From assembly GCA_030451825.1 (NCBI GenBank), contig JAKDNL010000012.1:1-34093 (forward strand): DNA of 34,093 nt, read 5' to 3'. The DNA is from Pseudonocardia sp. (GTDB lineage: Bacteria > Actinomycetota > Actinomycetes > Mycobacteriales > Pseudonocardiaceae). Below the pieces are notes generated by a model. That model searched no databases. It was given only the letters and a program-made list of their open reading frames with translations, and was not told the DNA's origin. This document shows, piece by piece, positions 1-34,093 of the stretch (positions within the stretch are counted from its first letter, which is position 1; each line of letters begins with the position of its first letter). The translations under genes were made by a program, and so were the position numbers.

Positions 1-989
1 TGGTGGACCGCAAGGCGCTGGCCGATCAATGGCGGGCTCGGGTCGCCGAGCATCTCGGCGTTACCGCGGGCCAGCTCGGCGGAGGCCGGACGAAGCTGCG
101 AGGCACGATCGACGTCGTGACCCTGCAGACCCTCGCCCGACGCGATGACCTGGCCGAGCTCACCGCCGGGTACGGCCTGGTGATCGTCGACGAGTGCCAC
201 CACATCCCGGCCGCTGCCTTCGAGAACGCTGTTCGTCAGGTTCGGGCCCGCCGCTGGATCGGGCTGACCGCCACCCCGTATCGCCGTGACGAGCTCGACG
301 ACCTGATCGCGTTGCAGCTCGGACCCGTCCGGCACACGATGTCCCCACCGGAGCCAGGTACCTTGGCCGCGGCCGCCGGGGGAGTGGCGGAGCGCTCGCT
401 CACCGTCCATCTGACGGGGTTCGACTACCGAGGCGACGCGGACCCGTCGGCGCCCGGCGGGATGGCGGCGATCTATCGGGAGCTGGTGGCCGACGATGCC
501 CGCAACCGTCAGCTGATCGCCGACGTGCTGGCCGCGCGGGAGCGGGGTCGTCAGTGCCTGGTCCTCACCCAGCGGACCGCACACGTTGATCTTCTCGTCG
601 AGTTGCTCCGCGATGCTGGACACGACCCGGTCGTCCTGAAGGGTGGTATGGGCGTCGGGAAACGGCGGCAGGCCCTCGATCGACTCCGTCCTGAGGACGG
701 CCCGTTGCTGGTGGTCGCGACCGGCTCCTACGTCGGTGAAGGGTTCGACTGCCCGGCCTTGGACACGCTGTTCCTGGCGGCGCCGATCGCCTTCAAGGGC
801 AAACTGGTCCAGTACGTCGGGCGGGTGTTGCGATCCGCACCGGGCAAGGTGCTGGTCGAGGTGCACGATTACCACGATGTGGAGACCGGCGTCCTGGCGT
901 CGTCGCTGCGCAAACGATCACCCGGCTACATCAGCCTCGGCTTCCCCGACCCACGCAAGCTGCGACACCGTCCGCCGGCTGAGACATGA
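1..989 (+). CDS. DEAD/DEAH-type superfamily 2 helicase, C-terminal part (5' truncated by window edge)
   Basis: The reading frame is open from the left edge, so this is the C-terminal ~328 residues of a longer protein. Counting from the first complete codon, the sequence begins in a motif Ia-like segment (VDRKALADQW). It then shows the Walker B DECH box (residues ~63-66), motif III GLTATPYRRD (~87-96), a second RecA-like domain with GEGFDCPALDTL (~245-256), and motif VI QYVGRVLRS (~270-278). The arrangement matches the SSL2/RAD25-like, type III restriction-like helicases. The Walker A lysine and any N-terminal nuclease domain would lie upstream, outside the window. These proteins use ATP to translocate on or unwind nucleic acid; whether this one serves repair, restriction or defence cannot be told from this part. 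It ends 50 bp before the convergent TetR gene. Confidence 0.9.
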   Translation, partial: VDRKALADQWRARVAEHLGVTAGQLGGGRTKLRGTIDVVTLQTLARRDDLAELTAGYGLVIVDECHHIPAAAFENAVRQVRARRWIGLTATPYRRDELDDLIALQLGPVRHTMSPPEPGTLAAAAGGVAERSLTVHLTGFDYRGDADPSAPGGMAAIYRELVADDARNRQLIADVLAARERGRQCLVLTQRTAHVDLLVELLRDAGHDPVVLKGGMGVGKRRQALDRLRPEDGPLLVVATGSYVGEGFDCPALDTLFLAAPIAFKGKLVQYVGRVLRSAPGKVLVEVHDYHDVETGVLASSLRKRSPGYISLGFPDPRKLRHRPPAET

Positions 990-1039
990 CGGCGTTCGGA
1001 TGAGGGGAGCCCCAGGACTGGGATCGCGATTGTGCGCGG

Positions 1040-1756
1040 TCAGCGTGGCCAGCTGGCGAGGCCTTGCTCGAGGAGGTCGAAGCCGAGCTCGGCGGTAGCA
1101 CGCGCCTGTCCGGCCGAGTCGCCTGCGCGCACGCCGGCGAGCTGTCGTAGCTGGTTGGCCGAGGAAAGCGTCTGGACGACAGCGAGGATCTGCTCGGCCA
1201 CCAGCCGCGGCGCGAGCCGGTCCGCGTGCAGGTCGGCGGGGTCTGCGACGGGTGGGGCGTTGTCCTCGCGCGGCACAGACCAGTCCCAGCCCGCTCCGCG
1301 TGCGGACACCGTCCCCGCGGCGTCGGCGAGGGCGGCCACGAGCGCCTCCCGGACCGTTGCCCACTGGCGGGTGGCGGCCGAGAGCAGCGCCGGGCTGGCC
1401 CAGATCAGGCGGGTGAACTGGGTAACTCCGTCGTGCAGGCCGGTCCACTCCGCTCGCCGATCCAGTTCGGCGAGCACGAACCGCCGCAGCGCGCGCACGG
1501 GAGGCTGCCCCGCCGCGCGCCGGCCCACGACCGCGCCCAGGTCCGGGAACAGCGCCGGCCGGCTGCCGAAGAAGATGTCCTCCTTGGCCGGGAAGTAGTT
1601 GGTGACCGTCATCTTCGACACCTCGGCCGCCTCGGCGATCTGCACGATCGAGACGGCCTCGAACCCGTGCGCCAGGAACAGCCGCACCCCCTCGTGTCGG
1701 ATCCGGTCTCGGGTGGCCCGCTTCTTGCGCTCCCGCAGTCCCGTCTCACCTGACAT
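1040..1756 (-). CDS. TetR/AcrR family transcriptional regulator (divergent to MFS exporter)
   Basis: The protein has 238 residues. Its N-terminal TetR helix-turn-helix covers roughly residues 10-60, with the typical EAAEVSKMTVTNYFPAKEDIFF recognition region, followed by a helical ligand-binding domain that I cannot assign to a ligand. The ATG at 1754-1756 opens directly into the HTH. The gene is transcribed divergently from a DHA2-type exporter, and a perfect 12-bp inverted repeat lies between them (1788-1820), 32 bp upstream of this start. Inference: it represses itself and the exporter and is released by an exported compound, as in TetR/TetA-like and QacR-like pairs. The length is ordinary for the family and no motif looks damaged. 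Confidence 0.93.
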   Translation of the reverse strand: MSGETGLRERKKRATRDRIRHEGVRLFLAHGFEAVSIVQIAEAAEVSKMTVTNYFPAKEDIFFGSRPALFPDLGAVVGRRAAGQPPVRALRRFVLAELDRRAEWTGLHDGVTQFTRLIWASPALLSAATRQWATVREALVAALADAAGTVSARGAGWDWSVPREDNAPPVADPADLHADRLAPRLVAEQILAVVQTLSSANQLRQLAGVRAGDSAGQARATAELGFDLLEQGLASWPR

Positions 1757-1787
1757 GTCGCCAGCTTAGCGGCCAGTAAGTAGGACT

Positions 1788-1820
1788 GACATAAATATCT
1801 GTTGAAACGATATTTATGTC
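1788..1820. promoter_or_regulatory. Candidate TetR operator: perfect 12-bp inverted repeat
   Basis: The arms GACATAAATATC (1788-1799) and GATATTTATGTC (1809-1820) are exact reverse complements separated by 9 bp. The element is strikingly AT-rich in a GC-rich window and lies in the only intergenic space between the divergent TetR gene (start 1756) and the MFS gene (start 1878). Its AT content means it probably also overlaps promoter elements. The operator role is inferred from position and symmetry. Confidence 0.8.
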
Positions 1821-1877
1821 AAACCTATGATTACGGAGAACCATCCCGGGCTGCCTCCCAATGATCAGGAGAGTGAC

Positions 1878-3338
1878 ATGACCAGACCCATAGCGACACC
1901 GGCCATCATGAGCCGCGGCGCCGCGGCCATGACGATCGGTGCGGCGATCGCGACGCTGCTGCTGGCGGTCCTCGACACGAACATCGTGACCACCGCAGCT
2001 GTGCCGATCGCCCGCGACCTGCAGCCGGACGGGGGGACTACCCAGGTGCCCTGGCTGGTCGCCGGCTACATCCTGGCCGCGACGGTCGTCCAACCGCTGT
2101 ACGGCAAGCTCGCCGACATCATCGGCGCCAAGCAGGTGTACCTTGCCTCGGTCGGGATCTTCCTTGCCGGCTCGGCGCTCTGTGCGGCGGCGACCTCGAT
2201 GCCGGAGCTGATCGCGTTCCGGGCGCTGCAGGGCCTCGGCGGCGGTGGGCTGCTCAGCGTCACGATGGTGGTGATCGGTCACCTGCGTGCCGAGGACCCC
2301 GACAGCGACGCGGGGGCCAGCGGCAACCTGGCGGCCGGAATCGTGGTCGGTCTGGGTCTGGTCTGCGCTCCGCTGCTCGGCGGGTGGCTGGTGAGCAGCC
2401 TCGGCTGGCAGTGGATCTTTCTGGTCAACCTGCCCCTCGGAGCCGTCTCCTGGCTGGTGATGGCCCGGTTCCTGCGGCTGAGTCACGAGCGCTCAGACGA
2501 GCGGATCGATGTGCCCAGCGCACTGTTGATCGGCGCGGCTGCCGCGCTGCTACTGCTCGGCTGCCAGTGGGGCGGGCAGCGCTACTCCTGGCTCTCGGCC
2601 CCCGAGCTCGCGCTCGGCGCGGGCGTGCTGGTGCTGACCTTGACCTTCGCGGCCCGACAACGGCACTCCCTCGCTCCGTTCTTCCCGCCGCGGCTGTTGC
2701 GGGTGCCGGTGCTGCGAATCGTGAGCTTTCTGCAGCTGGCCACCGGCCTGGGTATGGCTGCCGGCACGCTCTACATCGTCCTCGAACTCCAGGTCGTGCA
2801 TGGCGCGTCGCCGGTACAGACCGGCCTGGCGTTGATCCCCGAGGCGATCGGACTGGCCGCCGGTGCTCTCATCGGCGGCATCTTGCTCAAGCGACGCCGC
2901 CCACTGCGTGGCTCGGTCGTGATCGGTACCGCCCTGACCGCACTGGCACTGGCCGGCATGGCGACCATGGGCGCGCACTCGCCGAGCTGGGAGCTCTCGA
3001 CACTGCTGGTGCTGATCGGCAGTGGGGTCGGGCTCACCATCGGCAACGAGGTGATCATCGTTCAGGCCACGGTTGAGCGGCGAGACCTCGGGATGGCCAC
3101 CACCGGCGTCCGGTTCGTGGAGTCACTGGGTACCTCGATCGGCGCGGCGGCCCTGGGGACCGTCTTCGTCACCCTCGTCGGCGCGCACGCCGACGATCCC
3201 TCGACCGTCGCGCACGCGATCAGCGTCTGCTTCGCCATCGGCGCGGCGCTGCTCCTGGTGGCCACCGGCGTTGCCGTCCGCCTCCCCGCGGAGGCAACCG
3301 GCCACGCCCCACCCGCCAGGAGCGCGGTGAGCGCTTGA
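1878..3338 (+). CDS. MFS multidrug efflux transporter, DHA2 (14-TM) type
   Basis: The protein has 486 residues and many hydrophobic segments, consistent with a 14-helix DHA2/EmrB-QacA-type drug:H+ antiporter. An LDTNIVTTA motif sits in TM1, a GKLADIIGAKQ loop (motif A) follows TM2, and a GLVCAPLLGGWL motif (antiporter motif C-like) lies in TM5. I chose the ATG at 1878 because AGGAG lies about 6 bp upstream. The in-frame ATG at 1827 would add 17 residues but has no ribosome site and lies close to the operator. It is divergent from the TetR gene and shares the AT-rich inverted repeat. Inference: an inducible exporter of a small molecule, substrate unknown. The 3' end is overlapped antisense by the run-on end of the hydrolase gene. 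Confidence 0.94.
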   Translation: MTRPIATPAIMSRGAAAMTIGAAIATLLLAVLDTNIVTTAAVPIARDLQPDGGTTQVPWLVAGYILAATVVQPLYGKLADIIGAKQVYLASVGIFLAGSALCAAATSMPELIAFRALQGLGGGGLLSVTMVVIGHLRAEDPDSDAGASGNLAAGIVVGLGLVCAPLLGGWLVSSLGWQWIFLVNLPLGAVSWLVMARFLRLSHERSDERIDVPSALLIGAAAALLLLGCQWGGQRYSWLSAPELALGAGVLVLTLTFAARQRHSLAPFFPPRLLRVPVLRIVSFLQLATGLGMAAGTLYIVLELQVVHGASPVQTGLALIPEAIGLAAGALIGGILLKRRRPLRGSVVIGTALTALALAGMATMGAHSPSWELSTLLVLIGSGVGLTIGNEVIIVQATVERRDLGMATTGVRFVESLGTSIGAAALGTVFVTLVGAHADDPSTVAHAISVCFAIGAALLLVATGVAVRLPAEATGHAPPARSAVSA

Positions 3339-4721
3339 TCCGCACTGCACCAGTCCCGGCGCCGGCCGCGCGGGCGCCGGCCGCTCTATCAGGGCGGGCC
3401 CTGATAGTCGGGGGGTGGCTGCTCGCCGAGGGTCGGGGGCTGGTGGCCGGTTCTGGAGGACGGCGCTGACGGCGGCGAGGAACTCACGGGGCTTCTCCTG
3501 GTGGGCATTGTGCCCGGCGCCGGCGAAGTAGATCAGCCGAGAGTGCGGCAACCGGTCGCGGTAGTCCAGTGCCGAGTGCCACGACAGGTAGTCGCAGGAT
3601 CCCTTGACGATCAATGTCGGTACGGGTAGCCCGGTCAGCGCCGGGCGCGGATCGGTGGCGGGTGGGGCGGTGGCCGACTGTGGATATTGCATGGCGTAGA
3701 AGCCGGAACCGCGTACCGGCGGGAGTCCGGCGGGGGCGCCGTGGCAGAACAGTGCCGGTTCGGCGAGGTTGAGCACCGCATCGTTGCGGGCGTCGGCCTC
3801 CCGATCGCCGAAGAACGCGTGCGCCGCGGCCGGGTTGACCTGTAACAGGAGGTAGCCCAGCAACGGTCGTGGGGCGAGCACCTGGGCGTACTGCCGGAGC
3901 TTGTGTCCGAGTTCCAGGTCGGTGGTGGCGCGCGTCGGGCTGGTGTCGGCGGGGTCGAGCGGGCCGGGTGAGACCAGCACAAGTCGTGCGACGTGCTCGG
4001 GGTGCGCCGCGGTGTAGGCGGCGGCGAGCGCGCCACCGTAGGAGTGCCCGAGCAGCACCATCCGGTCCAGCCCGAGCCGGAGTCGCAGCGCCTCCAGGTC
4101 GGCGACGTCGCGGTCGCGGCCGTATCCGCGGGGGTCGGCGAGGCGGGTGGAGGTGCCGCCGCCGAGCTGGGCATAGAGGTAGACGTCGGATCCCAGGCCG
4201 GTCAGCGGGGCGAGCGCGCGGGCGTTGGTGGCCAGGTCGGGGACCCCCGGCCCGCCGTGCAGTATGACGATCGGTGGCCGTCGGGCGGGGCCGCGGGCAG
4301 GTAGCCGCCACACGGCCAGCCGGGAACCGGTGGACAGGGCGACGTGCTCTCCACCGGGCAGAGCGTTCTGTGGCGGCGGTCCGATGTCGGCCGGCGGGAT
4401 GAGCGTGGTCACGATGAACACCGCGAGCAGCGGGATCGCGGTCCCCGCGAACAGCAGCCATCGGGCGCGGTGGCGATGCTCGGCCCGGGTCCGGTGGGCG
4501 GCGACCCAGGCGGCGCCCGTCAGGTCGAGGCCCAGGAACGCCAGCATCCCGGCCGCCATGAACACCCACGGCACCGGCACCAGCGCCGCTACCGCGCCGG
4601 AGGCGACCAGCGCGCCGACGACCGCGACGATCACCACGGAGGCGACCGCGACGGCGGTGACCACCCTCGACCGACGCCGAGGCGTGACGCCCCGGCGTGC
4701 TCGCCCGCTGCTGACTCCCAC
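3123..4721 (-). CDS. Membrane-anchored alpha/beta hydrolase (S33 / proline iminopeptidase-like)
   Basis: The N-terminal ~110 residues contain about three hydrophobic helices. An alpha/beta hydrolase domain follows with the oxyanion motif HGGPG (~155-159), the nucleophile elbow GHSYGG (Ser ~227), a probable acid in KGSCDYLSW (Asp ~377) and the catalytic His in GAGHN (~404). HGGPG is typical of peptidase family S33. I chose the GTG at 4721 because GAGGTGAT lies just upstream; a GTG at 4730, overlapping the preceding stop, is the alternative. The domain ends near residue 425, but the frame stays open another ~107 residues and runs antisense into the end of the MFS gene. That low-complexity tail is probably not native: one base fewer in the G6 run at 3410-3415 would give a stop at 3389-3391. 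Substrate unknown; the active domain is probably extracytoplasmic. Confidence 0.82.
   Translation of the reverse strand: MGVSSGRARRGVTPRRRSRVVTAVAVASVVIVAVVGALVASGAVAALVPVPWVFMAAGMLAFLGLDLTGAAWVAAHRTRAEHRHRARWLLFAGTAIPLLAVFIVTTLIPPADIGPPPQNALPGGEHVALSTGSRLAVWRLPARGPARRPPIVILHGGPGVPDLATNARALAPLTGLGSDVYLYAQLGGGTSTRLADPRGYGRDRDVADLEALRLRLGLDRMVLLGHSYGGALAAAYTAAHPEHVARLVLVSPGPLDPADTSPTRATTDLELGHKLRQYAQVLAPRPLLGYLLLQVNPAAAHAFFGDREADARNDAVLNLAEPALFCHGAPAGLPPVRGSGFYAMQYPQSATAPPATDPRPALTGLPVPTLIVKGSCDYLSWHSALDYRDRLPHSRLIYFAGAGHNAHQEKPREFLAAVSAVLQNRPPAPDPRRAATPRLSGPALIERPAPARPAPGLVQCGSSAHRAPGGWGVAGCLRGEADGNAGGHQEQRRADGEADADRVRDGRGIVGVRADEGDEDGPQGRRADRGTQ
3356..3380. terminator. GC hairpin downstream of the MFS gene
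   Basis: CCGGCGCC (3356-3363) and GGCGCCGG (3373-3380) form an 8-bp all-GC stem with a 9-nt loop, 18 bp after the MFS stop. There is no U-tract, which is common for actinobacterial terminators. It lies in the space between convergent genes and could serve the + strand transcript. Confidence 0.5.
3386..3407. terminator. Perfect 10-bp palindromic hairpin between convergent genes
   Basis: CTATCAGGGC (3386-3395) and GCCCTGATAG (3398-3407) are exact reverse complements separated by 2 bp. The element is near-symmetric and sits between the MFS stop and the hydrolase domain on the other strand, so a bidirectional terminator is the simplest reading. In a frame one base off that of the hydrolase, this element contains a TGA at 3389-3391, which is relevant to where the hydrolase really ends. 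Confidence 0.55.
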
Positions 4722-4726
4722 CCGTA

Positions 4727-5047
4727 TCACCTCAGTCTTCGGACCGCGGCGGCCTCGTCGATTCGCCGTAGCCGTCGAAACCCGTCCCGTACGGCCCGAT
4801 AAGGAGCCGAGTCCGGCCGGTAGACGCCGGATGCCGCGTAGTACACATTCGTCGTCACGATCAGCATGGCGGAGGTTCCGGCGTAGAGCGCCGCTCCGAG
4901 CGCCGGCACCAGGTCGGGAGGCGCGCTGTAGGCGAGCACGATCCGCAGCACGGAGTCGAGCGGGGTGCCCAGGCCCCAGAGCAGGCTGGAGACCCACCAC
5001 ATCTGGCGGAACCGCGGCGAGTCGCGCCAGAGCTCGTCCCACCGCAT
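4727..5047 (-). CDS. Short integral membrane protein, probably the C-terminal half of a VC0807-like gene
   Basis: This 106-residue product begins RWDELWRDSPRFRQMWW and then has two to three hydrophobic helices (WVSSLLWGLGTPLDSVLRI and the following LVPALGAALYAG segment). The pattern resembles the second half of the ~220-residue VC0807-like membrane family; that resemblance is from memory and moderate. The ATG at 5047 has no ribosome site. Immediately beyond it the opposite strand encodes the end of a TetR protein, so the expected first half of the gene is missing. The stop (TGA at 4727-4729) lies 5 bp before the hydrolase start, so the two may form a small operon. It may no longer be expressed. 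Confidence 0.55.
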   Translation of the reverse strand: MRWDELWRDSPRFRQMWWVSSLLWGLGTPLDSVLRIVLAYSAPPDLVPALGAALYAGTSAMLIVTTNVYYAASGVYRPDSAPYRAVRDGFRRLRRIDEAAAVRRLR

Positions 5048-5049
5048 CA

Positions 5050-5262
5050 GGCGCGCTGGCCGCCGTGGCGCAGGATGGTCGGATCGATCCGAAGCACGTC
5101 GAGGTGTTCGCGCACATGTTGCTCGCCTCGGTGAACGAGGTGGCGCTGCTCATCGCCTCGGCCGCAGATACCGACGCCGCGATCTCCGGAGGCGGGGATG
5201 CACTGCGGGCGATGCTGTCCCGCCTGCTCGACCCACCCGCCGCTACCCCCTCGGCTCACTGA
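5050..5262 (+). pseudogene. TetR-family regulator remnant (C-terminal ~70 residues only)
   Basis: The + strand frame ending at the TGA at 5260-5262 reads GALAAVAQDGRIDPKHVEVF, then a helix with SVNEVALLIASAADTDAA and a final ALRAMLSRLL. This is the usual last part of a TetR ligand-binding domain (NE(A/V)AL...ARA, then AL..LLDGL). No start codon, helix-turn-helix or first ~120 residues lie upstream; that space is occupied by the oppositely oriented membrane ORF, which starts 3 bp away. It is therefore a truncated remnant whose break abuts the break in its neighbour. Confidence 0.65.
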
Positions 5263-5310
5263 CGACGGTCGATTCGGCACCGCGGGGCCGGCGGCACCAC
5301 CGCAGCGTGT

Positions 5311-6267
5311 TCAGCCGCGGGCGAGGCGGGCGGCCTGCTGGGCACATCCCCAGGACTGCAGCACCCCGACTCCTCCGTGCCCGTAGTTGTGCACGCAGCG
5401 AAGCCCCCCGATGTCCTCGACCTCCAGCCGTGCCCGGGGACGGACCGGACGCAGCCCCGCCCGGTGTCCGATGATCCTCGCGTCGGCGAACCGGGGCTCC
5501 AGCGCCACACACCGCTCGAGAATGCCGTCGGCGATCACCTGTGACGGTGCGGGATCCCAGCCGTCCTCGACCGAGATCCCACCGAGCAGGACGTGATCGC
5601 CGTGCACGTGCCAGGATGCCCACTCCGATGCGCCGGGACCGGGCATGAAGAAGCCCTCCAGCCCGGGATTCTCGACCACGACGTGCTGGCCGCGGACCGG
5701 GTGCAACCCCTCGTCGGAGCACAGTGCCGCAGCCCCGACGCCCGCACAGTTGACGAGAGTGGCTGCGCCATCGGCGGCCGACGCCAGCGACTCGACCCGC
5801 CTCTCGACGATCAGTCCACCTGCGGCGGCGAAGCGATCGAGCAGGTACTGCAGGTAGACCGGCATGTCCACCATGGGCACCCGCAGCCACATACCGAAGC
5901 CGAACCCCGCAGGGAGCTCGTCGGGGTCGGCGATGCGCACCAGCACACTCGCGTCGGCCAGCGGCGGGGCCTGTTCGATTCCGGCGGCAGCGGCGATCAG
6001 CCCGGTCGTGATCGCGACCCCAGCTGCGGGTTCGGTATCGGCGAGCGCGGTGAGGTGGGCGACGGTGGCCAGCTCCCACGCTGCGGTGCGCTGGTCCGGG
6101 CCGTGGAACACCGGTCCGCACATGCCGGTGGCCGCGGCCGAGGTGCTGCGCAGCGGTGGCTCGGCCGCGACGATCCGAACGCGGGCGCCGGCCTCGGCCA
6201 GCACGATCCCGGTGCTGAGCCCGATCACGCCTGCCCCGACCACCACAAGGACATCAGCCCTGGTCAT
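5311..6267 (-). CDS. FAD-dependent D-amino-acid oxidase-like enzyme
   Basis: The protein has 318 residues, a normal length for bacterial D-amino-acid oxidases. The N-terminal dinucleotide-binding motif GAGVIG is at residues 11-16. GLRPVRP (residues 271-277) carries the substrate-carboxylate arginine, and HNYGHGG followed by SWG (293-307) is the C-terminal FAD signature of the DAO family. Family chemistry: D-amino acid + O2 + H2O gives 2-oxo acid + NH3 + H2O2. Its ATG overlaps the amidase stop (ATGA, 6264-6267), so it is the last gene of the operon led by the racemase. With the racemase it could convert an L-amino acid, via the D-form, to a keto acid. Substrate preference (neutral versus D-Asp/D-Glu) is not decided by what I can see. 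Confidence 0.88.
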   Translation of the reverse strand: MTRADVLVVVGAGVIGLSTGIVLAEAGARVRIVAAEPPLRSTSAAATGMCGPVFHGPDQRTAAWELATVAHLTALADTEPAAGVAITTGLIAAAAGIEQAPPLADASVLVRIADPDELPAGFGFGMWLRVPMVDMPVYLQYLLDRFAAAGGLIVERRVESLASAADGAATLVNCAGVGAAALCSDEGLHPVRGQHVVVENPGLEGFFMPGPGASEWASWHVHGDHVLLGGISVEDGWDPAPSQVIADGILERCVALEPRFADARIIGHRAGLRPVRPRARLEVEDIGGLRCVHNYGHGGVGVLQSWGCAQQAARLARG

Positions 6268-7748
6268 CGCTCTGACGCTACTGACCGGAACGCCGCACGG
6301 CTTGGAGATTTGGGAACGTCACCGACGGGCGGGTCGTCGGCCCATGGTCGGGCCTGCTCGAGTTGGGAGGCCACCCGGATCAGCTGGGCTTCGTGCCCGT
6401 GTGCGGCGACGAGTTGGACGCCGATGGGCAGGCCGTGTGCGGTGCGGTGCAGCGGCAGGGTGATGGCGGGTTGGCCGGTGGCGTTGAACGGCTGGGTGAA
6501 CGAGACGGTCCGGCCCGAGCGGGCGTGTTGGCCGGCCGGGTCGTCCGCGGCGGCGTCGGTGAGCAGGGCCGGGGGCTCACCGATGGTGGGGGTCAGGAGC
6601 AGGTCGAACCCGTCTGCCCACCACTGGTGGACGGCGCGGCGGAACCGTGCCCGGCCGGCCTGCGCGCGGGCATGGTCGACGGCGGTCACGGTGCGGGCCT
6701 GTCGGGCCAGTTCCCAGTTGACGGGCTCCACGTCGGCGGCGGTGACCTCACGTCCGAGGACCTCGGCGAGGTGGGCGATGGTCGCGCCGATGTTCACGGT
6801 CCGCAGCACCCCGATCGGCGCGCGGTAGCGCGGGTCGGCCAGGGCGGGCGGGAAGCCCGGCTCGACCCGGTGCCCGAGGGCCTCGAGCAGCCGACCGGCT
6901 TCGTGTACCGCTGTCGCGCACTGCTCGTGCACCGGCTCGCCGCTCGGGTAGTGGTCGAGCAGCCCGACCCGTAGCGAGCCGGGGTCGGCGTCGAGCTCGC
7001 GGGTGTAGGGCCGGACCGGGGCCGGTGCCGCGACGGCGTCGCCGACGCCGGGGCCGCGGACGGCGTCGAGCAGCGCGGCGGTGTCGCGGACGGTGCGGCT
7101 GAGGCCCAGTTCCACACCCAGACCGCTCTCGTCCCCGAGCGGTCCGGCGCTGATCCGCCCCTGGGACGGTTTGAGCCCGACCAGCCCGCAGCACGACGCC
7201 GGTACCCGGATGGACCCGCCCCCGTCGCTGGCGTGCGCGATCGCGACCATGCCGGAGGCGACCGCCGCGGCGGATCCGCCGCTGGATCCACCCGGGGAGC
7301 GGGTCGGGTCCCAGGGGTTGCGGGTGGGGCCCCAGGCCGCCGGTTCGGTGGTGGGCAGGCTGCCGAACTCGGAGGTGTTGGTGCGGCCCGCAGTGACCAG
7401 CCCGGCCGCGCGGAAGCGGGCGACCACGGTCGAGTCGGCAGCCGACGGCGCCGCGGCCTGCACCAGCGCTCGGTTGCCGTTGCACAGCCGCTGCCCGGCG
7501 TAGGTGGCGATCAGGTCCTTGAGCAGGAACGGCACGCCACGGAACGGGCCGTCGGGCAGCGCCGCGGCGGCGGTGTCGCGTGCGTGGTCGAACCATCTCA
7601 TCACCACCGCGTTGAGCAGCGGATCGAGGTTCTCGATCCGCTCGATCGCGGCCTCGAGCAGCTCGGTCGGGCTCACCTGCCCGGATCTGACCAGCTCGGC
7701 CTGCGCGGTGGCGTCCATCCAGCGGGTGTCCTCGGCGAGAGAACCCAT
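6264..7748 (-). CDS. Amidase (amidase-signature family)
   Basis: The protein has 494 residues, the standard length for the amidase-signature family. The Ser-cisSer-Lys triad is visible: Lys77 in LLKD, the [14 protein letters not shown] signature at ~153-166, and the nucleophile Ser179 in [11 protein letters not shown]. These enzymes hydrolyse a carboxamide to acid plus ammonia. Its stop overlaps the D-amino-acid oxidase start by 4 bp, and it starts 32 bp after the FAD monooxygenase, so it belongs to the same minus-strand operon. Although some relatives are annotated as GatA, there is no GatB or GatC neighbour, so I read it as a catabolic amidase. It could release an amino acid or aromatic acid for its neighbours; that is inference. 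Confidence 0.9.
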
Positions 7749-7780
7749 CGGTCGTCTCCTGCTCTCGAAATGGTGCCGGG

Positions 7781-9329
7781 TCAGCGGGCGCCGACGCGGC
7801 GGAGGTAGGTGTGGATCGCGTCCGGCGACTCGGACACGGCGCCGACGTAGCCGTCGGGCCGGATCAGGAACAGCGTCTTCTCGGTCGCGTCGTAGGTCGC
7901 CTTGACCCGGCCGTCGTCGACCAGCCCGCCCGGCCCGGGGCTGGTGACGGTGCTGCTGGTGACGGTGCGGGCCCGCACCAGGGCGGGGTAGCGACGCTCG
8001 AACGGCTCAGCCGCGCCGGGGCGTCCGAATCCGAGCAGCGTGAACTGCGGGCCGCGGAACAGGTCGAACAGGCGCAGCGTCGCGCCGTCCGCGGTGCGGA
8101 CGAGGCCGTCCGGGGCTCGGTCGCCCGCCTGCAGCGCGCCCGGCGCGGCTCGTCCCTCGTCGGTGAGTGGCCCGCCGCGGTAGCCCAGGCCGAGCTGGGT
8201 CAGGGCCGGGCCGGTCCCGGGGTCCGACTCCGAGGGCGGGGCGAAGTAGTGCCTGTGCAGTGCGGTGCTCAGCCCCAGCACGGCCGCCGCTGCCGGGAAC
8301 CGTTCGGCCTCGTAGCTGTCGAGCAGTTGCTCGGGGGCCCCGCCCAGCACGGCGGCCAGCTTCCATCCGAGGTTGTAGGCGTCCTGCACGCTGACGTTGA
8401 GTCCCTGCCCGCCGGCCGAGGAGTGCACGTGCGCGGCGTCGCCGGCGAGCAGCACCCGCCCGATCCGGAACTGCTGCACCATACGGGCGTGGACCTCGTG
8501 CAGCGCTATCGAGCGCAGGTCGTGCAGCCGCAGGTCGGTGCGCCCGGTACGGGTCACGAGCAAGTCCCGTAGTGCCGCCAGGGTCGGTTCCGGGGCCTCG
8601 TGCGCGGCCATCGAGGCCACGAACCGGTAGTAGCCGGTGCGCGGGAGGTTCCAGAACGAGAAGCGGTTGGCCAGGTCGCCGTCGCGGGTGAGCAGGTGGC
8701 AGAAGAACCCGTCCAGCCCGTCGACGCGGACGTCGCCGACCAGGGTCCGCTCGGTGTCGAACGTCTGGCCCTCGAACCCGACCCCCAGGTGCTTGCGCAC
8801 CGTGCTGCGCCCGCCGTCGCATCCGCCCAGGTAGTCCGCGCGGATCACCTCGACCGAACCGTCCCTCGTGAGCGTCGCGGTCACGCCGTCGTCGCTCGTC
8901 CGGAAACCCGCGAGCTCGGTGCCGAACTCCACCTCGACACCGAGACCGGCCAGCCGCCGGCACAGCATCTCGTCGGTGCGCCACTGGGGCAGCAGCCATG
9001 GCAGCGGGTAGGGCGTCTGCGGGCTGGGCTCGATCGGGTCGGCGCCCAGCATCTGCAGCAGGGTCCGCTCCCAGACGACGTCGTGCCCGGCGTAGAGGCG
9101 GAACGGCGGGAACTCCGTCCCGGAGGCGAGCACCTCGTCGATCACGCCGAGGTCGTCGAAGACCTCCAGGGTGCGTGGTTGCAGGCCCTTGCCGCGCGAG
9201 CCCCGGGAACAGCCCGCGGGCGCGCTCCACGACCCGGCAGCACACGCCGCGGCGGGCCAGCTCACAGGCCAGGGTCAGCCCGGTCGGGCCGGCACCGACG
9301 ATCAGAACGGAAACGGCGGTCGACGACAT
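7781..9329 (-). pseudogene. FAD-dependent aromatic monooxygenase (PHBH-like), single-base frameshift
   Basis: The first 43 codons (start ATG 9329) encode MSSTAVSVLIVGAGPTG and continue to VVERARGLFPG. The family sequence resumes as SRGKGLQPRTLEVFDDLG only in another frame. One extra base at about 9200 explains the shift; removing it gives a 515-residue protein of normal length. Motifs: GxGxxG at residues 12-17, the DG motif GCDGGRSTVRKHLG, the GD motif GRVLLAGDAAHVHSSAGGQG, and a thioredoxin-like C-terminal region. This is the architecture of polyketide or aromatic hydroxylases. It sits between the membrane protein (41 bp upstream) and the amidase (32 bp downstream) in the racemase operon. 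Either the sequence has an error or the gene is recently broken; everything after the shift is well conserved, so the break is recent at most. Confidence 0.88.
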
Positions 9330-9369
9330 GGTGGCGAAACTCCAATCCGGATAGACACAGTGGAGGGGG

Positions 9370-10410
9370 TCATCGGATGCCGAAGACCTTGACCATCATC
9401 GGGGTGTCGATGAGCGTGTGGGGGGCGATGGCGTGATAGGCCCAGACGTGCACCCAGGCGTTGCCGGTGCGCAGGGTGAGGAACGTCTTGAACATGCCGG
9501 GCGCGGTGTAGAACAGCAGCAGATACAGCACCGACAGCAGCGCGTCGGTCGGGCCGGCGAACGCGGTCCAGCCGTCGAAGAGGTGCAGCAGCGCGTAGGT
9601 CAGGCCGCCGAGGATCACGGTAGCGGGCACCGAGCAGGTGAGCCTGAGGTAGCGCGGCGTGAGGATGCAGTAGACGAACACCATCGTCGGCAGCACGGTT
9701 CCGGCGAAGCCGAGCACGAAGGTCAGCGGGGCTCCGAGCAGCGCCTGGTGCGGGCTCAGGTCGAGGATCGAGGGGCTGGCCAGGCTCAGCTGCACGGCGG
9801 ACTCGAGTGCGAGGACCACCAGGATCAGGACCAGGTCGGCGCGGCGGTGCGACGAACGCAGGTTGAGCTGCTCGGACGAGTAGCGGCGGCGGAACACCGC
9901 GAACGGGATCACCGCGTAGGCGACGAGGTTGTAGGCGGCCCAGCACAGTGCTTCGGCGGGCACGACGGGCTGGCCGGTGCGGATCACCATGTTGTCCAGG
10001 TGGAAGCTGAACGCGTGCCAGCCGAACGCGCGGCCGAGCAGGTATCCGCCCGCCATGGCCAGCACTCCGTAGGCCAGGACCGCGAGGGTCTCGCTGCGGG
10101 CCAGCGGCCGCGCGGGGGCGCGGGCGGCGAGGTCGGGGATCCGGCGGTGTCGGGTGAGCAGGTGCACCACGACCATCAGCGCGAAGACCTCGACGAACAT
10201 CGCGTCGGCGCGCAGTACCGCCGTCGCCGCCGGTGGCTGCGCCAGTGAGGTGGCGTGGAAGGGCAGGTGCCCGCCGGCCAGGGCGAGCAGCAGCAGGTTG
10301 GTCACGGCCCAGCCGGCGAGGGCGAGTTGCACGCTGCGCCGGCGCAGTAGTCGTGGCACCTGGCGTAGGCCGGCCGGGGTGGCCGTGCCGGCTGGGGCGG
10401 TCGAGGTCAT
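9370..10410 (-). CDS. Polytopic membrane protein of unknown function
   Basis: The protein has 346 residues and roughly eight hydrophobic segments. The N-terminus is basic (GLRQVPRLLRRRS) and is followed at once by a helix (LALAGWAVTNLLLLALAGG). A conserved-looking end reads WAYHAIAPHTLIDTPMMVKVF. I do not recognise a named family; CPBP-type membrane proteases came to mind, but I cannot find their EExxxR and HxxxN motifs. The ATG at 10410 overlaps the racemase stop (ATGA) and is preceded by AAAGG. Its position in the racemase, monooxygenase, amidase and oxidase operon suggests a transport or membrane-associated role for the same substrate, which is only inference. Confidence 0.75.
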   Translation of the reverse strand: MTSTAPAGTATPAGLRQVPRLLRRRSVQLALAGWAVTNLLLLALAGGHLPFHATSLAQPPAATAVLRADAMFVEVFALMVVVHLLTRHRRIPDLAARAPARPLARSETLAVLAYGVLAMAGGYLLGRAFGWHAFSFHLDNMVIRTGQPVVPAEALCWAAYNLVAYAVIPFAVFRRRYSSEQLNLRSSHRRADLVLILVVLALESAVQLSLASPSILDLSPHQALLGAPLTFVLGFAGTVLPTMVFVYCILTPRYLRLTCSVPATVILGGLTYALLHLFDGWTAFAGPTDALLSVLYLLLFYTAPGMFKTFLTLRTGNAWVHVWAYHAIAPHTLIDTPMMVKVFGIR

Positions 10411-11141
10411 CTGGGTGCCTTTCGCGAGGACGGGCCGGCCGGCGCGTCGTCGGCCAGGGCGATGCAGACGGCGCGCTCGGCGTGCAGCCGGGTGGAATCG
10501 ATCAGAGGGATGTCGCTGTCGTCCGGGCGGATCAGCAGCGGGATCTCGGTGCAGCCCAGGATCACGCCGTCCGCGCCGCGCCCGGCCAGCCGGGTGATGA
10601 TCTGCTGGAACCGGGTGCGGGACGCGGGCTCGATCCGACTCCGGGTCAGCTCGTCGTAGACGACCCGGTCGACGACGGTGCGGTCCGGCTCGTCCGGGAC
10701 GATCACCTCGACGTCGAACCGGTCGGCGAGCCGCGCACGGTAGAAGGGCTGTTCCATCGTCGCGCGGGCCCCGAGCAGGCCGACACGGCGCAGGCCGGCG
10801 CGGCGAGCGTGGTCGCCGACGACGTCGACGATGTGCAGCAGCGGGATGTCCACAGCGGCCGCGACATCGTCGGCGACCCGGTGCATCAGGTTCGTGCACA
10901 GCACCAGCGCCTCCGCGCCGGCCCGCTCGAGACCGCGGGCGGTCTCGGCGAGCAGGGTGCCGGCCCGGTCCCAGTCCTCGGCCCGCTGCAGGGCTACCAC
11001 CTCGGCGAAGTCGAGTGAGGCCAGCACACAGCGGGCACAGTGGTGCCCGCCGAGCCGGGCCCGTGTCCCTTCGTTGAGTAGCCGGTAGTACTCCGCCGAG
11101 GACTCCCAGCTCATCCCGCCCAACAGCCCGATGGTTTTCAT
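10407..11141 (-). CDS. Aspartate/glutamate racemase family protein (YgeA-like)
   Basis: The protein has 244 residues. It begins MKTIGLLGGMSWESSAEYYR, the hallmark N-terminus of the YgeA/aspartate racemase group. The two catalytic cysteines of this cofactor-independent fold are visible: Cys82 in LVLCTNLMH and Cys197 in GCTEIPLL. The family interconverts L- and D-amino acids by two-base proton transfer, and YgeA-type members can have broad specificity. It is the first gene of a five-gene operon that ends in a D-amino-acid oxidase, and it is divergent from a LysR gene 81 bp away. Inference: it supplies a D-amino acid to the oxidase. Related families also include hydantoin racemases and maleate isomerases, so the substrate is open. 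Confidence 0.88.
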   Translation of the reverse strand: MKTIGLLGGMSWESSAEYYRLLNEGTRARLGGHHCARCVLASLDFAEVVALQRAEDWDRAGTLLAETARGLERAGAEALVLCTNLMHRVADDVAAAVDIPLLHIVDVVGDHARRAGLRRVGLLGARATMEQPFYRARLADRFDVEVIVPDEPDRTVVDRVVYDELTRSRIEPASRTRFQQIITRLAGRGADGVILGCTEIPLLIRPDDSDIPLIDSTRLHAERAVCIALADDAPAGPSSRKAPR

Positions 11142-11160
11142 ACCGGTCAGAGTCCGCGGG

Positions 11161-11184
11161 CCAGGAGATCCTAGGTAGTCCTGG
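11161..11184. promoter_or_regulatory. Candidate LysR binding site in the racemase-LysR intergenic region
   Basis: CCAGGA (11161-11166) and TCCTGG (11179-11184) are exact inverted repeats, and a palindromic CCTAGG (11170-11175) sits precisely at their centre. The element lies between the divergent racemase (start 11141) and LysR (start 11223) genes, where LysR regulators normally bind. The role is inferred from symmetry and position. Confidence 0.55.
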
Positions 11185-11222
11185 GTTTCTTGCAGCTGAC
11201 CCAAGCCGTAGTTTGAGCTGTC

Positions 11223-12119
11223 ATGGACGCGCGCCGTCTGCTGATCTTCCGCAGCGTGGCCCGGACCGGGTCGATCGCCGCGGCCGCCCGCGGGCTGGGC
11301 TGGACCCAGCCGGCGGTCAGTCAGCACCTGAGGGCCCTCGAACGCGAGGTGCGCTGCCCGCTGGTGCTCCGCGAGCCGCGCGGGGTACGGCTCACCGACG
11401 CCGGCCGGGCGTTGCTCGCGCACGCCGACGCGCTGGCGGCCCGGCTGCACAGCGCGGAGGAGGAACTCGCCGCGTTCGCGCAGCTGCGCGCGGGCACGGT
11501 CCGTCTCGCGGCGTTCCCGTCGGCGAGCGCCACCATCGTGCCGCGAGCGCTCGCGATGGTATCCGCGCGGTATCCCGGGCTGGACGTGCAACTGCAGGAA
11601 GCCGAGCCGCCCGAGGCGCTGGACCGGGTCCGTGCCGGCGAGGCCGATCTGGCCGTGGTCTTCGCGTATCCGGAGACCGAACCCGTCGCCAACCCGGAGT
11701 TGGACGCGCAGCTGATAGCCGACGACCCGATCAAGGTCGTAGTGCCGGCCGGTCACCCGGTGGCCGGACACGAGCGGATCGAACTGGCGGCACTGCGCGA
11801 CGAGCGCTGGGTCGCCGGCTGTGCGCGCTGCAGCGAGCACCTGCGTCGCGTCTGCGCCGAGGCCGGCTTCGCGCCCGACGCCCGACACACCACCGACGAC
11901 TACGTCGTCGCCCAGGCACTGGTCGCCGAAGGCCTGGCGGTCACGCTGCTGCCCGAGCTGGCGTTGCGCTCCTACCGGCACCCCGACGTCGCTGTCCTCG
12001 ACGCCGCAACGGCCGGCAGCCGACAGCTGCTGGTGCTGCATCACCGGGAAGCGGTCCGCACACCCGCGACCGCCGCCGTGGTCGCCGCCCTGACCGCCGG
12101 CCGGTCCGAGCCGGGATAG
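11223..12119 (+). CDS. LysR-family transcriptional regulator of the racemase/oxidase operon
   Basis: The protein has 298 residues. The winged HTH at residues ~1-60 reads LLIFRSVARTGSIAAAARGL, then TQPAVSQHLRALE, the standard LysR signature. The C-terminal periplasmic-binding-protein-like effector domain runs from about residue 90. It is divergent from the racemase-led operon with a symmetric element between, so it probably activates that operon in response to its substrate and represses itself; this is the typical LysR pattern, not shown here. The frame is intact and the length normal. A GC-rich hairpin follows the stop. Confidence 0.93.
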   Translation: MDARRLLIFRSVARTGSIAAAARGLGWTQPAVSQHLRALEREVRCPLVLREPRGVRLTDAGRALLAHADALAARLHSAEEELAAFAQLRAGTVRLAAFPSASATIVPRALAMVSARYPGLDVQLQEAEPPEALDRVRAGEADLAVVFAYPETEPVANPELDAQLIADDPIKVVVPAGHPVAGHERIELAALRDERWVAGCARCSEHLRRVCAEAGFAPDARHTTDDYVVAQALVAEGLAVTLLPELALRSYRHPDVAVLDAATAGSRQLLVLHHREAVRTPATAAVVAALTAGRSEPG

Positions 12120-12127
12120 CCGGCACG

Positions 12128-12159
12128 CCGGTCGACGGCCGCCGGGCCCGTCGAGCCGG
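12128..12159 (+). terminator. Candidate terminator hairpin after the LysR gene
   Basis: CCGGTCGACGG (12128-12138) pairs with CCGTCGAGCCGG (12148-12159), leaving one bulged base and a 9-nt loop. It begins 8 bp after the LysR stop. There is no T-tract. Confidence 0.45.
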
Positions 12160-12216
12160 CACGAGTCCGCGGCACGGCCTCGCGGGACGCGACGAGGACT
12201 GGTCATGCCCGACGAC

Positions 12217-12256
12217 CATACGCCTGCACTATACGAATGCATAGTACGAGTGTATG
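12217..12256. promoter_or_regulatory. Candidate TetR operator: 40-bp imperfect palindrome
   Basis: The outer arms CATAC (12217-12221) and GTATG (12252-12256) and the inner arms ACTAT (12228-12232) and ATAGT (12241-12245) are symmetric about the same centre; 13 of 20 position pairs are complementary. The element is AT-rich, lies just before the TetR coding region and covers the in-frame ATG at 12237, which argues for the later GTG start. It would let the TetR protein shut off its own promoter and that of the overlapping downstream gene. Confidence 0.6.
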
Positions 12257-12269
12257 GTTCGGTGCTGTG

Positions 12270-12950
12270 GTGATCACCGATTCCCGGCAACGCCTGCTCG
12301 ACGCCCTCATGACGATCATTTCGGAGCGGGGGTTGGACCAGGCCAGCCTGCGCGAGGTCGCTACCGAGGCCGGGGTGTCGGTCGGCACGGTGCAGTACTA
12401 CTGCCGCAGCAAGGACGAGATGCTGCAGATGGCGTTCGAACACGTCATCGGGCGGATCCTCGAACGGGCGACCGGGGTGGAACGGGCCGGGCACGTCGGC
12501 GCGGTGCTGCGCCGCGGGCTGTTGGAGTTCCTCCCGCTCGACCAGGGGCGCGGGGTGGAGGCGCGGGTCTATCTCGCCTTCGCTGCGCGGGCCGCGGTGA
12601 CCCCGAGACTGGCCGCGGTGCAACACCGGCTGATGAGCCGGTCCCGGGCGCTGTGCGCCCAAGCGCTCGCGCTTGCCCGCGAGCGTGGGCAGGCCCGGCC
12701 CGATCTGGACGCCGAGGGCGCCGCCGTGGCGATCGTCGCGATGGTCGACGGCCTGCTGCTGCACATGCTCAGCGACCCGACCGGCATGCCCGCCGAGGTC
12801 GCGGTCGGCGTGCTCGACGAGCACCTGCGGCATTACGTCGACATCGACGTCGGCATCGACAGCGACGCCGCGCCCGGCACCGGCGCCCACGCCGGCACAC
12901 CCCACGACACCACGGACATCGAACACCAGGAGGAAGGCGGCAGGTCATGA
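12270..12950 (+). CDS. TetR-family transcriptional regulator
   Basis: The HTH region reads LREVATEAGVSVGTVQYYCRSKDEML, followed by a helical domain of ~170 residues, 226 in all from GTG 12270. The C-terminal tail (DVGIDSDAAPGTGAHAGTP) is low-complexity and unusual for the family. The ATG at 12237 would add 11 residues but lies inside the palindrome. No ribosome site precedes either GTG (12267 or 12270), so the mRNA may be leaderless. The gene ends ATGA-overlapped with the saccharopine-dehydrogenase-like gene, so the two are probably co-transcribed and translationally coupled. The regulator then likely controls its own operon. Ligand unknown. Confidence 0.9.
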   Translation: MITDSRQRLLDALMTIISERGLDQASLREVATEAGVSVGTVQYYCRSKDEMLQMAFEHVIGRILERATGVERAGHVGAVLRRGLLEFLPLDQGRGVEARVYLAFAARAAVTPRLAAVQHRLMSRSRALCAQALALARERGQARPDLDAEGAAVAIVAMVDGLLLHMLSDPTGMPAEVAVGVLDEHLRHYVDIDVGIDSDAAPGTGAHAGTPHDTTDIEHQEEGGRS

Positions 12951-13987
12951 CCGACGAAGCACAGGAGCGTGTCCGGCGCGTCCTGGTGATCGGCGCCTAC
13001 GGCGCGCTCGGCTCCCTCACAGCGGAGGCGTTCCGCCGCGCCGGATGGAGCGTGCTGGCCGGAACCCGGCGCCGATCCACCGCGGCCGATGTCCGGCACG
13101 TCGACCTGGACGAGCCCGCCACCGTCGACGCCGCGCTGACCGACGTCGACGCGGTGATCAACACTGTGCCCGACGGCGCGTTGCGCGCCGAGCGGGCGGT
13201 GCTGCGGCGTGGTGGTGTCCTGGTCAACCTCTCGGCCCTGCCCGCGGCGGCCGGCCGCGGGCTGCGCAGCGAGGTCGCCCACCCCCGCGGGACGGTGCTG
13301 ATGAACGCCGGGCTCGCCCCGGGACTGACCAATCTCGTCGCCGCCGATCTGCTCGCCGCCCACCCGGAGGCCGACGAGGTCGAGATGGTGTTCACCATCT
13401 CGGTGGCCGGCACGGCCGGCCCGGCCGCAGCCGATTTCGCCCACCGCGGCCTGACCGCGATGCACCGTCACCGGACCGTTCGGGTGCCGCTGCCGGCACC
13501 GTTCGGGGACCGACGGTGCCTGGGCTTCGCCGAACCCGACGGCGGATGGCTCGAGACCGGGCCACACGGACCCGCGGTGAGCACCTACGTCTGTTTCGCC
13601 GGGCCGGCCGTGCATCGGCTGATGCTCGGGCTCAACATCGCCCGGGCGATCTCCCACCTCCCGCGCGCGCTGCTGCGGGCCGGCAGCACCAAGCCGGGCA
13701 CGCCCCCGAGCCGGGAACCGGTCGCGCACTGGATCGCCGTGCGACGGGACGGTCGACGGATCGCCGCCCGCACCGTCGAGGGCCACGGTGACTTCCTCCT
13801 GGCCGCCGCAACCACGCCGATGTTCACCGACGCCCTGCTGGGCCGGCGCCACCGCGGGCCGGCAGCACCCGGACTCTGGAATCCCGAGGAACTTCTCCCG
13901 CTGCCGGCCCTGAGCAGCGCGCTCGCAGAGGCCGGTGTCCGCGTCACCGAACAGCAGCTTCAGCCGGTGAAAAGCACCGCGGCATGA
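12947..13987 (+). CDS. Saccharopine dehydrogenase-like NAD(P)-binding protein
   Basis: The protein has 346 residues. A Rossmann nucleotide-binding motif GAYGALG lies at residues ~16-22, followed by the short beta-alpha pattern of the saccharopine dehydrogenase N-terminal domain (TRRRSTAADVRHVDLDEPATV, then AVINTVPDGALRAERAVL). The end is not recognisable as a lysine-pathway enzyme. The ATG at 12947 overlaps the TetR stop, and AGGAGGAAGG lies about 10 bp upstream. Actinobacteria have many such stand-alone reductase-like proteins with no assigned substrate; lysine metabolism is not implied. It is convergent with the Moco oxidoreductase gene and the two stop codons are only 5 bp apart. Confidence 0.8.
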   Translation: MTDEAQERVRRVLVIGAYGALGSLTAEAFRRAGWSVLAGTRRRSTAADVRHVDLDEPATVDAALTDVDAVINTVPDGALRAERAVLRRGGVLVNLSALPAAAGRGLRSEVAHPRGTVLMNAGLAPGLTNLVAADLLAAHPEADEVEMVFTISVAGTAGPAAADFAHRGLTAMHRHRTVRVPLPAPFGDRRCLGFAEPDGGWLETGPHGPAVSTYVCFAGPAVHRLMLGLNIARAISHLPRALLRAGSTKPGTPPSREPVAHWIAVRRDGRRIAARTVEGHGDFLLAAATTPMFTDALLGRRHRGPAAPGLWNPEELLPLPALSSALAEAGVRVTEQQLQPVKSTAA

Positions 13988-13998
13988 GATCTTCATGC
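13982..13998. terminator. Palindrome containing both stop codons of a convergent gene pair
   Basis: GCATGA (13982-13987) and TCATGC (13993-13998) are exact inverted repeats around a 5-bp loop. The TGA of the + strand gene and the TGA of the - strand gene form part of the two arms. It is short for a terminator, and part of the symmetry follows simply from facing TGA codons. Confidence 0.35.
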
Positions 13999-14670
13999 CC
14001 CCGCGTGAACGCCCCGGGAACTGAGGAACCGGATGGGCGCGATCAGCGTCCGGTAGACGGGTCGCACTACCCGCCCGGGGAGCAGGCCGTGGCGCTCCTC
14101 CTCCCAGACCCGGCCCCGTGGGTGGGTCCGGAACAGGGGACCTTCAGAACGCTTTGGTGCGGCGGTCAGGACCTCGATACGGGAGAGGTGTTTGACACTG
14201 ACGTAGCCGTACTGCCGCGGGCTGACCAGCCTGGCCGGCGCTCCGTGGTCACCGTCGAGCGGGTAGCCGTTGAGGTTCTCGGCAATGAGCACGTCGTCGG
14301 CCAGAGCGTCCTCGATCGTCATCACCGACTCCCATCCGTCGAGCCCCCGACACACGACATGGGTGACCGACGTCCCCGGCCGCAGCGCCGGTTCGATGAC
14401 GGCGCGGTAGACGGTGGCGAACGAGACCCCCTCCCAGCGCAGATTGGTGGATGACCAGCCGGCCACGCAATGGAAGTCGGTGGCGACCTCCCGCCGGGGA
14501 AGCGTCGACAGCGTGGCGAGTGGCAGGTCGACCACCTCGGCCATCGCCCCGCGCATCTCGATGATCGGGTCGGCCGGAACGGCCGGTGCGGGGCGGGAGA
14601 GGTGCGAGCCGAAGCGGGGGAATCCGTCGACCCGGCGTTGGCCCGGCGGCAGTCTGCTGTCGTTCTGCAT
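13993..14670 (-). CDS. Molybdopterin-dependent oxidoreductase, sulfite oxidase fold
   Basis: The protein has 225 residues and matches the oxidoreductase molybdopterin-binding domain. FHCVAGWSS carries the expected molybdenum-ligand Cys (~68). TSVTHVVCRGLDGWES and ENLNGYPLDGDHGAPARLVSP, with YGYVSVKHLSRIEV after it, are typical of MsrP/YedY-like and sulfite oxidase-like proteins. There is no Tat or Sec signal and no membrane helix, so it appears cytoplasmic, unlike MsrP. The dimerisation domain of true sulfite oxidases is absent. Substrate unknown. A 130-bp gap separates it from the DUF1772-like gene upstream on the same strand, so shared transcription is possible but not evident. Confidence 0.87.
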   Translation of the reverse strand: MQNDSRLPPGQRRVDGFPRFGSHLSRPAPAVPADPIIEMRGAMAEVVDLPLATLSTLPRREVATDFHCVAGWSSTNLRWEGVSFATVYRAVIEPALRPGTSVTHVVCRGLDGWESVMTIEDALADDVLIAENLNGYPLDGDHGAPARLVSPRQYGYVSVKHLSRIEVLTAAPKRSEGPLFRTHPRGRVWEEERHGLLPGRVVRPVYRTLIAPIRFLSSRGVHAGA

Positions 14671-14800
14671 CGGTCAGTCCTTTCGCTGTTGGCGACCGCG
14701 AACGCGACCGCGGCGGCGACGACGGCGACCGAAGCTCCCCCGAACTGCAGGCCGGGAGGGCCGGTCGAACCACCACGTCACCGTCGCGAGCCGCGCCACG

Positions 14801-15787
14801 TCAGGCTCCGCGGTAGCGCTGCGCAGTGGTCACGGCGCCGGCGACCGCGGCGACCGCGACGGCCACGGTCTGGGCCAAGAGCCCGACCGAGCCGGGCGCG
14901 CCACCCTGTAGGCCCGTGTCGAACAGCCGCACGGACTCCCCGCTGAGGAACAGCCCGATCGTGAGGAACAGCCCGGCCAGGACGGCGGGTATCGCCGCCC
15001 ACCGCCAGCGCCCGAAGTAGACCAGGGCGGCCGGGATCAGCAGGATGAACAGAACCGGCGGAACGGTCGGGAAATCGACACCGGCGATCATCTGGACGAC
15101 CACACCGGCCGTGGCGACGACGAGCGCGGCGACCGTCGTCGCAGCGGCCCGGGTCAGGCCGGTCCGCCCGTGCGATGTCGCCGGCCGGCCGGAGTGCGTG
15201 TACCCGGTCACGGAGTCGCTCCTGAAGGTGGACGGGGGTACCGCCCGCGCCGAGCGGGGGGCCTCGTGGCCGGCTGGGTCGGCGGTGGCGCGTCCGTGCA
15301 GGACCAGGGCCCAGGCGAGGCATCCGAAGGCGGCGGTGGTGGCGATGGTCCGGACGAGGTGCCAGGCGACCCAGCGGGTCTCGTGGAAGGCGTCGCGCAC
15401 GGCCGAGAAGTTGGCGATGCGGTCGGGATCGCCGGCGGCCCGCAGGACGCCGTTGAGCGGCTCGTGGACCGCCATGGTGATGACGAACGCTGCCAGGTGG
15501 AGGCCGAACGCCAGCGCGACCCAGGGCAGCACCGAGTGGTCGTCGTCGCGGCGGTAGAGGACCACCGCGACGCCGGTGAACGCCAGCGCGCCCATCAGGG
15601 TAAGCATGAACAGCGGGTTCGTGATGGCCCGGTCGAGAGCCTGGAAGGCGCCGACGAACGTGCGGTCGTCGGTCGTGCCGAGGCCCCGCATGATCGTGTG
15701 GGCCCAGTCGCCGAACACGCCGGCCGTGAGCCCCATCGTGAGGGTGGCGGGCAGCAGCGTGACGAGCTGCCAGGATCGCAGGCTCAT
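14801..15787 (-). CDS. DUF1772-like integral membrane protein with an added C-terminal membrane domain
   Basis: The protein has 328 residues. The first ~165 residues look like DUF1772 (anthrone oxygenase-like): a leading helix with GLTAGVFGDWAHTIM, central helices, and a conserved FHETRWVAWHLVRT near the domain end. A hydrophilic linker of ~45 residues follows, then a second block of about four helices (IAGVDFPTVPPVLFILLIP onwards). DUF1772 proteins are usually ~150-160 residues, so this is about twice the usual size. Its ATG overlaps the stop of the NmrA-like gene (ATGA, 15784-15787), indicating translational coupling. The function of the second block is unknown to me. Confidence 0.75.
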   Translation of the reverse strand: MSLRSWQLVTLLPATLTMGLTAGVFGDWAHTIMRGLGTTDDRTFVGAFQALDRAITNPLFMLTLMGALAFTGVAVVLYRRDDDHSVLPWVALAFGLHLAAFVITMAVHEPLNGVLRAAGDPDRIANFSAVRDAFHETRWVAWHLVRTIATTAAFGCLAWALVLHGRATADPAGHEAPRSARAVPPSTFRSDSVTGYTHSGRPATSHGRTGLTRAAATTVAALVVATAGVVVQMIAGVDFPTVPPVLFILLIPAALVYFGRWRWAAIPAVLAGLFLTIGLFLSGESVRLFDTGLQGGAPGSVGLLAQTVAVAVAAVAGAVTTAQRYRGA

Positions 15788-16647
15788 CGGGGGCCTGCGG
15801 GGTTCGGCTGGTCTGTCGGGGTCCAGACGCCGGTGGCCGCGGTGACTCGGGCGTAGTCGGCGAAGTCCCGCGCCGGCCGTCCCAGGACGCGCACGACGCC
15901 GTCGGCCACCTCGGCGTTGCGTCCGTCGAGCACGGTGCCGAACACCTCGGCGAGGAAGTCGATGATGTCCTGGGCGACGACACCCGCGGCGAGGCCGGCG
16001 GCGAAGTCCTCGGGCGCGACGCGGGTGTAGGCGATGTCGCGGCCGGTGGCCTCGGCGATGGTGGCGGTCGCCTCGGCGAACGTCAGTGCGCGGGGGCCGG
16101 TCAGCTCATGGACGTCGCCGACGTGGCCGTCCTCGGTGAGGACCGTAGCGGCGACATCGGCGATGTCATCGGCGTCGCTGAACGGCTCGCCCACGTCCCC
16201 GCCCGGCAGCATGACCTCCCCGGCCAGGATGGGATCGAGTAGGTAGCCCTCGCTGAAGTTCTGGTTGAAGAAGCTGGCCCGCAGGATGGTCCAGTCGGCG
16301 CCCGAGGACATGAGGATCTTCTCGCAGGCCTGGGCCTTCTCCTCGCCCCGTCCTGACAGCAGCACCAGCCGACGGGTCCCCGCCGCCAGCGCCGCCTCCA
16401 CGACCCCGGCAATCGCGTCGGCCGGGTTGGGCACGACCAGGTCCGGCACGTAGGTGTAGGCGGCCTCGGCGTCTCCGAACACCGGCCCCCAAGTCGAGGG
16501 CTGATCCCAGTCGAAGGGCAGCCCGGCCGCCCGGGAGCCGATCCGCACCGGGATGTTGCGGCGCGTCAGACGCTCGACGAGGCGACGCCCGATCGTGCCG
16601 GTCCCGCCCAGGACGATCGTCGGTCGGTGGCGAGCGGTCTGCGTCAT
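15784..16647 (-). CDS. NmrA/SDR-like NAD(P)H-binding protein
   Basis: The protein has 287 residues. An N-terminal GGTGTIG motif (14-20) is followed by the atypical SDR pattern of the NmrA-like family: short strands, VLLSGRGEE, then WTILRASFFNQNFSEGYL. These proteins bind NAD(P) and act either as redox sensors or as reductases such as azoreductase-like quinone enzymes. I chose ATG 16647, with GAGGA about 6 bp upstream. It is divergent from a LysR gene across a 130-bp region with inverted repeats and is coupled to the DUF1772-like gene. NmrA plus DUF1772 next to a LysR suggests handling of a quinone or polyketide-like compound; this is inference. Confidence 0.87.
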   Translation of the reverse strand: MTQTARHRPTIVLGGTGTIGRRLVERLTRRNIPVRIGSRAAGLPFDWDQPSTWGPVFGDAEAAYTYVPDLVVPNPADAIAGVVEAALAAGTRRLVLLSGRGEEKAQACEKILMSSGADWTILRASFFNQNFSEGYLLDPILAGEVMLPGGDVGEPFSDADDIADVAATVLTEDGHVGDVHELTGPRALTFAEATATIAEATGRDIAYTRVAPEDFAAGLAAGVVAQDIIDFLAEVFGTVLDGRNAEVADGVVRVLGRPARDFADYARVTAATGVWTPTDQPNPAGPR

Positions 16648-16724
16648 GTCGGTCCTCGTCGACGTGGCGGGCTGGTCTGGCCACGATCGGCGCGACGGCG
16701 GTGGCGAACAACGGCGGAGTGCGC

Positions 16725-16749
16725 AACGATCGTTAACCGAGAGGTTCAC
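16725..16749. promoter_or_regulatory. Candidate LysR binding region: two overlapping inverted repeats
   Basis: AACGATCGTT (16725-16734) is a perfect 10-bp palindrome. It overlaps a second inverted repeat, GTTAACC (16732-16738) and GGTTCAC (16743-16749), with one mismatch and a 4-bp spacer. Both are in the intergenic space between the NmrA-like gene (start 16647) and LysR (start 16778), ending about 30 bp before the LysR start. The role is inferred from position. Confidence 0.5.
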
Positions 16750-16777
16750 GAACGGGCGGGGCGGCGGTCGAGCGACA

Positions 16778-17683
16778 GTGGAGCAGCGCGACATCGAGAT
16801 CTTCCTGACGCTCGCCGACGAGCTGCACTTCGGCCGGGCGGCGGAACGGCTCCACGTGTCCACCGCCCGGGTCAGTCAGACGATCAAGACGCTGGAACGG
16901 CGCTTCGGCGCGCCCCTGTTCGAGCGCACCAGCCGTCGAGTGGAGCTGACCCCGATCGGTCAACGCCTCGGTGACGAGTTGCGGCCCGCCTACCAGCAGA
17001 TCCAGGACGCCATCGACCGGGCGACGGCGGCCGGCCGCGGCGTCCGCGGGACGCTGCGGGTCGGGTTCGTCGGCCCCGCCACCGCCCAGCTCGTCCTCGA
17101 GGTGGCCGAGGCCTTCCGGGTCGAGCACCCCGACTGCGAGGTCTCGTTCCACGAGAAGCAGTTCGGCGTGGGCCTCGGTCCACTCCGCGGCGGCGAGTTC
17201 GACATGGTTCTCGCCGCGGTGCCCGTCTTTGGCGCCCGCGAAGCGGACCTCACCGGCGGCACGGTCCTGTTCGAGGAGGACCAGCTGCTGGCCGTGTCGG
17301 CCCGGCACCCGTTCGCCCGTCGACAGTCGGTGTCATTCGCCGAGCTCGCCGCCACCAAGGTCCTTCGCCCGCTGCCGGCGGTCCCCGACTACTGGGACCG
17401 GGCGCTCGTCCCCCAGCACACGCCCGACGGCCGGCCGGTCGACCGGGGGCCCACGTTCGGCACGGTCCAGGAGATGCTCGCCGTCGTCGGCGCCGGCTTC
17501 GGCACCTATCCGGTGCCGGCCCAAGCCACGAGCGACCACGCCCGCCCCGCCGTCGCCTACGTGCCCATTCACGACGCCCCGCCCTACCGATGGCGTTTCG
17601 TCTGGCTCTCCGCCACCGAGACCGCCACGATCCGGGCCTTCGACCGGGCCGCCGCCACCCCGGCAACAGCCCGCAGGACCTGA
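16778..17683 (+). CDS. LysR-family transcriptional regulator
   Basis: The protein has 301 residues from GTG 16778. The HTH reads FLTLADELHFGRAAERLHVS, then ARVSQTIKTLERRFGAPLFERTSR, which is diagnostic. The effector domain begins near residue 90 (LRVGFVGPATAQ). The frame is open for 75 codons upstream, but that part is not conserved-looking and overlaps the promoter region, so I start at the GTG. Its stop overlaps the start of the alpha/beta hydrolase (TGATG, 17681-17685), so both are on one transcript. It faces the NmrA-DUF1772 pair and probably controls that and its own operon. Confidence 0.92.
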   Translation: MEQRDIEIFLTLADELHFGRAAERLHVSTARVSQTIKTLERRFGAPLFERTSRRVELTPIGQRLGDELRPAYQQIQDAIDRATAAGRGVRGTLRVGFVGPATAQLVLEVAEAFRVEHPDCEVSFHEKQFGVGLGPLRGGEFDMVLAAVPVFGAREADLTGGTVLFEEDQLLAVSARHPFARRQSVSFAELAATKVLRPLPAVPDYWDRALVPQHTPDGRPVDRGPTFGTVQEMLAVVGAGFGTYPVPAQATSDHARPAVAYVPIHDAPPYRWRFVWLSATETATIRAFDRAAATPATARRT

Positions 17684-18600
17684 TGCGCGCACCCGGACCC
17701 AGGCCCAAGCGCCGCGTCGGCCATTTCCGCACCCCACAGGGCCGCAAGGCCTACGTCGAGGCCTACACCGCGACCCTCGACCTCCTGCCCGAGGCCCCCG
17801 AGACCCGCGATGTCGCGACCGGCCTCGGCACCGTCCGAGCCTGCGTCTGGGCCAACGACAAGCACGCTGGCCGCACCCCCGTGGTGCTGCTGCCGGGCCG
17901 GGCCAGCGGCGCGCCGATGTGGCGCGACAACCTGCCCGACCTCATCGCCCACCGCACGGTGTATGCCTTCGACGCGCTCGGCGACGCCGGCCTGTCGGAG
18001 CAGACGATCCCGTTGCGCGACATGGCTGACCAGGCCCAGTGGGTCGAGCAGGCGATGGCTGGCCTGGGGATCGACCGGGCCCACCTGGTCGGCCATTCCC
18101 AGGGCGGCGGCCTCGCCGCCGCCGTCGCTGTGCGCCACCCGGACCGCCTGGCCAGCCTCACCCTGCTCGAGCCGGTCCTGACGCTGAGCTGGCCGCCGGC
18201 CTGGGTATGGCTCCATCTCATTCCCGCCTCGCTGCCCCTTCTGCCGCAGTCGTGGCGTGAGCACGCCCTGAACAGGATCGGCGGCGTCGCGGACGACGAG
18301 GTCGACCCGAACGATCCCGTGGTCCGCATGATCGCCCTGGCTGCCCGGCACTACAGTTCCGCCGCCCTACCCAACCCCAGCCCGCTGAGCGAGTACGACC
18401 TCACGGGCCTGGCCGTGCCGGTGTACGTGGCGATCGCCAGCGATGACTCCGTGGCCGGCGGCGACGCCGCAGCTCACAGGGCGGCGCTGATCCCGGACGT
18501 GCAGGTGAAGGTCTGGTCCGATACGACGCACTCCCTGCCCATGCAGGTCACCTCCGAGCTGGATGCCGAGTTGGAGGTCTTCTGGGCAGCGCACCCCTAG
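17683..18600 (+). CDS. Alpha/beta hydrolase
   Basis: The protein has 305 residues. The fold markers are VVLLPGRASGAPMWRDNL (oxyanion strand), GHSQGG with nucleophile Ser139, VYVAIASDDSV near the likely acid, and TTHSLPMQ with the catalytic His (~286). The PGRASGAPMW segment in place of HG resembles hydrolases of actinobacterial polyketide or ester metabolism, but no substrate can be named. Its ATG overlaps the LysR stop, so it is co-transcribed. It ends 1 bp before the convergent MFS gene, and both stops lie within a small palindrome. Confidence 0.86.
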   Translation: MRAPGPRPKRRVGHFRTPQGRKAYVEAYTATLDLLPEAPETRDVATGLGTVRACVWANDKHAGRTPVVLLPGRASGAPMWRDNLPDLIAHRTVYAFDALGDAGLSEQTIPLRDMADQAQWVEQAMAGLGIDRAHLVGHSQGGGLAAAVAVRHPDRLASLTLLEPVLTLSWPPAWVWLHLIPASLPLLPQSWREHALNRIGGVADDEVDPNDPVVRMIALAARHYSSAALPNPSPLSEYDLTGLAVPVYVAIASDDSVAGGDAAAHRAALIPDVQVKVWSDTTHSLPMQVTSELDAELEVFWAAHP

Positions 18601-18608
18601 GCTAGGGG
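18594..18608. terminator. Palindrome spanning the stop codons of convergent hydrolase and MFS genes
   Basis: CCCCTAG (18594-18600) and CTAGGGG (18602-18608) are exact inverted repeats around a single base. The two TAG stops form the inner part of the arms. The stem is short, so it may be only a compact junction rather than an efficient terminator. Confidence 0.4.
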
Positions 18609-19888
18609 GCTGCGCTGGCAGTACGTGCCCGCTCGACGTCGCGGTCGTAGCCGGCTCGTGCGGTGAGCAGGACCAGACTGCCGGCCACCATAACCCCGGC
18701 CATCGCGCCGAAGCCGATCGCGAGCGAGCCGGTGATCCCGGACGTCGTCCCGACCAGTGGTGGCCCCGCGGCCGCGCCGAGGGTCGCCAGGATCGTCAGG
18801 ACCCCGAACCCCGCCCCGCGGCCGGTGGCCGGCTGCAGGTCGGCGACGGCGGCGTTGAGGTTCGGGATCGCGGTTGCCATGAGCGCGGTTGCGACGGTGA
18901 AGACGAGCAGCTGTGGGACCAGCGCGGGGACCAGGAGCCCGGCGCCGAGCAGTATCGAGCCGGCCAGCAGCCCGCCACCGCCGACGAGGATCCGGGCGCC
19001 AGGGACCGACCCGGTCCACCGATCCCCGAGACGCGCTCCGAGGATCGTGCCGGCCACGACCCCGACCAGATCGACCACGGGTGTCAGCGCCGCGGCCGTG
19101 GACGTCCCGAGGTCGAACGTGCGCACGTAGTAGCTGACCTGCCAGAACCCGAAGCCCTCCGCGCCGAGGAACAGGACGGTCAGCCCGAGATAGACGTGCC
19201 TGATCGAGGGGTTGCGCAGCAACTCGCGCAGCTGGCCGAGGAACGGGCGAAGCCCCGCGTGCGGCGGCACCTGCTCCGGCGCCCCGGCTGCCCGGTCGAG
19301 CTGCCCGCGCCGGGGCTCCACGAGTCGCCAGCAGGCCGTGGCGACCAGCAGGCCGGGCAGTGCCGCGAGCAGGTACGCGCCGCGCCAGCCGATGGCCTCG
19401 CCCACGACGCCACCGATCACCAGGCCCAGCGATCCGCCCACGAAGAACGCCATGCGGTGGTAGCCGTAGGCCTGTGCGCGGCTGTGTGGCGGGTAGTAGT
19501 CGGCGAGCAGGCTCGCCGTCGCCGGGTCCTCGACGCTCGTGGCGAGGCCCAGTACCGCGCGGGTGGCGCAGAGCATGGCGAAGCCGACCGCGAGGGCGGA
19601 GCCGAGCGTGAGAACCGACCAGACCCCGACGACCACGGCGATCAGGCGCACCCGGCCGACGCGGTCGGCGGCGTAGCCGGCGGGCAGGGCCACGAGTATC
19701 GCCGCCACGGCGCTCACGGCCGGCAGCGCTCCGGCTGCGGCGTCGGAGAAGCCGAGGTCGGCCTGAACCAGCGGGAGTACCCCCGCGGTGATGTTCGACT
19801 CGAGCTGGTCGACGAGCGCCACGAGGATCAGCAGACCCAGCGGCGTCCAGCCGTACGGGGCGGCGCGGCGGGTCCTCATGCCTGCCAT
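18602..19888 (-). CDS. MFS transporter (12-TM type)
   Basis: The protein has 428 residues and about 12 hydrophobic helices. The motif A-like loop GYAADRVGRVRL lies after TM2, and a second-half sequence GARLGDRW is at the matching position. TM1 carries LILVALVDQLESNITAGVLP. I chose ATG 19888 because TAGGA lies 8 bp upstream; an in-frame ATG at 19921 would overlap the P450 gene. It starts 10 bp after the P450 stop, so P450 and transporter form an operon. Inference: export (or uptake) of the P450 product or substrate, controlled by the divergent TetR. Substrate unknown. Confidence 0.92.
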   Translation of the reverse strand: MAGMRTRRAAPYGWTPLGLLILVALVDQLESNITAGVLPLVQADLGFSDAAAGALPAVSAVAAILVALPAGYAADRVGRVRLIAVVVGVWSVLTLGSALAVGFAMLCATRAVLGLATSVEDPATASLLADYYPPHSRAQAYGYHRMAFFVGGSLGLVIGGVVGEAIGWRGAYLLAALPGLLVATACWRLVEPRRGQLDRAAGAPEQVPPHAGLRPFLGQLRELLRNPSIRHVYLGLTVLFLGAEGFGFWQVSYYVRTFDLGTSTAAALTPVVDLVGVVAGTILGARLGDRWTGSVPGARILVGGGGLLAGSILLGAGLLVPALVPQLLVFTVATALMATAIPNLNAAVADLQPATGRGAGFGVLTILATLGAAAGPPLVGTTSGITGSLAIGFGAMAGVMVAGSLVLLTARAGYDRDVERARTASAAP

Positions 19889-19898
19889 CGCTGCGTTC

Positions 19899-21233
19899 CT
19901 ACCGGGCCTGCGCGAGGACACGGGCGCCGCGCGCCGGCGCGAGGGTGCCGTTGCGGATCCGGACCTTCTCGGGTGCCGGGTCGGTGGGCCGCAGCCGCAG
20001 GTGGGCGAGGACCTGCGGGATGACCGCGGTCATCTCCAGCAGGGCGAACTGGCTTCCGGTGCAGTGCCGCCGCCCGCCACCGAACGGGATCCATGCCTGC
20101 GTTGAGAAGGTGTCGGCGAGGAACCGCTCCGGGCGAAAGGCGTGCGGAGCGGGGAACTCGTGGGGGTCGTCATGGAGCAGGGGCGCTGCCGGTGAGACGT
20201 ACCAGCCTGCGGGGATGCGGTAGCCGCCCAGTTCGAGAGGCTCGACGAGGACGCGGGGCATCTCGGCGAACACGGGCCGGGTACGCAGTGTCTCCCTGGC
20301 CACCGCGTCGAGGTAGCGCCCGTCGCCGTCGCCGATGCGGGCGAGCACGTCGGGGTGGCGGACAAGGCGTTCGAAGGCCCAGGCCAGGGCGGTGGCGGTG
20401 GTCTCGTGTCCGGCGACGAGCAGGGTCATCAGGCCGTCGCGCAGCTCCGCATCGCTCATCTCGCTGCCGTGCTCATCACGGGCGGCCAGCAGAGTGGACA
20501 GCACATCGGTGGCGCCGTCGCGGTCTCGCGCCGCGCGCCGGCGAGCGATCTCGTCGTAGAGGATCTCGTCGGTCGCGGCGAGCAGCGCCGAGAACCGGGC
20601 GACGGGGCTGCCCGGCAGCCGGACGAGCGCCCGTTCGAGCCGGCCCCGCGCCGGGGTCGGCAGCAGCGCGAGCAGGCCGCCGCTGTCCGAGGCGGCGAGC
20701 AGCCGCGGCAGCAGCGTCCGCAACCGCTCGACCCGGTCGCTGTCGCGCACCCCCAGGACCACCCGCAGGATCACCTCGAGGGTGATCGCCTGCATCCGGG
20801 GGCGCAGCGCGAACGGCTTGTCGAGTGGCCAGCGGCACGCGTGGTCGGCGGCGATCGCGGCCATCTGCTCGCGGTAGCGCTGGGCGTGGCGGCTGTGGAA
20901 AGCGGGGCCGAGGAAGCGACGCTGCCGGGTCCACGCCTCGCCGTCGAGGCACAGCAGTGAGCGGGGCCCGACCAGCGATTCCAGGAAATCCCGTCGCGCC
21001 TCGCCCGCGCGTCCCACGTCACGGTCGGTGGCGAAGACCCGCCGGGCGAGTTCGGCCGTGCCCACATACACCAGGCCGGGCACACCCACCACACGGGTCG
21101 TGAAGACGTCGCCGTGGCGATGCCGGCACCGGTGAAGGAAGCCGACGGGATCGTGCAGGAGCGCGGCGGTCTGGGCGACGGCGGGTAGGTGCGGTCCTGG
21201 TGGCGTGGTCGTCGTGACGGTGTGCGGTGGCAT
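19899..21233 (-). CDS. Cytochrome P450
   Basis: The protein has 444 residues, a normal bacterial length. The I-helix AGHETT lies at ~274-279, the K-helix ExxR (ETLR) at ~314-317, and the haem loop FGGGRRHCTGSQFA has its axial Cys at ~391. The HxxCxGxxxA pattern and the lack of a membrane anchor fit a soluble class I-type enzyme that would need a separate ferredoxin and reductase; none is encoded nearby. The ATG at 21233 is preceded by GGGAGGTGA, a strong ribosome site. It is divergent from a TetR gene across three tandem 13-bp repeats and is followed 10 bp later by the MFS gene. The relation to CYP families 110/135-138 is a guess. Confidence 0.96.
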   Translation of the reverse strand: MPPHTVTTTTPPGPHLPAVAQTAALLHDPVGFLHRCRHRHGDVFTTRVVGVPGLVYVGTAELARRVFATDRDVGRAGEARRDFLESLVGPRSLLCLDGEAWTRQRRFLGPAFHSRHAQRYREQMAAIAADHACRWPLDKPFALRPRMQAITLEVILRVVLGVRDSDRVERLRTLLPRLLAASDSGGLLALLPTPARGRLERALVRLPGSPVARFSALLAATDEILYDEIARRRAARDRDGATDVLSTLLAARDEHGSEMSDAELRDGLMTLLVAGHETTATALAWAFERLVRHPDVLARIGDGDGRYLDAVARETLRTRPVFAEMPRVLVEPLELGGYRIPAGWYVSPAAPLLHDDPHEFPAPHAFRPERFLADTFSTQAWIPFGGGRRHCTGSQFALLEMTAVIPQVLAHLRLRPTDPAPEKVRIRNGTLAPARGARVLAQAR

Positions 21234-21263
21234 GCGCTCACCTCCCACTCCGATCGTAACGTA

Positions 21264-21302
21264 TGTTAGTGGCAAGTGTTAATGACAGATGTTAATGGCG
21301 CC
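21264..21302. repeat. Three tandem 13-bp direct repeats between P450 and TetR genes (candidate operator)
   Basis: The units start at 21264, 21277 and 21290 and read TGTTAGTGGCAAG, TGTTAATGACAGA and TGTTAATGGCGCC; the first nine to ten bases follow TGTTARTGRC. The spacing is exactly 13 bp. The array is AT-rich relative to its surroundings and occupies the middle of the 83-bp divergent promoter region, ending 14 bp before the TetR ATG. TetR proteins usually bind inverted repeats, so a direct-repeat array is unusual here. Confidence 0.7.
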
Positions 21303-21316
21303 GGTACGCTTGATCC

Positions 21317-21904
21317 ATGGATCAGCGGACGAAGCTCCTCGAGGCGGCGATGATCTGCCTGCAGCAGCGTGGGTACGCCCGCACGACGACCCGGGACATC
21401 GTGGCCGAGGCCGGGGCGCACCTGCCCGCGGTGAACTACTACTTCGGCTCGAAGGAGCGACTGCTCGATGCCGCGATCACCGCAGGGCTGGGTCGGTGGA
21501 TGGACACCACGATGGCCACCGCGCCCTCCGACTCGCCGGCCGGTCCCGCCGCGCTCCTGCGCGACAGTCTCGCCGGGTTCCTCGCCGCGCTCGAGTCCAA
21601 CCGCACAAACGTCGTGGCGGCGGCCGAGGCCTACGCTCAGGTGAGTCGCAGCGAGGAGCTGCGCGAGAGTCTGGCCGCGGAATACCAGCGGGCGGCCGCA
21701 CGGGTCGAGGCTGTCGTCAACGAGACCGAGGGCGACGACGATCCGCTCGACGATCGGGATCGGCGCGGTGTCACGACGGTCCTGCTGGCCCTCTTCGACG
21801 GACTTGCGATCCAGTGGCTCGTCGCCCCCGACCGGAGTCCGGATGCCGAGGACGTCATCCGCTCCCTGGCGATCCTGGGCTCGGTGCTCGCCGACGAGCA
21901 GTGA
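21317..21904 (+). CDS. TetR-family transcriptional regulator (divergent to the P450-MFS operon)
   Basis: The protein has 195 residues. The HTH reads TTTRDIVAEAGAHLPAVNYYFGSKERLL, the classic TetR recognition region, followed by a ligand domain with helices around RTNVVAAAEAYAQVSRSEELR. No ribosome site precedes the ATG at 21317, so a leaderless transcript is possible. It is divergent from the P450 gene and probably represses both the P450-MFS operon and itself through the repeats between them. It is convergent with the next TetR gene, with only 14 bp between the stops. Confidence 0.93.
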   Translation: MDQRTKLLEAAMICLQQRGYARTTTRDIVAEAGAHLPAVNYYFGSKERLLDAAITAGLGRWMDTTMATAPSDSPAGPAALLRDSLAGFLAALESNRTNVVAAAEAYAQVSRSEELRESLAAEYQRAAARVEAVVNETEGDDDPLDDRDRRGVTTVLLALFDGLAIQWLVAPDRSPDAEDVIRSLAILGSVLADEQ

Positions 21905-21918
21905 GACGGGACTGATCC

Positions 21919-22497
21919 TCATGGCTGCTGTGGCATCCCGGGAGTGATCTGTGCGATCAGGTGATCCAGGGCCCGTTGTGCCGGCCGGCCCGTGGCTGCC
22001 ACCTCCGGTAGACCATCGGGGTCAGCGTGGCGCAGGTCCGACCAGCCGAGATAGGCGGCGTAGGCCGTGATCGCGTGCCGCCGGGCGGCCGCGGGCGTCA
22101 GGCCGAGCTCGGTGTAGATCTCGGTCAGGAAGGCGATGCGACACCGGGTCACCCTGCGCAGCACCGGTGCGACGGCTGGGTGCGTGCCGGCGACGATGGT
22201 CGGCTCGAGATCGGGAACCTCGTGTTCGGCCAGGGCCTCGGTGAACAGCCCGCGCAGCCGCTCCCGGGGGTCGGTGACCTCGCGCAACGCAGCGATCATG
22301 TCGGTGGTACAGACCTGCTCCCACAGCTCGAGAGCCGTCGTCACCAGCGCCTCCCGGTCGGCGAAGTGCCAGTAGAAGCTGCCCCGGGTCGCGCCCAGCT
22401 CGCCCGCCAGCGTGTCCACCGCGACCGCGGACGTGCCGCCGCGGGCCATGGTGCGCAGGGCCGCCAGCGTCCAGTCGTGTCTGGTCAGTCGTTTCAT
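21919..22497 (-). CDS. TetR-family transcriptional regulator (divergent to the hemerythrin operon)
   Basis: The protein has 192 residues from ATG 22497. The HTH reads VDTLAGELGATRGSFYWHFADREAL, followed by a C-terminal domain with GLTPAAARRHAITAYAAYLG, which resembles the TetR_C group often paired with small membrane proteins. The in-frame ATG at 22536 lies inside the 40-bp palindrome, so I reject it. No clear ribosome site is present. It is divergent from the DUF3995, WPP-repeat and hemerythrin operon and sits 10 bp from the palindrome, so it very likely controls that operon and itself. Confidence 0.92.
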   Translation of the reverse strand: MKRLTRHDWTLAALRTMARGGTSAVAVDTLAGELGATRGSFYWHFADREALVTTALELWEQVCTTDMIAALREVTDPRERLRGLFTEALAEHEVPDLEPTIVAGTHPAVAPVLRRVTRCRIAFLTEIYTELGLTPAAARRHAITAYAAYLGWSDLRHADPDGLPEVAATGRPAQRALDHLIAQITPGMPQQP

Positions 22498-22506
22498 TGC
22501 CAAACA

Positions 22507-22546
22507 CCATACAGCACCGTACGGTCGTCCGTACATTGCTGTATGG
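22507..22546. promoter_or_regulatory. Candidate TetR operator: near-perfect 40-bp palindrome
   Basis: The outer arms CCATACAGCA (22507-22516) and TGCTGTATGG (22537-22546) are exact 10-bp inverted repeats. The inner arms GTACGG (22519-22524) and CCGTAC (22529-22534) are also exact and share the same centre. Only the two pairs at 22517-22518/22535-22536 and the outer pair of the central TCGT (22525/22528) break the symmetry. It lies between TetR (start 22497) and DUF3995 (start 22566). Its size would suit two TetR dimers. The role is inferred from position and symmetry. Confidence 0.8.
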
Positions 22547-22565
22547 AGGGAACGGAGGGTCTGCC

Positions 22566-23072
22566 GTGCTCAGTGCCATGCGTTGCGCGGTCGTCGTCGA
22601 TGCGGCCGCCCTTCTCGCCGTCGGCGCGCTGCACGCGTCGTGGGCGCTCGGGTCACCGTGGCCTGCGCCCGACATGACCACGCTGGCCCGCAGGGTTGTG
22701 GGCGGCGACGAGATGCCGCCGCCACCGCTGACGGCCGGGGTGGCGGTGCTGCTCGGCGGCGCGGCGGGCGCACTGCTGGTCCGAGAGGGCGTGCTGGGTG
22801 AACCGGTTGCCCGGCTCGCCTCTCGCCCCGGCCTGCGCCGGTTGGTCATCGCCGGCTGCCTGGCTACGGCGGGTGCGCTGCTGGGGCGCGTTATCGGTGG
22901 GCTGGTCGCGCACGCGAGGGTCGTCGATCCGGGCACCGCCGAGTTCGGGTCGTCGGACATGCGCGTCTACGCGCCGATGTGTCTCGCACTCGGCGCCGTG
23001 GCCGCGATGGCACTGCGCCCTCAGCGCCCGCCCGGCGCCGCACCGGCCGCACGCCGTCTTCCGGCGTGCTGA
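22566..23072 (+). CDS. DUF3995-like small integral membrane protein
   Basis: The protein has 168 residues from GTG 22566, chosen for the CGGAGGG site just upstream. It has about four hydrophobic helices. ALHASWALGSPWPAPD in the first and the following loop with a proline run match my recollection of DUF3995: a conserved His and Trp at the end of helix 1. Its function is not known. It is the first gene of the operon, 20 bp after the 40-bp palindrome, and is followed 13 bp later by the membrane-anchored WPP-repeat protein. Confidence 0.75.
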   Translation: MLSAMRCAVVVDAAALLAVGALHASWALGSPWPAPDMTTLARRVVGGDEMPPPPLTAGVAVLLGGAAGALLVREGVLGEPVARLASRPGLRRLVIAGCLATAGALLGRVIGGLVAHARVVDPGTAEFGSSDMRVYAPMCLALGAVAAMALRPQRPPGAAPAARRLPAC

Positions 23073-23085
23073 CGGGAGTGCAGGT

Positions 23086-23598
23086 ATGCGAGTGCTACGC
23101 AGGCGCGCCGCGGCGCTCGGTACGGTCCTGGTCGCGACAGTGGTCGTGGGTATAGGGGCTCTCTCGGCCTACGTCTACCTCGAGTTCATTTCGGTGGTCC
23201 GCTTCACACCCGAACATGGCCAGGTCAGCGTCGCGGTGGACACCGTCCCGGGACTCGGCCCCGTGCTGGTCACGAACAAGGGCTACGCGCTCTACATGTT
23301 CCCGCCCGATGGGCGTCGGCGGGTCACCTGCACCGGCGACTGTGCCACGGCCTGGCCGCCGCTCACCGTGCCCGCGGGCACGGCCGTGTCCGCGGGCCCC
23401 GAGGCGCGGGCCGAGCTACTGGGGACCGCCCCGAATCCCGACGGCGGACGCGTTGCGACCTACGACGGGTGGCCGCTCTACACCTACCTGGGCGACTCCG
23501 ACCCGCTCCGCGCAACCGGGCACGGCGTGGATGCCGACGGCGGCTACTGGTACGTCATGCGCCCCTCCGGCGAGGTCGTCGACACATCCCCGCACTGA
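23086..23598 (+). CDS. Membrane-anchored secreted WPP-repeat protein (COG4315 / PF03640-like)
   Basis: The protein has 170 residues. The N-terminus RVLRRRAAALGTVLVATVVV is basic then hydrophobic, giving a signal-anchor or signal peptide without a lipobox. Two repeats follow. The first has VLVTNKGYALYMFPPDG, then CTGDCATAWPPL; the second has ATYDGWPLYTYLGDSD, then YWYVMRPSGEVV. This is the secreted-repeat architecture of PF03640. The Cys pair (CxGxC) could form a disulfide or bind metal. The family's biochemistry is unknown to me. It is close in sequence to the next gene, suggesting tandem duplication. ATG 23086 has GGGAGTG upstream. Confidence 0.82.
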   Translation: MRVLRRRAAALGTVLVATVVVGIGALSAYVYLEFISVVRFTPEHGQVSVAVDTVPGLGPVLVTNKGYALYMFPPDGRRRVTCTGDCATAWPPLTVPAGTAVSAGPEARAELLGTAPNPDGGRVATYDGWPLYTYLGDSDPLRATGHGVDADGGYWYVMRPSGEVVDTSPH

Positions 23599-23654
23599 CC
23601 CGATGCGCGGCATCCGCCGCCAAAGCTCACCCCGTGACACGCGGAAGGAATCCC

Positions 23655-24170
23655 ATGCACCGCAAGGCATTAGCCGCGTCTGCCCTGGTGGCAGCCCTGA
23701 CCGTTGCGGGGTGCGGCCAGACGTCGCTGGGCCCCGTGCCCGCACGTCCCGGGGCGGAACCCGCCGGTGCGGGCTCGACCGTGCAAGTCGGCCCCGTTGA
23801 CGGGCTCGGCAGTGTCCTGGTCACGTCGGACGGCTACCCGCTGTACATGTTCCCGCCCGACCAGGGCCGTGCCGTCACCTGCACCGGTGCCTGCGCGGGA
23901 ACGTGGCCCCCCATGCGCCTCCCGGACGGGGAGACGCCCGTCGCCGGATCCGGCGTGCAGGTGGCACTGCTCGGAACCGTCGAGGCACCGGAGGGCGGCC
24001 GGGTCGTCACCTACTCCGGCTGGCCGCTCTACACCTACGTCGACGACGCCGTGCCCGGCCAGGCCACCGGCCAGGCACTCGACCTCAACGGCGCCCCGTG
24101 GTATGTACTGCGCCCTTCCGGTGAACTCGTGGTCCCGGCGGGAAGCTCGTCGATGGGCGGCACCTCGTGA
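23655..24170 (+). CDS. Lipoprotein with two WPP repeats (COG4315 / PF03640-like)
   Basis: The protein has 171 residues. It has a signal peptide with lipobox LTVAGC (Cys ~20), so it is probably a lipoprotein on the outer face of the membrane. Repeat 1 has VLVTSDGYPLYMFPPDQG and CTGACAGTWPPM; repeat 2 has VTYSGWPLYTYVDDA and PWYVLRPSGELV. It is a paralogue of the preceding protein with a different anchor. GGAAGGAA lies 4 bp before ATG 23655. Its stop overlaps the hemerythrin GTG (GTGA, 24167-24170), so the two are translationally coupled, which ties the repeat protein to the hemerythrin functionally. Confidence 0.88.
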   Translation: MHRKALAASALVAALTVAGCGQTSLGPVPARPGAEPAGAGSTVQVGPVDGLGSVLVTSDGYPLYMFPPDQGRAVTCTGACAGTWPPMRLPDGETPVAGSGVQVALLGTVEAPEGGRVVTYSGWPLYTYVDDAVPGQATGQALDLNGAPWYVLRPSGELVVPAGSSSMGGTS

Positions 24171-24958
24171 CGCGCGTAGGGGCCTACCGGCCCGGTGGGC
24201 AGCCACCCGCTGACGAGGACGACACGACAACCGGGTCCCCGGAGCGCGGCGGAATCTCCCGCCGTGGCCTGCTCATCGGCACGGCAGGGCTCGGTCTCGG
24301 CGCAGCCGGCACGGCCGCCGGCGTCGGCCTGGTGGCCGACCGCGGCCCGGCGATCATCGGTCGGTCGCCGTCGGAAGCGTTGATGACCGATCACGGCATC
24401 CTCAAGCGGATCCTGTTCGCCTACCGCGAAGCCGGACGTCGCATCCGGGCCGGGGAACCCGTGCCGACCCGGGCAGTGCGGCAGGGAACCCGAATCATTC
24501 ACGACTACATCGAGGGATTCCACGAGGGCCTCGAGGAGGCCTACGTCTTCCCCCGCCTGCAACAGGCCGGGCGGGCAGTGGACACGGTGCGGGTACTGCT
24601 CGTCCAACACGCCAGGGGAAGGCGGATCACCGCCGACATCCTGGCCGCGACCGCCCCGGGCACCGAGCTGCCCGCCACCGGCCGTGACCGCCTGGCCGCC
24701 GCGATGAACAGCTTCGTGCGCATGTACGAGGTCCATGAAGCCCGCGAGGACACGGTCGTCTTCCCTGCCCTGCGCGCCATCGCCTCGGACAAGGCCTATG
24801 CCGAGCTCGGCGAGCGCTTCGCCGCCGAGGAGGACCGCCAACTCAGCGTCGGGCACCTCGCGGAGATGATCGAGCGGATCGAGGGGATCGAGAAGGGCCT
24901 CGGCATCTACGACCTTGGACAGTTCACCCCCACCGCGGGGGAGGATGGTGCGGACTAA
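24167..24958 (+). CDS. Tat-exported hemerythrin-domain protein
   Basis: The protein has 263 residues from GTG 24167. A twin-arginine motif ISRRGLL (~30-36) is followed by a hydrophobic stretch rich in Gly and Ala, a Tat signal or anchor. The hemerythrin domain covers ~70-245: His76 in TDHGILKR, His119-x3-Glu123 followed by YVFP, His148 in VQHARG, and His190-x3-Glu194 followed by VVFP. This is the HHE-type diiron ligand pattern. Tat export fits a protein that folds with its metal centre before export. Known family roles are O2, NO or iron binding and redox sensing. Linkage to two secreted WPP-repeat proteins suggests a cell-surface redox or metal function; this is inference. Confidence 0.88.
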   Translation: MTRVGAYRPGGQPPADEDDTTTGSPERGGISRRGLLIGTAGLGLGAAGTAAGVGLVADRGPAIIGRSPSEALMTDHGILKRILFAYREAGRRIRAGEPVPTRAVRQGTRIIHDYIEGFHEGLEEAYVFPRLQQAGRAVDTVRVLLVQHARGRRITADILAATAPGTELPATGRDRLAAAMNSFVRMYEVHEAREDTVVFPALRAIASDKAYAELGERFAAEEDRQLSVGHLAEMIERIEGIEKGLGIYDLGQFTPTAGEDGAD

Positions 24959-25132
24959 TGGAATTCCAGGTCCATCCGATGTAGAACCAACGCCGCCGGC
25001 CGTCTGCCCTGCTGAAGGCCGAACCGCTCCGGGCAGGCGCCTCACGACCGTGACAATCGTAGCGACCTACGCGACCGATGCCACACTCGTTGCGTCGCCA
25101 CAGGGCCCGCGCCGTGTTCCCTCGTGAACTGG

Positions 25133-25654
25133 TCAGTCAAGTAGGTCTGGTCGGAAGCGCAAGCCCTCGCGGGGCATCCGGTTGAGGTCGGCGAGGACGC
25201 GGGTGATGACGGCCAGTTCCTCGGCGTCGTAGCGGTTGAGGAATGCCTGCAGCCCGTGCCCCATCTGTTCGTGCAGGCTCTGGTGGGCCTGCTGGAGCTC
25301 CGCGCCGATGGGACTCAGGCGCAGGTGAACCTCCTTGCGGTTGCCCGGGAGCTGATGCCGAGCGACCACGCCGTCGGTGACGAGACGGCGCACCGTCTTC
25401 GACACGGTGCCCTTGGGCACTCCGGAGACGTGGGACAAGCCGACGATGTTGACCGAGCCTTCGGCCGGGATGGCGTCGAGCAGGTGCAGCGCGTGCACGC
25501 TCAGCCGGGGCACGAGCTGGGCTGCTTCGGGCGAGCAGTGATCGACCAGCCACTGCTGCTCGGCGTCGTCCTCGACGGCGAAGCGGCTGGTCACCTGCGC
25601 GATGAGCCCCTCGATCCGCCGGACGGCATCGGCCTTCGTTTTCATGGAAACCAT
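25133..25654 (-). CDS. MarR-family transcriptional regulator
   Basis: The protein has 173 residues from ATG 25654; ATG 25645 (MKTKADAV) is nearly as likely, and neither has a ribosome site. The winged HTH reads IVGLSHVSGVPKGTVSKTVRRLVTDGVVARHQLPGNRKEVHLRLS, with the MarR wing. A dimer helix precedes and follows it. It is divergent from a quinone oxidoreductase; two copies of a GTTTC/GAAAC-type palindrome lie in the space between, one over this start codon. Inference: it represses itself and the oxidoreductase and responds to quinone or electrophile stress, as many MarR-oxidoreductase pairs do. Confidence 0.9.
   Translation of the reverse strand: MVSMKTKADAVRRIEGLIAQVTSRFAVEDDAEQQWLVDHCSPEAAQLVPRLSVHALHLLDAIPAEGSVNIVGLSHVSGVPKGTVSKTVRRLVTDGVVARHQLPGNRKEVHLRLSPIGAELQQAHQSLHEQMGHGLQAFLNRYDAEELAVITRVLADLNRMPREGLRFRPDLLD
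25638..25651. promoter_or_regulatory. Candidate MarR operator, site 1 (over MarR start)
   Basis: GTTTTCATGGAAAC is a 14-bp imperfect palindrome: the GTTT and AAAC outer arms are exact, with a near-symmetric centre. It covers the MarR translation start and shares TGGAAAC and GTTT with site 2, whose centre is 45 bp away. Confidence 0.6.
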
Positions 25655-25682
25655 CTTGCCGGACCCGCCACCCCGGCATATC

Positions 25683-25696
25683 GTTTCGCTGGAAAC
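25683..25696. promoter_or_regulatory. Candidate MarR operator, site 2 (upstream of oxidoreductase)
   Basis: GTTTCGCTGGAAAC is a 14-bp palindrome-like element matching site 1 at 11 of 14 positions. It ends 21 bp before the oxidoreductase ATG, suitable for blocking that promoter. Confidence 0.6.
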
Positions 25697-25717
25697 TAAA
25701 ACCGTGGGGGATAACTG

Positions 25718-26712
25718 ATGAAGGCAGCACTGGTCGACGAGCTGGGGCGTCCGCCCCGCTACGGTGACGCGGCCGAGCCGGTAGCCACCGGCGACCTGGT
25801 CGTGGCCGAGGTGCAGGCAGCGGCGGTGAAGAACATCGAACGCGGGCTGGTTTCGGGGTCTCACTACGGCAGCGGAGCGCTGCAGGTGCCCGGCCTGATC
25901 GGGCTCGATGCAGTCGTGGCCCTGCCCGACGGTCGTCGGGCCTACACCGGGGCGACACCGCCTGGCGGCGCCATGGCCGAGCGGATGCTGGTCAACCCTG
26001 CTCTCGCTGTCGATATCCCGCGCGAGGTCGACGACGCCTCCGCGGCCGCGCTGCCGAACGCGGCCATCTCCGCCTGGTTCGCGCTGCAGTACGCCGGGCA
26101 GATCCGACCCGGGCAGTCGGTACTCGTACTCGGCGGCACCGGGGTGACAGGCTCGCTGGCGGCCCAGCTAGCCAAGCGCACCTTCGGCGCCGACCACGTC
26201 GTCGTGGCAGGCCGCAACGCCGCCCGGCTCGAACGACTCGCCGAGCTCGGGGTCGATGCCACGATCACGCTCGGCACCGACGGCGGTGCGCAGGGGCAGT
26301 TCGAGACGGAGATTCGTCGACTGCACGCCGAGCGCCCATTCGACCTGGTTCTGGACTACCTGTGGGGCCGCCCCGCAGAGCAGACGCTGGGCGCGCTGGC
26401 CAACAACGACCTCGCGGCCGAGTTCCACCGCACCCGCTACGTACAGGTCGGTGCCATGGCCGCAGCGACGATTGAGCTCCCCGCCGGAGTACTGCGTAGT
26501 GCCGGCATCGAACTGCTGGGACAGGCGGCGGCAGCGTACCCCGCGAGGCGTTCGGCCGGGTCATGACCGAGATCCTGCCCGCGCTGTTCGCCATGCTGGC
26601 CGAGCGATCCATCACGGTAGACACCCAGGTCCGTCCGCTATCCGAGGTGACCGACGCCTGGACCGCGCAGACCCCGTCCGGCGTCCGAGTGGTGCTCACG
26701 CCTGACCGTTAG
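25718..26712 (+). pseudogene. Zinc-independent quinone oxidoreductase-like (MDR family), single-base frameshift
   Basis: The first ~269 codons encode an MDR-type oxidoreductase: a GroES-like N-terminal part (VQAAAVKNIERGLVSGSHYG), then a nucleotide-binding VLVLGGTGVTGSLAAQLAK and VVVAGRNAARLERLAELG. At about 26525 one G is missing. In the restored frame the sequence continues GQGGGSVPREAFGRVMTEIL and ends at the TAG 26710-26712, giving 331 residues, the family length. Without it the product ends early at 26566 with an unrelated tail. The GGCGGCGGC context makes a sequencing or replication slip plausible. There is no zinc-ligand Cys cluster. It is divergent from MarR, and GGGGGAT lies upstream of ATG 25718. 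Confidence 0.87.
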
Positions 26713-26727
26713 GGATCCCCTGTGAGA

Positions 26728-27412
26728 TCATCGTGCAGCGCGGCACGCAGTTGCCCGGCGTTGGTCGCGGTGGTCGGCCACGGGCGCCGTCCCCGTCCCG
26801 GCGGCTCCGAGGTCGTCGGAGCGTCCGGCTCCGAGTCGCGACCACTGCGCGATGGGGCGTCCGCCCGGCCACACCGTCACGGGTGCCCAGTCGGGTGCGC
26901 CGCCGTCGGTGCGCGCGTTGGAGCATTGCTGGGGCCAGCCGGGCGGTGAGTCCTCCCACGGCTCCTGGCGTCCGTACGTGGTGAGGTCCATGAGCAGCGC
27001 GTCGAGACAGGGCTGTGCCGGGTACCACGGCATGTCCCAGTCCATGCAGGTGCGACAGCTCGGTACCTGGCTGGTGTCGAACGTGCAGCCCTCGCACTGC
27101 TCGGGTGTGGGCCGGCCGGGGTGTCACATGAAGTAGTAGGCGATCAGCTGCCGGCGGGCCCTCGAACGCGTCGAGCAGGGTGAGCGGCCCGTCGGGCCCG
27201 ATCAGCTCGAGGTCGGGATCCACCTCCACCATCGGTAGGCGTCGTCGGGCCGCGGCGATCGCGTCGCCGTCGCGGGTGTGCGCCTTCTCCCGGACCCGCA
27301 GCGCATCCAGTTCGGCCTGGAAGGTGACCCGGTCGACGACCGCGGGCATCGGAGGGGAGGTGTCGGCGCCATCGGTCGCCGGCAGCTGCATGGTGTTCGG
27401 CTCATTTGTCAT
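26728..27412 (-). pseudogene. Decayed DUF899 (thioredoxin-like family) gene
   Basis: The start is intact: ATG 27412 with AGGAG upstream, then VTFQAELDALRVREKAHTRD and RRRLPMVEVD, a typical DUF899 N-terminus. Several lesions follow. A frame change at about 27157-27161 moves the family sequence (RRQLIAYYFM) into another frame. An in-frame TGA at 27124-27126 then stands where Trp would be expected. PTPEQCEGCTFDTSQVP is followed by a jump through ELSHLH to MDWDMPWYPAQP, and the middle of the domain is missing before TTYGRQEPWEDSPPGWPQ. About 685 bp remain. It is a remnant of a second DUF899 gene next to the intact one, and of a distinct subtype (CEGCTF motif). It is unlikely to make a functional protein. 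Confidence 0.8.
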
Positions 27413-27486
27413 GATCGTCTCCTGGGGGCGGTGTGCTGGGCTCGCGACCGGAGCGGTCGAGGTACTCGGTCAAGGATCGCCCGGGA

Positions 27487-28278
27487 TCAGGCGTCGTAGT
27501 GGTCGGGGAAGCGGAGCGCGGGGCCGGCGACCTGCAGGCCGAGTGGGACCGCGCGTCCCTTCGGCTCCTCCCACGCCTCCTGACGACCGAGCGGGGTCAG
27601 GTCGAGGTAGGGGATGCCGTAGTGGAACCCCTCGATGCCCCGGCCGAACGTGGAGTAGGTGTGGAACACCTCATTTCCGTCGCGGAGGAACGTGCTGATG
27701 CCCGGCCAGTCGCCGCGCATGTCCTGCGTGGACCATCCGTGGTCGGCCATCTCGGCCGCGGACCGGTACCAGATCTGGATCGGCGCGACCCGGTCGTCGA
27801 CGGTCGCGTGGAAGTCGTAGTTGAAGTCGCTGCCGGCCGAGGAGTACCAGGGAAACGTCCACCCCATGCGCTCGCCGAAGGCGGCAAGCTTGTCGTAGGG
27901 CGCCCGCGAGACCGCGACCAGCGTCGTGTTGCGCACGTGCAACTGCCGCAACTCACCGATCCCGTCGGCGGCCGAGGAGCAACTCGTACAGCCGGTGTCG
28001 CGGGCGTGCTCGGTGCCGTCGGCGTCGGGGTCGAAGGCCCACATGAAGTGATGCATCACCAGCTGCGGACGGCTCTCGAACAGATCCGGCAGGCCGACCG
28101 TCCCGTTCGGGCCTTGGAACGTGTACGGCTTGTCCACCCGAACCATCGGCAGCCGACGGCGCTCGGCGTTCACCCGGTCCCGCGCCCGGGTCAGCTCCTT
28201 CTCCTTGACCAGCAGCTCCTTGCGGGCGGCGAGCCACTCCTCGCGGGCCACCACCTCGGGAAGGTTTCCGGCGGACAT
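27487..28278 (-). CDS. DUF899 thioredoxin-like family protein
   Basis: The protein has 263 residues from ATG 28278, with a perfect AGGAGG 6 bp upstream. The family pattern is complete: AREEWLAARKELLVKEKELTR, RRRLPMVRVDKPYTF, QLVMHHFMWAF, a Cys pair in TGCTSCSS at the thioredoxin active-site position, VSRAPYDKLAAFGERMGWTFPWYSS, SDFNYDF, and PYLDLTPLGRQEAWEE at the end. These proteins are predicted thioredoxin-fold proteins of unknown activity. The CxxC (Cys-Thr-Ser-Cys) supports a redox role. It lies between a decayed relative downstream and a PPOX-class gene upstream on the same strand. Confidence 0.9.
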   Translation of the reverse strand: MSAGNLPEVVAREEWLAARKELLVKEKELTRARDRVNAERRRLPMVRVDKPYTFQGPNGTVGLPDLFESRPQLVMHHFMWAFDPDADGTEHARDTGCTSCSSAADGIGELRQLHVRNTTLVAVSRAPYDKLAAFGERMGWTFPWYSSAGSDFNYDFHATVDDRVAPIQIWYRSAAEMADHGWSTQDMRGDWPGISTFLRDGNEVFHTYSTFGRGIEGFHYGIPYLDLTPLGRQEAWEEPKGRAVPLGLQVAGPALRFPDHYDA

Positions 28279-28420
28279 CGCTTGCCTCCTGTGCTGATAT
28301 CGGTGTGCGACTGGTGTCGGTGAGGGCGCACAGCTGGTGGCGTCGGCAACCGTTCGGTTTGGTCGCCGATTCGATTCGTCCCCGACGGCGGACGGTTCGG
28401 CCAGGCCTCCCAGTCGGTCC

Positions 28421-28822
28421 TCATGAGTTCGGCCAGCTGGCAGTGACCTTGTCGGCGGTGATTCTCGCGGTGACCCATTGCGGGTTCGGCCCGGCGAACC
28501 CGGGATACGGCCCACCCGTGTACTTGTGCGACAGCGCACCGACCAGCGTGCCGTCCGGGTCGTCCTCGAGGACCGCGGTGCCCTGCACCTGGACGCTCTC
28601 GTACGGGCTGGCTGCGTCGAAGATCACCACGGTCGCCCGTGGGTCCCGGTCGAGGTTGGCGGTCTTGCGGCGGCTCTTGGGCAGGGCGAACAGGAGGTCA
28701 TCCCCGTCGCGTTCTACCCAGACCACGGTCGAATGCGGCCTTCCGCCCGGTTCGAGCGTCGAGAGCACGGCGAAGTTCTTGCCGTCGAACAGCGCGCGGA
28801 CCTCGTCAGAGAGCGGTGTCAC
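28421..28822 (-). CDS. PPOX-class F420-dependent protein (TIGR03618-like)
   Basis: The protein has 133 residues from GTG 28822, chosen because AAGGAG lies 6 bp upstream; the upstream in-frame extension is not family-like. The split-barrel pattern is visible: LSDEVRALFDGKNFAVLSTL, GRPHSTVVWVERDGDDLLFA, KTANLDRDPRATVVIFD, and VQVQGTAVLEDDPDG. This is the pyridoxamine-phosphate-oxidase-like fold that binds F420 or flavin in actinobacteria. Whether it uses F420 or another flavin cannot be told from sequence alone. A 142-bp gap separates it from the DUF899 gene downstream. Confidence 0.88.
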   Translation of the reverse strand: MTPLSDEVRALFDGKNFAVLSTLEPGGRPHSTVVWVERDGDDLLFALPKSRRKTANLDRDPRATVVIFDAASPYESVQVQGTAVLEDDPDGTLVGALSHKYTGGPYPGFAGPNPQWVTARITADKVTASWPNS

Positions 28823-28985
28823 GAGCTTCTCCTTCCTGGTTGGTGGGGCGACCGCCACCGAGGTCGACCACGGCGGGTTCTCGGGGAGGTGGACCGTTTC
28901 CGATCTTGTGGACACTCGGGCGTAGGCGGCCAGCCCGCACGCCCACTTGCCCGGTCCGGCTGCGGCCGGCTGCCCGCGCTTCGGC

Positions 28986-29708
28986 TCACGATGTCGCGAG
29001 GTTCGTCCTGCCGATCACGGTTGGGCGCGCGGCCAGGTAGGCCTCCGCGAGCACGGCGTGCATGACGAGGGCAAACCAGAACGCGACGCCGAACCATTGT
29101 GTGCCGGCGTTGTTCTGGATCGCGAGCAACCCGACGGCCTGGAAGAGCCCCACCCACACCCGGGTCGTGCCCACGGCCAGGCCCACGGCGAACGCCCGGA
29201 TCATGAAGCGCCGGTGCCGGGCGATGTCACGGCGGCGGACGGCGCGGTAGGCCAGCACGAGCGCGGCGAGGAACCAGGCACCGAACACGACCGCGCCGCT
29301 CGCCTCGAGCGTGCCGCCGTAGGGGAACCACACCCCGACGACAATCGCGGCGACGCCGGTGATCAGGCCGGCCGCGAGGACGACCCGGCCCAGGCGCCGG
29401 TGCGCCCTGAGGTGCTGCGACCGGAACCGGCGCGAGAGCTGGAGCGGCGCGCCGAGCAGGTAGACCACGCCGGGCACCATGTGCAGGTAGGCCGCGGCCG
29501 GGTGCAGCGCGTACCGCTGCTCGAAGGCGTCCGGGCCGGGAACCGTCCCGGTGACGATGTTCGGCACGTCGACCGCGAGCCGGATGGCGAACGACACCAG
29601 TACCACCGCGATCAGAAGCGCCAGGATCGACCACCGGAGCCTGGGGCGTGCGCCACACATGGCGCCGATCAGCCGGGTCCTGCGTGCCGCGCCAGAAGTC
29701 TCGGTCAT
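28986..29708 (-). CDS. DUF2306-like integral membrane protein
   Basis: The protein has 240 residues and about six to seven hydrophobic helices. YALHPAAAYLHMVPGVVYLLGAPLQ, then HRRLGRVVL, and further on RHRRFMIRAFAVGL with RVWVG match the DUF2306 pattern of His and Arg residues at helix ends. The function of that family is unknown. Its ATG (29706-29708) overlaps the stop of the Sua5/YciO-like gene (29705-29707), so the two are translationally coupled. It is the last gene of the operon that begins with the LLM-type gene. Confidence 0.8.
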   Translation of the reverse strand: MTETSGAARRTRLIGAMCGARPRLRWSILALLIAVVLVSFAIRLAVDVPNIVTGTVPGPDAFEQRYALHPAAAYLHMVPGVVYLLGAPLQLSRRFRSQHLRAHRRLGRVVLAAGLITGVAAIVVGVWFPYGGTLEASGAVVFGAWFLAALVLAYRAVRRRDIARHRRFMIRAFAVGLAVGTTRVWVGLFQAVGLLAIQNNAGTQWFGVAFWFALVMHAVLAEAYLAARPTVIGRTNLATS

Positions 29709-30442
29709 CGCCCCGTCCCGCCATTCCGGTGCACTTCGGCATCGGCATCGGCATCGGCATCGGCACCGGCTCCGCCGTCGATCTCGATCGACGCCAGCCG
29801 CTGGACGTACGCATCGAAGTCGAGGCCGGACGCGGCGTCCTGGGCGCCGCGACGGTGCGGACTCAGCGTCCCGTCCGGTGTCACGCGCACCACTGTGCTG
29901 GCGGCGTGGACGCGGCGGGGGTCGCGCAGCGCGTCGCCGTCGATCATCGGCAGGTCCGCGCCCAGCATGCTCGCGGCGTCGGCCGCGGAGGCCGCCGGCG
30001 GCTGCCCGGTGCGGTTGGCGCTGCTGCCGTACAGGCGCGGGAACCGGTTCCACAGCGGAGCCAGCGGGGCCCACCACCCGCTGAACATGGCCACGTGACC
30101 GCCCTGCACCGCGGACTGGGCCCAGGCCGGCAACCGTGCTGCGCCGCGCACCGGGACCAGCAGCGACAGCCGCTCGCGCAGCAGTGCGTCGATCATCGGC
30201 AGCAGCTCGTCCGGCAGGTCGAGGGCCGGGGTCACCCGCCGCCACTCGCCCTGGTCGTGCAGCGAGACCGCGACAGCTTGGTCGATCGGCCGGCCTTTGA
30301 CCGTGTTGACCGCGGACGCGCTGGTCGCGACGAGGCCGTAGGTCATCGGGCTGGGGTTGGGCACGATGACCGCCTGTCCGCGCGCCAGGGCCCGGCACGC
30401 CGCGTCGAGTCCGGGTACTGCGGGCCGGTGCGTCTCAGCCAT
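29705..30442 (-). CDS. Sua5/YciO/YrdC-family protein, stand-alone paralogue
   Basis: The protein has 245 residues. NTVKGRPIDQAVAVSL (~46-61) carries the KGRP motif, followed by LYGSSANRTGQPPAAS, STVVRVTPDG and PHRRG. The fold normally makes threonylcarbamoyl-AMP for tRNA modification, but actinobacteria also have a separate Sua5. This copy lacks the usual PTDTVYGL (here PNPSPMTYGL), so it is probably a divergent paralogue with another role. The C-terminus ends in an Ala-Asp run (GADADADADAE) encoded by a hexanucleotide repeat. It lies in an operon with an LLM-type oxidoreductase and a membrane protein. Confidence 0.8.
   Translation of the reverse strand: MAETHRPAVPGLDAACRALARGQAVIVPNPSPMTYGLVATSASAVNTVKGRPIDQAVAVSLHDQGEWRRVTPALDLPDELLPMIDALLRERLSLLVPVRGAARLPAWAQSAVQGGHVAMFSGWWAPLAPLWNRFPRLYGSSANRTGQPPAASAADAASMLGADLPMIDGDALRDPRRVHAASTVVRVTPDGTLSPHRRGAQDAASGLDFDAYVQRLASIEIDGGAGADADADADAEVHRNGGTGR
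29737..29772. repeat. CGGCAT hexanucleotide tandem repeat inside the Sua5-like gene
   Basis: Four perfect CGGCAT units (29737-29760) are followed by two variants (CGGCAC, CGGCTC). On the coding (-) strand they give alternating Ala-Asp codons. Units of six keep the frame, so the tail can change length without breaking the gene. Confidence 0.85.
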
Positions 30443-30490
30443 CGCCCCGCCACCGCCCGGCTCCCGCGGCGATTCGTGGCGCCGCCCGCG

Positions 30491-31324
30491 TCACCTCTGC
30501 GTCCCTGGTGCGAGCAGGGCGTGCGCGAGGCTCGCCCAGCCCGCGCGCTCACCCGCCCCGTTGAGCAGCATCACGGCCACGTGGTCGGCGCCGCAGGCAC
30601 GGTGCGCGGCCACCCGGCCCGCGACGGCGGCCGCGTCCCCCCAGGCCACCAGGCTATCGACCAGGTTGTCGGAGAGCCGGTCGATGTCGTCGTCGGTGAA
30701 ACCCATGCGCCGGAAGTTCCGCGCATAGGCGGGGATCGTGGCCAGGAAGCCCAGCGGACCGGCCGCGATCCCGCGCGCCTGGCCCGGATCGTGTTCCAGC
30801 ACGACCATCTGCTCCACCACGAGCCCGGCGTCGCCGAGCGCGGCGCGCGCGGACGCGGTGTACTCGGGTGTGACCAGGACCGGCAACGCCCCGGCCGCCC
30901 GGTCCCGGGCGAGCCCCAGCATGCGGCTGCCCAGCGCCGCGAGCAGCCGCGACCCGGCCGGCACGGCGGCAAGCCGGTCGAGGTAGGCGCCCAGCGTCGC
31001 CAGGGGGCGCGGGCCGTGCGCTCCGCCCAACCCGACGACCAGCCGGCCCGGGGAGGACTCCTCGGCGCGCCGGTACAGCTCGAGCACCGCGTCGCTGTCG
31101 AACCGGTCCGCGGCGATGATGGATGTGCCGACCCGCGCGCTGTCGGTGGCCGCCAGCACCGCGAGGATCTGGTCCAGGCTCTCCAGCCGCCCGCCGCTGA
31201 GCCAGATCGTGGCGAACCCCAGCTCCTCCAGCATCACCGCGGTGGCGACGAAGCCGTCGTCGGCCGTCACGTCGATCACCGCGCCGATCGCGCCGAGTTC
31301 CCGCACGCTTGTCCTGGTCGCCAT
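30491..31324 (-). CDS. F420-dependent LLM-class oxidoreductase (TIGR03620-like)
   Basis: The protein has 277 residues from ATG 31324. The start reads RELGAIGAVIDVTADDGFVATAVMLEELGFATIWLSGG, then ILAVLAATDSARVGTSI. Later come RLVVGLGGAHGPRPLATLGAYLDRL, ARNFRRMGFTDDDIDRLSDNLVDSLVAWGD, and DHVAVMLLNG. This is a luciferase-like TIM-barrel fold of the F420-type TIGR03620 subgroup, which is common in mycobacteria and other actinobacteria. The cofactor is therefore probably F420; the substrate is unknown. It is divergent from a LysR gene (start 31430) and is the first of the operon with the Sua5-like gene (48 bp) and the DUF2306 gene. Confidence 0.88.
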   Translation of the reverse strand: MATRTSVRELGAIGAVIDVTADDGFVATAVMLEELGFATIWLSGGRLESLDQILAVLAATDSARVGTSIIAADRFDSDAVLELYRRAEESSPGRLVVGLGGAHGPRPLATLGAYLDRLAAVPAGSRLLAALGSRMLGLARDRAAGALPVLVTPEYTASARAALGDAGLVVEQMVVLEHDPGQARGIAAGPLGFLATIPAYARNFRRMGFTDDDIDRLSDNLVDSLVAWGDAAAVAGRVAAHRACGADHVAVMLLNGAGERAGWASLAHALLAPGTQR

Positions 31325-31429
31325 GGCTCGACGGTAAGCGGCGGCCCGGCACTCACGGAAAGACCGGCCGCGCATGAACTCGGAGCCGTAGCCTCTCAGG
31401 TTCCGACCCGCCGCGAGGGAGAAACGCCC

Positions 31430-32343
31430 GTGGAGCCCGAGGTGCGACTGCTGCGCTACTTCCTCGCCGTCGCCGAGGAGCTGAGCTTCACCCGCGCCGC
31501 GCGCAGGCTGCACATCGCCCAGCCCTCGCTGAGTGCCCAGATCCGCCGGCTCGAGTCGCAGCTCGGCGTCACCCTGCTACAGCGCGACACCCGCACGGTG
31601 TCGCTCACCCCCGGCGGTCGAGCGCTCTACGCGCGGGGGCCGGCCGCGATTGCTGCGCTGCAGCACGCCTGGGACGCCGCGCGCCAGGCCGGGATGGGGC
31701 TCACCGGGACACTGAGGCTCGCCTACACGCTCAGCGCCGGTTACGACACCGCGCCACAGCTGGTGGCTACCCTGCACGACCGCCACCCGGGCGTCGAGGT
31801 CATCACCGAGGTGCTGCCCACACCGTCGATCCTGCGCGCGATCCAGGATCGGCGGGCGGACGCCGGCCTGGCCCGGGCCCCGGCGCCGGCAGAGGGCGTA
31901 CGCCTGCAGACCGTGCGGCGCGACCGCCTCGGTGTGCTCGTGCGCATCGACCACCCACTCGCCGAGCTCGCCGAGGTCACGCTCACCGCGGTCGCGGAAC
32001 ACCCGGTCGCGATCCACCCGCGCACCGCCAACCCAGGGCACTACGACCTGATCACCGGGCTGTTCGCCCGCCGGGGGCTCGGCCGCGACTGGTCGAGCGA
32101 GACCTCTCCCTCTACGTCAGCCAGCAGACGGTCGGCGACGGCGGGGCCGCCGCCCTGGCCGGTGGTTCCACCACGGGTGGGCTCGCGGCGCACCTGCGCT
32201 GGGTGCCGCTGGCCGAGCCCGTGACGGTCCCGATGGTGCTCGTTCTTCCCGCCGTCGAGGTGTCGCCGGTGGCCGACAGCTTCGAGCGGGTCGCCCGAGA
32301 ACACGCCGCCGCCCTCCATTGGCTCGAACCCGACAGGTGGTGA
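31430..32343 (+). pseudogene. LysR-family transcriptional regulator, single-base frameshift
   Basis: GTG 31430, with GAGGGAG upstream, opens EPEVRLLRYFLAVAEELSF, then TRAARRLHIAQPSLSAQIRRLESQLG, a complete LysR HTH. The effector domain continues to GLFARRGLGRD. After 32089 one C is missing, and the expected LVERDLSLYVSQQTVGDGG, then RWVPLAEPVTVPMVLVLP, lies in the next frame, ending at the TGA at 32341-32343. Adding one base gives 304 residues, the family length. As written, the protein ends at 32224 with an unrelated tail. Cause: sequencing error or recent mutation. It is divergent from the LLM-type operon and presumably was its regulator. Confidence 0.87.
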
Positions 32344-32404
32344 TCAGGGCGGCGCAGTAGCCGTGGCGCGCCTGGCCGAGGCCGGCCGGGGTGAGCGGCG
32401 TGCT

Positions 32405-32896
32405 CTACCCCCGCTCCCGCCGGAGGGGGCCCCATCGTGTCAGCCAGGCTGGGCCGACCATGTTCGATGTACAGCGCACCCACGCCACCAGCTCGGCAAA
32501 ATAGCCAACGATCACCACAAGAAGGGCTACGGGCCTCGCACGGCCGACGGCGTCTGTCATCAGCGTGGTCAGGACAGGCTGCTCGGGGAGGAAGAGCAGT
32601 CCCGTGAGGCAAACCGCGACGACACAGATGATGAACGATAATGCGCCGGCGAGCAGCGGTCGGAGTGGCGCCCACGGCAGTGCGCGCCCGTCCGCACGCC
32701 GCCAGCCGTAGACGACGCCACCAACCAGGATGAAGGCGAGCCAGCCGAAGTTGGTGGAACTGAATGCGGAGATCCCGTGGAACTCGCCCCGGCCCACCGC
32801 GATGGCCACCGTCATGGCCGCCCCCACGACGGCGGCGGTAAGCCATGGCCAGCATCGTAGGCGTAGCGCAGCGCTGATCACGCGCAATTTCGGCAT
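32405..32896 (-). CDS. Small integral membrane protein of unknown function
   Basis: The protein has 163 residues from ATG 32896. It has about four hydrophobic helices (TAAVVGAAMTVAIAVG, WLAFILVGGVVYGW, LSFIICVVAVCLTGLLFLP, VALLVVIVGYFAELVAW). The start is uncertain: a GTG at 32977 would add 27 mostly polar residues, and neither start has a ribosome site. I do not recognise a family. It has no clear partner, being flanked by the LysR gene and the MetE-like remnant. Confidence 0.65.
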   Translation of the reverse strand: MPKLRVISAALRLRCWPWLTAAVVGAAMTVAIAVGRGEFHGISAFSSTNFGWLAFILVGGVVYGWRRADGRALPWAPLRPLLAGALSFIICVVAVCLTGLLFLPEQPVLTTLMTDAVGRARPVALLVVIVGYFAELVAWVRCTSNMVGPAWLTRWGPLRRERG

Positions 32897-33011
32897 GGTG
32901 AAGAGCGTCGTAGTGCGCAACGAGCCAGCGCCAGCGCCCGTCCCAGATATCAGGGGAGAACCAGGGTTGCCCCTCACAAGAGGTCAGGGTTTATGGAATC
33001 ACGGCCCCCAC

Positions 33012-33417
33012 TCAGCAGAGTGCGGCGTGCAGGCGCAGCAGGTCCGGAATCGTCGTCGGGTCACGCCGGCCCATTCCGCATTCGGTAGCGACCCCGAACG
33101 TCGGCAGGTGCCGGCGGCCCGCGGCGGCCCGCCGTGTGGCGCCCTCGACGCCGTCGGTGGCGTGTACGAGCCCGAGGTACACGACCGTCGCCGGGTCGAG
33201 GTCGAGCCCGCCCAACGGCGCGAAGTAGGCATCGTCGTCGCGGCCGCGGGGGACCGGCAGGTGGAACCAGGACACGTTCCGGTCCAGCGCCGCGCACAGC
33301 GCGTTGGCCGATCGGACGATCCAGGAGGTGTCGGTGGGCTCGACGAAGTGCGCGTGTTCGTAGTCGCCGTAACAGAGGTGGAACCCGACCTGGACACCGG
33401 CCGGCACCGCAGAGGCG
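33012..33417 (-). pseudogene. MetE-like (cobalamin-independent methionine synthase fold) remnant, C-terminal part
   Basis: The readable family part begins PAGVQVGFHLCYGDYEHAHF and continues TDTSWIVRSANALCAALDRN, WFHLPVPRGRDDDAYFAPL, VVYLGLVHATDGVEG, and ends with GVATECGMGRRDP. HLCYGD and the late ECGMGRR are zinc-ligand-type motifs of the MetE/UROD-like superfamily. These proteins are ~350-400 residues; only ~135 remain. The frame continues past 33417 on the - strand, but that part is antisense to a TetR gene and not family-like, so the gene has lost its first two-thirds at this point. Confidence 0.6.
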
Positions 33418-33897
33418 CTCAACCACTTCCCGGGCAAGCACGCGATCGCCTTCGAATGGACCGCGCGCCGACGTCGCCGGGCCGCAGCCGCGATGGCAGC
33501 AGTGGGTCCGAGCTCAACCACGGCCAACCAGCTGCGCGCGTACTTCCATGACCTGGCGCAGGTCAACAGTGACGAGTTCGCCACCACCCGGCAGCTGGTC
33601 GTCGCGTGGGTCCGCGGCGGAGGACCGATCGAGGACGACCCATGGCTTGCCAACGCGCTCGTCGACTGCGTACGCGACGGCCAGCGGAGCGGGGAGATCC
33701 GCGCCTCCTGCGACCCGTTCGACGCCGCGTGCCTGCTCCGGGACGCCTACCTCGGGGTGATCTTCCGCTGGGTGCGCCCGGTCCAGGACGAGATCTTCGA
33801 CCTCACGCCGGTCCTCGACCGGAGCATCGACATGGTGCTGGAAGGCGTCGTCGGACCGGGCACTGCCGGCCCACCGGCGCATCACGTCGGCCGGTGA
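33418..33897 (+). pseudogene. TetR-family regulator remnant, N-terminal HTH lost
   Basis: The frame reads LNHFPGKHAIAFEWTARRRR from 33418, which matches the end of the TetR recognition helix and the start of the next helix (usually NHFPGKEAL). It then continues DEFATTRQLVVAWVRGGG, ACLLRDAYLGVIFRW and LDRSIDMVLEGV, an intact ligand domain of ~120 residues to the TGA at 33895-33897. The first ~40 residues, which contain most of the DNA-binding domain, are missing. A protein could start at ATG 33493, but it would lack the HTH. The MetE-like remnant abuts it head-to-head. Confidence 0.68.
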
Positions 33898-33930
33898 CGT
33901 GTTCCCTACCGGCTCTCGAGGCGGGAACGG

Positions 33931-34093
33931 TCAGCCCGAGCCGGCCAGCTCGGCGATGATGGTCTTGGCCATCTCGACCGCTGGTGCGCGGCCGTCGGGC
34001 GACGGCGCGAGCGACGCCCACACCACGACCGAGGTCCTGGACTGCGGGTCGTAGCCGGCGAACGTGTTGAACCCGGGCAGCTCGCCGGTGTGA
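33931..34093 (-). CDS. Serine hydrolase (beta-lactamase / D,D-peptidase-like), C-terminal end only
   Basis: From the right edge, the - strand frame reads HTGELPGFNTFAGYDPQSR, then TSVVVWASLAPSPDGRAPAV and EMAKTIIAELAGSG before the TGA at 33931-33933. HTGELPGF is the third active-site box of the class C beta-lactamase/esterase group (normally GHTG). Only 53 residues are in the window; the Ser-x-x-Lys and Tyr boxes would be beyond 34093. Family role: peptidoglycan or ester or lactam hydrolysis, usually exported. The exact function is undetermined. Confidence 0.8.
   Translation of the reverse strand, partial: HTGELPGFNTFAGYDPQSRTSVVVWASLAPSPDGRAPAVEMAKTIIAELAGSG

Follow-up and report, generated by a model that had tools for sequence, protein, structure and literature searches.

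The window, i.e. the whole 34,093-nt stretch of Pseudonocardia DNA analysed, contains a short operon whose gene set was established by translation and Pfam comparison. On the plus strand a DUF3995 membrane protein gene (22566..23072; PF13160, 60.4 bits, E 3.2e-16), most likely starting at the GTG at 22566, is followed by two PF03640 genes of two repeats each, wppA (23086..23598; 65.3 bits, E 3.5e-18) and wppB (23655..24170; 75.7 bits, E 1.9e-21), both above the family's gathering score of 24.4 bits, and by hhe (24167..24958), which encodes a hemerythrin-like protein with a Tat-type signal (PF01814, 50.6 bits, cut-off 25.3, E 3.4e-13). The stop of wppB and the start of hhe share the four nucleotides GTGA (24167..24170, plus strand). 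Divergent from these genes is a TetR-family regulator (21919..22497, minus strand; PF00440, 36.5 bits, scanned as 21919-22500 and hence one codon too long), whose ATG start at 22497 was picked by the gene caller, and another TetR gene occupies 21317-21904. A 40-bp inverted repeat (22507..22546, 18-nt arms and 4-nt loop) occupies the divergent promoter gap. The gene content and GTGA overlap given in the preliminary description of this DNA stand, but 22497 is where the divergent TetR gene starts, not this unit.

The hhe product is a putative Tat substrate on the basis of the twin-arginine motif SRRGLL (24257..24274, plus strand; residues 31-36) in the N-region of its signal peptide. PF01814 is the only Pfam domain found in it at E up to 0.1, with no ScdA_N domain, and its ligand pattern is H76, H119xxxE123, H148 and H190xxxE194. 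These His4Glu2 ligands are invariant in all 17 aligned hemerythrins and are found by pattern in 18 of 18, so the diiron ligands described at the outset are kept; R32 and R33 of the twin-arginine motif are likewise invariant in the alignment (17/17), and an RR motif followed by hydrophobic residues can be read in all 18. The predicted structure aligns with the hemerythrin-like structures 2p0n (Z 14.8) and 3cax (Z 13.7), and also with 6q09, a homologue of Rv2633c (Z 10.9 over 142 residues, rmsd 4.0), and with FBXL5, an iron/oxygen sensor, unrelated helical bundles scoring about 10. A phmmer search of PDB sequences with hhe gave no hemerythrin match at E up to 1.

The two PF03640 proteins differ in their anchors as read by eye: wppB has the lipobox VAGC, whereas wppA has no Cys at that point and would instead be anchored by an N-terminal hydrophobic stretch. 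Both carry CxGxC in the first repeat. A CxxxC motif was considered as a special SCO-like or copper sign and rejected, being near-universal in the family (50 of the 52 other members have it before W). In Pfam, PF03640 is listed as a secreted repeat whose function is unknown; the SCO0930 model matches wppA and wppB at 79 and 83 bits, far under its cut-off of 275. No significant relative of the wpp protein was found among PDB sequences, and the PF03640 structure model (pLDDT 69) had no Foldseek match in the PDB at E 0.001; of the 996 chains re-aligned by VIA-align, none reached Z 2. This marks the fold as neither new nor known.

The neighbourhood of a PF03640 gene and a Tat-hemerythrin gene recurs in other genomes and so passes the recurrence test set in the preliminary description. 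Counting the window, 12 of 18 orthologous hemerythrin loci have a PF03640 gene immediately upstream that overlaps the hemerythrin gene by exactly 4 nt, ATGA or GTGA in all 12; among these is L014, scored as paired though its open frame retains only the second PF03640 repeat. From 7 to 26 candidates were scored per genome, two loci (L013/G048 and L017, each at 26% identity) were left out of the 18 as too distant, and flanks were ~5 to 8 kb for most loci but shorter on at least one side in L014, L015, L022 and L047. The paired hemerythrins fall on one side of a single branch (93/89, 94% of bootstraps). The proposal that the repeat protein is a partner of the diiron protein is therefore well supported by genomics, given this recurrence together with the invariant diiron ligand pattern. 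Plasmid carriage was rejected, as tblastn gave no match in PLSDB.

The PF03640 partners show the same separation. Eleven paired proteins form one clade (100/95, 100% of bootstraps) apart from the 52 others, in a tree that left out L014 and L085 (fetched later). Among 397 genomes of the order, PF03640 matches above 200 bits occur in eight, the same eight that hold a paired hemerythrin, and the next score is 125 bits, a gap that is partly by construction since the A4 profile was built from the paired proteins and that narrows at the class level, beyond the order, where the unpaired protein L051 reaches 143 bits. wppA and wppB resemble the SCO0930-like secreted-repeat lipoproteins of PF03640 in their two repeats, CxGxC and WPP, and are members of that family, whereas the paired proteins constitute a clade of their own tied to the hemerythrin. 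wppA also falls inside the paired clade. The idea that it arose recently by tandem duplication of wppB was rejected, for wppA groups with a Trebonia protein (100/79) within a three-row clade that includes wppB, which implies either an old duplication or the acquisition of one copy.

Conservation does not extend to the whole operon first described: only the lipoprotein-hemerythrin pair recurs. That description had envisaged a system of TetR, DUF3995, two PF03640 paralogues and hemerythrin, but each of the 11 other paired loci has one PF03640 gene, and no relative of the window's TetR or DUF3995 was detected by phmmer at E 0.01 at those 11 loci or at the six unpaired ones, a single-sequence search that can miss distant TetR genes; both were accordingly rejected as conserved components. 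The TetR gene at 21919-22497 may control the operon as a local feature that is not seen with other pairs. The inverted repeat, with 16 of 18 arm positions paired (89% complementary) inside a 68-bp gap, is not rare as such, since the window holds two repeats of this quality and three shuffled windows together hold three; its position alone marks it as a candidate operator. In a smaller search set a TetR2 match (E 2.8e-5) appeared beside one unpaired hemerythrin, L030, from the same genome as L047.

What is new here is the linkage of the pair to genes of copper delivery and oxidase maturation, observed in 7 of the 12 paired loci (SCO1 in four, CtaG in three). SCO1 lies directly upstream, with a 4-nt overlap of its own, in L019, L041, L042 and L085; CtaG immediately follows the pair in L018 and L020, and in L016 it lies a short way upstream in divergent orientation; and DUF1775/YcnI and CopD-type genes occur within about 6 kb in L041, L042 and L085. 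The SCO1 adjoining the L042 pair is without the N-terminal part bearing the CxxxC motif, the pair itself being intact. The same genes were found by phmmer beside none of the six unpaired hemerythrin loci and none of 52 other PF03640 loci, with queries drawn from these same loci that could miss remote SCO1 or CtaG forms in the controls; the flanks of the 52 PF03640 controls were about 1.5 kb or less. A copper linkage of PF03640 at large was rejected, as SCO1, CtaG, CopCD, YcnI or this hemerythrin occur within about 1.5 kb of 0 of the 52. By Pfam, 146 proteins neighbouring other PF03640 genes fell into 110 families; ECF sigma factors (6) and zf-HC2 (5) ranked among the 25 commonest, which included no family related to copper or hemerythrin.

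The linked pairs span several lineages (families f2, f3 and f16, and Speluncibacter), although the four SCO1-linked loci belong to one six-row hemerythrin subclade and the SCO1 linkage thus has few independent origins. At the genome level SCO1 was found in all eight of the other paired genomes examined vs 0 of 6 unpaired (one of these 72% complete), a split that follows taxonomy. Copper neighbours are lacking at five of the 12 paired loci, i.e. the window, L014, L015 (a 4.6-kb contig), L021 and L040. No relative of SCO1, CtaG, CopCD or YcnI was found across the 34-kb window, and the genome to which the window belongs (completeness 94%, contamination 8%) likewise yielded no SCO1. Of the redox, metal or gas-handling role initially proposed, the metal part may be sharpened by the neighbour genes to copper and oxidase maturation, with the reservation that the window's genome yielded no SCO1.

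An exported hemerythrin and a surface lipoprotein that often lie beside copper-delivery genes suggest a joint metal task in the envelope. Our preferred reading, at a probability of about 0.4, is that the pair is an envelope redox/metal unit supporting copper delivery, chiefly to the haem-copper oxidase. The wppB lipoprotein would sit at the outer surface of the cytoplasmic membrane, and the hemerythrin-like diiron protein would be exported by Tat, presumably folded and iron-loaded. The two probably act together, as their overlapping genes and co-inheritance indicate, and the lipoprotein is likely to tether the hemerythrin to the membrane or dock it there. The diiron protein may set the redox state of copper, or clear O2 or peroxide, at an SCO1/CtaG-type step, and the clients would be envelope copper enzymes, the haem-copper oxidase chief among them. 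The window's pair, in a genome where no SCO1 was found, has an extra membrane-anchored PF03640 copy, wppA, and the divergent TetR gene.

The closest known arrangement is the S. lividans operon sco-ecuc-copper transporter-dtpA, which combines lipoprotein copper chaperones with a Tat-exported iron enzyme (PMC4736821). In that copper-trafficking cluster (Sco-ECuC-SLI_4212-DtpA, which also includes the copper transporter and serves GlxA/oxidase), as here, envelope lipoprotein(s), Sco and a Tat-exported iron redox protein are encoded together; unlike it, the present loci have a PF03640 protein in place of ECuC and a diiron-type hemerythrin in place of DtpA, a haem DyP peroxidase, and SCO1 adjoins only 4 of the 12 pairs (truncated in L042) and was found neither in the window nor in its genome. 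The comparison suggests that envelope copper delivery may recruit iron redox proteins of different kinds, a haem DyP enzyme in Streptomyces and a diiron protein here. A more specific version, unlikely as it stands, makes the pair an iron-copper metallation device, a non-haem counterpart of DtpA in which the hemerythrin sets the valence of PF03640-carried copper before hand-over to SCO1/CtaG. If true, PF03640 would gain its first function, that of carrying copper in the envelope, and hemerythrins would acquire a further role as copper redox or peroxide gatekeepers in cuproenzyme maturation. At a more general level, co-inheritance with an exported diiron-type protein and linkage to SCO1/CtaG provide a concrete, testable hypothesis for PF03640.

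Nitrosative or oxidative defence, with the hemerythrin as a surface diiron NO peroxidase or catalase that the PF03640 lipoprotein merely anchors, is unlikely. The hhe model aligns with 6q09, an Rv2633c homologue, and the M. kansasii homologue is described as having NO peroxidase and weak catalase activity (PMC8913304); the Z near 11 is, however, close to that of the unrelated bundles. Rv2633c and Mka HLP have a hemerythrin-like helical bundle, which the window protein may share, and a His/Glu ligand pattern like its own; the window protein differs in its Tat-type signal and PF03640 lipoprotein partner. An own lipobox in two of six unpaired and none of 12 paired hemerythrins looks as if membrane tethering matters, in keeping with anchoring, but defence leaves the SCO1/CtaG linkage unexplained, and no NO or peroxide gene occurred among the selection of pair neighbours covered by the Pfam scan.

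Of similarly low probability is a pair that works jointly beside incidental neighbours, in an envelope function apart from copper such as electron transfer or signalling. The five paired loci without a copper neighbour and the SCO1 result for the window's genome are consistent with this, as are the ECF sigma factors near other PF03640 genes and the position of the other PF03640 gene of the window's genome, which adjoins likely menaquinone genes; against it, SCO1 or CtaG stands beside the pair in the several lineages named above vs 0 of 58 control loci.

Oxygen handling, in which a hemerythrin at the membrane would bind O2 and either supply or shield the terminal oxidase, would derive the SCO1/CtaG linkage from the oxidase rather than from copper, and suits both the protein family and the linkage to oxidase assembly factors. 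It is very unlikely, however, because the conserved pattern is His4Glu2 and not the five-His site given for the O2-carrying hemerythrin (PMC9388753), and because the linked genes are assembly factors and copper-import types, with no oxidase subunit among the neighbours scanned. Iron handling would make the hemerythrin an exported ferroxidase, or else an iron sensor, and the PF03640 protein an iron-binding lipoprotein after the manner of EfeO/EfeB. This too is very unlikely, since no iron transporter occurs in the selection of neighbours scanned, even though hhe aligns with FBXL5 (Z 10.9), EfeUOB offers a parallel of lipoprotein and iron enzyme (PMC4736821), and, upstream of the pair at L016, a MarR-type gene passes the PF01325 iron-dependent repressor cut-off (31.4 bits vs 26; MarR scores 64).

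EfeUOB resembles the pair in combining a lipoprotein with an exported iron enzyme that handle metal outside the membrane, whereas the window operon is without a permease gene and has a hemerythrin where EfeUOB has a DyP peroxidase. RIC proteins are cytoplasmic and have an N-terminal ScdA_N domain. These RIC/YtfE di-iron repair proteins have the hemerythrin-like diiron bundle predicted for the window's protein, which departs from them in having no ScdA_N domain by Pfam and in being predicted to be exported rather than cytoplasmic; YtfE entries appear in its Foldseek list at E 0.8 to 2.7.

The genes that the preliminary description placed at 22497-24958 are present in the window: DUF3995 (22566-23072), the two PF03640 (WPP-repeat) genes wppA (23086-23598) and wppB (23655-24170), separated by gaps of 13 and 56 bases, and a PF01814 hemerythrin gene with a Tat-type signal (24167-24958) whose start overlaps the wppB stop by GTGA. 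As judged by eye, wppB carries a lipobox and wppA has none, an N-terminal hydrophobic stretch seeming to hold the latter protein; in an 11-row PF03640 alignment the lipobox cysteine, C20, is nearly invariant (at least 90%), with wppA the exception. A TetR gene (21919-22497) runs divergently, a second lying at 21317-21904, and the 68-bp gap between the divergent gene and DUF3995 contains a 40-bp inverted repeat whose position fits a candidate TetR operator; inverted repeats of such type are not rare (two in the window, three in total in three shuffled windows). Elsewhere in the window are a DUF2306 membrane protein (28986-29708, minus strand) and a molybdopterin-binding oxidoreductase domain protein (13993-14670, minus strand).

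Orthologues of the hemerythrin are sparse: they occur in 7 of 100 relatives at E 1e-5, including the window's own genome and one 26% match, and in 10/397 genomes of the order, 5/394 of the class and 2/396 of the phylum, each count including the window's genome. Three families hold 4/24, 3/112 and 1/5 genomes with the gene, one of these genomes (G1165) being new; named genomes gave four loci, one at 26%, and a plasmid search gave no orthologue. After removal of two distant matches (L013, L017) 18 different loci remained, and the proposed PF03640/Tat-hemerythrin association does recur among them: in 12, window included, a PF03640 gene stands directly upstream, with a stop/start overlap of exactly 4 bases (ATGA or GTGA) in all 12, and at six no PF03640 neighbour was found. 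The weakest pair is L014, in which only the second PF03640 repeat is open. The Speluncibacter partner (L016:7384-7992, plus strand) has a Met-containing C-terminal tail that the others lack.

The two genes appear to have travelled together. All 12 paired hemerythrins sit on the same side of one branch (93/89; 94% of bootstraps), and 11 paired PF03640 proteins, including both from the window, form a group (100/95; 100% of bootstraps) apart from 52 other members of the family, none of whose loci has the hemerythrin within ~1.5 kb. A paired PF03640 profile scored above 200 bits in 8 of the 397 order genomes, the same eight that have a paired hemerythrin in the order search, and the next score was 125 bits, a gap that is partly by construction; L051, a PF03640 protein of the wider class, scored 143 bits. 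On this evidence the inherited unit is the lipoprotein-hemerythrin pair, and the two proteins are very probably partners. The five-part system of the preliminary description is not recurrent, since the other 11 paired loci have no phmmer match to DUF3995 or TetR and a single PF03640 gene each.

The expected diiron ligands are present, the pattern being kept in 18/18 hemerythrins and H76, H119, E123, E124, H148, H190, E194 and D195 being invariant in the 17 aligned; the ligand set resembles those of FBXL5 and RIC proteins. A model built with AlphaFold2 from a 4-sequence alignment (mean pLDDT 69, parts of the helices >90) matched the hemerythrin-like structures 2p0n (Z 14.8), 3cax (Z 13.7), FBXL5 and the Rv2633c homologue 6q09 (both Z 10.9), with unrelated bundles from ~10 down; Foldseek alone gave no E-value <0.001. 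Twin arginines occur in all 18, and the Tat route would fit a cofactor loaded before export. Two of the six unpaired hemerythrins (L022, L044) also have a lipobox, and are probable Tat lipoproteins, vs 0 of the 12 paired, a hint that in the paired loci the membrane anchor comes from the PF03640 lipoprotein.

The main new finding, from Pfam and phmmer examination of flanking genes, is the linkage of the pair to SCO1- and CtaG-type neighbours. In L019, L041, L042 and L085 the gene immediately before PF03640 is SCO1/SenC, with a 4-nt overlap (ATGA or GTGA) in all four; CtaG (PF09678) is the next gene after the hemerythrin in L018 and L020, and in L016 lies upstream and divergent with a MarR-type gene between. 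L041, L042 and L085 also have DUF1775 (YcnI-type) and CopD-type genes no more than ~6 kb upstream; L042 shows a CopC domain, and the L041 and L085 stretches begin or end inside that gene. Copper or oxidase-maturation neighbours thus accompany 7/12 paired loci, spread over four taxonomic groups, vs 0/6 unpaired loci and 0/52 other PF03640 loci (flanks ~1.5 kb). SCO1 is found in 8/8 other paired genomes tested (those of L014, L015 and L016 left out) vs 0/6 unpaired, a contrast that also tracks taxonomy. At their C-terminal ends the CopD-type genes of L041, L042 and L085 also have weakly scoring FixH/YtkA-like domains, a feature shared with YcnJ of B. subtilis (CopC-CopD-YtkA), which supports copper supply to haem-copper oxidases (PMC13344008).

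Against a copper role, five paired loci including the window lack such neighbours: no SCO1, CtaG, CopCD or YcnI relative occurs across the 34-kb window, SCO1 was not found in its genome (94% complete), and ten genes flanking L021 and L040, scanned with Pfam, included no copper or oxidase-maturation gene. The four SCO1-linked loci fall within one six-row hemerythrin subclade and therefore represent few independent events, and the SCO1 of L042 (7497-8147, minus strand) is without the N-terminal part with CxxxC kept in its close relatives L041 and L085. A copper or oxidase-maturation theme for the pair is given a probability of about 0.4. Of described arrangements, the nearest is the sco-ecuc-SLI_4212-dtpA operon of S. 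lividans, whose lipoprotein copper chaperones act together with a haem peroxidase exported by Tat; its authors suggest that this peroxidase oxidises Sco-bound copper (PMC4736821). The proposal here is the same logic, with a hemerythrin of diiron type and a lipoprotein of the PF03640 family as the actors. The specific redox step on copper is rated unlikely. Literature searches, covering the best-ranked matches among mainly open-access papers, found no paper describing the pair and nothing on hemerythrin with SCO1 and a copper chaperone; in one paper examined PF03640 appears only as a modelling-table row.

The window's genome has another PF03640 gene (L024, G000:C693:4719-5414, minus strand), whose lipoprotein-like product has a Met/His-rich stretch resembling those of copper-binding proteins. 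It stands in a group of likely menaquinone genes, coding for a chorismate-binding enzyme, a TPP enzyme and a UbiE methyltransferase; the next gene (3448-4716, 422 aa) has no Pfam match at E 0.01. Other PF03640 genes (L048-L077, L094-L115) have 146 scanned neighbours, and luciferase-like monooxygenases (7), ECF sigma factors (6) and anti-sigma factors of the zinc-finger type (5) rank among the commonest families there.
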